Of a DNA stretch of 64,000 nt, positions 1-64,000 are shown one piece after another. The first letter of the stretch is position 1; each line of letters starts with the position of its first letter. The stretch is taken from positions 1,736,001-1,800,000 of the forward strand of contig NZ_CP045119.1 of assembly GCF_011492945.1 (NCBI RefSeq), given 5' to 3'. A model generated the notes under the pieces. The model saw only the letters and a list, made by a program, of their open reading frames with translations, did no database searches and had not been told where the DNA came from. The translations under genes and the position numbers were made by a program. Source of the stretch: Rubrobacter tropicus (lineage in GTDB: Bacteria; Actinomycetota; Rubrobacteria; Rubrobacterales; Rubrobacteraceae).

Positions 1-948
1 CTCGGCGCCAACATGGTGGTCAAGCTCGCGGCGGACCATCCGGATCTGGTCGGCCGTATCGTGCTCGTCTCGGCGCCGGCGGACGAGGACCAGATCGACC
101 TTCCGACCCCGCTGTGGCTCGCGACGCTCCCCGTCATAGGCCCGCTCTTCTACGCGCTCGGGCGGGCGGCGCGGCCGGTGCGGCGGATGTGGATGCGGCC
201 CTTCGTCGCCGATCCGGACGACCTCACGGACGAGCTCGTTGACGACGCGGGGAAGTCCACGCCGGCGGCGGCGGCCCGCACCCTGAGCATCTCCAGGCGC
301 GAGATCTCGCGCGGCAGGCTCGTTCGGCAGGCCGCGATCATCAAGATGCCGATGCTCGTAGTCTCGGGAGAGGAAGACCAGATCGTGGACCCCCACTCCG
401 TCAGCGCCTGGGCCGGAAGCGTGCAGCGGGCCGAGATCTGCCTGATGGACGCGTGCGGCCACGCCCCGATGATCGAACGCCCGGCGGAGTTCAACGCCCA
501 AATTCTTGCCTTTCTTACGGGCGACGCCCGCTACCTGGACCACGCCGAAGCCCAACTTCCAACCGCCGCCGACCAGGAGGCCGAACCGGCCGAAGACCGG
601 GAACCGGATGTACTTCCCGACGATGAGATCGCCGTTCCCCCGGAAGACGTTCACGCTAGCGACGATACCGCCGACCTCACGGTGGAGTACCCGGTCTCTG
701 ACGAAGCGCCGCCGAAGATCCACCGCAAGCGCGAGGGAACTTACCAGGCGGACGGCCAGGATGAGACATCCGAACCACAGACAGACCGCGTTCAGAACAG
801 AAGACGCCGCGCCACATCGGCCGACGACCCCATCCCGGAGCTGCCGGAGGACCTCTTCGACTGGCCCGAACCCCGCCGGGAACCCCGCCGTCCCAGGCCT
901 GAAGACGAAGAGCCACCGCCAAGCTCCAACGGGCCATCTCGGCTTTAG
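1..948 (+). CDS. alpha/beta hydrolase, C-terminal part (5' truncated by window)
   Basis: The frame is open from base 1, so the start lies upstream; the first ATG at 13 is internal. Residues read as the C-terminal half of an alpha/beta hydrolase fold: a helix after the nucleophile elbow, an acid-loop-like segment (VVSGEEDQIVDP) and a likely catalytic His in GHAPMIERP followed by a closing helix. About 130 extra residues follow the fold; they are rich in Glu, Asp, Pro and Arg and look disordered. The nucleophile is outside the window, so the substrate cannot be inferred. The stop falls inside a heptad-repeat array at 947-978. Confidence 0.75.
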   Translation, partial: LGANMVVKLAADHPDLVGRIVLVSAPADEDQIDLPTPLWLATLPVIGPLFYALGRAARPVRRMWMRPFVADPDDLTDELVDDAGKSTPAAAARTLSISRREISRGRLVRQAAIIKMPMLVVSGEEDQIVDPHSVSAWAGSVQRAEICLMDACGHAPMIERPAEFNAQILAFLTGDARYLDHAEAQLPTAADQEAEPAEDREPDVLPDDEIAVPPEDVHASDDTADLTVEYPVSDEAPPKIHRKREGTYQADGQDETSEPQTDRVQNRRRRATSADDPIPELPEDLFDWPEPRREPRRPRPEDEEPPPSSNGPSRL

Positions 949-978
949 CTTTCAGCCGTCAGCTTTCAGCTATCAGCC
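947..978 (+). repeat. heptad repeat array, AGCTTTC type
   Basis: Four exact 7-nt steps (AGCTTTC, AGCCGTC, AGCTTTC, AGCTATC) followed by AGCC. It overlaps the stop of the hydrolase and faces an oppositely oriented array at 1121-1151. The two arrays share a 13-nt inverted match (GTCAGCTTTCAGC). Confidence 0.75.
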
Positions 979-1120
979 TTAGAAGATGCTCGATTACCGC
1001 TGGACGTTGATGGCTAGAATTCGGACTTCCCGCTATCCGCTATCGTGCGGTTCGCAAGGAGACCGGCGCCTGGACAAACGGCAGGAACAAACGCCCTCCG
1101 CTTCGCCGTTCTTGCTCGAA

Positions 1121-1151
1121 GCTGTTAGCTGAGGGCTGAAAGCTGACAGCC
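1121..1151 (-). repeat. heptad repeat array, inverted partner
   Basis: GCTGTTA, GCTGAGG, GCTGAAA, GCTGACA and GCC follow in exact 7-nt steps. This is the reverse complement type of the array at 947-978. The 142 bases between the arrays hold no credible gene. Confidence 0.75.
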
Positions 1152-1153
1152 GC

Positions 1154-1777
1154 CTACAGCGTTTTCTGCAGGTACAGCCATTCCCTGATATCCAGGAAGT
1201 AGCTCGTCAGGAAAGACTTCTGGCGGCTTACCTCGCGGTAGCCCTCGGCTTCGTAGAGGCGCAGGGCGGAGAGGTTGTTGCTGCTGACGTGGAGGCCGAC
1301 GGTCTCCTTGCCGGAGTCCCTGGCGAGGTCCTCGGCGGCCGAGAGCAGGCCGCGGGCGATGCCCTGCCGCCGGAAGGAGGGGGAGACGACGAGCCGCTCG
1401 ACGTAGGCCTCGGATGAGGTGTGCGAGTAGCGGGGGTAGGAGAGCAGGGTGGTCGCCCACATGGCGCGGGGAAGACCCAGGTTGCGGGTCAGGGAGCGCC
1501 AGAGGCCGCGGGCGAGGATGTCTTCCCTGGAAGGGGCCGTCCGCACGCCGACGCTGCCGGCGAGCTCGGACGTCGAGTAGCCTTCGGTGACGAGCGAGGT
1601 GACGCCGCCAGAGGCGTGCTCCAGGGTAACCCACTTCTCCATGATCCGGAGGGAGCGGTCCATTCGGCCGCCGAAGATGGGCCGGAACTTGTCCAGAAAG
1701 CCCTCGACCACGAGGCCCGCTATGGCGGGGTCGTCCTTTGCGTCGGCGAAGCGTACGGTAAACTGCTCGGCTTCCAT
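1154..1777 (-). CDS. GNAT family N-acetyltransferase
   Basis: 207 aa. The C-terminal half shows the GNAT acetyl-CoA site: a beta strand (YVERLVVSPSF) leading into RRQGIARGLL, the Q/RxxGxG/A pyrophosphate loop, and then NNLSALRLYEAEGY, the usual motif B region. The N-terminal half is a divergent alpha/beta region. Substrate is unknown. It is encoded on the same strand as the ABC exporter just upstream (27-nt gap), so the three genes may be co-transcribed. Confidence 0.8.
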   Translation of the reverse strand: MEAEQFTVRFADAKDDPAIAGLVVEGFLDKFRPIFGGRMDRSLRIMEKWVTLEHASGGVTSLVTEGYSTSELAGSVGVRTAPSREDILARGLWRSLTRNLGLPRAMWATTLLSYPRYSHTSSEAYVERLVVSPSFRRQGIARGLLSAAEDLARDSGKETVGLHVSSNNLSALRLYEAEGYREVSRQKSFLTSYFLDIREWLYLQKTL

Positions 1778-1804
1778 ACGGTCAATCGTACCAGAATGCG
1801 GGGT

Positions 1805-2587
1805 TTAGCCGATCAGGCGCCGGCGCATTATCTGGATCGGCACGAGCGCCAAGACCCCCGTGAAGACGAGTATCCACGCGACGTCTATAAGGACCGCGGG
1901 CGTTGGCCCCGAGGCGAGCGCCCTGCACACGTTCACCGCGTGGTAGAGCGGCGTGAACCACGCTACCTGCGGCACCGGAGCGGGGAAGTCGTCGACGGGG
2001 AAGAAGATCCCCGACACCAGAAAGAGCGGCGTGATGACGAGCGTGAAGTAGTACGAGAAGTAGTCTATCTGGTAGATAAGGCTCGTAAACAACGTCCCCA
2101 TGACGCTGAACATGATCCCTATGAACAGCAATGCCGGCGGTATTAGTACGGCCCACGGCGAGCCCACCAGCCCGAGCGCCACGAGCACGAGCAAGAACGC
2201 CGTCCCGTACAGGGCGCTCCTGGTACCCGCCCACAGGTACTCGCCGGCCACCACGTCCTCGGCGTTGACGGGCGTCGTGATGATCGCGTCGTAGACCCTG
2301 TCGAACCTGAGCTTCACGAACGTGTCGAAGGTGCTCTCGAAGGAGGCCGCGAACATGGCATTGCTCGCCAAAAGCCCCGGCGCTATGAACGCCACGTAGT
2401 CCTGGCCGTTGATGCCGCCCTGCTGGATAAACGCCCCGAGACCCAGGCCCAAAGCTCCGAGGTACAAGAGCGGCTCCACGAAGTTCGGGAACATGATGCT
2501 CTTCCAGTACTTGCGGAAGATCGTCAGGTTACGCTGCCAGACGCGGAACGCCCCGCGGGGCGACGGAATCTTGACCCCGCCGAACAT
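1805..2587 (-). CDS. ABC-2 type transporter permease
   Basis: 260 aa, about six predicted membrane helices, of the ABC-2 (DrrB/NodJ-like) family. Cytoplasmic start MFGGVKIPSPRGAFRVWQRN is followed by the first membrane segment and a long helix-rich domain ending in RRRLIG. Its ATG overlaps the stop of the ATPase gene in TGATG, so translation is coupled. With the ATPase it forms a DrrAB-like exporter, probably for a drug, lipid or glycan; the cargo is not visible from the sequence. Confidence 0.88.
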   Translation of the reverse strand: MFGGVKIPSPRGAFRVWQRNLTIFRKYWKSIMFPNFVEPLLYLGALGLGLGAFIQQGGINGQDYVAFIAPGLLASNAMFAASFESTFDTFVKLRFDRVYDAIITTPVNAEDVVAGEYLWAGTRSALYGTAFLLVLVALGLVGSPWAVLIPPALLFIGIMFSVMGTLFTSLIYQIDYFSYYFTLVITPLFLVSGIFFPVDDFPAPVPQVAWFTPLYHAVNVCRALASGPTPAVLIDVAWILVFTGVLALVPIQIMRRRLIG

Positions 2588-3555
2588 CAGTCGGCCAGCC
2601 TCCTTCCGGTAAGTCGCATGAAGACATCCTCCAGCCCGGCCTCCCGGTGCACGGTGTTCTCGACCCTGATCCCGGACTCGTGGACCCGCTCCATGACCGC
2701 GTGGGCGTCCCGGCTGAAGGCGAGCAGCGCCTCGACGCTCCCGCCCTCCTCGACGCTGTCCGCCGCGTCTTCCAGGACGGGTCGCAGCGCCGCGAGCGAG
2801 GCCGGGTCGGATCTGAACTCGACCACCTGCGGGCTGACGTACTCGCGGACGAGATCCGCCGGGGACCCCTCCGCTATGATCTCCCCGCCCTCCATGATGA
2901 CGAGCCGGTCGCAGAGCCTCGCCGCCTCCTCCATGTAGTGCGTGGTAAGTATCAGCGTCTTCCCGGCCCTGGCGAGCTCCCGCAGCTTGTCCCAGACCAG
3001 ATGCCTGGCCTGCGGGTCGAGCCCGGTCGTCGGCTCGTCGAGCACGACGAGGTCGGGGTCGTTGATGAGGGCGCGCGCGATGAGCAGCCGCCGCTTCATC
3101 CCGCCCGAGAGCGCCTCGACCTTCTCCCCGGCCTTCTCCGTGAGCTGCACGAAGTCGAGCAGCTCTTCGGCCCTCTGCAAGACGACCTTGCGCGGCAGAT
3201 CGAAGTAGCGGCCGTAGACGAGCAGGTTCTCCCTGACCTTCAGGCCCTCGTCGAGGTTGTTCTCCTGCGGCACGACGCCTATGCGCCGCTTGACCTCCCT
3301 GTCGTGGCGCGTGACGTCGAGGCCCACCACGGAGAGCTCGCCCCCCGTCGGCACGGCGGCGGCGTAGATCATCTTCATGGTCGAGGTCTTGCCCGCCCCG
3401 TTCGGCCCCAGAAACCCGAAGCACTCCCCAGGGTAGACCTCGAAATCGACTCCCTTGACCGCCTCGAAGTCCCCGTAGCTCTTCCTGAGCCCGCGGCCCG
3501 CGAGCGTCGAGGACCCCGCGCCACTCCCGGCCGTCTTCATCTTCTCCGTGTTCAA
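2587..3555 (-). CDS. ABC transporter ATP-binding protein (DrrA-like)
   Basis: 322 aa from a TTG start at 3555 with AGAGGTG seven bases upstream; an ATG at 3540 is an alternative with a poorer spaced GGAG. Walker A is GPNGAGKTST, the signature is LSGGMKRRL and Walker B is LVVLDEPTTGLDPQ, followed by the H-loop TTHYMEEA. The C-terminal ~90 residues match the extension of DrrA/CcmA-type exporters. It energises the permease encoded directly downstream. The ~290-base region upstream, shared with the divergent sortase gene, is AT-rich with a near palindrome (CACTAATACTAAC at about 3634) that could be an operator. Confidence 0.92.
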   Translation of the reverse strand: MNTEKMKTAGSGAGSSTLAGRGLRKSYGDFEAVKGVDFEVYPGECFGFLGPNGAGKTSTMKMIYAAAVPTGGELSVVGLDVTRHDREVKRRIGVVPQENNLDEGLKVRENLLVYGRYFDLPRKVVLQRAEELLDFVQLTEKAGEKVEALSGGMKRRLLIARALINDPDLVVLDEPTTGLDPQARHLVWDKLRELARAGKTLILTTHYMEEAARLCDRLVIMEGGEIIAEGSPADLVREYVSPQVVEFRSDPASLAALRPVLEDAADSVEEGGSVEALLAFSRDAHAVMERVHESGIRVENTVHREAGLEDVFMRLTGRRLAD

Positions 3556-3846
3556 CCGCGAGCACCTCTTTGTACTACGAATGGTCACGGGGCCCGAAGC
3601 CCGCCGAACGCCCGGCCATGATCCCGGACAAGACACTAATACTAACCTATCGATCCGCCCTGACCACCCCGCAGGTCCGCAGGCCATGCCGGACGCCACG
3701 TGTTTCTGCGGTGTGTCACAAAATGTACAAGTATTAAGAACTGTTCAGTTGTTGCCTACCACTTTACGAACGTGGCTGATAAAATGCCGCGCGGGTAGAA
3801 GTCTGAACGGGCGTTTTAGGCGACTGAGAAAGACGGAGAGGACACA

Positions 3847-4695
3847 TTGGGCAAGAGGTCGGACCGGAGAATATTCAGGAAGCGGCGTCAGCGGGCGGGT
3901 TTCGTGCTGCTGGTGTCGGTCGCCATCGTGGTTGTCGGCGCGATCATGTTCTCCTCCCTGAGCCCTTTTAGCCCTGACCTCGTGGCTTCGGGCGGCGAAG
4001 AGGCTTCGCCCGTCAACAGGGTCGAATCGCCCGAGGTGGACCGGGCGCCGGAGGCCGTGGCCGAGAACGCGGGAGCGTCTCGGGAGACGGTGGACGAGCC
4101 CGCCGTCGAGGAGAAGGCCGCCGAGGAAGAGAAGGCGCAGGCGGAGTCCTCCGGGAACGGTGGGGAGAACGCCGGCGACAAAGAGCAGGCTCAGAAAGAG
4201 CCGGAGCAGCAGGCCTCCGGGCCGCCCCCGATACCGAAGCCCGCCACGAACGACTTATGGATGGACATCCCGGCGCTCGGCCTCGACGACAACTACGTAG
4301 CCAACACCGATTCCCACGCCGCGATGGACGCCGGGGCCATAAAGCTTCCCTCCTCGGGGTTCCCGTGGCAGGAGAACGCCAACACTTACATCGCCGCGCA
4401 CAGGCTGGGGTGGCCCGGAACGGCGAGCGACTACCAGTTCTACGACCTGGTCAACATGCAGCTCGGGGACAAGATCTACCTCTACGACGCCAACGGGACC
4501 GTTTACACCTATGAGGTGTCGGGCTTCGCCGAGGTCCTGCCTTCCGAGACGTGGGTCACTTCGCCGCAGGCCGGTCGGGACATGATCTCGCTCCAGACCT
4601 GCATCGAGGACTACGGCGACTACTGGACGATGGGCCCGAACTGGTACGTCCGCTACGTGGTTCAGGCCGACCGAGTCTCCGTAGACCGGGCCTAG
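3847..4695 (+). CDS. class E sortase
   Basis: 282 aa, TTG start with GGAGAGGA four bases upstream. A basic N-terminus ([14 protein letters not shown]) precedes one membrane helix (about residues 18-40). A ~90-residue Glu/Ala-rich linker leads to the sortase domain from about residue 135. The catalytic triad is visible: His in YIAAHRLG, Cys in ISLQTC and Arg in WYVRYVV. Class E sortases attach proteins carrying LAxTG-like signals to peptidoglycan in high-GC actinobacteria. No substrate gene is adjacent. A second sortase lies at 25220-25879. Confidence 0.92.
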
Positions 4696-4722
4696 AGAGC
4701 CGGCACCAACCACGCTTCGTCA

Positions 4723-4750
4723 GGCGCCCTCTCGGGGGCGCCTCTTCTTT
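4723..4750 (+). terminator. rho-independent terminator after sortase gene
   Basis: A perfect 7-bp stem GGCGCCC/GGGCGCC (4723-4729, 4736-4742) with a 6-nt loop is followed by the T-rich tail TCTTCTTT. It lies 28 bases after the sortase stop. Confidence 0.85.
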
Positions 4751-4778
4751 GCCCGCAGGCCGGACTAGCGGCTATACT
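4749..4778 (+). promoter_or_regulatory. promoter of fba
   Basis: TTGCCC (4749-4754), an 18-nt spacer and TATACT (4773-4778) resemble a sigma-70 type promoter. The -35 begins in the tail of the preceding terminator. The predicted start is near 4785, giving a ~75-nt leader with an AGGAG site before the ATG at 4860. Confidence 0.6.
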
Positions 4779-4859
4779 GAATGCTTCCGCAGGTGGGGTT
4801 GGGCGGGGAACCGTGAGGCTCCGCAGGGTTTGCAAGCACGCGAGAGGAGAAAGAACCGT

Positions 4860-5888
4860 ATGGCACTGGTGACGATGCGTCAACTTCTCGACGAGGCCGC
4901 GAAGGGCGGTTACGGCGTCGGGGCCTTCAACGTCAACAATCTGGAGCAGGTACAGGCCATCATGGAGGCCGCCAGGGAGACCGAGTCGCCGGTCATAATC
5001 CAGGCTTCCAGGGGCGCGAGGAAGTACGCCAACGACCGCTTCCTGTACCACCTGATGGAGGCGGCGGCCGAGGTGTACCCGGAGATCTCGGTAGCGCTGC
5101 ACCAGGACCACGGCAACTCGCCCGAGACCTGCAAGAGCGCCATAGATCTCGGCTTCACGAGCGTCATGATGGACGGCTCGCTCATGGACGACGGTAAGAC
5201 GCCGGCGGACTTCGAGTACAACGTGCGCGTGACGCGCGAGGTCGTCGAGATGGCCCACGAGGTCGGGGTGACCGTCGAGGGTGAGCTCGGGACGCTCGGC
5301 GGCATCGAGGACGGCGTCGGTTCCGGCGAGGTGCACCTCACCGACCCCGACCAGGCCGTGGAGTTCGTCGAGAGGACGGGCGTCGACGCTCTGGCCGTAG
5401 CCATCGGGACGAGCCACGGGGCCTACAAGTTCACGAGCGAGCCGGACCGGGACGTGCTCGCCATGAACATCATCGAGGAGATCAACCAGAGGTTGCCCAC
5501 CACGCACCTGGTGATGCACGGCTCCTCCAGCGTGCCCAAGGAGCTTGTCGACACCATCAACCAGTACGGTGGGGAGATCCGGCCGACGTTCGGTGTCCCC
5601 GTGCGCGAGATCCAGGAAGGCATCAAGCACGGCGTCCGCAAGGTGAACGTCGACACCGATCTCCGCCTCGCCGCGACGGGTGCCATCCGCAAGGCCTTCG
5701 CCGAGGACCCGTCCGAGTTCGACCCCCGCTACTACCTCAAGCCCGCCCGCGAGGCGATGAAAGCGGTGGTCAAGGCCCGCATGGAGGCCTTCGGCCAGGC
5801 CGGCCACGCGAGGGACTACGATCCCATCTCCCTGCCCGACATGGCAGTCCGCTACAAGGAACAGGGACACCAGTTGACGACCGCCTAG
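4860..5888 (+). CDS. fba: class II fructose-1,6-bisphosphate aldolase
   Basis: 342 aa. It cleaves fructose 1,6-bisphosphate to dihydroxyacetone phosphate and glyceraldehyde 3-phosphate in glycolysis and the reverse in gluconeogenesis. Diagnostic stretches are [12 protein letters not shown] at the start, zinc-site [26 protein letters not shown] and [10 protein letters not shown], and the phosphate-binding region near KVNVDTDLR. The length and GTSHGAY motif fit the zinc-dependent subtype also used in Calvin-cycle bacteria. GAGAGGAG is placed well ahead of the ATG. The gene is monocistronic between two terminator-like hairpins. Confidence 0.95.
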
Positions 5889-5896
5889 CGGCGGTC
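5879..5896 (+). terminator. hairpin enclosing the fba stop codon
   Basis: GACCGCC (5879-5885) and GGCGGTC (5890-5896) form a perfect 7-bp stem. The loop TAGC contains the fba stop codon. The tail (TTGGCTCTT) is only weakly T-rich, so it may terminate transcription or protect the 3' end. Confidence 0.55.
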
Positions 5897-5905
5897 TTGG
5901 CTCTT

Positions 5906-5933
5906 AGCTTTCAGCGGTCAGCCATCAGCTCTT
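5906..5933 (+). repeat. heptad repeat array
   Basis: AGCTTTC, AGCGGTC, AGCCATC, AGCTCTT in exact 7-nt steps between the convergent fba and the unknown gene on the other strand. No inverted partner is seen nearby. Confidence 0.65.
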
Positions 5934-5955
5934 GGTGGTTGGCCGCTTCTCTGCG

Positions 5956-6912
5956 CTATGGGGTTGGTGAACGGTCGGCGCGCAGGTGGAGGAGGTATCT
6001 GCAGGGTGTTTTGGGGAGGTGCAGTGCCGTAAGCAACCCCTCCCACGGGCGGTTTTCGCCGTCGACGAACGTCCAGGTACTCCACGCCTGCGGGCCGTCG
6101 AGGCCTTCTTCGGAGCGTGACCAACCCGCGTCCTCCAACTGGGTGGCGTAGTGGGCGGTGAGGGAGGGGAGGTCCAGGTCGGACTCCAGGGCGGTGAAAG
6201 AGTACGCGCCGTCGTGCTCCTGGCTGCTTCCGCCGTATTCCCCGCCAGAACTTCGGGCGTCGAAGGGAGGGGCTAGGAGGCCCGTTTGGTCGTCCTCATC
6301 GAAGCTGCGGGACCGCGGTGGTGGGGTGAGTAGGGGCATCACGAACAGGGCCTCCGGGTCGTTGCGCCTTCGACGTTCGGAGGAGCGCCGGCCGGTGATC
6401 AACCTCAGGCGCACGTCCGTGGGGGCGTTGGACCGCTCCTCGGCGCTTATGATGAGCAACTGTTGTCGGGCATCCCTGAAGACCGTGGAGAGCCCCGGCA
6501 CGTCGACCGCCGCCCACCGGGAAGCCCGATTCAGCACACGTCTCAGGGAGATCAGGACACCGCGCGGGCCTCTTGCGAAGCCGCCGTGACCCGTGATTCT
6601 GTTGTCTTCCTCCCAGCCGTCGCCGGACAACTGGCCGCGGAACACTTCGCGTACCCGTGAGGCGGACATGTCCGCGTCAAGCACCACCTCGGTCGCCCGC
6701 CGGCCCCGCCGCGGCGCAAAGTCGGCGCTGCCGACGAGCGTGAAGCCATCCGGTATCCGCACGTCGAACTCGGTGTCGTCGGGCAGGCCTCCGGAAAAGA
6801 GCCCGGGCTCCTCGTCCGAATCCGCGTACGGGTAGTGCGAACGGAGGAGCCTGACGGCGAGTTTCAGCGGCACGGTGCCGTTCGCCGGTGGTTGCGGGCT
6901 TCGGCCTCTCAA
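5956..6912 (-). CDS. protein of unknown function
   Basis: About 318 aa from a tentative TTG at 6912; the open frame extends upstream into the LOG gene, but no start codon with a good ribosome site lies between. No family recognised. Visible features are an Arg/Pro-rich middle, repeated short beta-rich segments with Asp/Gly turns, and two similar stretches (VFRGQLSGDGWEEDN and ATQLEDAGWSRSEEG) that may be two copies of one small domain in which a difference from a threshold is scored. No signal peptide or membrane helix. Last gene of the pepA operon. Confidence 0.6.
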   Translation of the reverse strand: MRGRSPQPPANGTVPLKLAVRLLRSHYPYADSDEEPGLFSGGLPDDTEFDVRIPDGFTLVGSADFAPRRGRRATEVVLDADMSASRVREVFRGQLSGDGWEEDNRITGHGGFARGPRGVLISLRRVLNRASRWAAVDVPGLSTVFRDARQQLLIISAEERSNAPTDVRLRLITGRRSSERRRRNDPEALFVMPLLTPPPRSRSFDEDDQTGLLAPPFDARSSGGEYGGSSQEHDGAYSFTALESDLDLPSLTAHYATQLEDAGWSRSEEGLDGPQAWSTWTFVDGENRPWEGLLTALHLPKTPCRYLLHLRADRSPTP

Positions 6913-6979
6913 CTCGTACTCGCTTTCGTGGGGGATGGTCCGGTACTCATACGGCCGATGGGGGACAAGGTTGCCCCGA

Positions 6980-7561
6980 CTACTTCTCCGATTCGCCGAT
7001 CCACTTGACGGTCTTCGGCGGTTCGTAGATCTCGAACCTGCCGAGAAGTATCGACGGGTCTTCTTCCACGAGGACAAGCTCGCGGTGTTCCGGCTTCAAG
7101 AACTCTTCACCGACCATGTTGTCGAAGACGGCCAGGAGCGGGTCGTAGTAGCCGGCGACGTTGAGGATGCCGCAGGGCTTGCCGTGCTCGCCGAGTTGGG
7201 CCCAGGTGAGGACTTCGAAGAACTCTTCGAGGGTGCCGTTTCCGCCGGGGAGGGCTATGAAGCCTTCGGAGAGGTCGGACATGAGCGCTTTCCGCTCGTG
7301 CATGGAGCCGACCACGTGGAGCTTCGTGAGGTCCGTGTGCCCGATCTCGCGCTCGACGAGCGCCCTGGGCATCACGCCAACAACCTCTCCGCCGGCCTCC
7401 AGCGCGGCATCGGCGACGACGCCCATGAGGCCGACGTGCCCCCCGCCGTAGACGAGGGTGGTGCCCCCTTTGGCGAGCGTCCGGCCGAGCAGACGGGCCG
7501 CACCGGCGTAAGCAGGGTCCGAGCCCGCGCTCGACCCGCAGAAGACGCAGATGCTGTTCAC
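6980..7561 (-). CDS. LOG family protein (TIGR00730)
   Basis: 193 aa. The Rossmann-like start ICVFCGSSAG, the glycine loop YGGGHVGLMG and the signature PGGNGTLEE are those of the LOG family, which hydrolyses nucleoside 5'-monophosphates carrying N6-substituted adenine to release the base and ribose 5-phosphate. In actinobacteria the true substrate is often unclear. Start ATG; the preceding DMT gene ends 4 bases upstream, so it belongs to the same operon. Confidence 0.9.
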   Translation of the reverse strand: MNSICVFCGSSAGSDPAYAGAARLLGRTLAKGGTTLVYGGGHVGLMGVVADAALEAGGEVVGVMPRALVEREIGHTDLTKLHVVGSMHERKALMSDLSEGFIALPGGNGTLEEFFEVLTWAQLGEHGKPCGILNVAGYYDPLLAVFDNMVGEEFLKPEHRELVLVEEDPSILLGRFEIYEPPKTVKWIGESEK

Positions 7562-7565
7562 GCGG

Positions 7566-8012
7566 CTAGAACCTCTGGACCAGGAAGACGCCGGCCACGA
7601 TCAGCAGCGCGCCGAGGAGTCGGGGCGGGGTCGCCTCCTGGGCGGCCACCCGGAAGAGGCCGAAGTGGTCGATGGCTATGGAGGCGAGGACCTGGCCGGT
7701 GAGGATGAAGGCCACCGTCGTGGCCGCCCCGAGCCGCGGCGTCAGTACGACCGAGGCGAACACGTAGAACGCGCCGAGCAGGCCGCCGGTCCAGACCCAC
7801 CACGGGGCCCCCGCGACGTCGCCGAAGGAAGGCAAACCGCCGTTTAGCGCGAGCGTCAGGACCACGAGGGCGGTGGTACCGACGATGAACGAGATCGCCG
7901 CCGCGGCAACGGGCCCGCCCGCGACGGCGCGAAGCTGCGAGTTCACGCCGAATTGCATCGAGACCGCGGTGCCGGCCGCCAGCGCCACCGGGACGAGCAG
8001 GAACCACGTCAT
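7566..8012 (-). CDS. DMT superfamily transporter (YdcZ/DUF606 type)
   Basis: 148 aa from ATG at 8012, with AGAGGG nine bases upstream; an in-frame TTG at 8021 is an alternative. Five hydrophobic helices, including the DUF606-type QFGVNSQLR after helix 1 and PWWVWTGGLLGAFYVF in the middle. Such half-size transporters usually act as dimers; cargo unknown. It is tightly packed between the 85-aa gene and the LOG gene. Confidence 0.82.
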   Translation of the reverse strand: MTWFLLVPVALAAGTAVSMQFGVNSQLRAVAGGPVAAAAISFIVGTTALVVLTLALNGGLPSFGDVAGAPWWVWTGGLLGAFYVFASVVLTPRLGAATTVAFILTGQVLASIAIDHFGLFRVAAQEATPPRLLGALLIVAGVFLVQRF

Positions 8013-8025
8013 GCGGGCCAACCCT

Positions 8026-8283
8026 CTACCTGGGCTCGTAGACGTCGTAGAGGACGGGTTCCAGGCCGTCTTCGCCGACGCCCGTGCGGTACTGGACGTA
8101 GCGGGCGCGCTGGAGGTAGGCCAGCGCCGTCTTGATGCGGCCCTCCAGGCTCGGGATCTCGTCTTCGAGTTCCTGAAGCTCAGAGGCGCCGAGGATCACG
8201 TCGTCCTCGTCGTTGTCCTGCCAGATCTCCCACAGCCTGCGCCAGAGCGCGTCGGCCTCGGGCGAGAGAGGTTCGCGTTCCAC
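8026..8283 (-). CDS. small protein of unknown function
   Basis: 85 aa, acidic, mostly helical by appearance (ALWRRLWEIWQDNDEDD; LQELEDEIPSLEGRIKTALAYLQ). No membrane segment or known motif. It sits with 4-base gaps between moaB and the DMT transporter gene, so it is certainly translated as part of the operon if the operon model holds. Confidence 0.7.
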   Translation of the reverse strand: MEREPLSPEADALWRRLWEIWQDNDEDDVILGASELQELEDEIPSLEGRIKTALAYLQRARYVQYRTGVGEDGLEPVLYDVYEPR

Positions 8284-8287
8284 TGTC

Positions 8288-8812
8288 TTACCCCTTTTCC
8301 TGATGTTTGCGTAGCTCGAAGACTATGTGCGCGATCTCGGGTACGAGCAGCTTGCCGACCCCGAGCCTCACGGCGTTGCGCGAACCGGGCAGGGATGCCA
8401 CGAGCTTGGCGCCCACGGTCCCCGCGACGGCGCGGCTCAGGACGGCGGCGGCCCCGATTTCCTCGTAGGAGAGCATCCTGAATAGCTCCCCGAACCCGTC
8501 GAGCTTTTTCTCGATCATGCGGTCGACTACCTCGTAGGTGGTGTCCCGCCCCGAGATGCCCGTCCCGCCGGTGGTAACCACGGCGTCCACGTCCGAACGG
8601 GCGAGCAGGTCGACGAGGGTGTTTCGGATGCTCGTGGCTTCGTCGCGCACGATCTCCCGCGCCACGACCTCGTGCCCGGCCCCGCCCAAGAGCTCCTCCG
8701 CCACGTCGCCCCCGGTGTCCGTCTCCGGGGTGCGGGTGTCGCTGATCGTCAGCACGGCCGCCCTGATGGCCTCCGGCGCGGATTCGCGGTGGTGCCGCAC
8801 GCTCTCGCTCAC
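8288..8812 (-). CDS. moaB: molybdenum cofactor biosynthesis protein B
   Basis: 174 aa, GTG start overlapping the stop of the MBL gene (GTGA). The MoaB/Mog fold is seen in AAVLTISDTRTPETDTGG, the molybdopterin-binding TTGGTGISGRD and LPGSRNAV near the C-terminus. Mog/MoaB-type proteins adenylylate molybdopterin before metal insertion; in many bacteria MoaB's exact role is unsettled. No other moa/moe gene is in the window, so the context (peptidase, MBL hydrolase) does not help. Confidence 0.9.
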   Translation of the reverse strand: MSESVRHHRESAPEAIRAAVLTISDTRTPETDTGGDVAEELLGGAGHEVVAREIVRDEATSIRNTLVDLLARSDVDAVVTTGGTGISGRDTTYEVVDRMIEKKLDGFGELFRMLSYEEIGAAAVLSRAVAGTVGAKLVASLPGSRNAVRLGVGKLLVPEIAHIVFELRKHQEKG

Positions 8813-9447
8813 AGAAGGCCCCCTGACAGGAACGGGTTGTGCGCCCGCTCCCCGCCTATGGTCGTCTCGGGCCCGTGCCCCGAGTGGACGGTGGTCTCGT
8901 CCGGCAGGGTGAGCAGCCGCTCGTTTATGCTGCGCATCAACACTTCCATGCTGCCGCCAGGCAGGTCGACCCGCCCAACGCTCCCGGCAAAGAGCGCGTC
9001 TCCCGAGAGCACCAGCCCTTGCTCCGCGGCATAGAAGGCGAGGTGGCCCGGGGCGTGGCCGGGAGTGTAGAGCGCCTCGAACCGCAGGCCCCCGACTTCC
9101 ACGACGTCGCCGTCCTCGATGTACCCGTCCACCGCGGGAACCTTGCCGAAGCGGAGGCCCATCATCAGGGCCTGGTTGGGGAGTTGCTTTAGCATGGGTT
9201 CTGCCTCGGCGTGCATGAGGACCGGGCAAGAGTACTCGTCCACCAGCGCCGCGACGGCCCCCACGTGGTCGATGTGGGCGTGGGTGATGATTATCCGTGA
9301 GATCTCCAGGTTCGTCTGCTCCACGGCCAGCGAGATGCGCGCCGCCTCGTCGCCGGGGTCGAAGAGGACGCCGGTTCCGGAGTCCTCGTCCCCGACTATG
9401 TAGCAGTTCTCCTGGAACGGTCCGACCGTCAGCTTCTCCAGGATCAT
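8809..9447 (-). CDS. MBL-fold hydrolase (glyoxalase II-like)
   Basis: 212 aa. The metallo-beta-lactamase metal motif THAHIDHVGA is followed by HAEAEP, the conserved TPGHAPGHLAFY and the later SGDALF with an Asp bridging ligand, ending in VHSGHGPETTIG. Length and order match YcbL/GloB-like thioester hydrolases. ATG with GGGAGGT four bases upstream; the ATG overlaps the pepA stop in ATGA, so translation is coupled. Substrate is not determinable. Confidence 0.9.
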   Translation of the reverse strand: MILEKLTVGPFQENCYIVGDEDSGTGVLFDPGDEAARISLAVEQTNLEISRIIITHAHIDHVGAVAALVDEYSCPVLMHAEAEPMLKQLPNQALMMGLRFGKVPAVDGYIEDGDVVEVGGLRFEALYTPGHAPGHLAFYAAEQGLVLSGDALFAGSVGRVDLPGGSMEVLMRSINERLLTLPDETTVHSGHGPETTIGGERAHNPFLSGGLL

Positions 9448-10913
9448 GCAGACCTCCCGATCAAAAACTCGACCAACAGCCGCGCCGGTGTGCCCGTCGC
9501 CCCCTTGGTCGTGTACGCGTTTCCCTTCTTGCCGTAGGCGGTCCCCGCGATGTCCAGGTGCGCCCACGGGAACTCCGCGAACTCTTTCAGAAAAGCGCCC
9601 GCTGTGAGGGCGCCGCCCCCGCGCCCGCCGGAGTTCTTCAGGTCGGCGGTGTCGCCCTTTATCTGCTCGGTGTACTCGTCGAAGAGCGGGAGGGGCCAGG
9701 CCCGCTCCCCGGTCGTGTCGCCCGCGGCCTGTACCTCTGCTATCAGGTCCTCGTCGTTGCCCATGAGGCCGGACGCGTGGGCGCCCAGGGCCACCACGCA
9801 GGCGCCCGTCAGGGTGGCGCAGTCGACGACGGCCGCCGGTTCGTAGCGGCGGGCGTAGCAGAGGGCGTCGGCCAGGATCAGGCGCCCCTCGGCGTCGGTG
9901 GTCAGGATCTCGACCGTCTTCCCGTTCGGCATCGTCAGCACGTCCCCGGGCTTGAAGGCGTCGCCGCCTGGCAGGTTCTCGGTCGCCGGGACGATCGCGA
10001 CGACGTCGAGCGGGAGGTCCAGGGCGCCGACGGCCTCCATCGCGCCGAGGACGGCGGCCCCGCCGCCCATGTCGAATTTCATGTCGTCCATGCCTGCCGT
10101 CGGTTTTATGGAGATGCCGCCCGAGTCGAAGGTGACGGCCTTGCCCACTATGACTACCGGCTTGTCTCCGCCACCCTTGCGGTGTTCCAGCACTATAAAG
10201 CGCGGCTCGTTGGAGGAGGATCTGCCCACAGTGGAGAGCCCGGTCAGGCCTTCTTCTTTGATTCCGGCCCTATCGAGAACGGTCACCGCCATACCGTAGC
10301 GGGCGCCGATCTCCTCGGCCCGCTCCGCCAGGTACTCGGGCGTTGCCGTGTTGGACGGCTCGTTGGCGAGGTCCCTTGCGAGCGCGGCCCCCGACGCCAC
10401 CTTGGCCCCGATCTCCGCTCCCCGGGATGCCGTCTCTTCGACCCCCGAACCGCCGATTAGCAGGTCGAAGTCCTCGGGGCCGCCCCCGCTGCTCTTGTCG
10501 CCGGTCTTGTACCGTCCGAAGCGGTACAGACCGAGAGACGCGCCTTCCGCCGCGGCCCTCGCCGCCGTACCGGCGTCCACGTCCGCCAACTCTGGCAGCG
10601 AGAAGGCGACGGAGCCGGCCTCGAGCGTGCGGGCCCTGCGGGAGATCGTGGCGGCGGCGCGGCGCAGTTTTTCCGGGCTGAAAGACGACCGTTCTCCGAG
10701 GCCGACCAGCAGGAGCCGCGGGGAGGTGATCGTATCGCCGGTGTACAGCAGCGCCGTCTGCCCGGACTTTCCAGCGAAGTCGCCGCCGGAGAGCGCCGGC
10801 TCGGCCGTGGCCGCGAGGGCTTCGGGTGGTTGACCATCCGTGTGGAGGCCAATCGCGAGCAGGTCGGCCCTCGCCTCCTCAGGCGCCAGCTTCTTTACAC
10901 CGATCCGGACCAA
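9444..10913 (-). CDS. pepA: leucyl aminopeptidase (M17)
   Basis: 489 aa from TTG at 10913 with GGTGG upstream. The C-terminal catalytic domain has the M17 hallmarks: GKAVTFDSGGISIKP, the metal-binding DMKFDMGGGAA and the signature TTDAEGRLILADAL. The N-terminal ~170 residues form the less conserved macro-like domain. Cytosolic, hexameric two-metal exopeptidases of this family release N-terminal residues. First gene of a seven-gene operon and divergent from the glycosyltransferase at 10987. Confidence 0.95.
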   Translation of the reverse strand: MVRIGVKKLAPEEARADLLAIGLHTDGQPPEALAATAEPALSGGDFAGKSGQTALLYTGDTITSPRLLLVGLGERSSFSPEKLRRAAATISRRARTLEAGSVAFSLPELADVDAGTAARAAAEGASLGLYRFGRYKTGDKSSGGGPEDFDLLIGGSGVEETASRGAEIGAKVASGAALARDLANEPSNTATPEYLAERAEEIGARYGMAVTVLDRAGIKEEGLTGLSTVGRSSSNEPRFIVLEHRKGGGDKPVVIVGKAVTFDSGGISIKPTAGMDDMKFDMGGGAAVLGAMEAVGALDLPLDVVAIVPATENLPGGDAFKPGDVLTMPNGKTVEILTTDAEGRLILADALCYARRYEPAAVVDCATLTGACVVALGAHASGLMGNDEDLIAEVQAAGDTTGERAWPLPLFDEYTEQIKGDTADLKNSGGRGGGALTAGAFLKEFAEFPWAHLDIAGTAYGKKGNAYTTKGATGTPARLLVEFLIGRSA

Positions 10914-10967
10914 ACGGAACCACCCCCTGCGCGACAACGCCTCGGAACTTGCCCTGTGACGGCCCGG

Positions 10968-10973
10968 ATTATA
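10968..10973 (-). promoter_or_regulatory. -10 box of the pepA operon
   Basis: A perfect TATAAT on the minus strand, 55 bases before the pepA start. On the plus strand the same bases read TTATAC/TATACG, a candidate -10 for the divergent gene whose TTG lies 13-14 bases further on. No clear -35 is visible in either direction. Confidence 0.5.
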
Positions 10974-10986
10974 CGGTAAAGGCGCC

Positions 10987-11655
10987 TTGAAACTGTCGGT
11001 GATCATCCCAACCCTGAACGAGGAGGCGTCCATCGGAGACCTCCTCGAGCGCCTCATCGCCGCCCCCAACGTCCACGAAATCATAGTTTCGGACGGCGGT
11101 TCGACGGATGGAACGGTCGGCCTCGTCTCACCGCGGGCCAGGCTCGTAGTAGGCGGACCCGGACGCGGTCCCCAGCTCGGAAGGGGAGCCGACGCCGCCA
11201 CCGGCGACGTACTCCTCTTTCTTCACGCTGACGTGCTGCCGCCGGCGGACGTCGCGGCCCAAATCTCAGGCGCTCTGCGCGCGGGTTTCGTCGGGGGGAA
11301 CTTCCGGCTGCGGTACCCCGGGGGCGGGCTTCTCGGACGCTGGCTGGAGCTGCTCGCCCCGATCTACCGCCGATTACCGCGCTACTACGGGGACTCCGGG
11401 ATCTTCGTCCGAAGGGACGTCTACGAGGCGTGCGGCGGCTTCCCCCACATACCGGTGATGGAGGACGTAATCTTCGTGCGCAGGATGGAGGCCGCGGGAC
11501 GAACCGCCTACCTGCCGGGCCCGATGGTCAGCGCCTCCCGCCGCTGGAAGGAGCGGCAGATCCAAACTCTCCTGCTCTGGGGCTTGATGCAGACCGCGTT
11601 CGCCCTCGGCGCGACCCCCTGGCGCCTGGCACGCTTCTACCGGTCGAGGACTTGA
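10987..11655 (+). CDS. TIGR04283-type family 2 glycosyltransferase
   Basis: 222 aa, TTG start. The GT-A start KLSVIIPTLNEEASIGDLL, SDGGSTDGT and LLFLHADVLPP give the nucleotide-sugar and metal (HAD in place of DxD) positions; GDSGIFVRRDVYEACGGFP and MEDVIFVRRME are typical of the TIGR04283 group, annotated as rSAM/selenodomain-associated or arsenosugar-biosynthesis transferases. Its partner, TIGR04282, overlaps by 4 bases, the usual pairing. No radical SAM gene is adjacent here. Confidence 0.85.
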   Translation: MKLSVIIPTLNEEASIGDLLERLIAAPNVHEIIVSDGGSTDGTVGLVSPRARLVVGGPGRGPQLGRGADAATGDVLLFLHADVLPPADVAAQISGALRAGFVGGNFRLRYPGGGLLGRWLELLAPIYRRLPRYYGDSGIFVRRDVYEACGGFPHIPVMEDVIFVRRMEAAGRTAYLPGPMVSASRRWKERQIQTLLLWGLMQTAFALGATPWRLARFYRSRT

Positions 11656-12293
11656 GCTTTCGGATCCTCGTCATGGCGAAGGCCCCGATACCGGGCGCCG
11701 TCAAGACCCGACTGCGCCTCCCACCAGAGGACGCGGCTAGGCTACAGACGGCCTTCGTAACTGACGCGGTAGACAAGGCCCGCGGCCTCGCACCGACCAC
11801 CGTCGCCGGCGCACCCGGGGACCGCCTGAGCCTGATCCGCCCTCTCCTCTCCGAAAACAACCCCCTTATCCCTCAATGCGACGGTGACCTCGGAGACAGG
11901 ATGCTCGCCGCCGCCCACGCCCTCTTCGCCGATGTCCCGGACCCCGTGGTCATCCTCGGAACCGACACCCCAACTTTGCCACCGGAAGCAATAGCAGAGG
12001 CCGCAAGCTCTCTAGACAAATACGATATATCGATAATACCAAGTACGGACGGTGGGTACGTCCTGCTGGGGCTACGCGGGCCATATGGAAGAGTCTTTTC
12101 CGGGATTGAGTGGTCCACGCCGGAGGTCTACGGGCAGACGCTAACGAGGGCGAAGGAGGCGGGGCTCTCCGTATACGAGGGCGCGCCGGGGCGTGACGTC
12201 GACGAGCCGGCGGACCTTGCGCGCGTTCGGGAGGAGCTGAAAGCGCGGCCCTGGCTGGCGCCCCGGACCGCCGAAGCGCTGCGGCTGTTGTAG
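11652..12293 (+). CDS. TIGR04282/DUF2064 transferase
   Basis: 213 aa from TTG at 11652 overlapping the previous stop (TTGA). ILVMAKAPIPGAVKTRL at the start and ILGTDTPTLPPEAI, followed by IIPSTDGGYVLLGL, match the DUF2064 nucleotidyl/glycosyl-transferase-like family. It acts beside the TIGR04283 protein; the product is unknown. The central part (about 11960-12060) is less GC-rich than its neighbours. Confidence 0.85.
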   Translation: MSFRILVMAKAPIPGAVKTRLRLPPEDAARLQTAFVTDAVDKARGLAPTTVAGAPGDRLSLIRPLLSENNPLIPQCDGDLGDRMLAAAHALFADVPDPVVILGTDTPTLPPEAIAEAASSLDKYDISIIPSTDGGYVLLGLRGPYGRVFSGIEWSTPEVYGQTLTRAKEAGLSVYEGAPGRDVDEPADLARVREELKARPWLAPRTAEALRLL

Positions 12294-12330
12294 GCGGGTG
12301 GCGGGGCTGGTTGGATGCTATCGTGACGCC

Positions 12331-13110
12331 ATGGACTTGCGGCCTTACCTGAGTCTCGCCGTGCAGACCGCCTACGAGGCGGGCCGCCTAACGCTCGGCT
12401 ACTACGGGACCGAGGCCGCGAGGCCGGAGTTCAAGGACGACGAGACGCCCGTCACGGTGGCCGACAGGGAGGCCGAGAGGCTCATACGCGCCAGGATCTC
12501 GGCCCGCTATCCCGGACACGCCATCCTGGGAGAAGAGTACGGCGAGGAAGATGGGGGGGACCACCGCTGGATCGTCGATCCCATAGACGGCACCAGGGCG
12601 TTCGTGCGGGGCGTACCGCTGTACGCCGTCCTGATCGGTCTGGAGATAGAGGGCGTCTGCGAGGTCGGCGCGGCCTACTTCCCGGCCCTGGACGAGATGG
12701 TATGCGCCGCCACCGGCGAGGGCTGCTTCTCGAACGGCCGCCGCACCCGCGTCTCGGCCACGCAGACGCTCCGCGGTGGCATAGCCTGCTTTACCGACGC
12801 CAGGGGTTTCGAGAAGTACGGACGGGCAGAGGAGTGGCAGAGAGTTCTGTCGGCCGCCGGCGAAGCGAGGGGCTGGTCGGACGCTTACGGCCACGCGCTC
12901 GTCGCCACCGGGCGGGCCGACCTCATGCTCGACCCCGCCATGAACCCTTGGGACGCCGGAGCATTCCCCCCGATCCTGCGCGAAGCCGGCGGCTATTTCG
13001 GCGACTGGTCGGGCAACGAGGGCGACATCTACGCAGATGAGGGCATCAGCACCACGAAAACGCTTCTTCCCGAAGTGCTCGGCTTGATGAGGCAGGACCC
13101 GGACGCCTGA
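12331..13110 (+). CDS. inositol monophosphatase family protein (HisN-like)
   Basis: 259 aa from ATG at 12331; a GTG at 12298 is possible, but neither has a good ribosome site. Metal-binding motifs of the Mg-dependent phosphatase family are present: GEEYGEE, WIVDPIDGTRAFVRG and the C-terminal MNPWDAGAFPPILREAGG. The DGTRAFVRG form with RGVPLYAVLIGL resembles histidinol-phosphatase HisN-type members more than inositol-specific ones. No his genes are nearby, so the substrate stays open. Confidence 0.85.
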   Translation: MDLRPYLSLAVQTAYEAGRLTLGYYGTEAARPEFKDDETPVTVADREAERLIRARISARYPGHAILGEEYGEEDGGDHRWIVDPIDGTRAFVRGVPLYAVLIGLEIEGVCEVGAAYFPALDEMVCAATGEGCFSNGRRTRVSATQTLRGGIACFTDARGFEKYGRAEEWQRVLSAAGEARGWSDAYGHALVATGRADLMLDPAMNPWDAGAFPPILREAGGYFGDWSGNEGDIYADEGISTTKTLLPEVLGLMRQDPDA

Positions 13111-13112
13111 TG

Positions 13113-13772
13113 TCAGATGGCCGTCGTGGCTACCGCGAAGAATGTTGTCCCGGTCATTGCTAGCCCCGTCAACCCGGCGGCGAGCCCAACTAACCTGTGC
13201 TTCCTCTCCGAACCCCTCACGAGCAGGATGCCACCACCAATCGTCAAGAACACTGATACGAACACCGTGCCGATCGCCAGTCCGAATGCGCCGATAAATA
13301 CCGCGGGCCCGAGCACGCTAAAGAGTACGCCGTCGACATCTCTGGGCAGAAAGAAGGAATACGTCGAGGCCCCATCGCAGTTGAAGACATTCTTCCCGGT
13401 CGGCACGAAAAACGGCCCGTAATGAACCACCTCAGCCCTGTAGTCCCCGGCGAAGTAGCCTGTATAGTAGGGGCTCCCCCTTGGCACCCCATCGGAGGTG
13501 CACTGGCTATCCGCATCGTGCGTCCCGCTCACCCCCGTTACCCGACGCGCCACGGTCGGGTCTACCGGGAACGGCCACTCCCTGAGGGTAAGGTCGTAGA
13601 CGAGGGCAGACTTGGCGAAGGCCTCCTTCTCGCCGGAGTAGGACCCGACTCCTTGATCTGCGAAAGCCAGGCGTGGCAAAAGGCTTCCGACGCCGAGAAC
13701 GACCACGGCGCAGGTGAGCGCGAGCAGGCAGCCGTACAGCCGCCTCACTTGCGCTCCGTTTCTTCCCTGCAA
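13113..13772 (-). CDS. membrane protein of unknown function
   Basis: 219 aa. An N-terminal membrane helix (about residues 12-35), a ~100-residue outer region with three Cys (SQCTSDG, NVFNCDG) that may hold a disulfide, then two more helices near residues 140-170 and 190-215. Its base composition is clearly lower in GC and codon use is less biased than the neighbours, which suggests later acquisition. It converges with the phosphatase gene, leaving only 2 bases between stops. No family recognised. Confidence 0.65.
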   Translation of the reverse strand: MQGRNGAQVRRLYGCLLALTCAVVVLGVGSLLPRLAFADQGVGSYSGEKEAFAKSALVYDLTLREWPFPVDPTVARRVTGVSGTHDADSQCTSDGVPRGSPYYTGYFAGDYRAEVVHYGPFFVPTGKNVFNCDGASTYSFFLPRDVDGVLFSVLGPAVFIGAFGLAIGTVFVSVFLTIGGGILLVRGSERKHRLVGLAAGLTGLAMTGTTFFAVATTAI

Positions 13773-13883
13773 AACTCCACAAGCCGCACCTTAGACGGAA
13801 CCGGTTACACACAAGCAACAGGGGTGTTAAGCATTTCGGGAACACCACGATCCGAGCTCGCGGCACCGCACGAATCGTCTGCA

Positions 13884-13912
13884 CGAGAAAGGGCGCGGTT
13901 TTCGCCACGCCC
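13884..13912 (-). terminator. rho-independent terminator after glnA
   Basis: On the minus strand GGGCGTGG and CCGCGCCC form an 8-bp stem with one G-U pair, loop CGAAAA and tail TTTCTCG. It lies about 33 bases after the glnA stop. Confidence 0.7.
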
Positions 13913-13917
13913 TACTC

Positions 13918-13945
13918 TGAAGCATGAAACCTGTAGCCTGAAGCC
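13918..13945 (+). repeat. heptad repeat, TGAAGCC variant
   Basis: TGAAGCA, TGAAACC, TGTAGCC, TGAAGCC in exact 7-nt steps between the terminator and the glnA stop, which it touches. It is a sequence variant of the AGCTTTC heptads with the same period. Confidence 0.6.
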
Positions 13946-15276
13946 TACAAAACCGGCAAGAACTTCTCGATCTCGTACGGCGTAACCTGGATGCGGTAGT
14001 CCTCGAACTCCTCCCGCTTGAGCTGCAGCAGACGGCTGTAAGTGTGTTCGCCGAGCGCCTTGTGGAGAAGCTCGGAGTTCTCGGCCTCCTTGATCGCCTC
14101 GCCGAGGTCGGCGGGGAGTGACTCGATGCCCATCTTCTGCCGCTCTTCGGCGGAGAGGTTGTAGAGGTTGCGCTCCATCGGCTCAGGCAACTCGTAGCCC
14201 TTCTCGATGCCTTCGAGACCGGCATGAAGGAGGGCGGCGAAGCAGAGGTAGATGTTGGCCGCGGGGTCCGGGCAGCGGAGCTCCATGCGGGTCGCCTTCT
14301 CCTCGCCCGGGTGGTAGAGCGGGACGCGGACGAGCGCCGAACGGTTGCGGCGGCTCCAGGCGATGTAGACCGGGGCCTCGTAGCCGGGGACCAGACGCTT
14401 GTAGGAGTTGACGTGCTGGGCGAAGATTATCGAGAGCTCCCGCGCGTGGCGGAGCTGGCCCGCTATAAACGCCTTGGCCTCGTCGGAGAGGTAGTACTCG
14501 GCGTCCGCGTCGAAGAACGAGTTCTTGCCGTTGGCGAAGAGGCTCTGGTGGGTGTGCATCCCCGAGCCGTTCTGGTCGATCAGCGGCTTGGGCATGAAGG
14601 TCGCGTAGACGCCGTGGCGGGTTGCGACCTCCTTGACGACCGTCTTGTAGGTCATCACCTTGTCGGCCATCGTCATCGCGTCGTCGAACCGGAGGTCGAT
14701 CTCGTGCTGCGAGATGCCGACCTCGTGGTGCGAGTACTCGACTTTGATGCCGAGCTGCTGCAGCGCCTGGACCGTCTCGCGCCTCAGGGCCGTCGCCGCG
14801 TCGAGTGTGGTCAGGTCGAAGTAGCCGCCGTAGTCGAGGGGCTCGGTGCCCTTAGAGTCCTTGAAGTAGAAGAACTCGAGTTCGGGGCCGCAGTAGAAGT
14901 TGTCGAAGCCCATCTCGTTCGCCCGCTCCAGCGCGCGGCGCAGGATATGGCGCGGGTCGCCGACGTAGGGGTCGCCGTCCGGGGTCCTGACGTCGCAGAT
15001 CATGCGGGCCGTCGGCTCCTCCTGGGGGCTCCAGGGGATCACCTTGAACGTCGAGGGATCGGGCATGGCGATCATGTCCGACTCCTCGATGTCCTGGTAG
15101 CCCGTGATCGAAGACCCGTCGAAGCCCATCCCGCCGTCCATGGCGTCCTCTAGCTCGTCGGCCGTGATCGCGAAGCTCTTGAGCGTCCCCAACACGTCCG
15201 TGAACCACAACCGGATGAACTGGACATTCGCCTCTTTGGCCTGCTGTATCACGTCTTGCTTGGTCATCTCCGCCAC
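13945..15276 (-). CDS. glnA: glutamine synthetase, type I
   Basis: 443 aa, GTG start with AGGAGGT four bases upstream. It condenses glutamate and ammonia with ATP. DGSSITGYQDIEESDM, the ATP/Glu-site KPLIDQNGSGMHTHQS and EAPVYIAWSRRNRSALVRVP are the GS-I signatures. The length (about 30 residues shorter than enterobacterial GlnA) fits the GSI-alpha type of Firmicutes, Rubrobacter and Thermotoga. The adenylylation-site Tyr region is not present: the sequence around residue 380 lacks the NLYDLP motif and shows NLYNLSAEER, so feedback control without adenylylation is likely. Confidence 0.95.
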   Translation of the reverse strand: MAEMTKQDVIQQAKEANVQFIRLWFTDVLGTLKSFAITADELEDAMDGGMGFDGSSITGYQDIEESDMIAMPDPSTFKVIPWSPQEEPTARMICDVRTPDGDPYVGDPRHILRRALERANEMGFDNFYCGPELEFFYFKDSKGTEPLDYGGYFDLTTLDAATALRRETVQALQQLGIKVEYSHHEVGISQHEIDLRFDDAMTMADKVMTYKTVVKEVATRHGVYATFMPKPLIDQNGSGMHTHQSLFANGKNSFFDADAEYYLSDEAKAFIAGQLRHARELSIIFAQHVNSYKRLVPGYEAPVYIAWSRRNRSALVRVPLYHPGEEKATRMELRCPDPAANIYLCFAALLHAGLEGIEKGYELPEPMERNLYNLSAEERQKMGIESLPADLGEAIKEAENSELLHKALGEHTYSRLLQLKREEFEDYRIQVTPYEIEKFLPVL

Positions 15277-15489
15277 GCTTACCTCCTCTTGCCTCTAGCT
15301 CTATACTGTGCCCCGGGGGCGGAGCGCTCCCGGCCGTGAGGCCCATGATATGAACCGCCCGCGCCGGTTGAATATGGCCCGGCGTACAAGTCAGGAGCAC
15401 GCTACGGGCGAAATCCCTGGCCGAGCGTATAAAACGGCGACTCAGAAGGGGTCCGAAGCCCCGTCTGCGCGACGCGGGGGCGGTCGGGG

Positions 15490-15495
15490 TAGAAT
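15490..15495 (+). promoter_or_regulatory. candidate -10 box (TAGAAT)
   Basis: TAGAAT lies 62 bases before the membrane-protein start at 15557. The same hexamer occurs before other genes here (20054, 31116, 31993). No -35 is clear. Confidence 0.35.
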
Positions 15496-15556
15496 TCTCC
15501 CGGTGTGGCGCGGCCCGTTGGGAGTGAGGATCTCATAGAGGTATGAAGGGGGAAAG

Positions 15557-16384
15557 ATGACGCAGAGACCGGAAGATCGTCCGGAGGAACGTCGCAGGAC
15601 GGGTCCGCTCGGGGACGACGCGGACGCGGAGGAGACCCGCAGGGTCCCGATCGGGGAGAACCGCCCCGAAGCCGGACGCAGGGAGCAGCCGGGCCAGACC
15701 GACGACGCGGCCGAGACGCGACAGGTCCCGCAGGGCTCTCCCGAGGGCAACGGGGACAAGGACACGCGCGTCATCCGCACGCCAGGCTACCCGGACACCA
15801 CCGCGGACGCGACGCCGTACCCGCGGGGGTACTTCGAGGCCGCGGAAGACCGGGAGGACCGGCTGCGCGACATGTACGGCGGCGTAGACTGGCTGGCCAG
15901 CTTTCTCGGTTTCGTCTTCGCCGTGGTGGTCGGGGCCATCCTCTCTCTCGTCGCGGGGGTCGTGCTCGGCCCGTTGGGCTTCTCGCCAGACCTCTCCGGC
16001 ACGCTCGGGGCCGCCGTCATAACCGGGCTCGTGTTGCTGGGCGTCCTGATCTTCCTGACCTACTTCTTCGGGGGCTACGTATCCGGGCGGCTGGCGCGCT
16101 TCGACGGCGGACGCAACGGCGCGATGCTCCTCGTGTGGACCTTCCTGACCGTGATCCTGCTCGCCCTGGCGGCCGGGGTCTTTAGCGGCTTTCTTCCCTC
16201 CGGCGCCGCCGACGCCATAGGCGGCTTCGTGGACAGCGCCTCTTCCGCGGTCGGGGACCTCTCGCGCTCCGGCGTGGTTGGTATTGTCGTGGTCGCGGCC
16301 GCCCTGCTGCTCGCCCTGCTCGGCGGCTTCCTCGGCGGACGGCTGGGCAGCCGATATCACGCGGAGATAGATAGGACCACTTAG
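15557..16384 (+). CDS. membrane protein with long charged N-terminus
   Basis: 275 aa. The first ~105 residues are highly charged (Arg, Glu, Asp, Pro), probably disordered. Four hydrophobic helices follow (about residues 112-140, 150-175, 190-215, 240-262), with a short basic/Gly cytoplasmic loop (GRLARFDGGRNGA). GGFVSGRLARFDGG and GGRLGSRYH resemble small YrzE/DUF-like membrane proteins of actinobacteria. AAGGGGGAA precedes the ATG. No function can be assigned. Confidence 0.75.
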   Translation: MTQRPEDRPEERRRTGPLGDDADAEETRRVPIGENRPEAGRREQPGQTDDAAETRQVPQGSPEGNGDKDTRVIRTPGYPDTTADATPYPRGYFEAAEDREDRLRDMYGGVDWLASFLGFVFAVVVGAILSLVAGVVLGPLGFSPDLSGTLGAAVITGLVLLGVLIFLTYFFGGYVSGRLARFDGGRNGAMLLVWTFLTVILLALAAGVFSGFLPSGAADAIGGFVDSASSAVGDLSRSGVVGIVVVAAALLLALLGGFLGGRLGSRYHAEIDRTT

Positions 16385-16387
16385 CAG

Positions 16388-16415
16388 AGGTTTCAGGCTA
16401 CAGGCATCAGGTTTC
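16388..16415 (+). repeat. heptad repeat, AGGTTTC variant
   Basis: AGGTTTC, AGGCTAC, AGGCATC, AGGTTTC in exact 7-nt steps, directly after the stop of the membrane-protein gene. Confidence 0.65.
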
Positions 16416-16489
16416 GGGTCTGCGCTTGATCTTGTCCGCGGTGAATGCGATCGCTTTGTGCCGGGCGTCTTCTGCGGATAATCGCCGGC

Positions 16490-17524
16490 ATGGCTAGGCA
16501 CGTTTTGTTCGAGACGGGGATTCGGCGGCTCGGGTCGAAGGAGGACGGCTTCTTCTACCGCTATCCGGGGACGGATGAAGTGGTGCGCGAGGAGCGGGTC
16601 CTGGCGCGGATAGAAGAACTGAAGGTGCCGCCCGCCTGGGAGGAGGCGCGGATAGCGAGGAGCCCTTCGGCCAAGGTGCAGGCCGTCGGATACGATTCTG
16701 CCGGACGGGTGCAGTACAGGTATCACGACAAGTACAGGGAGCGCAAGGAGCGGGAGAAGTTCGGGCGCATCCTCGAGTTCGCGGGCAGGCTTCCCGAGAT
16801 GCGGCGCGTCACGAGCAACCATCTGCGGCACAAGACGCTGGATCGCGAGAAGGTGCTCGCGTGCATGACGCGCATGATGAACGCGGCTTACTTCAGGGTC
16901 GGCGATGAGCGCTACGCGAAGAACAACAAGACCTACGGTATCGCAACGCTCAGGCGAAAGCACCTGAAGATCGAGGGCGACACCGTGATCTTCGAGTACA
17001 CCGGCAAGTGGGGGCAAGAGCAGCGCAAGGCCGTCACGGACGCCAGGATCAGGCGCGTCGTCGAGGAGTGCCGGGACCTGCCGGGCTACGAGGTCTTCAA
17101 GTACGTCGACGAAGACGGGGATGTGCGCGACGTGAAGAGCCGCGACCTCAACGCCTACGTCAAAGAGGTGGTCGGCCCCGAGTTTACGCCCAAGGACTTC
17201 CGCACCTGGGCCGGGACCCTGATCGCCGCCAACCGCCTCGCCGAGCTGGGCGAGGCCGAAAACCACAAGGCCGCCCAGAAGAACGTGCTGGCCGCCGTGG
17301 ACGACGTGGCCCACAGGCTGGGCAACACCAGGGACATAGCGCGGGCCTCCTACATCAGCCCCAGGGTCATAGACCACTACCTCGAAGGCTCCGTGGTAGC
17401 CTATTACGGCGAGCGGCTCGAGGAGATCATCGCCGCGGAGCAGGGCGGCCTGACCGAGGAGGAAAAGGCGCTCCTGGACCTGCTGAACAGGAAACTCCGC
17501 CGCGAACTCGGAGAGGCCGCCTGA
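16490..17524 (+). CDS. DNA topoisomerase IB (poxvirus-like)
   Basis: 344 aa from ATG at 16490. It relaxes supercoils by nicking one strand through a 3'-phosphotyrosine. Features follow the bacterial/poxvirus enzymes: N-terminal DNA-clamp segment with RVQYRYHDKYRERKEREKF, catalytic Arg in MMNAAYFRVGDERYAKNNKTYG, Lys in the LRRKHLKIEG beta turn, a second Arg in TPKDFRTWAGT and the nucleophile Tyr in ARASYISPRVIDHYL. It is about the usual size for this family. Bacterial IB enzymes are scattered in distribution (Deinococcus and some others). A basic 43-aa gene follows 29 bases downstream. Confidence 0.93.
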   Translation: MARHVLFETGIRRLGSKEDGFFYRYPGTDEVVREERVLARIEELKVPPAWEEARIARSPSAKVQAVGYDSAGRVQYRYHDKYRERKEREKFGRILEFAGRLPEMRRVTSNHLRHKTLDREKVLACMTRMMNAAYFRVGDERYAKNNKTYGIATLRRKHLKIEGDTVIFEYTGKWGQEQRKAVTDARIRRVVEECRDLPGYEVFKYVDEDGDVRDVKSRDLNAYVKEVVGPEFTPKDFRTWAGTLIAANRLAELGEAENHKAAQKNVLAAVDDVAHRLGNTRDIARASYISPRVIDHYLEGSVVAYYGERLEEIIAAEQGGLTEEEKALLDLLNRKLRRELGEAA

Positions 17525-17553
17525 CCAGGACCCGACAGGGAGGCACCAAGAAC

Positions 17554-17685
17554 ATGAAGAAGGCAATCGCCCTGAAGCTCATAAAGAGCCCGACAGTCCG
17601 CAAGGCAGCCGTCAAGGCCCTCAAGAACCCGAAAGTTCGCGGCATCGTCGCCAAGCAGGTCAAGCGAAGGGTCTTCGGGAAGTAG
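17554..17685 (+). CDS. 43-aa very basic protein
   Basis: 43 residues, about one third Lys/Arg, with no acidic residue (starts MKKAIALKLIKSPTVRK, ends RRVFGK). GGGAGG lies about a dozen bases before the ATG. Read as an amphipathic helix with regular KxxxxK spacing, it could bind nucleic acid or membranes. It lies 29 bases after topoisomerase IB on the same strand, so co-transcription is likely. No family recognised; a similar Lys/Ala-rich start is seen in the BON protein at 21723. Confidence 0.6.
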   Translation: MKKAIALKLIKSPTVRKAAVKALKNPKVRGIVAKQVKRRVFGK

Positions 17686-17690
17686 GCAAT

Positions 17691-17718
17691 AGCCATCGGC
17701 CTTCAGCTTTCAGCTTCT
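17691..17718 (+). repeat. heptad repeat array
   Basis: AGCCATC, GGCCTTC, AGCTTTC, AGCTTCT in exact 7-nt steps between the 43-aa gene and the convergent ligase gene. Confidence 0.65.
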
Positions 17719-17749
17719 GGCGGCCAGGTCGAAGCCAGTACGCCCTCGA

Positions 17750-18883
17750 CTATCCGGCGGTGGAGCGGGTCCTCTCGGCGACGTCGCGGGCGACCTCGGT
17801 AGCGGAGCCCGTGTCTTGCCAGACTTCTAGCTGGCGTTCGGATTCGGTAGGTTCGTCTAACAGGAGGCCGAGGGGGGACAGGTCTCTGTCCGTCTTGTCG
17901 GCGAGGTTGTCGAAGAGGGTTTCGACGGCGCGTCGGGTCTCTACCGTTTCGTGGGTTTCGTGGTCGGTCAGGCCGCCGTTCATGCCGTAGCGCTGGGCGC
18001 TCCATTTGTTTTCTTCGATCTCGCGGCTCGGCCGGATCGGACGCAGGTCTCCGTTCTCGTATTCGCGGCAGAGGGCGTCGCAGAGGGCGGCGGCCAGGGT
18101 CGTCAGGGCTTCGTTGCGTTTTGGGTCCGTCTGGGCGTCGAAGGCGCGGACCTCTACGGTGCCGAGGCCCGGGTGCGGGCGCACGTCCCACCAGATCTCC
18201 GACAGGGAGTCTATGGCGCCCGAGCGGTGCGCGAAATCCACGTACCTGGCGTAGTTGTCCCAGAGACCCATAGGTTCAGGCAGCCCCGCCCGGTGGATGG
18301 AGCGGGCGAAGATAAGTGTGCGGCTGGAGTGCATGTCGGTGATCTCGCCCTGCCAGAACGGCGAGTTGGCCGAGACGGCGAGCAGGTGGGGGACGTACTC
18401 GCGGAGCCTGTCGAAGAGGTAGACCGCTTTCTCGCGGCCTTCGACCGCGTAGTGGACGTGCAGGGAGAAGGTGTTGTTGCGCCGGATCAACCACCCGAGC
18501 TTTGCCTTGAGGCGCTGGTAGTGGGGCTTGTCGATTATCTCCTGCTCCCGCCAGTCGCCGACGGGGTGCGTCCCGCTCGTGCCGAGTACCCTGCCGAGCC
18601 GGTCCGCGTGGCCGAGCAAGACCCGCCTGCGCTCCAGCAGGTCATTGGCTACACCTCTCGGAGTCAAATGGACGCCCGAGTTCGACTCGATCTCGCAGTC
18701 GATGAGCTCCCCGGAGAAACGGTCCTCCGGCTCGGCGGCGAGGATTTCCTGCGCCCCCCCGGCGAGCTTGAGCGTCCGGGGGTCGGCGAGCCAGAGCTCC
18801 TCCTCCGCCCCGAGGGTTCCTTCCCGCGCGCCCATCTGGAATGCGCTTTCGGGGATCAGGGACGGCTTCTCGACGGTGGTCAT
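17750..18883 (-). CDS. carboxylate-amine ligase (GCS2/YbdK family)
   Basis: 377 aa. The GCS2 fold is recognised from LGAEEELWLADPRTLKL (ATP/metal site), IESNSGVHLTP, NTFSLHVHYAVEG and SEIWWDVRPHPGLGTVEVRAFD, as in YbdK glutamate-cysteine ligase-like proteins. YbdK enzymes have weak or unknown amine acceptors; actinobacterial members can make gamma-glutamyl compounds. No glutathione synthetase is nearby. The gene stands alone, flanked by heptad arrays at both ends (17691 and 19043, in opposite orientation). Confidence 0.9.
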   Translation of the reverse strand: MTTVEKPSLIPESAFQMGAREGTLGAEEELWLADPRTLKLAGGAQEILAAEPEDRFSGELIDCEIESNSGVHLTPRGVANDLLERRRVLLGHADRLGRVLGTSGTHPVGDWREQEIIDKPHYQRLKAKLGWLIRRNNTFSLHVHYAVEGREKAVYLFDRLREYVPHLLAVSANSPFWQGEITDMHSSRTLIFARSIHRAGLPEPMGLWDNYARYVDFAHRSGAIDSLSEIWWDVRPHPGLGTVEVRAFDAQTDPKRNEALTTLAAALCDALCREYENGDLRPIRPSREIEENKWSAQRYGMNGGLTDHETHETVETRRAVETLFDNLADKTDRDLSPLGLLLDEPTESERQLEVWQDTGSATEVARDVAERTRSTAG

Positions 18884-19042
18884 CTCTGCTACGAATCCTC
18901 TCCACGACAGGTCGTCTTTGCAAACGTCGCCGCGTATATTACCGCGTCAGGCGCCGCCCCTCGAAGAGTCAACGTAGTCCTACCCAGGAAACCGGTCCAA
19001 CCGCCGACGAGAGCGCCGGGGACCACCCGCCCTCACCAGAAA

Positions 19043-19063
19043 GCTGACGGCTGAAAGCTGAAA
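19043..19063 (-). repeat. heptad repeat array, GCTGAAA type
   Basis: GCTGACG, GCTGAAA, GCTGAAA in 7-nt steps. It is opposite in orientation to the array at 17691, so the two bracket the ligase gene. Confidence 0.6.
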
Positions 19064-19094
19064 GCGAGTGCAAAGAATCGTGGCTTCTTTGCAG

Positions 19095-19100
19095 TAAAAT
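19095..19100 (+). promoter_or_regulatory. candidate -10 box, leaderless start
   Basis: TAAAAT ends 6 bases before the ATG at 19107. The expected transcription start would coincide with the start codon, and no ribosome site is seen. No good -35. Confidence 0.4.
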
Positions 19101-19106
19101 AATCCG

Positions 19107-19994
19107 ATGGAGCAACCGGGCATCCCACGCGTTCCGGCGGGCCTCGTCGCCCGGTCCGCCGTCGGCGCCCTGACGCTCGTCTACAGCGCTCCGACGCCGG
19201 GCGCCGGCTCCCGCTACTCGGACGGACGCGTCGCCCACGAGGCAAGGATCCTCTCGGCGGTGGCCGTGCGCGACGCCCTCGTCTCCGGGCTGGAGGTCGG
19301 GGAGACGGTGCTACAGGCGACCCGGGCCGCGGTGGCCCAGGCCGGCTACGCGGACGTCCGCGCCGCGGGATACCTGGCGCCGCTGGCGCGGGCCGCATTG
19401 GACGGGGTCCCCGTCCGGCGCGTTCTCGGCCGTCTGGGCCACGACGACATAGTCCCTTTCGCCCGGGCGCTGGAGACGGCGGGAGCCGGCGGGCCGCTAG
19501 TCGGGGCCCTCGCTTACGCGGCCGGCGCCGGCAAGGAGGCGACCCTGCGCGACGCGATGCGCTTCGTCGCGGGCCGGGACGCCCTCGCCCGCGAGTACGC
19601 CCGCGGCTTCGAAGTAACGCGCGAGTTGGCCCGTCCGGCCCTGCTCTCCGCCCTCTCGCGGGCCGACTCCGTGCGCGGGGCCCTCGTCCAGGCGTACCTC
19701 GAAGTCCTCTCCGAAGTCCCCGACCTGGACGTGGCGGCCGCCGCCGGGCACAACGAGGCGGAAGACATATCCCGCATGTCCAAAGGCGTGCTCAAGGCGG
19801 GCGGCGTCCACTCCAGGCGGGGCCTCGAAGGGCTCTCCAACCTGGACGGCCTCCTTCGCGCCGACACACGCCTGGCCCCAACCGCCACCGAGCCGCCCGT
19901 AATAGCCGCCGCCTTTCTCGTGACCCTCGAATACGGCCCAGACTCCCTCACCCACCGCATCCGGCCCGCCACGGGCCTGGGCAGGGGCCGGTAG
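19107..19994 (+). CDS. CitG/MdcB-like triphosphoribosyl-dephospho-CoA synthase family protein
   Basis: 295 aa, mostly helical. ALTLVYSAPTPGAGSRYSD resembles the PxPGxV motif near the N-terminus of CitG, VGETVLQATRAAVAQAGY and YLAPLARAA its central helices, and the C-terminal VLKAGGVHSRRGLEGLSNLD its closing region. CitG makes the prosthetic group of citrate and malonate lyases; archaeal and methylotroph relatives act in C1-cofactor routes. No lyase gene is adjacent, and the divergence makes the family call moderate. Confidence 0.55.
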   Translation: MEQPGIPRVPAGLVARSAVGALTLVYSAPTPGAGSRYSDGRVAHEARILSAVAVRDALVSGLEVGETVLQATRAAVAQAGYADVRAAGYLAPLARAALDGVPVRRVLGRLGHDDIVPFARALETAGAGGPLVGALAYAAGAGKEATLRDAMRFVAGRDALAREYARGFEVTRELARPALLSALSRADSVRGALVQAYLEVLSEVPDLDVAAAAGHNEAEDISRMSKGVLKAGGVHSRRGLEGLSNLDGLLRADTRLAPTATEPPVIAAAFLVTLEYGPDSLTHRIRPATGLGRGR

Positions 19995-20099
19995 AGCCTT
20001 TAGCTGACAGCTCTCGTGAGTCAGTTCCCACACCGGGGATGCATCCCAAAGGGTAGAATCTCCGCAGGTCGAAGGAACTACCAAAAGGAGGCTTTGGCC

Positions 20100-20844
20100 T
20101 TGAGAGCGCTCATAATAGTCGGGCACGGCTCGCACTTGAACGAAGACTCGAGCCTGCCGGTCTACGAGCACGCGGAGCGCATCCGCCGGACCGGCGAGTT
20201 CGACGAGGTCGTCGAGTGCTTCTGGAAAGAAGAGCCCTCCATGCGCCACGTCCTCGACACCGTCGAGTCGGACGAGGTCTTCGTGGTGCCAGCGTTTATC
20301 TCCGAGGGGTACTTCACGCAGCAGGTGATCCCAAGAGAGCTCGGGCTCGAAGGCCCGGTGACCGTGAAGGGGGACAAGACCGTGCGGTACGCCGGGCCCC
20401 TCGGCACCTTCGAGGGGATGCCCGACGTGATCCTGGAGCGGGTGGAGGACCTGATGCGGGGAGGGAGACGAGGGTAGGACCTCGCTCGTCCTTCTCGGCC
20501 ACGGCACGGACCTCAACAAGAACTCGGGTGGTGTTATCTACCTGAACGCGCAGCGCATCCGCGAGCGCGGCCTCTACGACGAGGTCGGGGTCGGCTTTCT
20601 TGACCAGGAACCCGAGATAGGGGCGTGGTCGAGAGCGCGGACGCGGACGACGTGATCCTGATCCCCGTCTTTATAGCCGAGGGCTGGCACACCCGCGAGA
20701 CGATCCCCGAAGACCTCGGCCTGACGGGCGAGGTCACCCACCTGGACGGGAAACGGGTCTTCTACGGCGCCCCGTCGGCACCCACCCTCGATGGCGAACC
20801 TCATAGTCGCCCGCGCCCGCGAGACGGAGCAACAGGTTGTCTGA
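20100..20844 (+). pseudogene. cbiX: two-domain CbiX-type sirohydrochlorin chelatase, frame broken in second domain
   Basis: TTG start with AAAGGAGG eight bases upstream. Domain 1 (20100-20477, ALIIVGHGSHLNEDSS, FVVPAFISEGYFT) is intact and ends in a TAG. Domain 2 is clearly encoded next (SLVLLGHGTDLNKNSGG, ILIPVFIAEGWHTRETIP, MANLIVARARETEQQ) but needs frame changes near 20465-20475, 20615-20625 and 20765-20785. Each can be restored by adding single G or C bases to runs of 3-4. Restored, the protein is about 250 aa. Chelatases of this family insert metal into sirohydrochlorin for cobalamin or siroheme. It may therefore be one intact gene with sequencing errors. TAGAAT at 20054 is a candidate -10. 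Confidence 0.75.
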
Positions 20845-21634
20845 GGCCGCCGAGGCCCGCGAGGCCTTCGCCGCGTGGGTCGAGGAGGCGGAAGAAGCGG
20901 GCCGCGTCTTCGGCCAGGTGCTTCTCAAAGCCACCGAGCCGGGACGCTACGCTCTCCGGCACGTCGAAGACGCCGGGGCTTCGAGGCTGAGACTTCACGA
21001 AGACCCCCGCAGGGCGCGTGAGATCTCCAAGACCACCGAAACCGGCGAGTACAGGCCCCTCAAGAGCTCCCCGAACCTCAGGCGCGGCTGGGAGCTTCGG
21101 GTCGACGGGGTGGTGGACCTGTCGATCGCGATGAACTACCTTTACCCTGCCGGCGTGGTTCACTGGCACCTCTACCGGGAGAGCCGGCTCGAACTGACGA
21201 GCTACAGGGAGAACGCCGCCCGCCAGAGCGGGATCTACAAGCGGGTCCAGCGCCTCTCCGACGAGGGGGTCCAGGACACCGCGCGGGCCTGCTGCGAGGA
21301 CGCCGTTTGCCTCAAGAAGACCCTGTGGGACGTCGACGAGGATACGCCGCTCGAGATGGAGCGGGGGGAGGGGGAGATCCCCTGCCCCGAGCCCTGCAGC
21401 GTCTTCGTGTCCCTCGCCCGCCGCGTCCGGCTCTTCGAGCGGGAGAAGAAGCGCGACCTCGACGCCATAGGCCTCTCTCCTTCCGAGAAAGATGACCTCG
21501 CCGCCCTCGTCGAGACGGCGGCCACCGGCCACCTCGAGTTCGTCCGCGAGGCGGAGTTCGAGAAGCCCCTCAACGAGCGCCGGATGCGCTATCGTCGGCT
21601 CACGTTGGTCCCGAAGTTGCGACCGGAGGCGTAG
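20837..21634 (+). CDS. DR2241-type protein, 4Fe-4S domain
   Basis: 265 aa from TTG at 20837, overlapping the end of the chelatase by 8 bases. It matches the C-terminal domains that follow chelatase domains in Deinococcus radiodurans DR2241: a stabilising domain and a cluster-binding region with four Cys in CCEDAVCLKK and IPCPEPCSVF. In DR2241 the chelatase and these domains are one protein; here they seem to be two coupled genes, though the upstream frame damage leaves open that they are fused. Role in tetrapyrrole chemistry is inferred from context. Confidence 0.8.
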   Translation: MSEAAEAREAFAAWVEEAEEAGRVFGQVLLKATEPGRYALRHVEDAGASRLRLHEDPRRAREISKTTETGEYRPLKSSPNLRRGWELRVDGVVDLSIAMNYLYPAGVVHWHLYRESRLELTSYRENAARQSGIYKRVQRLSDEGVQDTARACCEDAVCLKKTLWDVDEDTPLEMERGEGEIPCPEPCSVFVSLARRVRLFEREKKRDLDAIGLSPSEKDDLAALVETAATGHLEFVREAEFEKPLNERRMRYRRLTLVPKLRPEA

Positions 21635-21646
21635 CGAGTCCAGGGG

Positions 21647-21687
21647 GCGCGGGGTTGTTTTCCCGCGCGGGTGATCGGGTATCACCC
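21647..21687 (+). other. two adjacent hairpins
   Basis: GCGCGGG/CCCGCGC (21647-21653, 21662-21668) with a T-rich loop GTTGTTTT, then GGGTGAT/ATCACCC (21669-21675, 21681-21687) with loop CGGGT. They start 13 bases after the DR2241-type stop and precede the BON gene by 35 bases. They could end the chelatase transcript or regulate the next gene; no terminal T-run follows. Confidence 0.5.
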
Positions 21688-21722
21688 GAAGAACAAACTC
21701 GGAGCCAGATGGAGGAAGACCT

Positions 21723-22409
21723 ATGCCGAAAAAGAGAACCGGCGCGAAGCTCGGCGCGAAGGCCGGCGCCAAGGTAGCACCCAGGGCCGGCAGGCTCGCC
21801 GGCAAGGCCGCGCTGAAGGCCGGTAAGAGCCAGGCGAAGCTGGCAAAAGCCGCGATGAGCTCCAGGGAGCCGGCCCCGTCACGCTTCCTCAAGTACGGCA
21901 CCTTCGCGCTCGCCGGGTTCGCCATAGGCGCGCTGCTCGCGCGCTCCAAGGGCGACAGCGATTCGTCTTTCACCGGCACCACCGGAAGCCACGCGCCCGA
22001 CCCGGGCAGCCCCGCGGGCCAGCGCGGAGAGACCTGGGGCAGCGGCACGCCCACGGGCACGGCCGGCGGCGGTGGCAGCGCCGCCCACCAGCGCCCCGAA
22101 GACCCAAACCGCACGGGTGCCGAGCGGGAGTACTCGGATCCCGCCTCCGGGCCCCTGATCGGTGAGCACCGCCGCGGGAGCGTCGCGGGCGTCGGCGAGG
22201 CCCAGGAAGAGGTCGAGCAGCGCATCCGCACCCGCATTGGCGAAGACCCGCGCACCGCGAGCATGCCGAGGGTGAACGTCGAAGTAACAGACGGCGTCGC
22301 AGAACTCCGCGGCCCCGCGCCCTCCCAGGAGGCCCGCGAAGCCGCAGGCGAGATCGCCGCCAACGTCGAAGGCGTCACCGAAGTGCGCAACCTGATAGTC
22401 GTCAGCTAG
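21723..22409 (+). CDS. BON-domain protein with Lys/Ala-rich N-terminus
   Basis: 228 aa, ATG with GGAGG upstream. Residues 1-45 are basic and repetitive (PKKRTGAKLGAKAGAKVAP), followed by a short hydrophobic helix (about residues 55-76), a long Gly/Ser/Thr/Pro linker and a C-terminal BON domain (EVEQRIRTRIGEDP, VNVEVTDGVAELRG, VEGVTEVRNLIVV). BON domains bind phospholipids or carbohydrate in envelope-stress proteins. The domain order suggests a cytoplasmic basic tail and an outer-facing BON domain. Ordinary stop lies inside a repeat. Confidence 0.82.
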   Translation: MPKKRTGAKLGAKAGAKVAPRAGRLAGKAALKAGKSQAKLAKAAMSSREPAPSRFLKYGTFALAGFAIGALLARSKGDSDSSFTGTTGSHAPDPGSPAGQRGETWGSGTPTGTAGGGGSAAHQRPEDPNRTGAEREYSDPASGPLIGEHRRGSVAGVGEAQEEVEQRIRTRIGEDPRTASMPRVNVEVTDGVAELRGPAPSQEAREAAGEIAANVEGVTEVRNLIVVS

Positions 22410-22526
22410 TCAGCACCTCAGCTGGTCAGCACCTCAGCTCTCTGGCTGACAAGCTGAGAGCGAGGGCCGTAAGGCCCGACGCGTGCTGAAAGCGGAGCCC
22501 GAAGGGCGCAGCGTGCTGACTAGCTG
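22401..22526 (+). repeat. long palindromic composite of the heptad family
   Basis: CAGCTAGTCAGCAC (22403-22416) is inversely repeated at 22513-22526. Inside are further pairs (GCTCTC/GAGAGC around 22437-22461) and a GC-rich module. The whole could fold into one 126-nt hairpin. It begins at the stop of the BON gene and ends just before the convergent mutase gene. Confidence 0.7.
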
Positions 22527-22530
22527 TTGA

Positions 22531-23883
22531 CTAACCCCGGATCATGCCGAGCAGGGCGTCGCGCTGCTTCTCCAGGGTTTCGCGGTCCGAGGCCTCTACG
22601 TTCAGGCGGAGCAGGGGTTCGGTGTTGGAGGGGCGGAGGTTGAACCACCAGTCGCCGAGGTCGACGGTCAGGCCGTCGAGGTGGTCTGTTTTGGCGTTTT
22701 CGTTTTCGGCGAAGTGGTCTTCGACCTTCTCGAGGGTCGCATCCTGGTCGTCTACTTCGGAGTTGATCTCCCCGAGCGGAAGTAGGGTCTATGGGGAGAT
22801 GAGGTCCGAGATGGGCCCTTCCTGACGGCCCACGAGCTCGGCCACCGTCAGCATGGCGATGATGCCCGAGTCGGCGAAAAAGTTGTTTCGGAAGTAGAAG
22901 TGGGCTGAGTGCTCGCCCCCGAAGGCGGCGTCCCGCTCTCGCATCTGGGGCTTGATTATCGAGTGTCCGGCCTTTGTCCTGACGGGTCTGCCGCCCTCGC
23001 GCTTGACGAGTTCGGGGAAGGCCTTGGAGCAGACGGCGCTGTGGATGATGGTCGCGCCAGGCTCCTTCTCGAGCACGTTCTTGGCGATGAGGGCGGCCAG
23101 GATGTCGCCGTCGATGGTCTCGCCCTTCTCGTTCACTATGAAGCAGCGGTCGGCGTCCCCGTCGAAGGCCACGCCGAAGTCCGCGTTCTCGGAGCGGACC
23201 CGCTTCTGGAGTTCCTTGACGTTCTCGGGCTCGATGGGGTTCGGGGGGTGGTTCGGGAACGAGCCGTCGAGCTCGAAGTACATGGGGACGTACTCGAAGG
23301 GGAGCCTCTCGAAGAGGGGCGGGAGCATCTTGCCCGCCATGCCGTTTCCGGCGTCGACCACGATCTTGAGCGGCCTCAAGCCTTCCGTCTCTATGAAGTT
23401 CAGGCAGTGTTTCGCGTAGTCTTCGGCGATGTCCGTCCGCTCGACGGAGCCGGGATACTCGGCGGGTTCGGGGAGCTTGCCCGAAGTTATGAGGTCCCTG
23501 ATCTGGCCGATGCCCGACTCGCCGGAGAGGGCTATGGCCTGCTCCCTACAGAGCTTGAAGCCGTTGTAGTTCTTGGGGTTGTGGGAGGCCGTGATCATGG
23601 CCCCGCCGGGCTCCTCCAGGTGCCCCACGGCGAAGTACAGCGCGTCCGTCGAGACCATCCCGAGGTCCAGCACGTCGGCCCCCGACTCGGTCACCCCGCC
23701 GATGAACGCCTCCTGGAGGTCTTCACCCGAAAGCCGCATGTCCCTCGCGACGACGACCCTCGAACCCGAGAGGCCGAGGTGGGCGACGAAGGCCCGGCCT
23801 ATGTCCCTGGCTACGTCTTCGTCGAGCTGCTCGGGGTACGTCCCCCTGATGTCGTAGGCCTTGAATATCGACTCGTCGATCAT
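22531..23883 (-). pseudogene. phosphomannomutase/phosphoglucomutase with a disrupted frame near residue 365
   Basis: Reads as a full-length ~450-aa alpha-D-phosphohexomutase: FKAYDIRGTYP, the phosphoserine loop ITASHNPKNYNG, the metal site DGDADRC, the sugar loop FGGEHSAHFYFRN and the C-terminal phosphate loop WWFNLRPSNTEPLLRLN. An in-frame TAG near 22789 and a short out-of-frame patch interrupt LISP...GEINSEVDD. Adding one C, one C and one G to nearby runs restores a normal sequence with the frame kept. It probably provides mannose- or glucose-1-phosphate for envelope glycans. Real start ATG at 23883 with GTAGGAG upstream. Confidence 0.82.
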
Positions 23884-23963
23884 CTCCTACCCCTGGGCTC
23901 CTCTTGGTCTCGAAACGGCCGGACGATTTTGGCTTCCGGTACAATACCGTCTTATGGTCCCTC

Positions 23964-24551
23964 GTGCAGCACGCCTCTTTCAGCCCGGCCGGTAGCCGCG
24001 CCGTGGGACCCCGCTTCGTCTCCTTCGCGGCCGTCTTTTACGGCCTGCTCACCGTCGCCGGGGCCGTCTGGTGCGGCCTGCGAGGCATCGAGCTGCCCGT
24101 CTTCGGTCCGAACCCCGCGACGGGCCTGGCGTTCGGCGCGGCGACCGCCGCCGGGACCGTCTCGCTCTCGCTGCTGGCCTACCGTCTGGTCCCGATCACC
24201 CGCAAGCTGGCCGACGAACTGGCCCCGAGCCTCGTGGACCGGGCCGACCGCACCGGCCTGGTGCTCGTCGCGCTCTTCTCCGGTATCGGGGAGGAAGTCT
24301 TCTTCAGGGGCGCGGTGCAGCAGGAGTTCGGCCTCCTCATAGCCTCGCTCGCGTTCGGGCTCGCGCACGTCGGCCCCGACCGGCGGTACCTGCTCTGGAC
24401 CGCCTGGGCCGTCCTCGCGGGCGTGGTCTTCGGCCTCCTTTTCGGGGCGACCGGCGGCCTGCTCGCGCCCGTCGCGGCCCACGTCCTACACAACGCCGCG
24501 ACGCTCCTGATCTGGAAGCGCTCCAGACCAAACCTCCCGACCGGCACGTGA
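23964..24551 (+). CDS. CPBP family intramembrane protease
   Basis: About 195 aa from GTG at 23964; TTG at 23904 is in frame, but TACAAT (23940-23945) looks like a -10 between the two. Several membrane helices carry the CPBP motifs: GEEVFFRG, FGLAHVG and HVLHNAATL. Type II CAAX-like proteases act in bacteriocin immunity or regulated proteolysis; the target is unknown. Stop overlaps the next gene by GTGA. First gene of the envelope operon. Confidence 0.85.
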   Translation: MQHASFSPAGSRAVGPRFVSFAAVFYGLLTVAGAVWCGLRGIELPVFGPNPATGLAFGAATAAGTVSLSLLAYRLVPITRKLADELAPSLVDRADRTGLVLVALFSGIGEEVFFRGAVQQEFGLLIASLAFGLAHVGPDRRYLLWTAWAVLAGVVFGLLFGATGGLLAPVAAHVLHNAATLLIWKRSRPNLPTGT

Positions 24552-25102
24552 GCCGGCTCCCGAACACCACTACCGCGAAACCCCGCAAGAGGGCGCCCCG
24601 ACAGACTATGTTCCTTTTATTGGCGGCACTGCTCGCGACCGGTCTTTTCATCGTCACGTCCACCACCGGTGAGGATTTTGCCCCGGGAGAGGAGATCCTG
24701 TCGCCCGGCGTGGCGGATATCGCCGCCGGAACGGGTGAGGCGCCGTTTCCGCGCACGGATGTGTCGCGCTTCGACGGCAGCACCGAGGTGGTGCGGGTGT
24801 ACCTGCGGGTGGAAGAACTGCCGCCGGGGCGACGGATGACGGCCACGGTGGAGCGCTATGGGCGGTCGTCCGCGCTATCCCGGTTCTTCGGGGGTGGGAT
24901 CAGGGCCGAAGGCGGCGGTGAGGACCGGCTCTCGGTCTCCCAGAGCGGGGTCTCCGGGGTCGTCTCGTTCGCCGTGCGGGCCGAGGACGCGCTGCCGGCG
25001 GGCGAGTACGCGGTGGAGGTGCGCTCCGTTCGGGCGGAGTCGGGCGAAGAAACTCTAGTTCTGGCTCGGAAATACTTCGTGGTGGGGGACCGGCAGGCCT
25101 AG
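24548..25102 (+). CDS. single-pass exported protein of unknown function
   Basis: 184 aa, GTG start overlapping the CPBP stop. A basic stretch (AKPRKRAPRQ) precedes one membrane helix (about residues 19-38), then an outer domain rich in beta strands with conserved-looking VYLRVEELPPGRRM and ALPAGEYAVEVRS, like an Ig/FN3-type fold. No lipobox and no LPxTG-like end. It sits just before a sortase and could be its helper rather than its substrate. Confidence 0.75.
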   Translation: MSRLPNTTTAKPRKRAPRQTMFLLLAALLATGLFIVTSTTGEDFAPGEEILSPGVADIAAGTGEAPFPRTDVSRFDGSTEVVRVYLRVEELPPGRRMTATVERYGRSSALSRFFGGGIRAEGGGEDRLSVSQSGVSGVVSFAVRAEDALPAGEYAVEVRSVRAESGEETLVLARKYFVVGDRQA

Positions 25103-25121
25103 TAGTCCTTCGCTTTTCCGA

Positions 25122-25127
25122 TACAAT
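25122..25127 (+). promoter_or_regulatory. candidate -10 box (TACAAT) before sortase E
   Basis: TACAAT lies 20 bases after the exported-protein stop and about 60 bases before the sortase start region. No convincing -35. Confidence 0.3.
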
Positions 25128-25219
25128 GGGTTGCGTTCTGAGAGCGGCCGGCGGACGGGAGTTCGGGGCCGTAGAGGGAGGGAAACATAAGGCGCGGCAC
25201 GGACACCATTTTCAACGTC

Positions 25220-25879
25220 ATGAGCCTGCTGCTGGTCGGGGTCGGTCTCGCCGTGGCCCTGACCTTCTTCGCGGGCTCTCCGGCCCGCGACGCCGACGCC
25301 GCGAGCAAGGTCGAGACCCTGGACCGGACGTCTTCCGGCCCCGAGGCCCCGGTCGTATCCCCCGAGGTCGAGAAGTCTCTTGAGAAGTCTCCTGACCGCG
25401 CCAAAGCCGGTAGGGCCGGCGGGAAGCGACGGGTAGAGGTCCCCGGCGGCCCGCAGAACAGGACGCTCAAGGTTAGCATCCCGAAGATGAGCCGGATCAG
25501 CGGGGCGACGGTCCCGTACGCCGACGGGGGCAACGAGGCCGCCTTCAAGCGGTACGCCGGGGTCCACCTGAAGGGAACGGGTAGCCCGTGGGAGAGGGAG
25601 GCAAACGTATACATCGCCGGGCACAGGCTCGGATATCCCGGCACGGACAGCTTTTTGGCCTTCTGGGACCTCAACAAGCTGGAGGATGGGGATAGGATCT
25701 TCCTCACGGACGCCGCCGGCAAGCGCTACGTCTACAGAGTCTTCAGAGAATTCGTGGTGGAGCCCACCCAGGTCTCCGTGACGCGGCCCCTCCAAGGGCG
25801 TAACATCGTGACCTTGCAGACCTGCACGCTGCCGGATTACTCGCGGCGCCTGATCGTGCAGGCCGAGAAGGTCGCCTAG
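25220..25879 (+). CDS. class E sortase (second copy)
   Basis: 219 aa from ATG 25220. A ribosome site (GGGAGGG, 25176-25182) sits instead before an ATA codon at 25187 in the same frame; starting there would add RRGTDTIFN, the basic stretch expected before the membrane helix. The sortase core shows VYIAGHRLGYPG (His), NIVTLQTCTLPDY (Cys) and SRRLIVQA (Arg). It lies in an operon with penicillin-binding protein 2 and Lgt, unlike the first sortase at 3847, and its linker is shorter (about 90 residues). Confidence 0.9.
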   Translation: MSLLLVGVGLAVALTFFAGSPARDADAASKVETLDRTSSGPEAPVVSPEVEKSLEKSPDRAKAGRAGGKRRVEVPGGPQNRTLKVSIPKMSRISGATVPYADGGNEAAFKRYAGVHLKGTGSPWEREANVYIAGHRLGYPGTDSFLAFWDLNKLEDGDRIFLTDAAGKRYVYRVFREFVVEPTQVSVTRPLQGRNIVTLQTCTLPDYSRRLIVQAEKVA

Positions 25880-25915
25880 CAGTTGAAACCGGATACAGCG
25901 AGAGGGAGATAGAGG

Positions 25916-28114
25916 TTGCTCCGGTCGCCAGCGCGCAAAAACAGGGAGACGAACCCTGCGAAAAAACGGGTCGAGACCCCGCCCCTGACCAAGGGCAACA
26001 TGCAGGTGCGGGTGGTCTCGCTCGCCGTTCTCATAGCCCTCGTCTTCGCCGTGCTCGGCGCCCGTCTCTGGTACCTGCAGGTCCTGACGGGCGAGGAGTA
26101 CAACGTCATGGCCCAGAACACGGGCACCCTTACCGTCAAAGACCCCGCCCAGCGCGGCGTCATCTACGACCGCGACGGCGAGATCCTGGCCAACAACGAG
26201 CCGGGCCTGAACGTCACCGTCATACCCAACGAAATCGGGCGCGGTAGGACCGCCGCCGAGGCCCGCGAGAAGGTCGGCGAGCTGGCCGAGATCCTCGGCG
26301 CCGACCCCAAGAGCGTCCAGGAGCGCTACGACGCGGCCATCGACCCCGTGACGGGCGCCGCCTACAGCCCGATTCTCGTGAAGGAGAACGCCGACCAGAC
26401 GGCCGTTACCTACATCAGCGAGCGCACGGAGGAGTTCGACGGCGTCCAGGTCAACGACGACTGGGTGAGGAACTACCCCCAGGGAAACCTGGCCTCCCAC
26501 GTCCTCGGCTACACGGGCGCCATCACCCCCGATGAGCTAAAGCTGGACGCCTTCAAGGGCCTCTCCAACGATTCCATCGTCGGCAAGAGCGGCGTCGAGG
26601 TCTACTACGAGGAGACGCTGCGGGGCGAGGCGGGCTGGCAGAAGTACGACGTGGACGTGCTCGGGCGGATAGTCCCGGACGGGGCCAGGGTCAACTCCGC
26701 GAGCGAGTTCGTGGACGAGAACGGGAACCCGATAGAGTCGAACCCGACGGAGGAATTGCCCGACCACGTCAAGGACCCCAAGCCGGGCGACAACCTCAGG
26801 CTGACGGTCGACGTGGATTTGCAGAAGGTGGTCGAGACGGAACTCGACGCCGCCCTCGACCGGACGAGGGCCGAGGGTTACGAGGGCAGGGGCGGGGCGG
26901 TTATCGCCATGAACCCCGAGAACGGGGAGGTGCTGGCGCTCGCGAGCCGGCCCGACTTCGACCCGCAGCTCTTCGTCGGGGGTATCTCCGGGGACCAGGA
27001 GCTAGAGGAGTACGAGTACCTGTCGTCAGAGAGGAGCGGGTACCCGTTCACCAACCGCGCCATCGTCGGCGGGCAGCCGGGCGCCTCGACCTTCAAGATC
27101 TTCACGGGCCTCGCCGGGATGGCGGCGGGCGTGATCGACGCCTACACCATCATTACAGACAGCGCTATCATCGACGAGAACCTGTGCTGGAGTCCATCCA
27201 GCGTCTCGGTCAGCCCGTGCTACAGCAGTTGGCGGCAGAACAGCCCCAACTACGAGTACCTCGGGAACCACGGCCCCCAGAACTTCTCCGAAGCCATAGC
27301 GGATTCCAACGACATATTCTTCTACCAGGTGGCCGACTGGATCTGGAACCAGACCGAAGACAAGGACTGGATGCCCAAATACTACGAGCGGTGGGGCTTT
27401 GGGAAGCTCACCGGCATCGACATCAGCGGCGAGTCCGCCGGGCGCGTGCCCACGGAGGCGGGCGAGAGAGAGCTTTACAGGGCGCTGCACGGCAGCGCGG
27501 AGGAGGCCTACTGGAGCGTGGGGGACTGGATCAACCTCTCCATCGGCCAGGGGGACCTGCTCGTCTCCCCGGTCCAGATGGCCACGGCCTACTCGGCCCT
27601 CTACAACGGGGGCACGCTGGTAACCCCGCACGTCGCCAAGGACGTGAGGGACCAGAGCGGGAAGGTCGTGGCGGAGATCACGCCCGAGCCAGCGGGCCAG
27701 GTCGACACTAACCAGGCCCAGATCGACGCCGTGATAAATGGTTTCAGGGGCGTCACAGCGAAGAAAGGAACAGCGGAGAACATCTTCAAGGGCTCCGAGC
27801 TTCCGACCATCGGCAAGAGCGGCACGGGCGAGTTGCCCAGCGAACCCGGCGAGGCGGCGGACTACGTGAACTGGTTCGCGGGCTGGACGGAGGGCCAGGA
27901 CGAGCCGCTGGTCGTGGTCACCATGATCGAGGGTGGCGGCGCCTTCGAGACGGGCTCGGAGCTGACGGCCGGACCCGTCGTGCGCCACGTCCTCGAGGCC
28001 TACTACGGCGTCGAGCAGTCGCCCGAGGACCCGCAGCCGACTGGGACTCGGCCGATAGACCCGGCCGACCGGCAGTCGACGGAGGCGCCGACCGTCACCA
28101 CAGCAACGGAGTAA
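25916..28114 (+). CDS. mrdA: penicillin-binding protein 2 (elongation transpeptidase)
   Basis: 732 aa, TTG start with GGGAG upstream. A short basic tail and one membrane helix (about residues 33-55) lead to the pedestal domain with QRGVIYDRDGEILANN, then the transpeptidase domain: serine motif GASTFKIF, the second motif SND in IADSNDIFFYQ and the third KSGTGE. It cross-links peptidoglycan during side-wall growth. A short Pro/Thr-rich tail follows. No mreB/rodA in the window; its neighbours are sortase E and Lgt. Confidence 0.93.
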   Translation: MLRSPARKNRETNPAKKRVETPPLTKGNMQVRVVSLAVLIALVFAVLGARLWYLQVLTGEEYNVMAQNTGTLTVKDPAQRGVIYDRDGEILANNEPGLNVTVIPNEIGRGRTAAEAREKVGELAEILGADPKSVQERYDAAIDPVTGAAYSPILVKENADQTAVTYISERTEEFDGVQVNDDWVRNYPQGNLASHVLGYTGAITPDELKLDAFKGLSNDSIVGKSGVEVYYEETLRGEAGWQKYDVDVLGRIVPDGARVNSASEFVDENGNPIESNPTEELPDHVKDPKPGDNLRLTVDVDLQKVVETELDAALDRTRAEGYEGRGGAVIAMNPENGEVLALASRPDFDPQLFVGGISGDQELEEYEYLSSERSGYPFTNRAIVGGQPGASTFKIFTGLAGMAAGVIDAYTIITDSAIIDENLCWSPSSVSVSPCYSSWRQNSPNYEYLGNHGPQNFSEAIADSNDIFFYQVADWIWNQTEDKDWMPKYYERWGFGKLTGIDISGESAGRVPTEAGERELYRALHGSAEEAYWSVGDWINLSIGQGDLLVSPVQMATAYSALYNGGTLVTPHVAKDVRDQSGKVVAEITPEPAGQVDTNQAQIDAVINGFRGVTAKKGTAENIFKGSELPTIGKSGTGELPSEPGEAADYVNWFAGWTEGQDEPLVVVTMIEGGGAFETGSELTAGPVVRHVLEAYYGVEQSPEDPQPTGTRPIDPADRQSTEAPTVTTATE

Positions 28115-28115
28115 C

Positions 28116-28946
28116 GTGCCACTCCTCCTTGCCTCACTGCCGAGCCCGCCGTCCCCGATCATGTTCGAGGCGGGGCCCTTCGCGCTTCGCTACTACGGCC
28201 TCTGCATAGCCCTCGGCATCGTCGTCGCCACCTGGCTCTCGGGCCGGGAGCTCGTCCGCAAGGGCTACGAGGGCGAACTCGCCCTCGACTCCCTGTTCTT
28301 CATAATCCCGCCCGGTTTCATAGGCGCCAGGGCCTACCACGTCATCACGGACTACGACCTCTACGCCGGCGACCCCTGGCCCGGCGTCATCGCCGTGTGG
28401 AACGGGGGGCTGGGCATCTACGGGGGCGTGATCGGGGGCTTCATAGGCCTACTCGTCTTTTGCCGGATCAGGGGCATCAGCCCGCTGGCCTTCGCGGACG
28501 CCGTGGCCCCGGGCCTCGTGCTCGCCCAGGCCATAGGACGGTGGGGCAACTACTTCAACCAGGAACTCTTCGGCAGACCGTCGAGCCTTCCGTGGGCCAT
28601 AAGGATCTCCCCGGAGAACAGGCCGGACGGGTTCGCCGACGCTTCCACCTTCCATCCGACGTTCCTCTACGAGAGCATCTGGAACGCGCTCGTGTGCCTG
28701 GTCTTGCTCTGGGTCGCCCGCCGATTCGCCGGATGGCTCAAGGACGGGGACGTGTTCCTGCTGTACGTCAGCCTGTATTCGACGGGGCGCTTCTTTATGG
28801 AGCTCTTGAGGATCGACCCGGCGTTCCTGATCGGGGGCGCCATCCGCGGCAACCTGCTCGTCGCCACCGTGCTCGCCCTCGGCTTCGCGATGGTCCTGAT
28901 GCTCCGCCATTCCAGGCCGTCGCGCAAGCGTTCCGGGCCGTCCTGA
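28116..28946 (+). CDS. lgt: prolipoprotein diacylglyceryl transferase
   Basis: 276 aa, GTG start right after the PBP2 stop. It transfers diacylglycerol to the lipobox Cys of prolipoproteins. Seven membrane helices; the family signature GRWGNYFNQELFG, the catalytic-region RYYGLCIALGI with its conserved Tyr and GGLGIYGG are present. The lipoproteins of the iron systems at 52-59 kb would be substrates. Coupled to PBP2 by a 1-base gap. Confidence 0.95.
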   Translation: MPLLLASLPSPPSPIMFEAGPFALRYYGLCIALGIVVATWLSGRELVRKGYEGELALDSLFFIIPPGFIGARAYHVITDYDLYAGDPWPGVIAVWNGGLGIYGGVIGGFIGLLVFCRIRGISPLAFADAVAPGLVLAQAIGRWGNYFNQELFGRPSSLPWAIRISPENRPDGFADASTFHPTFLYESIWNALVCLVLLWVARRFAGWLKDGDVFLLYVSLYSTGRFFMELLRIDPAFLIGGAIRGNLLVATVLALGFAMVLMLRHSRPSRKRSGPS

Positions 28947-28993
28947 TCCCCGTCCGGAGCCTCGGGTAAGGCCCGCCGCGTGAGGACCGAACC

Positions 28994-29713
28994 GTGAGCG
29001 CGGTCTTGCTCGCCCTGCTCGCCGCTGTCGGCTTCTCCGGGGCGAGCCTGCTCGCCCTCTTCGGCAAGGGCCTTGGCGCGCGGGGCCGCTCCCTGGCGGC
29101 CGCCTTCGCGGCGGGCATCTTGCTCGCCCTCACGTTCGTCGAACTCTTTCCCGAAGCGCTAGAACTCGCCGGTAGGACGGCGACGGTCGGTTTCGTCGCC
29201 GGCTTCGCCGTGCTCTTCCTGGTAGAAAACGTCTTCAGGGCCCACACCGACCACGGCCCGGAGGAGCCGGTCCACGAGCACGCGGTCGGCCCCTTCGTCG
29301 CCGGCCTCGCCGTCCACAACCTGGCCGACGGCTTCGCCATCGGCATCGGCGCCGAGGCGCCGGAGGTCACGTCCTGGCTCGTCGGCCTCGGCATCCTCGT
29401 TCATCAGGTTCCCGTCGGGGTCTCCCTGGCCGCCGTGCTCGTGGCCGCGCGGGCGACGAGGGCCCGGGTCATGCGGTCCGCCATCGCGCTGGGGCTGGCG
29501 ATCCCCTTCGCCGCCTTCCTCGTCCTGGCCCTCCCGGCGCCGGGCGAGAGTACCCTCGGCCTGCTCACCGGCGCCGCGGGCGGCGTTCTGGCCTACGTCG
29601 GCGCCGCCCACCTCCTGCCTGAAGCCAGGGCGGAACACCGGGGCAGGGGGACGGGCATCCTGTTCCTCGCGACGCTGCTCGCCACCACCTTCGCGCTGTT
29701 GACGTTGTTTTAG
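28994..29713 (+). CDS. ZIP family metal transporter
   Basis: 239 aa, about eight membrane helices with a His-rich loop (HTDHGPEEPVHEHAVG) between helices 3 and 4. The binuclear metal site is seen in VHNLADGFAIG (HNxxDG) and the following VHQVPVGVSLAA. Family members import zinc or other divalent cations. Follows lgt by 47 bases. It ends just before an inverted pair of heptad arrays. Confidence 0.88.
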   Translation: MSAVLLALLAAVGFSGASLLALFGKGLGARGRSLAAAFAAGILLALTFVELFPEALELAGRTATVGFVAGFAVLFLVENVFRAHTDHGPEEPVHEHAVGPFVAGLAVHNLADGFAIGIGAEAPEVTSWLVGLGILVHQVPVGVSLAAVLVAARATRARVMRSAIALGLAIPFAAFLVLALPAPGESTLGLLTGAAGGVLAYVGAAHLLPEARAEHRGRGTGILFLATLLATTFALLTLF

Positions 29714-29872
29714 CGGTCAGCTTTCAGCTATCAGCAAGAATAAGGGACAGGTAGTCGAGGGCGCGTGGACAGGGCTTCGACTGATCGATCACTCGCATCA
29801 ACTCGGAGAGTCGCGCGCTTTGACGCAGATACGTCGGGCTACTTCAAAGCTGACGGCTGATAGCTGAAAGCT
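29712..29872 (+). repeat. inverted pair of heptad arrays (161 bp)
   Basis: AGCTTTCAGCTATCAGC (29719-29735) has a perfect 17-nt inverted copy at 29856-29872. Each end is made of 7-nt steps (left AGCGGTC, AGCTTTC, AGCTATC; right GCTGACG, GCTGATA, GCTGAAA). The unique middle (about 120 bases) has no gene. It fills the gap between the convergent ZIP and rhomboid genes. Confidence 0.8.
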
Positions 29873-30574
29873 CTAAACAAACACATACCAGGCAACGAGA
29901 AGCAAGATCTCCAACCCGAGAACCACGGCGATTGGCGTGATGGCTTTCGCCGTTTTGCGGCTGTAGACCGTCGGGGCGACGAGGAAGCCGAAGAGGAGGC
30001 CCCCGGCGAGGCCGCCCATGTGGGCCGTGTTGCTGATGTTCGGTATCGAGAGGCCTATGTAGAGGTTTATCGCGAGGAGTATGAGGAGTTGGCGGATGAT
30101 GGGGTTTCGCCAGGAGAAGGTGCCCCTGCGTATCGAGTAGCCGAGTATGCCGCCGAGAAGGCCGAAGATGGCCCCGGATGCGCCCACGGCGGGCTCGGCG
30201 AAACCCCCGAAGTACAGGTAGGCGATGCCGCCGGACAGGCCGCTCAGGAGGTAGAGCGCCAGGAAGCGGCCCCGCCCGAACGAGGCCTCGACGAACGAGC
30301 CGAGAAAGTACAGCGAGAGCATGTTCAGGGCGAGGTGCACGAACCCGGAGTGGAGGAAGACGCTCGAGACGAGGCGCCACGCCTGGCCGTCGGCCACGAG
30401 GGCCGGGACGAGGGCGCCCTGCTCCAGTATGTCGCCCGGCTGGACGACGAGGGCGACGTTCCAGGGGATCGCGTAGGCTGACGCGCCGAGGTACGCGACG
30501 CCCAGGTAGACGAGCGTGCAGGCGGTTATGAGGCCGTAGGTTACGGGAAGGCCGGGATTCCTCTGCCCGATCAG
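29873..30574 (-). CDS. rhomboid family intramembrane serine protease
   Basis: Six membrane helices with the rhomboid core: LHSGFVHLALNMLSLYFLG, the catalytic Ser in VGASGAIFGLLGG and the catalytic His in NTAHMGGLAGGLLFG. It cleaves membrane proteins within or next to a helix. The first helix (VTYGLITACTLVYLGVAYL) lies upstream of the first GTG in frame (30397), so the true start must be upstream; the only candidate is a CTG at 30574 overlapping the previous stop as CTGA. That gives 233 aa. Confidence 0.85.
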   Translation of the reverse strand: MIGQRNPGLPVTYGLITACTLVYLGVAYLGASAYAIPWNVALVVQPGDILEQGALVPALVADGQAWRLVSSVFLHSGFVHLALNMLSLYFLGSFVEASFGRGRFLALYLLSGLSGGIAYLYFGGFAEPAVGASGAIFGLLGGILGYSIRRGTFSWRNPIIRQLLILLAINLYIGLSIPNISNTAHMGGLAGGLLFGFLVAPTVYSRKTAKAITPIAVVLGLEILLLVAWYVFV

Positions 30575-31017
30575 CGCCGCTTTACCTCGCGCGCCGCGTC
30601 TCCGACCTGGACCTTCGAAAGGTCCTGCAGGGGGCCACCGAGCATGGACTCCAGGTCGGGGTCGTCGGGGGAGCCGGTCCCGAAGCCCTGGACGCGTACG
30701 TCGTCGCCGAACATCTGGCCGAACATGCGCTGGAGGTTTTGCTGCATCTCCCCGATGTCCACGGCCCCGAAGGGCGACTGGGCGTTCTGCCTGAGGCGGG
30801 CGACGGAGAGCCTCTCCTTGACCTCCGTAACCTCGGCCTGCGCCTTTATGTCCTCGACCGTCCCTAGCGTCTCCCCGGTGTCGGGGTCCCAGACCTCCTC
30901 GCCGTCCGGCGAGTAGACCTCGAAGACCATCCCGGTTCGGACGCCGTCGGTGCGTCCCCGGTTCAGGACTATTTCACTGTTCCCAAGGACCTTCGCCACC
31001 TTGCCCTCGACTGCCAT
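30571..31017 (-). CDS. FlgT_C-like domain protein
   Basis: 148 aa, ATG with GGAGGGAG upstream. The N-terminal ~70 residues read as the small beta domain of the FlgT C-terminal/CsgG-type family (GKVAKVLGNSEIVLNRGR, TDGVRTGMVFEVYSPDGEEV). The C-terminal half is helical with Gln/Met-rich QQNLQRMFGQMFGDD. No signal peptide. No flagellar genes here, so a flagellar role is unlikely. Translationally coupled to the rhomboid gene. Confidence 0.65.
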   Translation of the reverse strand: MAVEGKVAKVLGNSEIVLNRGRTDGVRTGMVFEVYSPDGEEVWDPDTGETLGTVEDIKAQAEVTEVKERLSVARLRQNAQSPFGAVDIGEMQQNLQRMFGQMFGDDVRVQGFGTGSPDDPDLESMLGGPLQDLSKVQVGDAAREVKRR

Positions 31018-31080
31018 CTCGCTCCCTCCGGCCGGCCGAACGCGGCCGGGCCTGTAGGTTTTGTTTCGGTTCTTCCGAAG

Positions 31081-31086
31081 ATTATA
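31081..31086 (-). promoter_or_regulatory. -10 box of the FlgT_C-rhomboid operon
   Basis: A perfect TATAAT on the minus strand in GATATAAT, 64 bases before the start at 31017. No clear -35. Confidence 0.5.
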
Positions 31087-31115
31087 TCTATCACAACGCG
31101 GCCGTCCCCCTCCGC

Positions 31116-31121
31116 TAGAAT
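31116..31121 (+). promoter_or_regulatory. candidate -10 box of nfo (leaderless)
   Basis: TAGAAT ends 7 bases before the nfo ATG; the transcript would begin at or next to the start codon. No ribosome site and no clear -35. Confidence 0.4.
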
Positions 31122-31128
31122 CTTCGCC

Positions 31129-31995
31129 ATGCCGGACAGGACAAACAAAGTGGGGAGGCACCTGCCGACTTCGGGCGGGCTGCGAAAGACGCTCTCGCTC
31201 GCCGGGGAGCAGGGGTGCGAGACGTTTCAGATCTTCGTCTCCAACCCGCAGGCCTGGGCGGAGCCGACGCCCCGCGCCGACCGGGAGGCGTTCATCGAGA
31301 GGATGCAGGAGCTGGGCTTCTCGCCCGGCGTGGCCCACGCGAAGTACCTGATCAACCTGGCCTCCCCGAAATACGAGCTGCGGGAGAACTCGGCCCACGC
31401 CCTCGCCGCGGAGCTCGTCGCCGCTGGCGACCTTGGCCTCGACCTCGTTGTAGTCCATGCCGGCAGCCACGGCGGCGACGGAGAAGCGAAGGGGCTCGAC
31501 CGGCTGGTAGAAGGACTCGAAAGAGCGAGGGATCTTGCCGGCGACTCCGGGCGTGCCGCCGAGGTCGTGGTCGAAAACTCGGTCGGCGCGGGCACGCAAC
31601 TCTGCTCGACGTTCGATGCGCTCGGCGAGGTCGCCCGCAGGGCGGGGGTGCGGGTCTGCGTCGATACCGCCCACGCGTACGTTGCCGGCTACGACCTCGC
31701 GATCCCCGGCGGGCCACGGCTCGTCGCCGCAGAGCTGAGGGAGGCCCTCGGGGACGCGGTGGCGCTTCTTCACCTAAACGACGCCAAGAACGAGCTGGGT
31801 AGCCGACGCGACGGGCACCGCAAGGTGGGGGAGGGAGAGATCCCGCCATCCTCCTGGACGGAGCTTTTCGCCGCCCTGCCCGGCGTTCCGCTGGTCATGG
31901 AGACGCCTTACGAGACGCCCGAGGCCGACGCCGCGGAGGTTCGGCGCGTCAAAGAGCTGGCGGGTGGGTTGCGTAAAACGGCCGATAAAGGATAG
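31129..31995 (+). CDS. nfo: endonuclease IV (AP endonuclease)
   Basis: 288 aa. A TIM-barrel AP endonuclease with three metals that cuts 5' to abasic sites in base-excision repair. Metal-site and family motifs are GCETFQIFVSNP, VVHAGSH, VVVENSVGAG, VCVDTAHAYVAGYD, LHLNDAKNELGSRRDGH and a final METP. Length is normal. Starts at ATG 31129 with a -10-like box immediately before it. Its 3' end contains the promoter of the next gene. Confidence 0.94.
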   Translation: MPDRTNKVGRHLPTSGGLRKTLSLAGEQGCETFQIFVSNPQAWAEPTPRADREAFIERMQELGFSPGVAHAKYLINLASPKYELRENSAHALAAELVAAGDLGLDLVVVHAGSHGGDGEAKGLDRLVEGLERARDLAGDSGRAAEVVVENSVGAGTQLCSTFDALGEVARRAGVRVCVDTAHAYVAGYDLAIPGGPRLVAAELREALGDAVALLHLNDAKNELGSRRDGHRKVGEGEIPPSSWTELFAALPGVPLVMETPYETPEADAAEVRRVKELAGGLRKTADKG

Positions 31996-31998
31996 AAT
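31969..31998 (+). promoter_or_regulatory. promoter of the XRE gene (leaderless)
   Basis: TTGCGT (31969-31974), an 18-nt spacer and TAGAAT (31993-31998). The predicted start falls on the GTG at 32006, and there is no ribosome site, so the transcript is probably leaderless. Confidence 0.6.
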
Positions 31999-32005
31999 CT
32001 AACCC

Positions 32006-32305
32006 GTGAAGACCTTGGACATCACCCCGAAGAGCAAGGAGGGCGACCTCCTCTCCGCCATCGGAGAGACCCTGCGGGCCGAGCGCAACGAGCGGGGCCT
32101 CACCCTCAAGCAGGTGGCCGAGGGCGCCCACGTCTCCGTCTCCTACCTCGCCGAGATCGAACGCGGCGAGAAAGATCCTTCCTCCAGGGTGCTGGAAAGC
32201 ATCGCAGCGGGCCTCGAGGTCGAGGTAAGCGACCTGCTCGTCCGCATCGCCGCATCCCTGGAGCCGGCGCCCGTCGTTCCGGTCGCCAGCTCGCTGGCCG
32301 CTTAG
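32006..32305 (+). CDS. XRE family transcriptional regulator
   Basis: 99 aa, GTG start. A helix-turn-helix of the Cro/CI type spans about residues 20-75 (ETLRAERNERGLTLKQVAEG, VSYLAEIERGEKDPSSR, LESIAAGLEVEVSDLL). The domain resembles ClgR/PopR of actinobacteria, which activate clp protease genes, but no clp gene is in the window. A short hydrophobic tail rich in Ala, Pro and Val follows. Target unknown. Confidence 0.85.
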   Translation: MKTLDITPKSKEGDLLSAIGETLRAERNERGLTLKQVAEGAHVSVSYLAEIERGEKDPSSRVLESIAAGLEVEVSDLLVRIAASLEPAPVVPVASSLAA

Positions 32306-32390
32306 CTGTCAGCCCGCTCCGGCTTCGCCTACGCTCTCAGCACGCTTCGGCCTGCTACGAGCAGGCCTCGCTTTCGGCTTGTCAGCTGGT
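32304..32390 (+). repeat. composite repeat of the heptad family with GC module
   Basis: Begins just before the XRE stop: AGCTGTC, then GC-rich segments and CAGCACGCTTCGGCC followed by the hairpin CCTGCTacgAGCAGG, then CTCGCTTTC and GGCTTGTCAGC. The CACGCTTCGGCC...CTCGCTTTC module recurs at 44262-44291 and, inverted, in the copy at 22401. Confidence 0.65.
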
Positions 32391-32420
32391 GTTTGCTTTC
32401 GGGCGGGTCTGGTAGGGGGG

Positions 32421-32918
32421 ATGGTGGAACGGGAGTTCGGGCGGTATTTTCCGGATATGGAAGCTTTACACGCTTCGTTTCGTTCGCAGCCTTGTTTCGT
32501 CTGTGAGGTGGTGTCGGGTACGAACGATTTGCCGCAACATTTCGTCTATGAGGACGATGAGATCGTAGCTTTTCTTGACGCGTTTCCGAAAGCCTATGGG
32601 TACACTCTCGTCGCACCTAGAAAGCACCGGGAGCAGGTGACGAAGGACTTTACGCGTGAAGAGTACCTGCGCGTGCAGGCCGTCGTCTATGGTGTGACCG
32701 AGGCCGTGCGCGAGGAGGTGGGGGCGGAGAGGATGTACGTCTACGCGTTTGGGAGCAACGAGGGGAACGCGCACGTCCACTGGCACGTCGTGCCGCTGCC
32801 GCCGGGTGTTCCTTACGAGGAGCAGCAAGGCGCCTGGGCGAGTTGGGATAAAGGAGTTCTGGAGATCTCTCGGCAGGAGATGGCTGATCTGGCCGGGCGC
32901 ATCGGGCGCAGGATGTAG
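32421..32918 (+). CDS. HIT family hydrolase
   Basis: 165 aa. The histidine triad is NAHVHWHVVPLP (HxHxH with a hydrophobic spacing) preceded by the usual FVYEDDEIVAFLDAFP and GYTLVAPRKHREQ. HIT proteins hydrolyse dinucleotides or nucleoside phosphoramidates. ATG at 32421 has GGTAGGGGGG directly upstream; GTG at 32424 is possible. Its stop overlaps the next gene's GTG by one base. Confidence 0.9.
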   Translation: MVEREFGRYFPDMEALHASFRSQPCFVCEVVSGTNDLPQHFVYEDDEIVAFLDAFPKAYGYTLVAPRKHREQVTKDFTREEYLRVQAVVYGVTEAVREEVGAERMYVYAFGSNEGNAHVHWHVVPLPPGVPYEEQQGAWASWDKGVLEISRQEMADLAGRIGRRM

Positions 32919-33406
32919 TGGGGATGTCCGAGAGCCTTTACGTCTTGCGGCCGATCACGCGGGCCGACGCGGAGGAGATCTCCCGCTGGCGCTACCCCGA
33001 GCCGTATTCCGCTTACGACGGCAACCCTTCGTCCATCCCCGGGCTGCTCGAGCCCCGCTACAACTACCATTCCGTCTTCGACGGCGCCGGGGAGCTGGTC
33101 GGCTACTTCTGCTTCGGCGCGGACGCCACGATCCCCGAGGGGCGCAAACGCGGCCTCTACGGCGACGACGCCCTCGACGTGGGCCTCGGCATGAGGCCCG
33201 ACTTCACGGGCGTGGGCCTCGGCCTGGAGTTCGTGCTGGCGGGCCTGCGGTTCGCCAGGGAGAAGTTCTCGCCGCCCGCCTTCCGCCTCACCGTCGCCGC
33301 CTTCAACCGGCGCGCCATCGCCGTCTACCGGAAGGCCGGGTTCGACCTGGTCCAGGAGTTCGGGGACCGCGGCCCGGAGTGGCTGCTAATGAGACGTCCG
33401 GCGTAA
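32918..33406 (+). CDS. GNAT family N-acetyltransferase
   Basis: 162 aa from GTG at 32918 (ATG at 32924 is equally likely). The RimJ/RimL-like start YVLRPITRADAEEISRWRYP, the acetyl-CoA strand DVGLGMRPDFTGVGLGLEFV and FNRRAIAVYRKAGFDLVQEF place it in the GNAT fold. Substrate unknown; probably a co-transcribed partner of the HIT gene. Confidence 0.85.
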   Translation: MGMSESLYVLRPITRADAEEISRWRYPEPYSAYDGNPSSIPGLLEPRYNYHSVFDGAGELVGYFCFGADATIPEGRKRGLYGDDALDVGLGMRPDFTGVGLGLEFVLAGLRFAREKFSPPAFRLTVAAFNRRAIAVYRKAGFDLVQEFGDRGPEWLLMRRPA

Positions 33407-33437
33407 CCCTCAGGTCCCAACGCCGACCGTGGGCTCC

Positions 33438-34445
33438 CTACGCCGCGAAAAGGTAGGCGGCCATCACGCCGACGAAGTTGTAACCGGCGTGGGCCAAGAA
33501 GCTCGCGGTGGTGTTGAAGTGGCGGCGCAGGTATCCGAGGCCCACGGAGAGCACGAAGATGTAGCCCAGGAGCAGGGAGGGCCCGTACTGAACGTGCATC
33601 GAGGCGAAGAGGACGGAGGTGGGGAGGATGCCGAGGGTGGGCTGGACGGCGCCCCGGAAGAGCGTCTCCTCGCCGAGTCCCGCCGCGAGCCCGATCAGCA
33701 AGGCGAAGAGGACCGCCGGCACGAGGCCCAGGCCCCGCGGGTCGAAGAGCGTGCCCGAGATCTCCCCGACCTCCCGGTACAGTTCCGGCTGCAGCACCCG
33801 AAACAGGAAATCCGCGCCGAGCGAGAGGGCGAACGCACCGACCACGAACGCTACGACGATCCCGAGTTGCTTGGCGTTCAGCGGACCGTAGCCGAGGCGG
33901 GCGAGGGTCTGACGGAGCCCGCACCTGAGGCCCGCCCCAACCCCGAGCAGCGCCACCGCCACGAAGGGCAATTGGGTCGCGAGGATAAGGCCGACGGAGA
34001 GCCTTCCGCCCGTGCCGAGGGAAAACGCGCCTATCTCCTCCAACTGGTCGAAGCCGAGGATGCCGATCAGGTTGTTGGTGAGCAGCACCATCGCGAAGAG
34101 CCAGAGCGCGAGAAAGACCGGCGGGTCCGAGAGAAATGTCGCGGGGCGGCGGCCCACGATCTTCAGCAGGGTCGGTACGCAGAGGGCCAGCCCGATCACG
34201 CCCGCCGCGGAGACGGCGCCGGCAGTAATCGTTAGCAGTCCGGGCGGATACAGGTCAGCCGGCACCGAGCCGGAGATCCGGGCGACCGCCAGCAGCGCCC
34301 CCGCGCCAAGCACGAGCAGCGAGACGAAGAGGAGGGTTACCCAGAGCGAGATCTCGGCCCCCCGGCTCTTCCTGGCCCACTGCGCAAGCAGGGCCAGGGC
34401 CCCAACGAACACCGTCACCGCAAGCAAGGCAAGAAAGTTCTGCAT
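33438..34445 (-). CDS. CPBP family intramembrane protease
   Basis: 335 aa from ATG at 34445; the frame stays open for 18 codons upstream. About ten membrane helices, with the CPBP motifs GEETLFRG, LFASMHVQYG and AHAGYNFVG near the C-terminus. It is longer than the CPBP protein at 23964, with five extra N-terminal helices. Function unknown. Convergent with the GNAT gene. Confidence 0.88.
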   Translation of the reverse strand: MQNFLALLAVTVFVGALALLAQWARKSRGAEISLWVTLLFVSLLVLGAGALLAVARISGSVPADLYPPGLLTITAGAVSAAGVIGLALCVPTLLKIVGRRPATFLSDPPVFLALWLFAMVLLTNNLIGILGFDQLEEIGAFSLGTGGRLSVGLILATQLPFVAVALLGVGAGLRCGLRQTLARLGYGPLNAKQLGIVVAFVVGAFALSLGADFLFRVLQPELYREVGEISGTLFDPRGLGLVPAVLFALLIGLAAGLGEETLFRGAVQPTLGILPTSVLFASMHVQYGPSLLLGYIFVLSVGLGYLRRHFNTTASFLAHAGYNFVGVMAAYLFAA

Positions 34446-34604
34446 AACCGGTCTAGAGGTTAGCACACAAGAAAAACCGGACCGCGCGAAATAATACACG
34501 GCCCGGCACTCTCGCCTGGGCCAGGAAGGGGGAAGGGCCCAGTGACCGCAATATAGCCGCGCCGGGTTACACCGGGGCTACCAATAGATAACAAACGGAT
34601 AACA

Positions 34605-34785
34605 GCTTGTCAGCACGCTTCGCCCTATGGGCTCAGCTTTCAGCCATCAGCTTTCAGCCATCAGCTGCGCAACGACCGACCGGGCGGCGCCAGGCGCAAC
34701 GGTTCGAGTGTCAGAAGACATAACGTGTACGGACGACTTTCTGATAGCTGACCGCTGAAAGGCGCGAAGCGCCGTGCTGACAAGC
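34605..34785 (+). repeat. 181-bp palindromic composite of the heptad family
   Basis: GCTTGTCAGCAC (34605-34616) is perfectly inverted at 34774-34785. Inside, AGCTTTCAGCCATCAGC repeated twice faces GATAGCTGACCGCTGAAAG on the other side, around a ~75-base unique middle (GACCGACCGGGCGGCGCC region). It occupies the centre of the 382-base gap 34446-34827; the rest of that gap holds an upstream flank of the protease gene and no gene I can support. Confidence 0.75.
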
Positions 34786-34827
34786 GGAGGCGAAGCCGGA
34801 GCGTGCGCGACGACCGAAGGGAGGAGC

Positions 34828-35118
34828 CTACGGATCTCTGTTTTCGGCGCTTTCGAGGCCGTCCAGGATGGGGCCTAGCTCTTCGTCGCGGACGGCTTCG
34901 TATTGTTCCAGGGTGTCGGACTGGCGGGCGAGGTCGGCGAGGCGGGCCGTGAGGCCGGTGCCGGTCTTGGCGGCCAGGGTGCGCCAGGCGAGGAGGCGGT
35001 GGGGGCGGTCCAGGTTTGGGTTCGCGGGTGCGGTTTCGAGGAGGACTTCGAGGGCGGCGTGGAGGGCTTCCGCTTCCTGGAGGGAGAGGTCGAGGCGGAC
35101 CGGGCGGTCTTCGGCCAC
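34828..35118 (-). CDS. 96-aa protein of unknown function
   Basis: 96 aa, GTG start one base after the stop of the HTH gene upstream. All-helical by appearance (LDLSLQEAEALHAALEVLLE, RLLAWRTLAAKTGTGLTARL, DTLEQYEAVRDEELGPILDG), acidic, no motif known. It may act with the HTH protein encoded before it. Confidence 0.65.
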   Translation of the reverse strand: MAEDRPVRLDLSLQEAEALHAALEVLLETAPANPNLDRPHRLLAWRTLAAKTGTGLTARLADLARQSDTLEQYEAVRDEELGPILDGLESAENRDP

Positions 35119-35119
35119 G

Positions 35120-35467
35120 CTAGCGGACTTTTTCGAGGTAGATACGGTCCTGGGTTATGACTACTTGCAGGTCTTCCGGGGAGCCGCGCAGGTAGCCGCG
35201 CCACTCGCGGTCGAAGACGTCCGAGTCGCGGGCGTCCGTCTTTAGCAGGATGCCGTCCGCGGTCTCGTCCAGGACGGCCGGGTGCTCGGAGAGCTGGCCG
35301 CGGCGGACAGGGTCGCGACGGTAGATGGAGTTTCGGGAGCGGAAGCTCTGGACGCTCGACGGCGTCGTGTTCAACTCCTGGGCGATCCAATCGTCCCCCC
35401 GCCCGTCTTCTACCCAGCGCCGGATCTTCGACGCATGCGGCTTTAGCGCGACCCTTCTGTTTCCCAA
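35120..35467 (-). CDS. small protein with a possible helix-turn-helix
   Basis: 115 aa from TTG 35467, with GGGGG just upstream; an ATG at 35557 would add 30 residues. Residues 12-45 (ASKIRRWVEDGRGDDWIAQE, NTTPSSVQSFRSRNSIYRRD) look like a helix-turn-helix of the type seen in short actinobacterial proteins with SVQSFRSRN. The C-terminal half (VFDREWRGYLRGSPEDLQVV) is beta-rich. Family not recognised. Confidence 0.6.
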   Translation of the reverse strand: MGNRRVALKPHASKIRRWVEDGRGDDWIAQELNTTPSSVQSFRSRNSIYRRDPVRRGQLSEHPAVLDETADGILLKTDARDSDVFDREWRGYLRGSPEDLQVVITQDRIYLEKVR

Positions 35468-35553
35468 GTCCCCCTGCTCCTTCGACGGATTTCGTCTTCT
35501 AGTCCATATGTACCACTTTTTGTTACGCGACGCCAGATGCATCTTGCACGGGG

Positions 35554-35994
35554 TCACGCCTGGGGCAAGATCCCCGCGGTCATCCAGAGCACCAGGAGAC
35601 CGCGCACGGTCCAGAGGGCGGTCCGGATCCAGTTGGTGCGCACGAGAAAGCGGTGGGAGGCCGGGCGGAACCCCTGTCCCAGAACGCCGTGCTGGGGCGA
35701 TTGCAAGAACGCGGTCGAGAGCCAGATCGCGCCTAGCAGCGCGAGCCCGATCAGGGCCAGGGATGGCGAAACGCCCTGCGGCGGCCTGATCACCAGGACG
35801 ACCGCGGTCGCCGCCTCGACGAGCATCGGGGGGCCGACTACGAACCCGGTGAGCCGTGAGTGGGCCGTCGAGTAACCGGCGAAGCCTTCGGTTCCGACCC
35901 GTCCGAAGAGGGGGTAGTGGACAACCTGGACGAACCAGATCACACCCACCATAAAGATCGTCGCCGCCAGGTGCGCGAGCAGGACGACCTCCAC
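35554..35994 (-). CDS. four-helix membrane protein of unknown function
   Basis: 146 aa, ATG start. Four membrane helices with a conserved-looking first helix and loop (TIFMVGVIWFVQVVHYPLF, GYSTAHSRLTG, PQHGVLGQGF). The His residues in WFVQVVHYP and STAHSR resemble DUF1772-like membrane proteins. Last-but-one gene in the deacetylase-SDR-renalase-like operon; separated from the oxidoreductase by 7 bases. Confidence 0.65.
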   Translation of the reverse strand: MEVVLLAHLAATIFMVGVIWFVQVVHYPLFGRVGTEGFAGYSTAHSRLTGFVVGPPMLVEAATAVVLVIRPPQGVSPSLALIGLALLGAIWLSTAFLQSPQHGVLGQGFRPASHRFLVRTNWIRTALWTVRGLLVLWMTAGILPQA

Positions 35995-36001
35995 TTCAGC
36001 C

Positions 36002-37003
36002 CTACCCCGCGCGGCCGAGCAGCCTGTCGGCCGCCGCCAGCCCGGAGAGCGCTGCCCCCTCCACCTTCGGCTGCCCGAAGCCGTCGCCGCAAAAGACGAG
36101 CGGCGGGTCTTCGGAGGCGACCAGGCAGGGCTCGTCGTGGGACGACGTAACCCAACTGTAGCGCCACCGGGCGAGCGAGGTCTCCACCGTCGCGGAGGCG
36201 AGGTCCGCGCCCAGTTGTTCTGCGGCCAGGGAGAGGAGGGCTTCGGTGATGCTCTTTTCGTCTTCTTCGTAGTGCTCCCTCGACCATCCGGGGCCGGCGT
36301 GGATCGTGACGCAGGGGCGTTCCGAGATCCCTTTCATGGCGTTGTCCCCGATCCAGTCCAGGGGCTCGTCCTTGATCTGGACTCCCCCCGGCTCCGGCAC
36401 CGGCGAGGGACGATCGAGCAGGGCCATCACCGCGAGGCAAGGGTCGTAGGTCACGTCTTCGAGCTGCCGACGAGCCCCGTCCGAGAGTGCGTAGTTGCCC
36501 GATCGGGCCAGCGCGAGGGATTGCGGGACCGGGGCCGTCAGCAGCAGGGCGCCGCCCGTGGCCGTCCCGCCCGATTCGCAGGTGACCGTCCATCCGGCGT
36601 CTACTTGCTCCACCTTCACGGCCCGTTCCCCGGTCCTGACGTCGAGGCCGCGGGCTAGGTGCTTCGGGATGGAGGTCATGCCCTCCGCGCCGCGGTAGCG
36701 GGGGTGGCCGTCGGGGTCTCTAGGGCCCTCGGCGTTCGCGAAGCCGCGGGACCACTCTGCGGCGGCTCCGGAAGAGAGCCAGCCGTCCACGATCTCCCCG
36801 AACCTGTCGTCGCGGACCGTGAAGAACTGGGCCCCGTGGTCGAAGCTTGCCCCGCCGAAACGGCGGGTCGCCATCCGTCCGCCCACGCCCCGGCCCTTAT
36901 CCAGGACGGTTACGCGCCAGCCGGCCTCTTGCAGCTCGCGGGCCGCGAGCAGGCCCGAGATGCCGGCCCCGACGACCACGCAAGAGTTCGGGTTGTCAGG
37001 CAT
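36002..37003 (-). CDS. renalase-like FAD-dependent oxidoreductase
   Basis: 333 aa. The dinucleotide-binding start VVVGAGISGLLAARELQEAG, LDKGRGVGGRMATRR and FDHGAQFFTVRD are typical of renalase-like flavoproteins; the C-terminal FAD motif is LVFCGDGFGQPKVEGAALSG. Bacterial relatives oxidise dihydropyridine isomers of NAD(P)H. Substrate is inferred only. Cytosolic; no signal peptide. Confidence 0.85.
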   Translation of the reverse strand: MPDNPNSCVVVGAGISGLLAARELQEAGWRVTVLDKGRGVGGRMATRRFGGASFDHGAQFFTVRDDRFGEIVDGWLSSGAAAEWSRGFANAEGPRDPDGHPRYRGAEGMTSIPKHLARGLDVRTGERAVKVEQVDAGWTVTCESGGTATGGALLLTAPVPQSLALARSGNYALSDGARRQLEDVTYDPCLAVMALLDRPSPVPEPGGVQIKDEPLDWIGDNAMKGISERPCVTIHAGPGWSREHYEEDEKSITEALLSLAAEQLGADLASATVETSLARWRYSWVTSSHDEPCLVASEDPPLVFCGDGFGQPKVEGAALSGLAAADRLLGRAG

Positions 37004-37009
37004 CGCACT

Positions 37010-37762
37010 CTAGCCTTTCGCCGAGCGTCGGACGGGGGGACGTAAAGTGGAGAGGCCGCCGTCGACGCCGAGGGTCTGGCCCGTGATCCAGCCAGCGTCG
37101 GGACCTAGCAGGTAGGCGATGGCCCCGGCGATGTCCTCCGGCTCGCCCAGCCTTCCGAGCGGGTGCAGGTCCAGGGACGCCTTTCTGGCCGTTTCGCTGC
37201 GGGTTACGTTCTCCGTCATCCGCGTCTGAACGAGGCCGGGCGAGACGACGTTGAAACGCAGCCCCCGCGCGACGTATGAGGCGGCCGCCGAAAGGGCGAG
37301 GCCGGCCACGCCCGCCTTCGCCGCGGCTATCGCCTCGTGGTTCGCAAGCCCGACCCGGGCGGCGACGGAGGAGAGCAGGACGACGGAGCCGCCGTTTGGC
37401 ATGTTTTTCGCCGCCGCCCTGACGGTGTTGAAGGCGGTCGTGAGGTTCTGGGAGATCTGGTGCGCAAACTCCTCGTCCGACGTCATGTGGGCCGGCTTGA
37501 GCAGGAACGAGCCCACGCAGTTGGCCGCGCCCGCGACGGGGCCGTTCTCCTCCACCGCTTTGGAGAACAGGTCACCCACGGCGCCCGCGTCCGTGGCGTC
37601 AAGGGCAAAGTACGGAGCGTCGAGTTCGTCGGCGAGTTCTTTCAGGCGTCCCTCGTCGCGGGCGGCGAGGATCGGGGTCGCGCCTTCGCTAGCGAGGCGG
37701 CGGCAGAGCGCGGATCCGATACCGCCCGTCGCCCCTAGTACGACGTGGGTCGCGTTATCCAT
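37010..37762 (-). CDS. SDR family protein lacking the catalytic Tyr
   Basis: 250 aa. The Rossmann start VVLGATGGIGSALCRRLASE and the C-terminal SPGLVQTRMT and GWITGQTLGVDGG are classical SDR. The catalytic YxxxK is changed: NHEAIAAAKAG keeps the Lys, but Ile stands where Tyr should be. The Ser in LLSSVAA remains. It may be a non-canonical or inactive reductase. It overlaps the deacetylase gene by 8 bases and precedes the FAD enzyme gene. Confidence 0.85.
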   Translation of the reverse strand: MDNATHVVLGATGGIGSALCRRLASEGATPILAARDEGRLKELADELDAPYFALDATDAGAVGDLFSKAVEENGPVAGAANCVGSFLLKPAHMTSDEEFAHQISQNLTTAFNTVRAAAKNMPNGGSVVLLSSVAARVGLANHEAIAAAKAGVAGLALSAAASYVARGLRFNVVSPGLVQTRMTENVTRSETARKASLDLHPLGRLGEPEDIAGAIAYLLGPDAGWITGQTLGVDGGLSTLRPPVRRSAKG

Positions 37763-38678
37763 GGGTGAGTCCTCTCTGTGGTTGGGCCATCTTCGCGGCC
37801 CGCTGGATGCTCGCGAAGTGGACGTCGACTATGTCCCCGACGTCTTCCGAGTAACCGCCGGCCATCGTCACCGCTACCGGAACGTTACGCTCCCGGCAGC
37901 CTTCCAGGACCAGCCGGTCGCGCTCGGCGAGTCCCGCCTTCGATACCGAGAGGCGGCCGAGGCGGTCGCCCTCGAAGGGATCGGCGCCCGCGAGGTAGAT
38001 CGCCAGGTCCGGCCTCGACTCCTCCAGCGCCCGTTCGAGGCCGGAGCGGAGGGCGTCGAGATACTCGCCGTCGTCGGCGCCGTCCGGGAGGGGGGCGTCG
38101 AGGTCGCTGCGCTCTTTATGAAAAGGGAAATTCTTCTCGCCGTGGATCGAGAACGTGAAGACCGTCGGGTCGCCTTGCAGGATGGCCGCCGTCCCGTTCC
38201 CCTGGTGGACGTCCGTGTCGATGATCACCACCCGCCCGGCGCGGCCCGCGGCCTGCACGGCGCGGGCCGCGATGGCGGAGTCGTTGAAGACGCAGTAGCC
38301 CTCCCCGCGGTGGGCGAAGGCGTGGTGGGTGCCGCCGGCGAGGTTAGCGGCGAAGCCCTCTTCGAGCGCGGCGAGGCAGGCGCCAAGCGTGCCGCCCGAG
38401 GCCCTGCGGGAGCGCTCCACCATCCTCTCCGACCAGGGGAAGCCGATGCGCCGGATCTCTTTGCCCGTCAGGGCGCCGGACGCGACGCGGTAGAGGTAGC
38501 CGCGGTCGTGGGCGCGCAGGATCTCCTCGTCCGTGACGGCCTCGGGCTGCCGCAACTCGCCGGGCCCGCAGACGGAAGAGGCTTCCACGCGCTCGCGCAG
38601 CAGCGAGTACTTGGTCATCGGAAAACGGTGCCCCTCGGGCAGGGGCAGCACGAAATGGTCGCTGTAGAAGACCTTCAC
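37755..38678 (-). CDS. histone deacetylase-like amidohydrolase
   Basis: 307 aa, of the HDAC/AcuC/acetylpolyamine amidohydrolase superfamily: GGTHHAFAHRGEGYCVFND (active-site His pair), IIDTDVHQGNGTA (zinc ligands), SIHGEKNFPF and YLAGADPFEGDRLGRLSVS. It removes acetyl or acyl groups from lysine, polyamine or small molecules. First gene of the operon with SDR, renalase-like and membrane-protein genes. A palindrome (ATGTATTACAT, 38709-38719) lies 31 bases upstream. Confidence 0.9.
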   Translation of the reverse strand: MKVFYSDHFVLPLPEGHRFPMTKYSLLRERVEASSVCGPGELRQPEAVTDEEILRAHDRGYLYRVASGALTGKEIRRIGFPWSERMVERSRRASGGTLGACLAALEEGFAANLAGGTHHAFAHRGEGYCVFNDSAIAARAVQAAGRAGRVVIIDTDVHQGNGTAAILQGDPTVFTFSIHGEKNFPFHKERSDLDAPLPDGADDGEYLDALRSGLERALEESRPDLAIYLAGADPFEGDRLGRLSVSKAGLAERDRLVLEGCRERNVPVAVTMAGGYSEDVGDIVDVHFASIQRAAKMAQPQRGLTHG

Positions 38679-38708
38679 GCTGCTGGAGCCCCGTATCCCA
38701 CCGCCAGA

Positions 38709-38719
38709 ATGTATTACAT
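38709..38719. promoter_or_regulatory. possible operator between divergent genes
   Basis: ATGTATTACAT is a perfect 5-1-5 palindrome between the deacetylase gene and the divergent DUF72 gene. On the minus strand it includes TAATAC, a weak -10. Confidence 0.3.
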
Positions 38720-38755
38720 CGGGGGGAGGTCGTTAGAGATAGCTATTTCAGAAAG

Positions 38756-39604
38756 GTGATGAGAGGCTATGGTAGCATCGCGTTTTCGCGCCCTATGGAC
38801 GATCCCACGCAACAGAGGCTCTTCGCGGAGACGCCCGGCAGCATCTCGCCGCCGGAGCCGGGCCTGTACCTCGGCACCTCGGGCTGGTCCTACGCGGACT
38901 GGGAGGGGACGGTCTACCCGCCGGGGATGCCCGCCGGGTCGCGGCTGGCCGAGTACGTCAAGCGGTACGCGACCGTCGAGATAGACTCCACTTTCTACGG
39001 GACGCCCCGGCCGTCCACCGTCCAGAGGTGGCGCGAGATCTCGCCTGAAGGCTTCCTCTTCGCCGCGAAGTTCCCGCAGGAGATCACGCACGAAAAAAAC
39101 CTCGTCGGCTGCGAACGCGAGACCCGGAACTTTCTCGGCACGATGGCGGGGCTGGGCGACCGTCTCGGACCGCTGCTCCTCCAACTCCCGCCGTCTTTTA
39201 CCGTCGAAGGCCTGGGCGAGCTCGACGACTTTCTCGCAGCCCTGCCAGAAGGCTTCCGCTACGCCGTCGAGGTGCGCCACCGGAGCTGGCTCGGCTCCGA
39301 CTTGACGAAGATGCTCCGGGAGCGCGGGGCGGCTCTCGTGCTGGTCGATTACCCCAGGATGCCGAGGATGGAGGAGGCGACGTCGGACTTCTCCTACGTG
39401 CGCTGGCTCGGGGACCGGCGCGAGTTCCCGTCGGGGCACACGGGCCTCAAGAAGGAGCGCGACGACGACCTTCGCTGGTGGTCGGGAGTCGTCGGACGGT
39501 TTCTTGAGGAGGACAAGACCGTCTTCGCCTACGCCAACAACCACTACCAGAACCACTCGCCGTCCACGCTGGAGAGATTCGAGAAAATCCGGCGCGGCGG
39601 ATGA
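38756..39604 (+). CDS. DUF72 (YecE-like) protein
   Basis: 282 aa from GTG 38756 or ATG 38759 (GAAAGG upstream); ATG 38795 is also in frame. A TIM-barrel protein: YLGTSGWSYADWEGTVYPPG, STFYGTPRPSTVQRWREISP, KFPQEITHEKNL and the C-terminal YANNHYQNHSPSTLERF. The biochemical role of DUF72 is unknown. Its stop overlaps the next gene's ATG (ATGA). Confidence 0.85.
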   Translation: MMRGYGSIAFSRPMDDPTQQRLFAETPGSISPPEPGLYLGTSGWSYADWEGTVYPPGMPAGSRLAEYVKRYATVEIDSTFYGTPRPSTVQRWREISPEGFLFAAKFPQEITHEKNLVGCERETRNFLGTMAGLGDRLGPLLLQLPPSFTVEGLGELDDFLAALPEGFRYAVEVRHRSWLGSDLTKMLRERGAALVLVDYPRMPRMEEATSDFSYVRWLGDRREFPSGHTGLKKERDDDLRWWSGVVGRFLEEDKTVFAYANNHYQNHSPSTLERFEKIRRGG

Positions 39605-40380
39605 GTGCTATCCCGGTTATCTTCAGCACGGGCTCGCTGTATCCGTTCGGGCTGGACCGGGTCTTCGGGTGGGCGGCCGAGGTCGGCTTCGATGGGGTCG
39701 AGGTCATGATGGACGACCGGTGGGATACGCATCAGCCAGACTACTTGAACGAACTCGTTCAGAGGCACGGGGTGCCGATCCTGGCGCTCCACCCGCCGAT
39801 CTATACCGGAGCCTGGCGGCTCGGTAGGGAAGAGACGCTCGTCCGCAGCGCGCGACTGGCGCGCAGGATCTCCTGCCCCCTCGTCGTCGCCCACCCGCCG
39901 CCGCCCGGACTCCCGCTCGCCCGCTGGATGGACGGAGCGCTCACGGAGGCCAGGGCCGAAGGCGTGACGGTAGCCGTCGAGAACATGCCCGCGAACCAGC
40001 CCGGCGTCCTCCAGGTCCGCAGGCAGAGCTGCCACCTGCCGGAGCATCTGAAGGGCATCGGTGCCGTGACCCTCGACACGAGCCACGTCGGGGCGAGCGG
40101 TGTGGATCTGCTAGACGCGCACGCGGCGCTCGTGGGCCAACTGCGCCACGTACACCTGTCCGACTCAAACCTCGTGGTCGGCAAGGACGAGCACAGGCTT
40201 CCGGGCAAGGGGCAACTGCCGCTCCGGCCGTTCCTAGGCGCCCTGGCGGCGGACGGCTACCAGGGGGCGGTCAGCCTGGAGCTCAAGCCGTGGCCGCTCG
40301 GGGCGCCGGACCCGGGGGAGATCCTGGTCCGCACGCGCGCGGCGTTCGGGTTCGTTCGCGGGGCGCTCGGTGGCGGGTAG
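39601..40380 (+). CDS. sugar phosphate isomerase/epimerase-like TIM barrel
   Basis: 259 aa of the xylose isomerase-like AP2 superfamily. Features: YPFGLDRVFGWAAEVGFDGVEVM at the start, metal-binding region VTLDTSHVGASG, then HVHLSDSN (His) and the Glu in AVSLELKPWP. Substrate not determinable. Translationally coupled to DUF72. Confidence 0.82.
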   Translation: MSAIPVIFSTGSLYPFGLDRVFGWAAEVGFDGVEVMMDDRWDTHQPDYLNELVQRHGVPILALHPPIYTGAWRLGREETLVRSARLARRISCPLVVAHPPPPGLPLARWMDGALTEARAEGVTVAVENMPANQPGVLQVRRQSCHLPEHLKGIGAVTLDTSHVGASGVDLLDAHAALVGQLRHVHLSDSNLVVGKDEHRLPGKGQLPLRPFLGALAADGYQGAVSLELKPWPLGAPDPGEILVRTRAAFGFVRGALGGG

Positions 40381-40391
40381 GGCCTCGCTGC

Positions 40392-41535
40392 GTGGGTAGG
40401 GCCGGGAGGCTTGGGGCGGCCGGGTTCTGCGCCATAGCCGTTTCCTTCGGGCCGGCGCGGGCGGGGTACGGACTGTTCCTGCCGCAGTTTCGGGACGAGT
40501 TCGGCCTCTCGATACAGCTCTCCGGGCTCGTCGCGAGCGGGTTGCAGGCGGGATACCTGGTCTCGCTGGTCGCGGTTGGCCTCCTGGTCGCCCGGGTCGG
40601 CGCGAGGGCCCCGATCCTTCTCGGTATGCTGGCGGCCGCCCTCGGTATGGGCATCGTGGCCGGAGCGCCCGGCACGGCGTGGCTCGCGGCCGGGGTGGTC
40701 GTCGCTGGCACCAGCGCCGGGTGGTCGTGGGCGCCCTACAACGACGCCGTCGGCGACGAGGTGCCGCGTCCCTTGCAGGGACGCGTTCTGTCCGTGATCA
40801 GCACGGGCACCACGTTTGGGGTGCTGATCCTGGGCGTTACGGCGTTCGTGGTCGGCGCTTCCTGGAGGACGGCCTGGCTCGCTTTCGCGGTCACCGCGCT
40901 CGTCGCAGGGCCTTGAACCTCCTCGCCGTCCCCGGCCGCACCGCCGCGACCGCGCCTGACGGTGGGAACATCCGGCTGCTGCCGCGGGCGGGGGCAGTCT
41001 CGCTCTTCGCCGTCGCGCTCTCGTTTGGGGCCGTGAGCGCCTTCTACTGGGCGTTCGCCGTCGAGCTCGTCACGCGCTCGGTCGACCTTCCGGTCGCGGC
41101 GGGGCCGCTTTTCTACGCCGTGGTCGGGGTCGTCGGCTTCGTCGGGATGCTGACCGGGGACGCGGTGCGGTACCTCGGGCTGGTGGCCGTGCTGCTGGGG
41201 GTGCTCGCCTCCCTGGCGCTCTCTGCGGGGTTGCTGGCCGTCGCACCGGGGTCTCTGGCCGCGGCCGGTATCTCGGCGGCGCTGTACGGGTCGGCGTGAT
41301 GGCGATGTCGAGCCTGCTCGCGCTCTGGAGCTCTCTGGTCTTCGCGGAGCGGCCTTCGACGGGCTTCTCGGCCACCCTGTTCTTTTTCGGGGCGGGTTGC
41401 GTCGCGGGGCCCGCCGCGCTGGGGGCCGTCGGAGGGAGATTCGGCCTGGAGGCGTCGTTCGCGCTAGCGGCGGCGGTGACGCTCTCGACCGCGGCCTCGG
41501 CGCTCTTCCCGACGGGGGCCCGCGAGCGTGGATGA
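40392..41535 (+). pseudogene. MFS transporter broken by two frameshifts
   Basis: Three consecutive open frames together form one ~380-aa MFS permease: frame 1 to about 40914 (YGLFLPQFRDEFGLSIQLSG, loop LLVARVGARAPI), frame 2 to about 41297 and frame 3 to 41535. Adding one G at the run near 40908 (reading AGALNLLAV) and one at 41290 (reading YGVGVMAMS) restores a single frame with 12 helices. Both sites are G runs, so errors are likely. GTG 40392 is the best start. Cargo unknown. Confidence 0.78.
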
Positions 41536-41571
41536 TAAGCTCCCGGAGGATCGACTTGGAGAGGAGCTTTC

Positions 41572-42675
41572 TTGAGGGATGAACGTCTAGAGAAGCTGGC
41601 GCGGGTACTCGTCGACTACTCGATCGAGGCCCGCGAGGGGGAACAGGTAACGGTTGCGGGCGAGGTCGGGGCGGAGCCCCTGATCAAGGCGCTCTACACC
41701 CGGCTCTTGCAGGTGGGCGCCGTGCCCGTCGTGCAGGCGCAACTGCCGGGGTTGCAGGAGCTCTTCTTTGAGCACGCGCAAGACCTCCACTACCAGACCA
41801 TCCCGTCGATTCGGCGCTTCGTCACCGAGGAGGCCGACGCGCAGATCGCGATCAAAGCCCCCTCGAACACGCGGGCCCTGGCGAACGTCGACCCTGCCAG
41901 GCAACGCGCGCTCGCGGAGCTGAACAAGCCGCTGCAGGAGGCCGTGCTGGAGAAGAACCGCTGGGTGCTCACCCTCTTCCCGACGGAGGCTTTGGCCCAG
42001 GAGGCGAACATGGGCCTCACCGCTTACGAGGAGTTCGCCTTCTCTGCTATGGGCCTTGACGAGGATGACCCGGTCCGCTACTGGCAGGAGAAGCACCCCG
42101 AGCAGGAGCGGCTCAAGGAACGGCTGGAGGAGGCGCGCGAGATCCGGCTCGTCGGCCCTGGGACGGACCTCACGCTCTCGGTCGCGGGACGCACTTTCGT
42201 GAACTCGGCGGGCAGGCGCAACATGCCCTGCGGCGAGGTTTTTACGGGGCCCGTCGAGGACTCCGCCAACGGCCACGTGTACTTCGGGGTCCCGGCCGCC
42301 ATAGGGGGCCGGGAGGTGGCGGGGGTCACGCTGCGCTTCGAGAACGGGAAGGTCGTCGAGGCCGATGCTGAGAAGGGGCGGGAGTACCTGGAGAGCCTGC
42401 TCGACACGGACGCGGGGGCGCGGTACCTGGGCGAGATCGGCATCGGCACCAACTACGGTATCAGGCGCGCGAGCGGCAACGTGCTCTTCGACGAGAAACT
42501 CGGCGGAACCGTCCACCTCGCCATCGGCCGCTCGTACAAGGAGACCGGCGGCAAGAACGACTCTAGCGTGCACACCGACCTCGTCTGCGACCTGCGCGAC
42601 GGCGGCGGGCTCTACGCCGACGGCGAGCTGATCCAGAAAGACGGCAAGTTCTTCGAGTTCGACCTGGGAGGGTAG
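41572..42675 (+). CDS. M29 family aminopeptidase
   Basis: 367 aa, TTG start with GAGAGGAGC upstream. The AmpS/PepS metal peptidase family is recognised from LARVLVDYSIEAREGEQVTV, EIRLVGPGTDLTLSVAGR, NMPCGEVFTGPVEDSANGHV (Glu ligand) and ASGNVLFDEKLGGTVHLAIG with HTDLVCDLRDGG (His, Asp ligands). A dimeric cytosolic exopeptidase with two metals. It ends 3 bases before the next gene. Confidence 0.93.
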   Translation: MRDERLEKLARVLVDYSIEAREGEQVTVAGEVGAEPLIKALYTRLLQVGAVPVVQAQLPGLQELFFEHAQDLHYQTIPSIRRFVTEEADAQIAIKAPSNTRALANVDPARQRALAELNKPLQEAVLEKNRWVLTLFPTEALAQEANMGLTAYEEFAFSAMGLDEDDPVRYWQEKHPEQERLKERLEEAREIRLVGPGTDLTLSVAGRTFVNSAGRRNMPCGEVFTGPVEDSANGHVYFGVPAAIGGREVAGVTLRFENGKVVEADAEKGREYLESLLDTDAGARYLGEIGIGTNYGIRRASGNVLFDEKLGGTVHLAIGRSYKETGGKNDSSVHTDLVCDLRDGGGLYADGELIQKDGKFFEFDLGG

Positions 42676-42678
42676 AGG

Positions 42679-42915
42679 GTGCAGGGCGATACGATGCTGA
42701 GGGTGGACAACGTAAAGGACGAGGACGCCCTTGAGGCCGTCCGCGACGCCCTGGACCGGCTTGGAGTGGACTACAGGTTCGCCCGCGCCGAGCCCAACGA
42801 GGACCGCTTCCCCCAGACGGTGTACTTCTACGTCCCCGACGACTCCGCAGAGACGGTCGAGAACGCCATGCAACCACTCTCCGAGGAGCACGGGTTCGAC
42901 GCAGAGACGCTTTGA
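42679..42915 (+). CDS. 78-aa protein of unknown function
   Basis: 78 aa from GTG 42679 with GGGAGG about nine bases upstream; ATG at 42694 is a shorter option. A beta-alpha-beta order (MLRVDNVKDEDALEAVRDAL, VDYRFARAEPNE, TVYFYVPDDSAETVENAMQP) suggests a ferredoxin-like fold, close to ACT or DUF-type small domains. Stop overlaps the MATE gene by TTGA. Confidence 0.65.
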   Translation: MQGDTMLRVDNVKDEDALEAVRDALDRLGVDYRFARAEPNEDRFPQTVYFYVPDDSAETVENAMQPLSEEHGFDAETL

Positions 42916-44230
42916 CCGGGGGCGCGTCCGGACGCGCCCAGGGCCGGCGGTACGACCGCGAGATCCTCGCCCTCGCCCTGCCTGCCCTCGGGGCGCTCGC
43001 CGCCGAACCTACCTACGTCCTCGTAGACACCGCGATAGTAGGGCACCTCGGGACGCCCCAGTTGGCGGCGCTCGCTATCGCCGCCACGCTCCTCAGCACC
43101 GCCGTAACGCTCTTCAACTTCCTAACCTACGGCACGACGGCCCGCGTCGCGCGGCTGCACGGGGCGGGGGAGGTGGCCGCCGCCGGCCGTCTGGGCTCCC
43201 AGGCGTTGTGGCTCGCGCTCGCGCTCGGAGGGACGCTGATGGCCCTGATCCTGTTTCTCGCCGCCCCGGCCGTCGCCCTGATGGGCGGGGCGGGCGAGAC
43301 GGCCGGGATGGCGGTCTCGTACCTGCGCATCTCGGCGCTCGGGGTGCCTTTCGCCATGATCGCGCTGGCGGGGCAGGGCTTCCTTCGCGGGGTCGGCAAC
43401 CTGAGGACGCCCCTCGTCATACTCGTCGCCGCCAACGCTGCCAACGCTGTCCTCGAGGTACTGTTCGTTTACGGGTTCGGGTGGGGGCTCGCGGGGTCGG
43501 CGTGGGGGACCGTCATCGCCCAGGCCGGCATGGGCCTCGCGTTCGTCTTCTGGCTGCTGAAAGCACCCGCCGACTCGCGGCGGCCGAGTTGGACCACGAT
43601 GCGGCCGTTGATGCGCGTCGGCGGGGACATCGCGGTGAGAACGGGAGCGCTCCTGCTCTCGTTCGCGCTCGCGAGCGCCGTCGTCGCCAGGATGGGGGAG
43701 GCCCCGCTCGCGGCGCACCAGGTCGCCTTCAGCCTGTTCATATTCCTCGCGCTCGTGCTCGACGCGATCGCGATAGCCGGCCAGATCCTGGTCGGCCGGT
43801 CCCTCGGGGCCGGGGACGCCGATGGCGCCTACGCCGCCGCGCGGCGCATGATCTTCTGGTCCGTGGCCGTAGGCGGGATCTTCTGCCTGGCGCTTCTCGC
43901 CGGGACGGGAATAATTCCCCGCGCCTTTACCGGGGACGCCGAAGTGATTGAGAGGGCAAGGGAGCTGTGGCCCCTCTTCGCGCTCATGCAGCCGGTTGGC
44001 GCGGCGGTCTTCGCCCTGGACGGCATCCTGATCGGGGCCAGCGACACCCGCTTTTTGAAGTGGTCGATGGTCGCGGCCTTCCTCGTCTTCGCCCCCTGGC
44101 CCTCTCGTCCCTCGCCCTGGGCCTCGGCGTCGTGGGCGTCTGGGCCGCCCTGAACGTACTGATGCTCGTGCGCCTGGCGACCTGCGGCGCCCGGTTTCTC
44201 GGCCGCCGCTGGGCCGTCGTCGGGGTGTAA
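42912..44230 (+). pseudogene. MATE family efflux transporter with a C-terminal frameshift
   Basis: TTG start. 12-helix MATE antiporter: LALPALGALAAEPTYVLVDT, IVGHLGTPQLAALAI, LGVPFAMIALAGQGFLRGVG and LVGRSLGAGDADGA. The frame breaks in VFAP near 44095; adding one C in the CCCCC run gives LALSSLALGLGVVGVWAALN and the natural end at 44230 (about 439 aa). Without it the protein ends at 44153 in a Pro/Ser-rich tail. Probably a sequencing error. MATE proteins export cationic compounds with Na+ or H+. Confidence 0.82.
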
Positions 44231-44295
44231 GCTTGTCAGCGTTTCAGCTTGTCAGCGTTTCAGCGCGCTTCGGCCTTCGGCCTCGCTTTCAGCTC
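44230..44295 (+). repeat. composite repeat with 16-bp direct copies
   Basis: AGCTTGTCAGCGTTTC occurs twice in tandem (44230-44245, 44246-44261), then AGCGCGCTTCGGCCTTCGGC leads into CTCGCTTTCAGC. The GC module folds GGCCTTCGGCC-like. Same family as the copies at 22401, 32304 and 34605. Right after the MATE stop. Confidence 0.75.
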
Positions 44296-44347
44296 GAAAG
44301 CTTATGGCTTGGCCGTGGAGTTCCGCCGGGCTGGGGATGGGTTCACG

Positions 44348-44374
44348 TTGGTTCGCCGGGACCGGGTTTATACT
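44348..44374 (+). promoter_or_regulatory. candidate promoter of the HAD-folE pair
   Basis: TTGGTT (44348-44353) and TATACT (44369-44374) with a 15-nt spacer, slightly short. The predicted leader to the GTG at 44490 is about 110 bases with no evident structure. Confidence 0.4.
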
Positions 44375-44489
44375 TCTGGCACTAGTAATCTGAAAGTTGC
44401 AAGAGGGGTGCGAGTGGTGAGGGGTTTCTCTGTGAACGGGCGTGGGATGCGAGCGTCTTGCGGTATCGTGGCCGGGGGGAAACGGTAGG

Positions 44490-45170
44490 GTGCGGTACGA
44501 CGCGGTTTTTCTGGACGTGGACGGGACTTTGCTCTGGGTGGATCTTGACGTGGAGGGGTACGTCGAGGACCTCTCGCCGTACTCGAACAACGGGGGGCTG
44601 ACCGTCGAGGGGGCCGCCGGGCCGGTGTGGGGGAGCCTGAGGCGGCACATCCACGAGAACATCGAGCACAGGACGGAGGAGGCGCTGGCCCGGTTCAGGC
44701 GGCGCAACGCCGAGCGGACCGCGGGGGAACTCGGCGTCGAGGCCCCGTCGGAGGTGCTCGCGGAGGTGGCGGAGCGCCGGATCTCCTTCAACCCCTACCC
44801 CGAGGCGGAGTCGGTATTGGAGGAGTTAAAGACGCTCGGCGTACCGGTCTACGTGGTCTCGAACTGGGACATCGAGCTCGAGAAAGTGCTCGAAGGTCTG
44901 GGATGGATGCGTTTCTTCGACGGCATCGTCGCGTCCGCGGTGCTGGGCGTCGAGAAGCCGCGGCGTGAGATCTACGAGGAGGCCCTGCGCGTAGCCGGCG
45001 TCCCGGCAGACCGCGCGGTCATGGTCGGCAACGACCCCGTCTCGGACGTGAAAGGTGCGTCCGAGGCAGGAGTGGACGCGGTGTTTATCGACAGGAAAGG
45101 CTCTGAAGCGCCCGAAGCGACCTTCGTTCTTTCCGACCTCCGGGGCCTTCCCGGGATCGTGCGGGGCTAG
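44490..45170 (+). CDS. HAD-IA family hydrolase
   Basis: 226 aa, GTG start after GGGGGGAAACGGTAGG. HAD motifs are complete: motif 1 FLDVDGTLLWVD, motif 2 VYVVSNWD, motif 3 Lys in GVEKPRREIYEEAL and motif 4 MVGNDPVSDVKGA. The alpha-helical cap lies between residues 18 and 95. A phosphatase of unspecified substrate. FolE follows 4 bases later, so a pterin or nucleotide phosphatase is possible but not shown. Confidence 0.9.
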   Translation: MRYDAVFLDVDGTLLWVDLDVEGYVEDLSPYSNNGGLTVEGAAGPVWGSLRRHIHENIEHRTEEALARFRRRNAERTAGELGVEAPSEVLAEVAERRISFNPYPEAESVLEELKTLGVPVYVVSNWDIELEKVLEGLGWMRFFDGIVASAVLGVEKPRREIYEEALRVAGVPADRAVMVGNDPVSDVKGASEAGVDAVFIDRKGSEAPEATFVLSDLRGLPGIVRG

Positions 45171-45174
45171 CGGC

Positions 45175-45744
45175 GTGGGGGAGGCGGACCCGGGCTTCGA
45201 CCGGCGGCGCGTGGAGCGGGCCGTGCGCGAGATCCTCGACGCGATGGGCATAGAGGGCCTCGACGAGACGCCGGGGAGGGTGGCCGAAGCCTACGCGCAC
45301 CTCTTCCGCGGGCTCCGCGAAGACCCGCTCCGCCACCTCGAAGTCTCCTTCGACGAGGGGGCCAGGGACCTCGTCCTCATGCGCGACATCCCGTTCGTAA
45401 GCAACTGTGAGCATCATCTTCTGCCCATGATCGGGCGTGCCGGCGCGGCCTATCTGCCCGAGGGCAAGGTCCTCGGCTTTTCGGAGTTCGTGCGGGTCGT
45501 GGAAGGTTACGCCGCGAGGCCGCAGCTTCAGGAACGTCTCACAGCTCAGGTCGCCGACGCCCTGCACGGCGGCATGGGGTCAAGGGGCTCGCTCGTCGTC
45601 GTCGAGGCGGAGCACACCTGCATGGCGGCCACCGGCGCGTGGCGGCCGGGCGCGAGGGCCGTCACGTCGGCCGCGCGCGGGGTCTTTGGGGAAGATCCCG
45701 CCCTGCGGGCCGAGGTGACGGCCCTGCTCTCGACCGGCCCGTAG
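45175..45744 (+). CDS. folE: GTP cyclohydrolase I
   Basis: 189 aa, GTG start. It converts GTP to dihydroneopterin triphosphate, the first step of folate synthesis. Motifs: LDETPGRVAEAYAHLFRG, the zinc/His site VSNCEHHLLPMIGRAGAAYLP, GFSEFVRVVEGYAARPQLQE and EAEHTCMAATGAWRPGARAV. The HTCMAATGA form departs from the usual HxCMxxRG, so the second zinc-Cys region is slightly unusual. No other fol genes adjacent. Confidence 0.93.
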   Translation: MGEADPGFDRRRVERAVREILDAMGIEGLDETPGRVAEAYAHLFRGLREDPLRHLEVSFDEGARDLVLMRDIPFVSNCEHHLLPMIGRAGAAYLPEGKVLGFSEFVRVVEGYAARPQLQERLTAQVADALHGGMGSRGSLVVVEAEHTCMAATGAWRPGARAVTSAARGVFGEDPALRAEVTALLSTGP

Positions 45745-45752
45745 GACCGGCG

Positions 45753-46511
45753 CTATTCGGCGGCCTTCTCGGTTGGCTGATCCGGAACCGCGGCCAGGGC
45801 GGCGCCAGAGATACCGGCTTCGTTGAGCATCTTGGCCGTGACTATCTCCGTGCGTGTGGTGAGGTGGGGGAGGTATTTTTCGGACTTCTTGCTGATGCCG
45901 CCGCCGATCACTATCAGGTCGGGCCAGAGGAGGTCTTCTATGGCGTGCAGGTAACGGTCCAGCCGCGCGGCGTACTCTTCCCAGCTCAGGTCTTCGCGCT
46001 TGCGGGCGCCGTCCGAGGCCCGGTACTCTGCGTCCTCGCCCCCGATCTCGATGTGCCCGAACTCGGTGTTCGGCACGAGACGGCCTCCTATAAACAGCGA
46101 GGTCCCGATGCCGGTCCCGAGCGTGAGCATCAGGACGAGGCCGCGCACGCCCCGTCCGGCGCCCCACCGCATCTCGGCCAGGCCCGCCGCGTCCCCGTCG
46201 TTGACCACCGTCACGGGGCCGCCCAACTCCTGCCCGAGCGCCCCGGCGAGGTCGAAGCCGATGGCCGCCTTGTCGATGTTCGCGGCCGTCCTCACGACGC
46301 CGTCTTTGATCACGGCCGGGAACCCGCACCCCACCGGCCCATCCCACCCCGACCTGCGGACCACCTCGACGGCGGTATCGACTATTGCCCGTGGCGTCGC
46401 CGGTTGGGGCGTCTTGATCCTCACCCTCTCCGTGACGAGTTCCCCGGTCTCGGTGTCCACCGCAGCACCCTTTATCCCCGACCCGCCTACGTCCAACCCG
46501 AAAACGTTCAT
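45753..46511 (-). CDS. ppgK: polyphosphate glucokinase
   Basis: 252 aa. The ROK-type phosphate motif [16 protein letters not shown], glucose-site [10 protein letters not shown] and [20 protein letters not shown], and [12 protein letters not shown] match the actinobacterial polyphosphate glucokinases, which use inorganic polyphosphate (and often ATP) to phosphorylate glucose. Convergent with folE; starts at ATG 46511. Confidence 0.92.
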
Positions 46512-46674
46512 CAGAATCCTCCCCAAGCAGTTGGTGACATTCTAACGAAATGATCCTCCTTCCGGTCGGACCGCATCGACCTTCCCCCGCCCCGCGAACT
46601 TGCAGTCGACCTCCAGGCCGCGCCCGGGCACCGCGCCGGTCTCGGCGACCCCGCGGGTCGGCTTCGGCCATGCC

Positions 46675-47685
46675 CTATCCCTCCCGACCCGTTTTCGCGG
46701 CAACAACCTTCCCGCCCCCGGCACCGCCCCCGGCACCGCCCGCAGCACCACCCGCAGCACCGCCCTTGACCCTGGTTCTCTGGCCGATGACGACGCTTCC
46801 AAGCACCAGCAGGGCGCAAAGGACGGTGAGGGGTCCGATGCTCCCCCCGAGCAGCAGCGCGGACCAGAGGATGGTGAGGACGGGCTGGGAGAGCTGGACC
46901 TGCCCGACGCGCGCGACGCCCCCCTCCGCGAGCCCCCTGTACCAGGCGAAGAACCCCAGGAACATGCTCACCACCGACACGTAGGCGAAGCATACCCACG
47001 CGGCCGGACTGGCTCCGGCCAGGCCAGCTCCGCTGGAGCCGAAGACCGACCAAGCCACGAACGGCGCGAGGAAGGGGGCGAAGATAACGAGCGACCAGGA
47101 GATCACACGCCAGCCACCGACCTCCTGGGCCAGGGCTCCGCCCTCAGCGTACCCCAAGGAGCACAGCACCACGGCGAGCAGAACCAGCAGGTGCCCCCGA
47201 TCCGGCACCAGCCCCGCCCCCTGCGAGGCCGCGAACAAGAGGACCGCGAATAGCCCGAACGCGCACGCCCCCCAGAACGCCCGTGAGGGCCGCTCGCCGG
47301 CCCTCAAGACCGCCATAACGGCTGTGGCCGCCGGTAGCAGGCCGACGATCACCGCCGCGTCCGCCGACGGAAGCTCCCTCAAGGCCAGCGACGTGAAAAG
47401 CGGAAAGCCCACGATAATCCCCGAGCCCACCACCACCAGCCGGACCCAATGCCGGCGCTCCGGCAGGGGTTGGCGCGTGGCGAGGAGCAGGATCGCGGCC
47501 AGGGCTGCCGCCACCAGCGCCCGCCCGAGCCCCACGAACGCCGGATCCAGGTCCGCCACCGCCACGCGGGTCAGGGGGACCGTGAAGCTGAAGGCGAGAA
47601 CCCCCAAGAACCCGAACAGGAGGCCCCTCGTCCGCGGGGCTTGCGTTTTCGACGGCGCACCGGTAACGTTACTCTCAGTATTCAT
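46675..47685 (-). CDS. EamA/DMT family permease
   Basis: 336 aa, ten membrane helices in two EamA halves (LLFGFLGVLAFSFTVPLTRV; GLAEGGVARVGQVQLSQPVL). A Gly/Ala-rich, basic C-terminal tail follows. Its ATG shares the CATG at 47683-47686 with the divergent MocR gene, a typical regulator-transporter pair; members of such pairs often export amino acids or related metabolites. The cargo is unknown. Confidence 0.87.
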   Translation of the reverse strand: MNTESNVTGAPSKTQAPRTRGLLFGFLGVLAFSFTVPLTRVAVADLDPAFVGLGRALVAAALAAILLLATRQPLPERRHWVRLVVVGSGIIVGFPLFTSLALRELPSADAAVIVGLLPAATAVMAVLRAGERPSRAFWGACAFGLFAVLLFAASQGAGLVPDRGHLLVLLAVVLCSLGYAEGGALAQEVGGWRVISWSLVIFAPFLAPFVAWSVFGSSGAGLAGASPAAWVCFAYVSVVSMFLGFFAWYRGLAEGGVARVGQVQLSQPVLTILWSALLLGGSIGPLTVLCALLVLGSVVIGQRTRVKGGAAGGAAGGAGGGAGGGKVVAAKTGREG

Positions 47686-49102
47686 GAACAACGATAACAC
47701 GATAACGCGCGTAGCGGAAGATCTCAGGGGGGCGGCCGAGGCTGGCGTGCCTGGCGAGAGGCTGCCCTCGGTGCGGGAGCTGATGGCCCGCCATCGGGCT
47801 GGGCCGGTGACGGTGCAGCGGGCGGTGCAGAGGCTCGTGGCAGAGGGGTTGGTGGAGGCACGTCCTGGCCTGGGCAGCTTCGTTGCGGCTCGCGACACCG
47901 TCCGGCCTTCGGACCGGCCCGCGCCGGACTACGGGTGGCAGAGCGTGGCGCTTGGGGAGAGGACGGTCTCGGCCGACGGGCTCGGCGAGCTATTGGCGGT
48001 GCCGAGGGCCGGGGCGGTGCCGCTCACGAGCGGCTACCTCTCCGAAGACCTCCAGCCGCTCCCCCAGTTGGCGGCCTCGATGGGGCGGGCGGCGCGCCGT
48101 CCGGGCGCGTGGGGCAGGGCGCCGATCGAGGGCTCGGAGCAGCTCAGGGCGTGGTTCGCCAGGGAGGCGGGGGGCGGCTTTGGGGCTCACGACGCCGTGG
48201 TCGCCTCGGGCGGGCAGGCGGCGCTCTCGGCGGCGTTCCGGGCGCTGGCCGCGCCGGGCTCCCCGGTCCTCTTCGAGTCGCCGACCTACATCGGGGCCCT
48301 CGCCGTCGCGCGGGCCGCGGGCCTCGTGCCGGTGCCGGTGCCGACGGACGCGGGCGGGGTGCGCCCGGAGCTCTTGGAGGAGGCGTTCGCGGCGACGGGA
48401 TCCCGTCTGTTCTATTGCCAGCCTCTGTACGCCAACCCGCACGGGGCGATGCTCGCCCGGGACCGCCGCGAGGCCGTCCTGGGGGCGGCCAGGGGCGCGG
48501 GGGCGTTCGTGATCGAGGACGACTGGGCGCGCGACTTCGCGCTTGAGGGCGAGCCGCCTCCGACGCTGGCGAGTGGGGACCCGGACGGGCACGTCGTCCA
48601 CGTCAGGTCGCTTACGAAGATCCTCGCGCCCGGCATGAGGGTCGCGGCCCTCTGCGCCAGGGGGCCGGCGGGCGCCCGGCTAAAGGCCGCCCGCCTGGTG
48701 AACGACCTCTTTGTCGCGGGGCCCTTGCAAGAGGCAGCGCTCGACCTTCTCTCTTCTCCCGCCTGGGAGCGCCACCGCCGCCGCGTGCGCAAGGAGCTTC
48801 GGGTCCGGCGCGACGCGCTCGTGTCCGCCGTCCGCGGGCGCCTGCCGGGGGTGAGGATGCCGGCCGTGCCGAAGGGCGGGCTGCACCTTTGGGTCGGGCT
48901 GCCCGAGGGGACCGACGACGCCCTGGTGGCCGCCGAGGCCGAGAGGGCGGGGGCGGTGGTGAGCCCGGGGAGACACTGGTTCCCGGCCGAGCCGACCGGA
49001 CCCTTCCTTCGCCTCAGCTACGTGGGCGCCGGCCCCGAAGAGCTCGCCCGGGGCGTGGAGATCTTGGCCCGGGTACCCGGCCCCGGCGCCCGCAAGAAGT
49101 AG
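47684..49102 (+). CDS. MocR-type PLP-dependent transcriptional regulator
   Basis: 472 aa. N-terminal GntR winged helix (about residues 5-70: PGERLPSVRELMARHRAGPV, VQRLVAEGLVEARPGLGSF) joined to a class I aminotransferase domain: PLYANPHGAM, VIEDDWARDF, and the PLP-lysine in VRSLTKILAPGMRV. MocR proteins sense PLP, amino acids or ectoine-type ligands and bind direct repeats near divergent targets; here the EamA permease starts in the same CATG. Confidence 0.92.
   Translation: MNNDNTITRVAEDLRGAAEAGVPGERLPSVRELMARHRAGPVTVQRAVQRLVAEGLVEARPGLGSFVAARDTVRPSDRPAPDYGWQSVALGERTVSADGLGELLAVPRAGAVPLTSGYLSEDLQPLPQLAASMGRAARRPGAWGRAPIEGSEQLRAWFAREAGGGFGAHDAVVASGGQAALSAAFRALAAPGSPVLFESPTYIGALAVARAAGLVPVPVPTDAGGVRPELLEEAFAATGSRLFYCQPLYANPHGAMLARDRREAVLGAARGAGAFVIEDDWARDFALEGEPPPTLASGDPDGHVVHVRSLTKILAPGMRVAALCARGPAGARLKAARLVNDLFVAGPLQEAALDLLSSPAWERHRRRVRKELRVRRDALVSAVRGRLPGVRMPAVPKGGLHLWVGLPEGTDDALVAAEAERAGAVVSPGRHWFPAEPTGPFLRLSYVGAGPEELARGVEILARVPGPGARKK
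47691..47706 (+). promoter_or_regulatory. tandem ACGATAAC repeat, likely MocR operator
   Basis: ACGATAAC is repeated exactly at 47691-47698 and 47699-47706. A GGTAACGTTAC palindrome lies at about 47661-47671, on the other side of the divergent start codons. The direct repeats are inside the MocR coding start but upstream of the permease gene, fitting binding by a MocR regulator. Confidence 0.5.
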
Positions 49103-49255
49103 ACCGCAACGTACCAAACGTACTCTGCTATTCATCCACTTTCGGGTAGGGAGCGCACTCGACAATCCAGGTGCCAGAGCCGGCGCTCGACTCGTCTTGA
49201 CAGGCTCGCCGTCGGGATCAGCGGCGCGATCGTCGCGCGCTTCAGGCCGTGCGGG

Positions 49256-49462
49256 ATGGTACGCGCGTTGTTCGCGACGGCGCTCGCTCAGGCGTCGGTC
49301 GCCGGGATCGCGCTGATCTTCGGGTTGGGCTCCCCGTGGAGCCCGCCGGCAGGGATCCTGGCCCTCAACGGGTTCTTCGTCGCGCTATTCGTAGGATCGG
49401 CGTTTTCGTTCCGGCGTGCTGGGCGGGAGCAACCTCCCGCCTCTACTCACCCGAGTGCGTAG
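49256..49462 (+). CDS. small membrane protein
   Basis: 68 aa, ATG start. Two membrane helices (ATALAQASVAGIALIFGLG; GILALNGFFVALFVGSAFSF) and a basic tail (RRAGREQ). No family recognised. The upstream 150 bases contain TTGACA (49197-49202) without a matching -10. Confidence 0.5.
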   Translation: MVRALFATALAQASVAGIALIFGLGSPWSPPAGILALNGFFVALFVGSAFSFRRAGREQPPASTHPSA

Positions 49463-49504
49463 AACACTTCGGCCGGCGCAAGGGCGCGACGGCCAGAACG
49501 GTCG

Positions 49505-50551
49505 CTAGCTTTTCGGGAAAACGACCGCCCTGCCCGCGACGGCCACCGCCACGCGCTCGCCCGGTCTGAAACCGGGTCCGCCGCCCAGGCGGGAGCAGAG
49601 GACCGGTCCGGAGTCGAGGCGCAGCTTTATTAGCTGGTCGTGGCCGTAGAACTCCCGGGCGAGGACTGTCGCCCTGGTCTCCGTGCCGTCGGGAGCTTCC
49701 CCGTTCAGGCGGCGCAGGGTGAGCGCTTCGGGGCGGAGCATCGCCTCGACGGTGCCGGTGCACTCTCCGCAGGCCGGCACGTCGTCGCCGAGCACGCAGC
49801 TCAGGCGGCCGTTCTCGTGGGTGCCCGGGATAAAGTTGGCCTCTCCCACGAACTCGGCGACCTCGCGGCTGGCGGGCTCGTGGTAAAGGACCTCCGGGGC
49901 CGCCTTCTGGGCGATGGTGCCGTGGAGCATCACGGCCACCTCGTCGGCGAGGCTCAGGGCCTCTTCCTGGTCGTGGGTGACGAAGATCGCGGTCGCGCCC
50001 GCGTCCGTCAGTATGTCGCGCATCTCGGCCCGCACTCGCGTCCGGAGGGCGGCGTCGAGGTTGGAGAAGGGCTCGTCGAGCAGGACGACCTCGGGGTTCG
50101 GCGCCAGAGCCCTCGCGAGCGCCACCCGCTGCTGCTGGCCGCCCGAGAGCTCGTGAGGCATCCTGGACCCGAAGCCGTCGAGGTGGGTGAGAGATAGGAC
50201 CTCTTCGACGCGGCCGTTGCGCCTCTTGCCGCCGGGGAGGCCGTAGGCCACGTTCTGGGCCACGGTCAGGTGGGGGAAGAGGGCGTAGTCCTGGAAGACC
50301 ATGCCTACCCGCCGCTTCTCGGGCGGAACCCGCAGGTTCGGGCCCGCGACGGTCCGGCCGCCGACCTCGACCGTGCCCGTGTCGGGGGTCTCGAAGCCCG
50401 CGATCAGGCGCAGCGTCGTCGTCTTGCCGCACCCGGAGGGGCCGAGGAGGGCCAGAACCTCGCCGCGCTCGACCTCGAAGTCGACGCCGCGCACGGCGGC
50501 GACGGGCCCGTAGGAGCGGCTCACGCCCGTGAGGCGGACGGCGGCGCTCAC
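49505..50551 (-). CDS. iron(III) ABC transporter ATP-binding protein (FbpC-like)
   Basis: 348 aa, GTG start overlapping the permease stop (GTGA). Walker A is GPSGCGKTTT, signature LSGGQQQRVA, Walker B VVLLDEPFSNLD, then the switch His in FVTHDQEEAL. A C-terminal TOBE-like regulatory domain follows (RPEALTLRRLNGE, GERVAVAVAGRA). Sequence type and context (periplasmic-type binding lipoprotein, large permease, Fur box) indicate ferric-ion import. Confidence 0.92.
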   Translation of the reverse strand: MSAAVRLTGVSRSYGPVAAVRGVDFEVERGEVLALLGPSGCGKTTTLRLIAGFETPDTGTVEVGGRTVAGPNLRVPPEKRRVGMVFQDYALFPHLTVAQNVAYGLPGGKRRNGRVEEVLSLTHLDGFGSRMPHELSGGQQQRVALARALAPNPEVVLLDEPFSNLDAALRTRVRAEMRDILTDAGATAIFVTHDQEEALSLADEVAVMLHGTIAQKAAPEVLYHEPASREVAEFVGEANFIPGTHENGRLSCVLGDDVPACGECTGTVEAMLRPEALTLRRLNGEAPDGTETRATVLAREFYGHDQLIKLRLDSGPVLCSRLGGGPGFRPGERVAVAVAGRAVVFPKS

Positions 50552-52150
50552 TTCGCCCGCTCCCGGATGACGAGCAGGTAGAGCGGGACCGCCGAGATCC
50601 CGATAAGTAGCAAGGCGGGAGCCGCAGCCCTGGCGAAGAACGCGTCTCCCGTCGCGCTCCAGATCCTGGTCGCCAACGTCTCGAACCCCGTGGGGCCGAG
50701 CAACAACGTTGCGGGTAATTCCTTCATCGTCGTCAAGAATACCAGGGCCGCGCCCGCCACGACGCCAGAACCTGCGAGCGGGGCCGTGATCGTCGCCGCG
50801 ACCCGCACCGGCCCGCGCCCGAGCCCGCGCGCCGCCTCCTCGACGCTGGGCTTTACCTGAAGGAGGGCCGAGCGGCTTGCGCCCACGGCCTGCGGCAGAA
50901 AGTGGACCGCGTAGGCGAAGACCAGGAGCCCGAGGGTCTGGTACGCCCACGGCGCGTAGTTGGCCCCGAAGAAGACCAGCGAGAGGGCGAGCACGATGCC
51001 CGGCAGCGCGTAGCCCAGGTACGTAGTCTTCTCCACGAGGCCCGAGATCCTGCCCCGGAACCTGACGGACAGGATCGCCACCGGCAGCGCCGCGAGCGCC
51101 GTGACCGCCGCGGCGAGACCGGAGGCGTAGACCGAGCTCCAGGCCGCGTTCCAGAGCGGCCGCAGCGGCTCTCCCTCGGCCAGACCCCTGACGAGCCAGA
51201 AGGCGAGGACGCCGACGGGGCGGCGAGCGCTAGCAGGACCACCCCTCCGCAGAACAGCAGCGCCGGCCACCGCCAGCGCCCGAGCGGCACCGTGGGGCCG
51301 GACGCGAGGCGGCGTTGCCGTGGTAGCGGGCCCGCCCCCTGGTGGCCCCATCGACGAGAAGTACGGCCACCGTCAGCGCGACCAGCATCAGGGCCAGGAT
51401 CGCGGCCGGCGTCCTGTCGAAAGCGGAGCGATACTGGATGTAGATCTCGTTCGAAAAACTCTCGTACTGCAGCAACGAAACGACCCCGAAGTCGCTGAGG
51501 GCGTAGAGCGCCACGAGCAACGCCCCGGCCACGATGCCGGGCCTGAGCTGGGGCAGCGTTACGCGCAAAAACGTCTCCCAGGCGCCGCTCCCGAGGCTCC
51601 TCGCGGCCTCCTCCATGGCCGGGTCCATGCCCCGCAACGCGCCCCTGACGGTCAGGAAGACGTACGGGTATGAGAAGAGGGTGAGGGCGAGGGCGGCGCC
51701 TGGGAAGCCGTAGATCTCCGGCAGACGCTCCACCCCGAGCGGCTCCAGCCAGCCCTGCAGCATCCCGCGGGGCCCGAGCACGCTTACCAGAACGAAACCC
51801 CCGACGTAGGACGGAATGACGAGCGGTAGCGCCGCGAGCACGGCCCACGTCCGCCGTCCCGGAAGGTCCGTGCGCGTCGTCAGCCACGCCAGCGGCAACG
51901 AGAGGGCGACGGAGGCGGCGGTGACCACGGCGGCGAGCAGCGCGCTGCGCCCGAGAACCGCCAGGGTGTCGCCGTCGAGAACGACCTCGGCGACGGGCGC
52001 CCACCCGCCTTCCAACGAGCGGACGGCGAGGTAGACGAGCGGCAGGGCCATCGCCGTCACGACGAGCCCGGCGAGTATACCGAGCAGGACCGGCGGCCGG
52101 CGCGGTTTCGACCCGCGCCCCTGCGCTCCGACCGCCGCGGGCGTCGTCAC
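50548..52150 (-). pseudogene. iron(III) ABC transporter permease (FbpB-like), frameshifted in the middle
   Basis: GTG start at 52150. A ~530-aa duplicated permease: N half with LPLAWLTTRTDLPGRRTWAV and the EAA loop MEEAARSLGSGAWETFLRV, C half with a second EAA loop VEEAARGLGRGPVRVAATIT. The halves lie in different frames. Adding a C to the run near 51290 and another near 51215 gives RPAPTVPLGRWRWPALLF and LAAPVGVLAFWLVRG, joining them. Both are C4 runs, so the gene is probably intact in the organism. Confidence 0.85.
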
Positions 52151-52151
52151 C

Positions 52152-53267
52152 CTAGAGCGCCCCCGTCTCCTGCAAGAGCTCGAGCGTGCCGCCGAGGTCG
52201 TCGAGGTTGCTCAGGTCCACCTCGGGGCCCTGAACCTCGGAGAGCGGCGGGAGCTCGTCGTTGATCTCCACGCCTTCGGTGAGCGGGTACTCGTAGGTCT
52301 CGTCGGCGAAGTACTGCTGGGCCTCGTCCGAGAGCGCGAACTCAAGGAACTCCCGCCCGGCTTCCGGGTTCGCTGCCGTATCCAGGACGCCCGCCCCGGC
52401 GGCGAGCACGAGGGCGCCGGGGTCCCCGCCTCCGAGGTAGTAGTTGGCGGCGGGCAGGTCGTCGCCCCGCTCTTCCTTGACCTGGAAGAGGTAGTAGTGG
52501 TTGACGAAGGCCACCTGCACCTCGCCCGAGGCGACGCCCTCGACGGCGCTCAGGTTGTCGGGGTAGACGAAGGGGTCGTTAGCCTGCACGCCTTCCAGCC
52601 ACTCCCGGGCGCGGTCTTCACCTTCGAGGACCCGGAGCGCAGTCACGAAGGCCTGGAACGAGCCGTTGGTGGGCGCCCAGCCGATCTTGCCCTCCCATTT
52701 GGGGTCCGTGAAGTCGAAAATGGAGTCTGGCAGATCCCCCTCCGCAAGCTCCTCCGTGTTGTACGCCACGACCCGCGCCCGCCCGGATGTCCCCACCCAG
52801 TCCCCGTCGTCGGCCTTGAACCTCGACGGGACCTTGCCGAGTATGTCATCCGGAAGTCTGGTCAGGCGGCCCTCGTCGTCGAGCGCGCCAAGCGCGCCCG
52901 GGTCCTGGGCGAAGAAGAGGTCGGCCGGGCTGTTCTCGCCCTCTTCCAGGATAGTCGCCGCGAGCTCTGCCGTGTCCCCGTAACGGACCTGCACGTCTAT
53001 GCCGCTCCGCTCCTCGAACTGCTCGAAGATGGGGCCGACGAGCTCCTCGCTTCTGCCGGAATAGACCACCAGAGAGCCCTCGCCGGGCTTGAGCTCTTCC
53101 TGCGCCGTCGTCTCGGAGCCCGTTGTCTCGGACCCGGTGGTTTCTCCCGAACCGCTTTCGCCGCCGCCACCCTGGCCCCCTTGCGGCGGCTGGCCGCAGC
53201 CGGTGGAGATCAGGACCACAAGCGCCAGCACCGCCAGCGCGAGAACAGAGTTCGCGCGTGAGACCAA
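52152..53267 (-). CDS. iron(III) ABC transporter substrate-binding lipoprotein
   Basis: 371 aa from TTG 53267 with AGAGGA upstream. A lipoprotein signal with lipobox LISTGCGQ is followed by a Gly/Ser/Thr/Glu linker (QGGQGGGGESGSGETTGSE) and a family 1 iron-binding fold: LVVYSGRSEELVGPIFEQFE, VQVRYGDTAELAATILEEG, PADLFFAQDPGALGALDDEG and the later YYLGGGDPGALVLAAG. It captures ferric ion outside the membrane for the FbpB/FbpC pair. Fur-like box at 53320-53342. Confidence 0.92.
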   Translation of the reverse strand: MVSRANSVLALAVLALVVLISTGCGQPPQGGQGGGGESGSGETTGSETTGSETTAQEELKPGEGSLVVYSGRSEELVGPIFEQFEERSGIDVQVRYGDTAELAATILEEGENSPADLFFAQDPGALGALDDEGRLTRLPDDILGKVPSRFKADDGDWVGTSGRARVVAYNTEELAEGDLPDSIFDFTDPKWEGKIGWAPTNGSFQAFVTALRVLEGEDRAREWLEGVQANDPFVYPDNLSAVEGVASGEVQVAFVNHYYLFQVKEERGDDLPAANYYLGGGDPGALVLAAGAGVLDTAANPEAGREFLEFALSDEAQQYFADETYEYPLTEGVEINDELPPLSEVQGPEVDLSNLDDLGGTLELLQETGAL

Positions 53268-53319
53268 AATCCCGTCCTCTCCAACGCCGGACCGCCACGG
53301 CCCGACGGAGATATCGTCG

Positions 53320-53342
53320 TAATGACAATCGTTTGCAATAAC
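53320..53342 (-). promoter_or_regulatory. Fur-like operator upstream of the ferric ABC operon
   Basis: TAATGACAATCGTTTGCAAT and three further bases (AAC); AATGA and TCGTT are an imperfect inverted pair. It is 21 of 23 identical to the box before efeO at 58954-58976. It lies 53 bases before the start at 53267. Confidence 0.7.
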
Positions 53343-53422
53343 GTGGTGCTGAGGGTAATCTACGGCGCTGTGGCGCGTCAAGTACCAGGCGGGTGGTTTG
53401 TGAGCTGGATCAAGGCTGTGGC

Positions 53423-54367
53423 ATGAGCCGGGTGCTGGTAACCGGTGCTGCCGGCTTTATCGGGTCGCACCTGGTCGACCGCCTGCTCGCCGAAGGCCGC
53501 GAGGTCATAGGCCTCGACGCCTTTACCGGCTACTACTCCCGCCGTACCAAAGAACGGAATCTCGAGTCGGCGCTGCGGAGCGGCAGGTTCCGGTTGGTGG
53601 AGGGCGACCTACTGGACTTTGACCTGGACGGTATTTTGGACGGCGTGGGACAAGTCGCGCACCTGGCCGCGGAGCCGGGGGTGCGACGGAGCTGGGGCCG
53701 GAACTTCCCCCGCTACGTCGCCCGCAACGTGGTTGCCACCGAGCGCCTGCTCGAAGCGGTAGGCGAGGGGACGAAGCTCGTCTACGCCTCCTCCTCCTCC
53801 GTCTACGGCTCGGACCCCGGTCATCCGGTTGACGAGGGGCATGGGCGTTTTCCGGCCTCGCCTTACGCGCTCTCCAAGCTCGCCGCGGAGGAGCTCGTCG
53901 GGTTGTACGGGCGGGAGCGCGGGGTCCAGGGTACCGTGCTCAGGTACTTCACCGTCTACGGCCCGCGCCAGCGACCCGAGATGGCGCTCTCGCGCTTCCT
54001 GTTTTCGGCGTTGCGGGGCAGGCCGGTCGACGTGTTCGGCGACGGGGGCCAGCTGCGGGACATGACCTTCGTCTCCGACGCGGTCGAGGCGACGGTGGCG
54101 GCGCTCGGGGCGCCGGTCGGGGTGTACAACGTCGGGGGCGGGACGCGGGCGTCGGTGGACGACATGATCCAGACCGTCAGAAAAGTGACGGGTGCCTCGT
54201 TCGAGGTCCGCTACGGACCCGAGGCGGAGGGCGACGTCCGGTCAACCTGGGCCGACTCCGGGCGCGCGGAGCGCGTGCTCGGCTACAAGCCCCGGGTGGG
54301 CCTCGAAGAAGGTGTGGCGGCCCAGGCTGAGTGGGCCGCCCGCGCGCTCGTCGCCGCGCCGGCCTAG
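53423..54367 (+). CDS. NAD-dependent epimerase/dehydratase (nucleotide-sugar)
   Basis: 314 aa, ATG 53423. Extended SDR: VLVTGAAGFIGSHLVDRLLA, catalytic YALSK in FPASPYALSKLAAEE, Ser in YASSSSVYG and nucleotide-sugar features VLRYFTVYGPRQRPEMALSR, VGGGTRASVDDMI. Similar to UDP-glucose/galacturonate 4-epimerases; the sugar is not determined. Followed after 7 bases by a membrane glycosyltransferase-like gene, so it probably supplies envelope glycan precursors. Confidence 0.9.
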   Translation: MSRVLVTGAAGFIGSHLVDRLLAEGREVIGLDAFTGYYSRRTKERNLESALRSGRFRLVEGDLLDFDLDGILDGVGQVAHLAAEPGVRRSWGRNFPRYVARNVVATERLLEAVGEGTKLVYASSSSVYGSDPGHPVDEGHGRFPASPYALSKLAAEELVGLYGRERGVQGTVLRYFTVYGPRQRPEMALSRFLFSALRGRPVDVFGDGGQLRDMTFVSDAVEATVAALGAPVGVYNVGGGTRASVDDMIQTVRKVTGASFEVRYGPEAEGDVRSTWADSGRAERVLGYKPRVGLEEGVAAQAEWAARALVAAPA

Positions 54368-54374
54368 AAGCGCC

Positions 54375-56396
54375 GTGCTGCAGGGGCTCCTGATCCTGGC
54401 CGCCCTCTACCTCCCGGGCCACTTCCTCGCCCCTCTCCTCTCCCGCAAAGACGACGGCCTCACGGAGCTCCTCTTGCTCCGCCTCTGCTCCTCCCTGGCC
54501 CTCGCCGCCCCCCTCCTGACGCTCCTGGCCCTCGCCGGGTGGTTCACCGTGCCCGTGATCGCCGGAAGCCTCGCGCTCCTCGCCGCGGGAGCCTTCTTGC
54601 TCGGCCGCGGCCGGGGCGGAACCGGACGGCCCACCGCCTGGGACTTCGGGGCGCTCGCGCTCGTGGCCGGGAGCTTCGGGCTCTATGGCAGGCCGGCGGA
54701 GTACGTACTAAACAGCAGAGACCCCGGCGTGTACTTCCTGTTCGCGGACAAGTTGGCGCGGACCGGGGCGTTATTGCACAGGGACCCGCTAGTCGGGGCC
54801 GTGGCCTCCTTTCACCCTTTCCTCGAAGGTAGAAAGTACCCCGGGTTCTACGTGTACGGGCAGGACCTTATCGTGCCGCAGTTCTTCCCCGGACCGTTCG
54901 CATTCCTCGGTCTGGGCGACCTTATAGGCGGCACCTGGGGAAACCTCCTGGTAGTCCCCGTCATGGGCGCCCTCTCGGTCGGCGTCGCGTACGCCCTCGG
55001 CAGCGAGCTCTTCGGCCGGTGGGCCGGGCTTCTCGGGGCTGCGCTTCTTGCAGTGAGCTACGCCCAGGTATGGTGGGCCCGGCACCCTTCGAGCGAGGTG
55101 ATGACCGCGCTCTTGGTCCTCGCCGGGCTTTGGTTCGCGACGCGGTTCGCGCGCGGCGCCGGCCCCCTGGCGGGCGTCTTCGCGGGCCTGTTGCTCGGGG
55201 GCGTCATGCTCATCCGGGTCGACGCCTTCCTCGCGGCGGCCGCGATCCCCCTGCTCTTCGTCTTCGACCTCGTCACCCGCCGGCCCGCTCGCCGCTGGCT
55301 CTACCCTGGGGTGCCGCTCGTCGTCTTCGCCGGCCTCACGCTCCTCTATCTGAACACCCTCGGCTCGCGTTACCTGTACGTGATCTACACGGAGCACGGC
55401 CTGAAAGAAGCTCTCGCACTCGTCCCGTACGCCGCACCTTTCGTCCTGATCCTGGCCTGTGCCGTGTTGTACGTCAGGCGCCGGTGGGGGATGGAGATCG
55501 GGGCGTACCTGGAGTCCAGGGGCGGGCGCTTCGCCGTCTTCGGCGCCGCCTGCGTGGCCGTCCTCGCGCTCTGGGCCTACTTCGTCCTGCCCGTGCCGTG
55601 GGAGACCTTGCCGGACGGGTCGCGGGACTTCGACGCGTACAGGACCCAGATCCTGCTGCGCATCGTCTGGTTCGTGACGCCGCCCGTCGCGGCCCTCGGC
55701 CTCGCAGGCTTCGTGCTGGCCGCCCGCCGGTTGGACGCCGGACGAACCCTGCTCTTCGGGGCGTTTCTCGCTTTCGGGTCCCTCTACGCGGTGATCCCGA
55801 ACGTAGCACCAGATCTACCCTGGGCCACCCGGCGGTTCGTGCCCGCCGCTTTCCCGATACTTGCCCTCCTCGCCGCCCACGCGACGGCCGAGATCGGGGC
55901 CGGTATCTCCGAGCTCCTGGGCCGCCGGGCCGGCGCTGTCGTCTCCGCGGCCCTGGCCGCCTTGGCGCTCTCGTGGACCGTCTACACCACGATCCCCATC
56001 CTGATCTTCCAGGAGCTGGACGGGGCGGTCTCCTCTTTCGACAAGATCGAGAAAAAGATACCTGCGGCCGAGGTGGTCTACATGGAGATGCCAGAAGGCT
56101 TCGACGTAACGGCCTCGACCTTCGAGTACCTCTACGGTCGCCCGGTCTTGCCCTACGATCACAATCGCTTCGTCCGGGAGGTGGACGAGCTTCAGGAGGC
56201 CGGCCTCCTCGACGACGCCGTCTACGTCACCACCGACGGCGGCCCGGCGCCGCTGCTCGCCGACTGGGACTTCAGGGAGGTGGCGAAGGCCAGGCTCGAC
56301 CTCCCCCGGCTCGCCGCCGTCGAGAAAGAGCTGCCGACGGTGAAGGAGTCGCTCCGCCTGGACTATCGCGTCTTTCGCGTGGAGAAGGAACGATGA
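54375..56396 (+). CDS. GT39/ArnT-like multi-pass membrane glycosyltransferase
   Basis: 673 aa, GTG start. About 12-13 membrane helices in the first 560 residues, with an acidic loop EYVLNSRDPGVYFLFADKLA after helix 3, the kind of outer loop carrying catalytic acidic residues in GT-C transferases. A C-terminal ~110-residue soluble domain follows (AAEVVYMEMPEGFDVTAS, DEVREVD-like). Family assignment rests on architecture. Likely transfers sugars from a lipid carrier on the outer side. Confidence 0.7.
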   Translation: MLQGLLILAALYLPGHFLAPLLSRKDDGLTELLLLRLCSSLALAAPLLTLLALAGWFTVPVIAGSLALLAAGAFLLGRGRGGTGRPTAWDFGALALVAGSFGLYGRPAEYVLNSRDPGVYFLFADKLARTGALLHRDPLVGAVASFHPFLEGRKYPGFYVYGQDLIVPQFFPGPFAFLGLGDLIGGTWGNLLVVPVMGALSVGVAYALGSELFGRWAGLLGAALLAVSYAQVWWARHPSSEVMTALLVLAGLWFATRFARGAGPLAGVFAGLLLGGVMLIRVDAFLAAAAIPLLFVFDLVTRRPARRWLYPGVPLVVFAGLTLLYLNTLGSRYLYVIYTEHGLKEALALVPYAAPFVLILACAVLYVRRRWGMEIGAYLESRGGRFAVFGAACVAVLALWAYFVLPVPWETLPDGSRDFDAYRTQILLRIVWFVTPPVAALGLAGFVLAARRLDAGRTLLFGAFLAFGSLYAVIPNVAPDLPWATRRFVPAAFPILALLAAHATAEIGAGISELLGRRAGAVVSAALAALALSWTVYTTIPILIFQELDGAVSSFDKIEKKIPAAEVVYMEMPEGFDVTASTFEYLYGRPVLPYDHNRFVREVDELQEAGLLDDAVYVTTDGGPAPLLADWDFREVAKARLDLPRLAAVEKELPTVKESLRLDYRVFRVEKER

Positions 56397-56448
56397 GGCC
56401 GCACGCCCGGATCTTGCGCGAGTCTATTGGTCAGGCTCATGTTGTCAC

Positions 56449-56628
56449 AGCGGTTTGCGGGATCATCGAGCCCGTTGGGGGTGGGCCTACGGGTTCTTAG
56501 GCTTTGAGGTTCCGAGGGGTGGAGGGTCGGGGCCCGCCCGCGGTCTCGTGGCGCACCCCTAAAAATCTGAGTGCCTAAAAACCTGAAAACCTCACCAACG
56601 ATGAGGGTCGGTCTCTCCGCAAACCGCT
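56449..56628. repeat. 180-nt long-hairpin element (copy 1)
   Basis: AGCGGTTTGCGG (56449-56460) is perfectly inverted at 56617-56628. Nested co-centred pairs follow: CATCG/CGATG (56464/56599), GTTGG/CCAAC (56474/56595), TTAGGC/GCCTAA (56497/56573) and AGGGGTG/CACCCCT (56515/56554). Lies between the convergent GT39-like and efeB genes. A related copy is at 62123-62289. No protein, so a MITE-like repeat, ncRNA or bidirectional terminator. Confidence 0.75.
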
Positions 56629-56629
56629 C

Positions 56630-57910
56630 TCAGATCCTATCGAAGAGACGTTCGCCGACGTAGCCGCCTTCGCGGGCCCCTGGCGGGCAGGCTAAGAGGG
56701 CGCTGGCGGTGTGTCGGATGTACTCGTTGAGCCGGTCGTTGGCGGCGAGGCGTTGCTGAAGGGGTACGAACTGCTTGTGGGGGTCTCGCTGGAAGGAGAT
56801 GAAGAAGAGGCCCGCGTCGAGCTGGCCGCGTTCGGCGTCGAAGCCGTCGGTGAAAGAGTAGCCGCGGCGTAGGATCTTCTCCTCGTCGCTGTGGCGGGCG
56901 AGCCGAACGTGGGCATCCTCGGCGATCAGCGGCTCCCCGTTTTCGCTCTTTGCTTCCAGGTCTACCGGATCGAACTCGTCTTCTTTCCCGATCGGAGCGC
57001 CGCTGTACTTGTGGCGGCCGATGCTGGCTTCCTGTTCGCCCAAGGAGACGCGGTCCCAAACCTCTATGAGCATCCTGATCCTGCGCGCCACCAGGTAAGT
57101 CCCGCCCGCCATCCACGACGGCCCCTCGCCCTCCGGCACCCAGACGTGCCGGTCCATGAGATCTGCGTCCTCGGCCTTTATGTTGTTGGTTCCGTCCTTC
57201 ACGCCCATGAGGTTGCGCGGCGTCGCCTGGGTCCTGCTGGTGCTGGCGGTGCGCCCGAAGCCAAGCTGGCTCCACCGCACTACGGCCAGCCCGCGCGAGA
57301 TCCTGACGAGGTTTCGCACGGCGTGGAACGCCACCTGCGGGTCGTCCGCGCAGGCCTGTACGCACAGGTCCCCGTCCGAACGCGCCTCGTCGAGCACATC
57401 ACCCGTCAAAGGCGGCAGCGGCGCTAGCGCGGCCGGCCTCGCCGCTCCGAGCCCGAAGCGGTCCTCGTCCTCCTCGCCGAAGAACGAAGGGCCGAAACCG
57501 AAAGTCAGGGTGAGCCTGGCGGGGGAGAGGTCGAAGGCTTCCCCGGTGTCTTCAGGTGGCAGGAACTCGCTGTGGTTTTCCTCGCCCGCCGGACGGCCCC
57601 GCGTCATGCGCTCCGCGGCCTCCGTCCACGCCCGGAGGAGATCGCGCACCTCCAAAACCTCTTCCGTGACCAGGTCCAACGCCGCGAAGTGCAGGTGCTC
57701 CTGCTGCGCCGTCGCGATGCCGGCCTGGTGGACGTCGCGGAACGCCACGGTCTGAAGGCCGGCCAGGGCCGCCGCCTCGTCCCCGGAATCCCGCGCGTCG
57801 GCGGCTCCACTGAGGGCGGCGTAGCCTCCGGCCCCGAGGGCCAGTCCGGCGCCCGCGGCGCCGGTTACCCGGAACAGGTCCCTGCGGCTGAGCCTCCCGC
57901 CGTCGCCCAC
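56630..57910 (-). CDS. efeB: Dyp-type heme peroxidase EfeB, Tat-exported
   Basis: 426 aa. Twin-arginine signal SRRDLFRVTGAAGAGLALG at the N-terminus. The distal Asp of Dyp peroxidases is in GVKDGTNNI; later HVRLARHSDEEKILRRGYSF holds the proximal His region, and RHKYSGAPIG is typical of the EfeB/YcdB group. In EfeUOB systems EfeB supports ferrous/heme iron acquisition at the outer side of the membrane. The stop lies directly beside the 180-nt hairpin. Second gene of the Fur-boxed operon. Confidence 0.93.
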   Translation of the reverse strand: MGDGGRLSRRDLFRVTGAAGAGLALGAGGYAALSGAADARDSGDEAAALAGLQTVAFRDVHQAGIATAQQEHLHFAALDLVTEEVLEVRDLLRAWTEAAERMTRGRPAGEENHSEFLPPEDTGEAFDLSPARLTLTFGFGPSFFGEEDEDRFGLGAARPAALAPLPPLTGDVLDEARSDGDLCVQACADDPQVAFHAVRNLVRISRGLAVVRWSQLGFGRTASTSRTQATPRNLMGVKDGTNNIKAEDADLMDRHVWVPEGEGPSWMAGGTYLVARRIRMLIEVWDRVSLGEQEASIGRHKYSGAPIGKEDEFDPVDLEAKSENGEPLIAEDAHVRLARHSDEEKILRRGYSFTDGFDAERGQLDAGLFFISFQRDPHKQFVPLQQRLAANDRLNEYIRHTASALLACPPGAREGGYVGERLFDRI

Positions 57911-57925
57911 GACGCCCGTGCCCTT

Positions 57926-58936
57926 CTAGCCTTCGAGTACCTTGCCGACCCGCGAGAGGGGTTCGGCAAGGGCGTCGACCTTCTGGCTGAGGGCGCGGCG
58001 GTCCGCTTCGTTCAGGGTTTCGTAGGAGACCCAGCCGTCGCCCCGCCGGTACTGATCAAGCTCCTCATAGACGCCATCGAAGCCCTCCGTGACCTCGTTG
58101 GCGAGCGTCATGTCCTCGCCGGCCACCTCCGGCTTGAGCTCCTCGAAGGCGACCTCGGAACCCTCCACGTTGGCGTTTATGTCGTAGAGGTCGGTGTGCG
58201 AGTAGCGGTCCTCCTCGCCCGTGATCTTGCCGGCCGACACCTCGTTTAGCAACTCCACCGAGCCCGTGACGAGGTCCGCAGGCTCCAGCTCTAGCTCCTC
58301 GACCTCCTCGTGCAGGTTCTCGACGTCCTCCATGAGCCGGCGGGCGTATTCCTCCTGCCCTTCCGTGGTGTTCTCCTCCCACAGGGCCTTCTCGATCCTG
58401 TGGAACCCGCGCCACTCCTCGTCGGGCACGTCACCTTCCCTGGCGTCGATGTTCGGGTCGTAGTCCCCGAGGGAGGCCGCTACGGGTTCGATCCTCTCCC
58501 ACGGCTCCCGCGCCGGCCCGAAGAGCCGCTTCGCCTCTTCCACGTCGCCGGAGATCACCGCGTCGGTGAACTCCCCGGTCCGGTCCTCCAGCAAATGCAC
58601 CTGCTCCTCGACGTAAACCTCGTACTCGTCGGCCGCCGCGGCCAACTCGGCCGTGCCCCCAACCTCCACTGCCGCCGTCGTCTCTTCAGACGTCGTCTCT
58701 TCAGACGTCGTCTCTTCAGACGTCGTTTCCTCGGAGGTGGTTTCCTCAGAGGTCGTCTCCCCGGAGGTCGTCTCCTCGGCCGTGGTCTCTTCCGTCTTCT
58801 CCCCGCCTCCCCCGTCGTTGCCGCCGTTCGACGGCGGGGGCTGGCCGCAGCCCGCGACCAACAGCGCGAACAGCGCGCCCAGCAGCAAAAACGCCGGTCT
58901 CCCCGGTCCGTGGCCCAGCCGATCTGTCTCGCGCAA
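57926..58936 (-). CDS. efeO: EfeO/EfeM-type iron-binding lipoprotein (M75 imelysin)
   Basis: 336 aa from TTG 58936 with GGAGGG five bases upstream; a longer start would run into the Fur-like box. A lipobox (LLVAGCGQ) follows one signal helix, then a Thr/Glu linker of eight 15-bp repeats (EETTS), then the imelysin domain with the metal motif GFHRIEKALW and FTDAVISGDVEEAKRL. EfeO passes iron to EfeU; no efeU gene is in the window. The linker resembles that of the ferric-binding lipoprotein at 52152. Confidence 0.92.
   Translation of the reverse strand: MRETDRLGHGPGRPAFLLLGALFALLVAGCGQPPPSNGGNDGGGGEKTEETTAEETTSGETTSEETTSEETTSEETTSEETTSEETTAAVEVGGTAELAAAADEYEVYVEEQVHLLEDRTGEFTDAVISGDVEEAKRLFGPAREPWERIEPVAASLGDYDPNIDAREGDVPDEEWRGFHRIEKALWEENTTEGQEEYARRLMEDVENLHEEVEELELEPADLVTGSVELLNEVSAGKITGEEDRYSHTDLYDINANVEGSEVAFEELKPEVAGEDMTLANEVTEGFDGVYEELDQYRRGDGWVSYETLNEADRRALSQKVDALAEPLSRVGKVLEG
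58677..58796 (-). repeat. 15-bp tandem repeats in efeO
   Basis: Eight 15-bp units; the first three (58677-58721) are identical (GTCGTCTCTTCAGAC on the plus strand), the rest diverge. They encode the low-complexity Thr/Glu/Ser lipoprotein tether and could change length by slippage without breaking the frame. Confidence 0.85.
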
Positions 58937-58953
58937 AGAGTCCCTCCGACTAC

Positions 58954-58976
58954 TAATGAAAATCATTTGCAATAAC
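58954..58976 (-). promoter_or_regulatory. Fur-like operator upstream of efeO
   Basis: TAATGAAAATCATTTGCAAT plus AAC. AATGA and TCATT form a perfect inverted pair around AAA. It lies 17 bases before the efeO start, overlapping the likely promoter. 21 of 23 bases match the box at 53320-53342. Confidence 0.75.
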
Positions 58977-59074
58977 CCGGAGGGAAAGTTAATGTACGGC
59001 GGCGGGTCAGGTCAAGCGTGGAGCGAGGTTTATGTGAGGCAGATCAAATCGCGGTCGGGGCGGGGAGGGGCGTC

Positions 59075-60517
59075 GTGAAGGCCGCGTCGGGGTTCGAGAT
59101 CCTGGCGGCCAGGATGTGGAACGTCCTGAACGAGGGGAAGTCCTTCCATCCCGTGTTCGTGGCCGGGATCTTCGTCTTGCTGCACCTCGGCGAGGTCTTC
59201 TCGGCGGGCTTCTGGGGGAGGGCGCTGCCCGCGATCCTGCTCGCGGCGCCCCTCGTCGTACTCTTTGTCCGCTACGACTTTCCGCTGAAGCTGCGGTGGG
59301 CGCTCTGGACGTTCCTGGCGGCGTTCTTACTGGTCTTCAGGTTCGTCGACTGGGGCGCGCTCGCGCTGGCGCTCGGGCTGTACGTCTTCTTTACGGTCTT
59401 CTTCTGGGGGACCTTCTACTATCACTTAAGAACCGGGGCGCCGAAAACCAACTTTCTGAGGTTCTGGAAGCTCGTGCTCGAGAACCCCGACTCGACGAGC
59501 GGGAATTTTCTGGAGCAGGTCCCGAAAGCCCTGATCGTGTTGTTCGCGCTCGAGTATCTCGTCGCGGCGCCGGTTACGGTCGGAAGGGCGCTCGCGGTGC
59601 TCGCTTTCGCGGCGGCGGTGGGGGTGGCGGCCTGGTGGGTGCATCGCAGGTTCTTCGACTGGAAGCCCGCGTATCCGGCGGGGCGGACTCGGACGGTCAA
59701 TCGTGGGGAGGCGTTGGCCAAGCGGGTCATCGTGGTAGTCATCGACGGGTGCAGGCTGGACAGGTTTCACGAGGCCGAGAAACCCTACCTGGAGAAGATG
59801 ATGGCGGGGGGAACGGTCTACGAGTCGGTAGAGACCGTTTACCCGGCGAGGACCGTGGTCTGCTTCTCGTCCATGCTAACGGGGGCCGCGCCCGAGAAGC
59901 ACGGAATAACGTCGAATCTGGTCCTCAAGCTCGGCCTGAAGGTGGAGAGCATCTTCGACGTGCTTCGGAGATCGGGGAAAAAGGGGCGGCTCGTTGGGAT
60001 AGCCCACCTCATAGACGCGTTCGGGGACGACGTGGCGAGCGTTACCAGCGTGGCCCACAACGACAAGATCGACGTCAACCTCATCGCGGCGGGGCGGCGC
60101 GAGCTGGAGGAGCACGACCCCGACCTCCTCGTTCTGCAACTGCTCGCCGTGGACCAGAACGGTCACGTGCGCGGCACCCGCTACCCCGAGTACGTCGAGC
60201 GGATCGAGATCACGGACAACCTCATAGAAGGCTTTATGAGGTGGTGCGAGGAGGAGGGCTACCTCGAAGACGCAGCCGTCGTACTCATGGCCGACCACGG
60301 CCAGGGCATAGGCATAGGCGCCCACGGGCACCTCTCGGAGGGAGAGAGGTTCGTGCCGTTCGCGATGTGGGGCAGCGGCGTCAGGGCCGGGCAGACCGTA
60401 ACGGAGCCCGCCTCCGTCATGGACCTCGCGCCGACAATCTGCTACCTGCTGGGGGTCGAGCCGCCTGAGGGTTCGACCGGGCGGGTGCTCGAAGACGCGC
60501 TGGAGGACCGGGGGTGA
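59075..60517 (+). CDS. membrane-anchored alkaline phosphatase superfamily protein
   Basis: 480 aa, GTG with GGGGAGGGG upstream. Six hydrophobic helices in residues 20-190, then a type I phosphodiesterase/nucleotide pyrophosphatase domain: VIVVVIDGCRLDRFHEAEKP, nucleophile region YPARTVVCFSSMLTGAAPEK with the Thr/Ser position, and metal site VVLMADHGQGIGIGAHGHLS. Might hydrolyse phosphodiesters of envelope polymers. Its stop overlaps the next gene (GTGA). Codes strongly GC-rich. Confidence 0.82.
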   Translation: MKAASGFEILAARMWNVLNEGKSFHPVFVAGIFVLLHLGEVFSAGFWGRALPAILLAAPLVVLFVRYDFPLKLRWALWTFLAAFLLVFRFVDWGALALALGLYVFFTVFFWGTFYYHLRTGAPKTNFLRFWKLVLENPDSTSGNFLEQVPKALIVLFALEYLVAAPVTVGRALAVLAFAAAVGVAAWWVHRRFFDWKPAYPAGRTRTVNRGEALAKRVIVVVIDGCRLDRFHEAEKPYLEKMMAGGTVYESVETVYPARTVVCFSSMLTGAAPEKHGITSNLVLKLGLKVESIFDVLRRSGKKGRLVGIAHLIDAFGDDVASVTSVAHNDKIDVNLIAAGRRELEEHDPDLLVLQLLAVDQNGHVRGTRYPEYVERIEITDNLIEGFMRWCEEEGYLEDAAVVLMADHGQGIGIGAHGHLSEGERFVPFAMWGSGVRAGQTVTEPASVMDLAPTICYLLGVEPPEGSTGRVLEDALEDRG

Positions 60518-61197
60518 GACGCATCTCCGTCGTCATCCCGGCCAAAGACGAAGAGGCGACCATCGGGGAACTGCTCGAAGGGATCTCCAAAGTCGTTCTG
60601 GACGGGCACGAGCTTTGCCCCATAGTCGTGGACGATGGATCTACCGACGCGACGGCCGCCATCGCCCGCCGGCACGGTGCCACGGTGGTGGCCCACCCCA
60701 AGAACAAAGGGCTCGGCGCCGCCGTTCGGACGGGTCTCAGGGCCGCCGTCGAGACGGACGCGATTGCCGTCGCCTATCTGGATGCGGATCTCGAGTACTC
60801 GCCAGAAGACATACCGCGCCTGCTGGGGCCGATCCTCGGCGGCCGCGCCGACTACGTGCTCGGGAGCCGCTTTCTGGGCGGGGTGCGGGGGATGCGCCTC
60901 TACCGGCGCGTCGGAAACTTTGCTTTCACCGCGCTGCTCTCCGCGCTCACCGGACGAAGGATCACGGACGGTCAGACGGGGATGCGCGCCTTCTCGCGGG
61001 AGGCCGCCGGGAGCGCCGAGATCGTCCACGACTACAACTACGCGCAGGTGCTGACGCTGGATCTGCTCCGCAAGGGCTTCCGCCTCGAGGAGGTGCCGAT
61101 CCGGTACAAGGTCCGGGAGCACGGCGAGTCGTTTATCCGGTGGAGCTACCCGGCAAAGGTCCTACCGGCCATCTGGCGCGAGCTGCGCAGCCCCTGA
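60514..61197 (+). CDS. family 2 glycosyltransferase (DPM1-like)
   Basis: 227 aa, GTG start in GTGA. GT-A motifs RRISVVIPAKDEEATIGELL, VDDGSTDATAAIARRHG, the metal site YLDADLEYSPEDIP and TDGQTGMRAFSREA followed by EEVPIRYKVREHGESFIRWS resemble dolichyl/polyprenyl-phosphate mannose synthases. It would make the lipid-linked sugar used by GT-C enzymes such as the one encoded at 54375. Confidence 0.9.
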   Translation: MRRISVVIPAKDEEATIGELLEGISKVVLDGHELCPIVVDDGSTDATAAIARRHGATVVAHPKNKGLGAAVRTGLRAAVETDAIAVAYLDADLEYSPEDIPRLLGPILGGRADYVLGSRFLGGVRGMRLYRRVGNFAFTALLSALTGRRITDGQTGMRAFSREAAGSAEIVHDYNYAQVLTLDLLRKGFRLEEVPIRYKVREHGESFIRWSYPAKVLPAIWRELRSP

Positions 61198-61231
61198 CGG
61201 CGCGCATCAAGGTAGCTTCGAACGGTTCCCC

Positions 61232-62080
61232 CTAACCGGGGCCCATCGAACCCCCTGGCGGGTACGTCTGTTCGATCCAGTCGACAGCGTGTTCGACCAG
61301 CCCCCGCGCTTCGAATAGGTAGGCCGTGCCCGCCCCGGCCGGCCCGCTCCTCCCTTCTCCGGCCGCGAGCGCCGAACGCGCGATGTGCTCGATGTAGTCC
61401 TCCCCGCCCAGGACGTGTTCGTAGGGCAAGGCTCCTTTCGAGGTGTCGATGTCCGAGAACGTCCGCCAATAGCGCCCGCCGGAGTCCTGCGCGGTCACGG
61501 GCATGCCGTAGCTTACCCGGCGTTTGCCCGGAACGTTTGCAACGGCCTCGGCGTGGTGAACGAGCGTCACGGTATCCAGGGGAGCGCCCAGGACCGCGAC
61601 CTGGCCGTCGAGCTCGACCAGGCGGGCGTAGGGCGTGCCTGCGCCGTACGCGTCGTCGTGGGGATGGGAGGCTGTTACGTCCTCGGCGAGGGGACCCAGG
61701 GCCGCCACGCCCGCCTCCGGGTGGCCGCTGTGGCGCGCGCCCGGCCAGGTTCTCAGCGCTTCGGGGACCCTCCCGTGGTCGCGGCGGGAGAGCGCGACGC
61801 GCGGGTCGTAAGCCGGATGCTCTTCGAGGTAGATCCGCCTCGCCTCTTCGTCCAGCGCGGCGAGGTCTTCGGGGGGCTCGTCCTGCCAGCCCGTGTAGGC
61901 CACGAGCGTCCCGCCGGGTCCCAGGGTATCCAGCAGGGCTAGCACGACGGTTTGCGCGCCCCCGACCACGTGTCCTAGCGCGGACATCCGGCAATGGACC
62001 ATCGCCACCGCGCCGGGTCTCAAACCGAGATCGGCCAGATCACGAGCCAGCCGCGTACGCGCTACCAACATGTCCCACAC
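61232..62080 (-). CDS. AAC(3)-family aminoglycoside N-acetyltransferase
   Basis: 282 aa from ATG 62071 or GTG 62080. Family motifs: VHCRMSALGHVVGGAQTVVL, GPGGTLVAYTGWQDEPPE, HSGHPEAGVAALG, the catalytic-region SHPHDDAYGAGTPYARLVEL and LGAPLDTVTLVHHAEAVANV. AAC(3) enzymes acetylate the 3-amino group of 2-deoxystreptamine aminoglycosides. Base composition equals its neighbours and no mobility genes are present, so it is a chromosomal homologue; activity cannot be inferred. Confidence 0.9.
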   Translation of the reverse strand: MWDMLVARTRLARDLADLGLRPGAVAMVHCRMSALGHVVGGAQTVVLALLDTLGPGGTLVAYTGWQDEPPEDLAALDEEARRIYLEEHPAYDPRVALSRRDHGRVPEALRTWPGARHSGHPEAGVAALGPLAEDVTASHPHDDAYGAGTPYARLVELDGQVAVLGAPLDTVTLVHHAEAVANVPGKRRVSYGMPVTAQDSGGRYWRTFSDIDTSKGALPYEHVLGGEDYIEHIARSALAAGEGRSGPAGAGTAYLFEARGLVEHAVDWIEQTYPPGGSMGPG

Positions 62081-62122
62081 GGTAGCAGGTGCGCCGCAAG
62101 TCGGCCTTCACCGATGGTGGTT

Positions 62123-62289
62123 AGCGCAGTTTGCGGAAGTATTGAGACCAGCAAGGAAAGGTCCTTAATTTCTTAGGCTTTCAGGGATGGAGGGTCGAAG
62201 CTTGCTCATAGATTTCTTAACGCGCCCCTCAAAACCTCAGTGCCTTGAAACCTCAAGGCCAACAAGAATCAGTCCTTATGCAACCCGCT
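62123..62289. repeat. ~170-nt hairpin element (copy 2)
   Basis: Related to the element at 56449-56628: it shares AGCG...GTTTGCGG at one end, TTCTTAGGCTTT (62170-62181), TGGAGGGTCG, and the order GCGC-CCCT-AAAACCT-CAGTGCC on the other. Its own ends (AGCGCAGTTTGCGG and GCAACCCGCT) pair imperfectly. CCTTGA/TCAAGG (62243-62258) is a perfect local hairpin. It lies between the dehydrogenase gene and the acetyltransferase gene, which are on the same strand. Confidence 0.65.
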
Positions 62290-62327
62290 ATAGTCGGGAC
62301 TCACGGACGTCCGAAGCTTCGGAGATT

Positions 62328-63371
62328 CTATCCGCCCAGCCGTTCGACCACGGCGTCCGTCATCTCTTCTGTGTTCGCCTCGCCGCCGAGATCTCGGGTC
62401 CTGATGCCCGAAGCCAGGGTCTCTTCCAGGGCTTCGAGGATTCGGCCCCCGGTCTTCGGGTGGCCCGCGTGCTCCAGCATGAGGGCGGCGGCCCAGATGG
62501 CGCCGGCGGGGTTTGCGACGCCCTGGCCGGCGATGTCGGGGGCGGAGCCGTGAATGGGCTCGAAGAGGGACGGGAAGGCGCCCTCCGGGTTGAGGTTCGC
62601 GGAAGGGGCTATGCCGATGGCGCCCGAGACGGCTGCCGTGATCTCCGAGAGGAGGTCCCCGAAGAGGTTCGAGCCGACGATCACGTCGAAGCGGGCAGGG
62701 TCGAGCACGAGCCGGGCGGCCAGCGCGTCCGCGTGCATCAGGGACGCCTCCACCTCCGGGTACTCCCGGGCGACCTCGTTGAAGATCTCGTCAAAAAACG
62801 GCATCGTGATGCTGATGCCGTTCGACTTCGTAGCCCCCACGAGGAGGCCGCGCCTGCCCTTCGCCTCCTCGAAACCGTAGCGGACTATCCGCTCGACGCC
62901 GCGGCGGGTGAAGATGCTCTCCTGCACCGCGATCTCGTGCGGGGTTTCCTTGTAGATGCGCCCCCCGGAGTCCGAGTATTCGCCTTCGGTATTCTCCCGG
63001 ACTACTGTAACGTCCAGGTTCCCCGGGTTGGCGAGCGGGCTTTCGACGCCCCGCAGGAGGCGGGCCGGGCGCAGGTTCACGTACTGGTCGAAGCGCCGGC
63101 GGATGGGGAGCAGGAGGCCCCACAGCGAGACGTGGTCGGGCACGGTGGGCCAGCCGACGGCGCCGAGGTAGATCTCGTCGAAACCCCTCAGCCTCTCTAT
63201 CCCGTCCTCGGGCATCATCCGCCCGTGCTCCAGGTAGTACTCGCAACCCCATTCGAACTCGGTGAAGCGCAACTCCAGCGGGTCGTCCGCCGCGGCCTCC
63301 ATTACCCGCATCCCGGCGCGGACCACCTCGGGCCCGATCCCGTCCCCGCCTATGACCGCCACGCGTACCAT
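62328..63371 (-). CDS. tartrate/D-malate dehydrogenase-like decarboxylating dehydrogenase
   Basis: 347 aa of the isocitrate/isopropylmalate dehydrogenase family. VAVIGGDGIGPEVVRAGMRV, LLLPIRRRFDQYVNLRPARL with substrate-binding Arg, RENTEGEYSDSGG, and the metal-site LMHADALAARLVLDP and IVGSNLFGDLLSEI are present. The YVNLRPARLLRGVESPL form is that of tartrate/D-malate dehydrogenases rather than LeuB. No leu genes adjacent. Confidence 0.88.
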   Translation of the reverse strand: MVRVAVIGGDGIGPEVVRAGMRVMEAAADDPLELRFTEFEWGCEYYLEHGRMMPEDGIERLRGFDEIYLGAVGWPTVPDHVSLWGLLLPIRRRFDQYVNLRPARLLRGVESPLANPGNLDVTVVRENTEGEYSDSGGRIYKETPHEIAVQESIFTRRGVERIVRYGFEEAKGRRGLLVGATKSNGISITMPFFDEIFNEVAREYPEVEASLMHADALAARLVLDPARFDVIVGSNLFGDLLSEITAAVSGAIGIAPSANLNPEGAFPSLFEPIHGSAPDIAGQGVANPAGAIWAAALMLEHAGHPKTGGRILEALEETLASGIRTRDLGGEANTEEMTDAVVERLGG

Positions 63372-63418
63372 CCGTCCATGCTAGCAACCGGCCGCGCTCC
63401 GGTCCAACCGCAGCACGA

Positions 63419-63424
63419 TATAAT
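63419..63424 (+). promoter_or_regulatory. -10 box before DUF427 gene
   Basis: Perfect TATAAT, 35 bases before the GTG at 63459, with GAGGAGAGG as ribosome site between. No clear -35 about 17 bases upstream. Confidence 0.5.
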
Positions 63425-63458
63425 CCCCGTCGGGTAAGGACGAGGAGAGGAGAGGTGC

Positions 63459-63746
63459 GTGCCGAGAGCAACGCTGAACGGCGTAACCCTGGCCGAGAGC
63501 GACCACACGGAGGTGGTCGAAGGAAACCACTACTTCCCGCCGCACTCCGTCAACACGGAACTCTTCCGGCCGAGCGAGACCACCACCCACTGCCCCTGGA
63601 AGGGCGACGCGAGCTACGTGAACGTGGAGGTCGACGGCGCCGTCGTCGAGGACGCGGCCTGGTACTACCCCGAGCCTATGGACGCCGCAAACAACATAAG
63701 AGACCACTTCGCCTTCTATGGAAACAAAGTCGACGTGGCGGGCTGA
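63459..63746 (+). CDS. DUF427 domain protein
   Basis: 95 aa, GTG start after GAGGAGAGG. A small all-beta protein: LAESDHTEVVEGNHYFPPHS, HCPWKGDASYVNVEVDG, AAWYYPEPMDAANNIRDHFA, which is the DUF427 signature (WKG, Y-YP, F). The role of DUF427 is unknown; structural relatives are small beta-tent proteins. Confidence 0.9.
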   Translation: MPRATLNGVTLAESDHTEVVEGNHYFPPHSVNTELFRPSETTTHCPWKGDASYVNVEVDGAVVEDAAWYYPEPMDAANNIRDHFAFYGNKVDVAG

Positions 63747-63764
63747 TGCGGCCCGACCACGCTC

Positions 63765-63792
63765 GCTGAAAGCTGATAGCTGACAGCTTTCA
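63765..63792. repeat. heptad array forming a self-hairpin
   Basis: GCTGAAA, GCTGATA, GCTGACA, GCTTTCA in 7-nt steps; TGAAAGCTG (63767-63775) pairs with CAGCTTTCA (63784-63792). Between the DUF427 gene and the next start. Confidence 0.65.
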
Positions 63793-63834
63793 CCCCCTTC
63801 CGTCGCGTGGGGCGACGGGGAGAGGAAAACCATC

Positions 63835-64000
63835 ATGAACGCAGACAAGACGCGGGAGCGCAGGGAGGCCGTCGAGAAGTTCGACGCGGCGGCCCGGCAA
63901 TCCTACATGGCCGCCGTGGACCGGGCCTTCGAGGTTCAAAAGAGCGGGGCGAAGCTCTCGCGGACCTTCTTCGAAAACTGGGTTCAGACGCTGGAGGAGG
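63835..64000 (+). CDS. protein of unknown function, 3' truncated by window
   Basis: 55 codons from ATG 63835 with GGAGAGGA upstream, running off the edge. Helical, Lys/Glu/Ala-rich (NADKTRERREAVEKFDAAAR, YMAAVDRAFEVQKSGAKLSR) with aromatic TFFENWVQTLEE. No family can be assigned from this part. Confidence 0.55.
   Translation, partial: MNADKTRERREAVEKFDAAARQSYMAAVDRAFEVQKSGAKLSRTFFENWVQTLEE

Follow-up and report, generated by a model that had tools for sequence, protein, structure and literature searches.

In Rubrobacterales, PBP2 is encoded between a sortase and the prolipoprotein diacylglyceryl transferase Lgt. The resulting sortase-PBP2-Lgt cluster is genuine, is conserved and represents a derived state. 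PBP2, a core partner of MreBCD and RodA, is encoded alongside them in almost all the other actinobacterial families that were sampled. The order-wide move of PBP2 to a sortase and Lgt is a lead on whether the covalent anchoring of proteins to lipid II is coupled to side-wall synthesis. The preferred reading, to which we assign a probability of roughly one half, is that the three genes form a transcription unit specific to the Rubrobacterales that would couple protein anchoring to side-wall growth, with a separate unit upstream that encodes a CPBP protease and an Ig-like protein.

The five-gene locus

The locus lies in the window, by which is meant the whole 64-kb stretch of DNA that was analysed, part of a two-contig genome of 4.58 Mb. 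The initial annotation had listed five genes in the order CPBP protease, exported beta-rich protein, sortase E, PBP2 and Lgt. The list of open reading frames and the Pfam and NCBIfam profile matches confirm that all five positions are occupied and co-directional. The features are as follows.

22789..23883, minus strand: phosphomannomutase/phosphoglucomutase, a divergent neighbour outside the unit that is retained in many relatives
23934..23945, plus strand: promoter-like element TTCCGGTACAAT before the CPBP gene (pattern match and alignment)
23964..24551, plus strand: CPBP/Rce1-like intramembrane protease (PF02517, 54.7 bits, cut-off 22.4)
24548..25102, plus strand: 184-aa protein with an N-terminal MxxLPxT, a basic stretch, one TM helix and an Ig-like beta-sandwich
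25112..25127, plus strand: promoter-like block GCTTTTCCGATACAAT before the sortase gene (counterparts in 24 of the 30 genomes readable here, as qualified below)
25187..25879, plus strand: sortase (SRT) with a probable ATA start after GGGAGGGAA (PF04203, 85.7 bits; catalytic H, C and R present)
25916..28114, plus strand: PBP2, an MrdA-type class B PBP (PF00905, PF03717; TIGR03423, 465.8 bits, cut-off 455)
28116..28946, plus strand: Lgt (PF01790, 229.4 bits; TIGR00544, 180.6 bits, cut-off 118.9)
28994..29713, plus strand: ZIP metal transporter, a flanking gene whose position varies among relatives
29873..30397, minus strand: rhomboid protease, a flanking gene (PF01694, 124.7 bits)

The last 4 bp of the CPBP gene are shared with the start of the 184-aa gene. 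A gap of about 84 bp leads to the probable sortase start; the sortase gene ends 36 bp before PBP2, and PBP2 is separated from Lgt by 1 bp. The start of the CPBP gene is uncertain. There is an in-frame GTG at 23964, which agrees with the start given previously, and the longest reading frame is open from 23904, with the stop at 24551. Against the myxosortase-type Mrt models of NCBIfam the CPBP protease scores 22.7-24.1 bits, below their cut-offs of 75-130. Rfam and tRNA searches across the window returned no matches.

Conservation of gene order

The order-wide search covered 39 Rubrobacterales genomes from 13 genera. PBP2 was matched in 37 of them, with no match at E 1e-60 in G003 and G008, both of which are incomplete. 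The position of the sortase could be decided at 36 of the 37 chromosomal loci, the window counted, with G033 left out because its locus starts at a contig end. At 33 of these 36 loci a sortase lies directly upstream of PBP2, separated from it by 2-112 bp. Lgt follows PBP2 in 36 of the 36 loci that are long enough, G018 being too short to count. The order is retained in 12 of the 13 genera while the flanking genes change. It had been proposed that gene order be checked in relatives, the outcome that would count against the linkage being an order conserved in none of them. What is found instead is conservation across the order.

All three loci without an adjacent sortase belong to genus g11 and account for every one of its genomes. 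Eight sortases from each of two g11 genomes were compared, and three of each eight fall in one group with the G001 positional sortase (99/96). It therefore looks as if the sortase relocated and gained copies instead of being lost. The g11 locus, with related sortases encoded elsewhere in the genome, also indicates that co-location is not essential. The 184-aa protein, matched in 30 of the 39 genomes, follows a different pattern. Genera g7, g8 and g13 retain sortase-PBP2 and lack the 184-aa protein, whereas g11 retains the 184-aa protein without the adjacent sortase.

A second sortase-PBP2 pair (L063/L106), with no Lgt adjoining, is found on a plasmid of Rubrobacter marinus. The frame of the plasmid PBP2 is interrupted by one TGA stop codon.

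PBP2 outside the mre operon

The linkage of a sortase to PBP2 and Lgt had been described as unusual, and comparison with other Actinomycetota bears this out. Literature listings contained no paper that describes it. The comparison drew on a 149-genome sample of the phylum, from which each family outside the order contributed one or two of the 39 PBP2 loci used. In none of these 39 loci is a sortase or Lgt near PBP2, and the sortase HMM used on them was positive in 20 of 20 control sortase loci. mreB is present in 35 of the loci, rodA in 35 and both in 33, several of those without the pair being short or ending at a contig edge.

In the window's genome the operon reads mreB-mreC-mreD-rodA, and PBP2 is absent from between mreCD and rodA. 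The distance from MreB to RodA on one contig is 1.5-1.8 kb in 29 Rubrobacterales genomes (RodA is on the opposite strand in G017 and G023), which leaves space for mreC and mreD only and is too short for PBP2. Since the Rubrobacterales have mreBCD-rodA without PBP2, whereas PBP2 outside the order mostly lies with mreB and rodA, PBP2 has moved out of the mre operon to a place beside the sortase and Lgt. Compared with the mreBCD-mrdA(PBP2)-mrdB(RodA) operon, the PBP2 family is the same and MreB, MreC, MreD and RodA are encoded in the same genome, but PBP2 here adjoins a sortase and Lgt instead. A contig scan with the PBP2 alignment matched Rubrobacterales and distant phyla but no other Actinomycetota, and yielded no sister groups.

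A PF06723 match of some kind is present in all 39 Rubrobacterales genomes, and about 32 have a strong full-length MreB. The remaining matches, fragments or weak, are probably HSP70 or FtsA. A statement in PMC4255298 describes the mre cluster as absent from Rubrobacterideae, and the strong MreB matches disagree with it. The rodA gene of the mre operon in the window's genome is split between two frames (L208:2808-4008; G000:C1 about 2.2298-2.2310 Mb), for which a frame-shift, a sequencing error or a decayed gene are candidates.

The sortase

The protein encoded upstream of PBP2 belongs to the sortase superfamily (PF04203, 85.7 bits against a cut-off of 26.6; TIGR01076, 42.3 bits against 39.35), and its catalytic residues H135, C202 and R210 are invariant in 22 aligned rows. 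Its class is another matter. The initial annotation had called it sortase E, yet it scores 47.8 bits on the class E model NF033747, far below the curated cut-off of 160. Eight sortases encoded by other members of the phylum were scored on the same model: five pass, at 161-266 bits, and three reach 117-143 bits. On these sequence scores the class E label should be dropped. The best-scoring class model is that of class C (51.9 bits), also below its cut-off of 160, and there is no pilin-like gene in the five-gene neighbourhood as a further difference from class C sortases. No class model passed for nine other sortases of the window's genome.

A likeness to class E sortases such as SrtE1 of S. coelicolor may extend beyond the sortase family and the His/Cys/Arg residues. 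PMC5148588, where it treats class E, gives a Tyr in the beta3/beta4 loop as a trait of these enzymes. Four positions past the catalytic His, 13 of the 15 positional rows have a Tyr and the other two a Phe; this may be the equivalent of the beta3/beta4-loop residue. Apart from the low model score, a difference from SrtE1 is that the seven sorting signals found in this genome, with a model biased to LPxTG, are LPxTG and not LAxTG.

In a tree of sortases, 55 Rubrobacterales sequences separate from 21 outside the order (100/99; root drawn at the midpoint). The trees place the positional sortases in a cluster that is not one clade, with some paralogues among them and many forks unresolved.

The sortase is likely to start at the ATA at 25187-25189, which sits a few bases after GGGAGGGAA. 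No standard in-frame start lies upstream of it in the window, and the other candidate, an ATG, would fall within the membrane helix. ATA occupies this position in all nine genus-g1 genomes; in most other genera the codon there is ATG, GTG or TTG.

Promoter-like blocks and transcription units

Is the locus one operon, as had been proposed? The gap before the sortase contains GCTTTTC[CG]GATACAATGGGTTGCG, with a single variable base across six aligned genomes while the surroundings vary. Of the 30 genomes that could be read here, 24 have a related element ahead of the sortase gene and six lack it, a count that accepts several hand-chosen -10 variants and uses a consensus drawn from the same sequences. 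The pattern TTCSGRTACAAT, with at most one mismatch, has only two matches in the window against 0.20 expected, and these precede the CPBP and sortase genes. Each of the four aligned rows long enough to cover it, the window's among them, has the TTCCGGTACAAT element before the CPBP gene; a fifth row ends earlier. A generic sigma-70 scan flagged neither block, and the one before the sortase was found through alignment.

With a promoter-like block conserved ahead of the sortase gene, it is unlikely that all five genes form one operon. Judging by these elements, the CPBP and 184-aa genes and the sortase, PBP2 and Lgt genes are probably two transcription units, with read-through possible. The single-operon view should be dropped.

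The 184-aa membrane protein

The second gene had been annotated as an exported beta-rich protein. The beta-rich part holds: the structural model (pLDDT 82.4, pTM 0.71) has a beta-sandwich. It also has a single helix at residues 18-38, so that a one-helix membrane protein is predicted, and the protein is absent in some genera. Fold searches return Ig-like sandwiches with Z up to 8.3. This is a common arrangement that says nothing of function. The protein has no Pfam or NCBIfam match at 0.001, a profile search of solved structures gave chance matches only, and outside Rubrobacterales the 149-genome sample contains just two marginal, partial matches.

The basic residues before the helix suggest that the N-terminus is cytosolic and the sandwich outside. 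At this N-terminus lies the MxxLPxT motif, and residues 4-7 are [LIF]PxT in nearly all orthologues (24557-24568 in the window). Thr is present in 29 of 29 rows and Pro in 28 of 29, counted in an alignment made without the motif pattern, although the position itself was chosen with that pattern; L070, a near-duplicate of L072, was left out. The motif columns are conserved like the fold core while their codons vary. Among 475 early-helix start choices in stretches of the same genome, only five, the 184-aa gene included, give such an N-terminal motif.

At the level of sequence, the likeness of this LPxT to a sortase motif is striking. However, it should lie on the cytosolic side while the sortase active site lies outside, and the real substrates of the genome carry a C-terminal LP[DE]TG. 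Perhaps the CPBP protease and the Ig-like protein, as a separate upstream unit, are membrane accessories of surface-protein processing, but this is a guess. A bolder idea is that the 184-aa protein is a dedicated sortase partner whose LPxT, placed ahead of a basic stretch and a membrane helix, is a sorting signal with its parts in reverse order, used for targeting or regulation and not for anchoring. The protein would then belong to an anchoring-elongation complex that also contains the CPBP protease, the sortase and PBP2. This would be distinctly improbable.

Coupling or plain inheritance

How might coupling work? The unit would co-express what may be the housekeeping sortase with PBP2 as elongasome transpeptidase and Lgt as lipoprotein transferase. 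The sortase would cleave LP[DE]TG-type substrates at Thr-Gly and transfer them onto lipid II, which PMC5148588, in its treatment of S. aureus, names as the acceptor for sortase A. RodA would polymerise the modified lipid II and PBP2 would cross-link it, and protein anchoring would thereby stay in step with side-wall growth. Going by gene order, such functional coupling is plausible. In its favour are the conserved order, the derived position of PBP2, the promoter-like block, the pair duplicated on the plasmid, and the class B PBP and RodA-family genes found within 19 kb at six of 20 sortase loci elsewhere in the phylum. Against it count the g11 locus, the positional sortases not being one clade and the six genomes without the block. 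The cluster offers a small testable unit, three genes with a single conserved promoter-like block, and a natural contrast in genus g11, whose sortase has left the locus.

An order kept within one taxonomic order can also be plain inheritance. What if PBP2 moved once, in an ancestor, to a place between sortase and lgt, and the rest is descent and shared promoter use with no coupling? All conserved cases do fall within one order, g11 shows that the sortase is able to leave, and neighbours such as ZIP and the exported 184-aa protein vary. Such a neutral history has more difficulty with the persistence of the order in 12 of 13 genera despite changing flanks, and with the plasmid, to which the sortase-PBP2 pair alone was carried. 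It is a serious possibility, if the less probable one. Of all the readings coupling appeals most, its odds being about even when the others are taken together, and plain inheritance ranks first among those others.

The remaining explanations fare worse. A single operon of all five genes, in which the sortase is of class E and has the 184-aa protein as its accessory factor, would fit the 4-bp overlap and the five co-directional genes with short gaps. It is improbable given the promoter-like block before the sortase, the failed class E cut-off, and the 184-aa protein that is missing in g7, g8 and g13 and stays behind in g11. In actinomycetes, class E sortases occur near pknB-pbpA-rodA, and the locus might be a rearranged remnant of such a cluster. 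Within the phylum, a class B PBP and RodA do occur in the same 19-kb stretch at those 6 of 20 sortase loci outside the order, and at the one checked most closely a PASTA kinase and a PbpA-type PBP accompany two sortases of class E. Both arrangements place a sortase close to a class B PBP. In the Streptomyces-type cluster, however, the PBP is PbpA and the sortase, of curated class E, lies some kilobases away in the opposite orientation, facing the PBP genes. The PBP2 model, whose cut-off of 455 the window PBP2 passes, gives 249 and 284 for the two such PBPs tested, and the one tested with Pfam has PBP_dimer_2 where the window PBP2 has PBP_dimer. The Rubrobacterales sortases also form their own group apart from the 21 outside, and the RodA-family gene of the window's genome at 28.7 kb has no sortase nearby. 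This origin is disfavoured and highly improbable.

Sortase numbers and sorting signals

The genome that contains the window has 23 sortase matches, the most among the 39 Rubrobacterales genomes (range 3-23). It is also the most in the 149-genome phylum sample, where counts beyond Rubrobacterales go no higher than 10-11. With 23 sortases in one genome, we infer from synteny only that the positional sortase is the housekeeping sortase of the lineage. A second sortase lies in the window at 3847-4695.

A search for LAxTG-type substrates had been proposed. Sorting signals were found in seven open reading frames, as LPETGG, LPDTGG or LPDTG, and none is LAxTG; the PF00746 model is biased to LPxTG, and the free scan covered about 243 kb. 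Two further PF00746 matches, in L259 and L261, score above the cut-off but lack a sorting motif and were dropped. By the criteria used, LPxTG proteins, two in number, adjoin sortases in only one scanned neighbourhood, L088:4802-9076, where they alternate with two near-identical sortases. One of them has DUF11-type repeats and a weak match to a fimbrial isopeptide domain, and the locus is perhaps pilus-like. A further LPETGG protein is encoded on contig 2, about 5 kb from sortases.

Follow-up and report, generated by a model that had tools for sequence, protein, structure and literature searches.

Fur boxes are described either as a 19-bp sequence (GATAATGATAATCATTATC) or as a 7-1-7 pattern (TGATAATNATTATCA), and in most actinobacteria iron control is usually exerted by regulators of the IdeR/DtxR type. 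Two described uptake systems are closest to the locus studied here, the ferric-iron ABC importer FbpABC/HitABC and the EfeUOB/FepABC/YwbLMN system. In S. aureus, FepA and FepB are the orthologues of EfeO and EfeB and FepC is the EfeU-type permease (PMC3577903); FepA, like EfeM of P. syringae (PMC9174327), is an EfeO-type protein that has an M75 domain only.

We analyzed a 64-kb window of the Rubrobacter tropicus genome (G000, 4.58 Mb in 2 contigs), which corresponds to G000:C1:1736001-1800000 and is numbered here from its first nucleotide. The initial annotation of this window had reported two nearly identical Fur-like 23-mers on the minus strand, one preceding a ferric ABC operon and the other preceding efeO-efeB. 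Both were found at the reported positions with 21/23 identity (in the direction of the genes, GTTATTGCAAAYGATTKTCATTA), the AATGA-AAA-TCATT inverted pair described for the efeO box is indeed perfect, and the distances to the TTG start codons are as given, 17 nt for efeO (58936) and 53 nt for fbpA (53267). The boxes and the promoter elements predicted for them are as follows.

53320..53342, minus strand: Fur-type box of the fbp operon, GTTATTGCAAACGATTGTCATTA on the minus strand and TAATGACAATCGTTTGCAATAAC on the forward strand
53352..53357, minus strand: predicted -10 element TACCCT of the fbp promoter, 18-bp spacer, in the conserved TANNNT columns -19 to -14
53376..53381, minus strand: predicted -35 element TTGACG of the fbp promoter, its TTGAC conserved across family sites
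58954..58976, minus strand: Fur-type box of the efeO-efeB operon, GTTATTGCAAATGATTTTCATTA on the minus strand and TAATGAAAATCATTTGCAATAAC on the forward strand
58986..58991, minus strand: predicted -10 element TAACTT of the efeO promoter, 18-bp spacer, from the family alignment on the box core
59010..59015, minus strand: predicted -35 element TTGACC of the efeO promoter, from the same alignment

The Rubrobacter boxes share with described Fur boxes an AT-rich composition, overlapping dyads and a TAATGANAATCATT core, and like them lie at iron-uptake promoters. They differ in conserving an asymmetry, with TTGCAAA on the promoter side and TNTCATT on the gene side, and in lying immediately past the point where transcription is predicted to begin. 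Counted by hand against the E. coli 19-bp consensus (GATAATGATAATCATTATC), the efeO box agrees at 14/19 positions and the fbpA box at 13/19, which plausibly fits a Fur box.

Shuffling the window 100 times with dinucleotide composition preserved produced no match to the 23-mer, and when the whole genome was scanned with up to three mismatches the two boxes were the sole matches (reversed control, 0). Scanning the genome with a looser 7-1-7 pattern (TGMNAAYSRTTNKCA) gave three perfect places, comprising both boxes and a site at C1:596648. This third site, TATTGACAATCATTATCAATA, is a near-perfect palindrome between genes for a siderophore-type Peripla_BP_2 binding protein and a FecCD permease, in a cluster that also holds two further binding proteins, a FhuF-like protein and a ferritin. 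Allowing one mismatch yielded 12 further places versus 8 in the control, which we took as chance. The expectation that a genome scan would turn up the pattern before other iron genes, along with a Fur-family regulator, was thus borne out, with the additional match being of the looser form.

Across Rubrobacteraceae, the core TTGCWAAYGATTNTCATT, with at most one mismatch, matched 43 times in 28 of the 39 genomes, while the reversed-pattern control matched 0 times. The neighbors of these boxes include fbpA, efeO, efeU, a longer FTR1 gene, a P19-family lipoprotein gene followed by fbpABC, and genes for FecCD, a haem/siderophore binding protein, flavodoxin, a VIT-family protein and ferritin. All but one of the 43 sites adjoin iron genes or relics of the fbp/efe locus, the sole box with no recognizable iron neighbor being at G053:C167, and so the concentration before non-metal genes that would have spoken against an iron regulon was not seen. 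The dyad occurs at iron promoters above chance and recurs beside other iron genes of this genome and of relatives; the genome also encodes a Fur protein.

Several of the family sites have features of their own. Two boxes appear to have lost their operon: G015 retains efeUOB and has lost fbpABC, leaving the fbp box behind (L143, about 6512), and G044 retains fbpA and has lost the efe genes, leaving the efe box behind (L207, about 3877). Three genera have a Fur-type box between a ferritin gene and a gene whose small protein product (about 135-165 residues) has a VLASYSSRxRV-like motif (L051:814-1233, L217:10464-10865 and L212:3273-3770); the two copies of this protein that were scanned, from L051 and L217, had no Pfam match. 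In G052 and G053 (L215 and L216) the gene for a P19-family (PF10634) lipoprotein lies between the box and fbpA, and its product may be another accessory iron-binding partner for FbpABC. Genes of the epimerase, PMT_2-type glycosyltransferase-like and phosphodiesterase families flank the iron operons in the window (53393-56396 and 59018-60517) and do so in many relatives as well.

Aligning the family sites on the box core brought out a promoter at a nearly fixed distance from the operator. An exact TTGAC was present 40-44 nt upstream of the core in 29 of 40 distinct sites (24 of these at 42/43), compared to a mean of 0.6 and a maximum of 3 in shuffled upstream sequence, and TANNNT occupied positions -19 to -14. 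The resulting TTGAC-N18-TANNNT is predicted to be a sigma70-like promoter with an 18-bp spacer, and in both the efeO and the fbp promoters the distance from the -10 element to the 23-mer is 9 nt. Transcription is predicted to start ~7 nt before the box core, such that the operator would span from ~+4 to +25. A box just downstream of the predicted start, at a near-fixed distance from the promoter, fits steric repression.

To which regulator the boxes answer can be judged from the proteins that the genome encodes, which include four of the Fur family (A–D). Protein A (C1:1841431-1841781) gives the highest score of the four with a Bacillus-type Fur model, is the closest to PDB Fur structures and to NCBIfam Fur, and keeps the Fur-like stretch CGSVIEFNEE; it lies above the Pfam FUR cut-off and below the cut-offs of the NCBIfam Fur models themselves. 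By position and score, orthologues of A are found in all family genomes except three, which are fragmented assemblies. Protein B is nearer PerR, C adjoins a znuABC-like operon and has FurB/Zur as its best PDB matches, and D is catalase-linked, its gene following one that resembles a manganese catalase gene. With four paralogues encoded, and with the operators of Fur-family proteins looking alike, a Zur-like, PerR-like or catalase-linked paralogue might bind the boxes instead, in response to zinc, manganese or peroxide. We regard this as improbable, because the boxes of the family have iron genes and not zinc or peroxide genes as neighbors, because the Zur candidate stands beside znuABC, before which lies a different, even-centered inverted repeat (TGATAACCGGGTATCA), and because upstream of the catalase gene the repeat is of another kind, TTAGA/TCTAA. 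The TGATAACCGGGTATCA repeat was absent from the relatives' stretches compared, which may not reach znuA. No palindrome with a one-base center was found in G000 upstream of the fur genes, including that of A itself, or of znuABC. Its absence before the gene of A counts against the Fur reading, as do the NCBIfam scores of A below their cut-offs.

The regulators expected in an actinobacterial family were considered as well. The genome has three DtxR-family loci, and a regulator of the IdeR/DtxR type could in principle control both operons, with the box being incidental. However, two of the three loci adjoin what look from their sequence like MntH-type transporters, and an IdeR-type (TTAGG-type) pattern was rarer in the genome than its reversed control (28 versus 50 matches), with no match having fewer than three mismatches and none of the listed matches lying in the fbp or efeO promoters. 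Without a TTAGG-type palindrome at the iron promoters, control of this type is scarcely credible. One DtxR-family gene adjoining an MntH-like gene appears to be in two frames (G000:C1:3870062-3870269; L045, about 5817-6400).

We conclude that both 23-mers are very probably operators of an iron-sensing Fur repressor, belonging to a small regulon conserved across Rubrobacteraceae. The initial proposal of one regulator for both operons is well supported by comparative evidence, namely the conserved box, the promoter geometry, the iron neighbors and the Fur-like protein. Protein A is the best candidate for this regulator, and we infer that it binds the boxes with iron as its signal. Iron-loaded Fur at each operator, just past the predicted start, would then shut off fbpABC and efeOB transcription, and both operons would be derepressed when iron runs short.

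The genes behind the two boxes form operons at 53267-49505 (fbp) and 58936-56630 (efeO-efeB), both on the minus strand.

49505..50554, minus strand: fbpC, ABC ATPase with a TOBE domain, from profile matches; start approximate
50548..51351, minus strand: 3′ part of fbpB, second permease half, in a different frame, from comparison with relatives
51230..52150, minus strand: 5′ part of fbpB, first permease half, aligning to residues 5-293 of a relative's single 539-aa FbpB
52152..53267, minus strand: fbpA, lipoprotein for ferric-iron binding, dityrosine stretch VNHYYL, TTG start, from best PDB matches
56630..57910, minus strand: efeB, DyP-type peroxidase/deferrochelatase with a twin-arginine-like leader (SRRDLFR), from TIGR01412
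57926..58936, minus strand: efeO, M75-only (EfeM-type) lipoprotein with a TTG start and a GGAGG Shine-Dalgarno sequence, from the EfeO profile

The gene names given originally hold. FbpA finds its best PDB matches among ferric-binding proteins and retains the YY pair, and genes for binding protein, permease and ATPase stand together in one operon, as in FbpABC/HitABC, with an FbpC ATPase and, in relatives, a two-domain FbpB. EfeO scores 312.7 bits with the NCBIfam EfeO model (cut-off 270) and consists of a Thr/Glu-rich stretch followed by the M75 domain alone, and EfeB scores 508.7 bits with TIGR01412 (cut-off 428). Two features set the fbp locus apart from FbpABC/HitABC: the operon or locus link with EfeO/EfeB or with a P19-family lipoprotein, and the split of fbpB in the assembly. 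In relatives fbpB is a single frame of about 535-550 residues, and in the window it has two 1-bp deletions compared to them, near 51293 and 51220. These are separated by ~73 bp, fall in the linker and in the first helix of the second half, and split the permease between its halves. No frame break was found in the remaining genes compared across the locus, which leaves room for a real mutation. An error of the assembly is possible as well, given that the DtxR-family gene noted above also appears split.

As in EfeUOB/FepABC/YwbLMN, an M75-only EfeO and a DyP deferrochelatase EfeB share one operon behind a Fur-type box, but the FTR1-type permease EfeU is missing: a profile search of the whole G000 genome found no FTR1 (PF03239) or EfeU permease, with 11–13 other family genomes being positive. 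EfeO and EfeB thus do not make up a complete EfeUOB system and are probably not a separate importer of that kind. Nine family genomes have EfeO without the short EfeU (G000, G001, G003, G004 and G005, which are of the same genus, together with G047, G048, G049 and G020, the EfeO of G020 being a divergent M75 protein), and conversely, three genus-mates (G002, G006 and G008) have EfeU without EfeO proper. FbpA was present in 9/9 of the EfeO-positive, EfeU-negative genomes (counting that of G001, a contig-end fragment) versus 2/6 of those with both EfeO and EfeU (Fisher p = 0.011, kinship ignored), an association drawn from related genomes, some of them fragmented. Among named genomes outside Rubrobacteraceae, each EfeO locus with full flanks has an EfeU/FTR1 match nearby; the only full-flank EfeO loci without one were in two Rubrobacteraceae MAGs, both with fbpA. 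The two gene sets are also joined directly in some relatives, as a single operon in G016 (box-efeU-efeO-efeB-fbpA-fbpB-fbpC), as a single operon without efeU in G047 (box-fbpA-fbpB-fbpC-efeO-efeB), and in the order efeO-like-fbpABC in G020.

The view that two distinct iron uptake systems lie in this region is therefore doubtful: because EfeU is absent genome-wide and EfeOB and FbpABC share one operon in some relatives, the products of both operons may belong to a single pathway. The simplest reading of these gene arrangements is that EfeOB may serve FbpBC. More broadly, and with somewhat less than even confidence, we propose that EfeO and EfeB of Rubrobacteraceae have been re-wired to deliver iron to FbpABC, making one pathway from two operons under one type of Fur operator. 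The secreted EfeO and EfeB would probably hand iron to FbpABC, or else act without EfeU, a step much less certain than the Fur part of the mechanism.

A serious rival is that EfeO and EfeB work without any partner permease, for example in EfeU-independent extraction of haem iron or in oxidative protection, their co-regulation with FbpABC reflecting no more than iron status. S. aureus FepA and FepB expressed in E. coli gave haem-iron use without FepC (PMC3577903), a precedent that makes this a real possibility, if somewhat short of an even one; yet in the family EfeO without EfeU was in every case accompanied by FbpA, in at least two genera within one operon. It is also conceivable that EfeOB is a decaying remnant left after loss of efeU, given that this loss is complete and that G015 and G044 have relict boxes without operons. 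We think this unlikely, because the efeO and efeB frames are open, with 74–88% identity in genus-mates and with conserved motifs and box, and because five genomes of the genus share the arrangement of EfeOB without EfeU. A literature search for EfeOB without EfeU found nothing direct.

Among the two parts of this picture, the Fur part is of an ordinary kind, albeit in a little-studied family of actinobacteria, in which IdeR/DtxR regulation is the usual expectation and Fur control seems to be undescribed, a literature search for a Fur operator in Rubrobacter or Rubrobacteraceae having found nothing direct. It provides a testable iron regulon, with an operator and a candidate regulator, for a deep-branching actinobacterial family. 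The EfeOB pair without its EfeU channel is the part with more promise. The role of EfeO/EfeM is still called unclear (PMC9174327), and the natural separation of EfeOB from EfeU in this genus, with EfeOB alone in five genomes and EfeU alone in three, lets the roles of EfeO and EfeB be asked.
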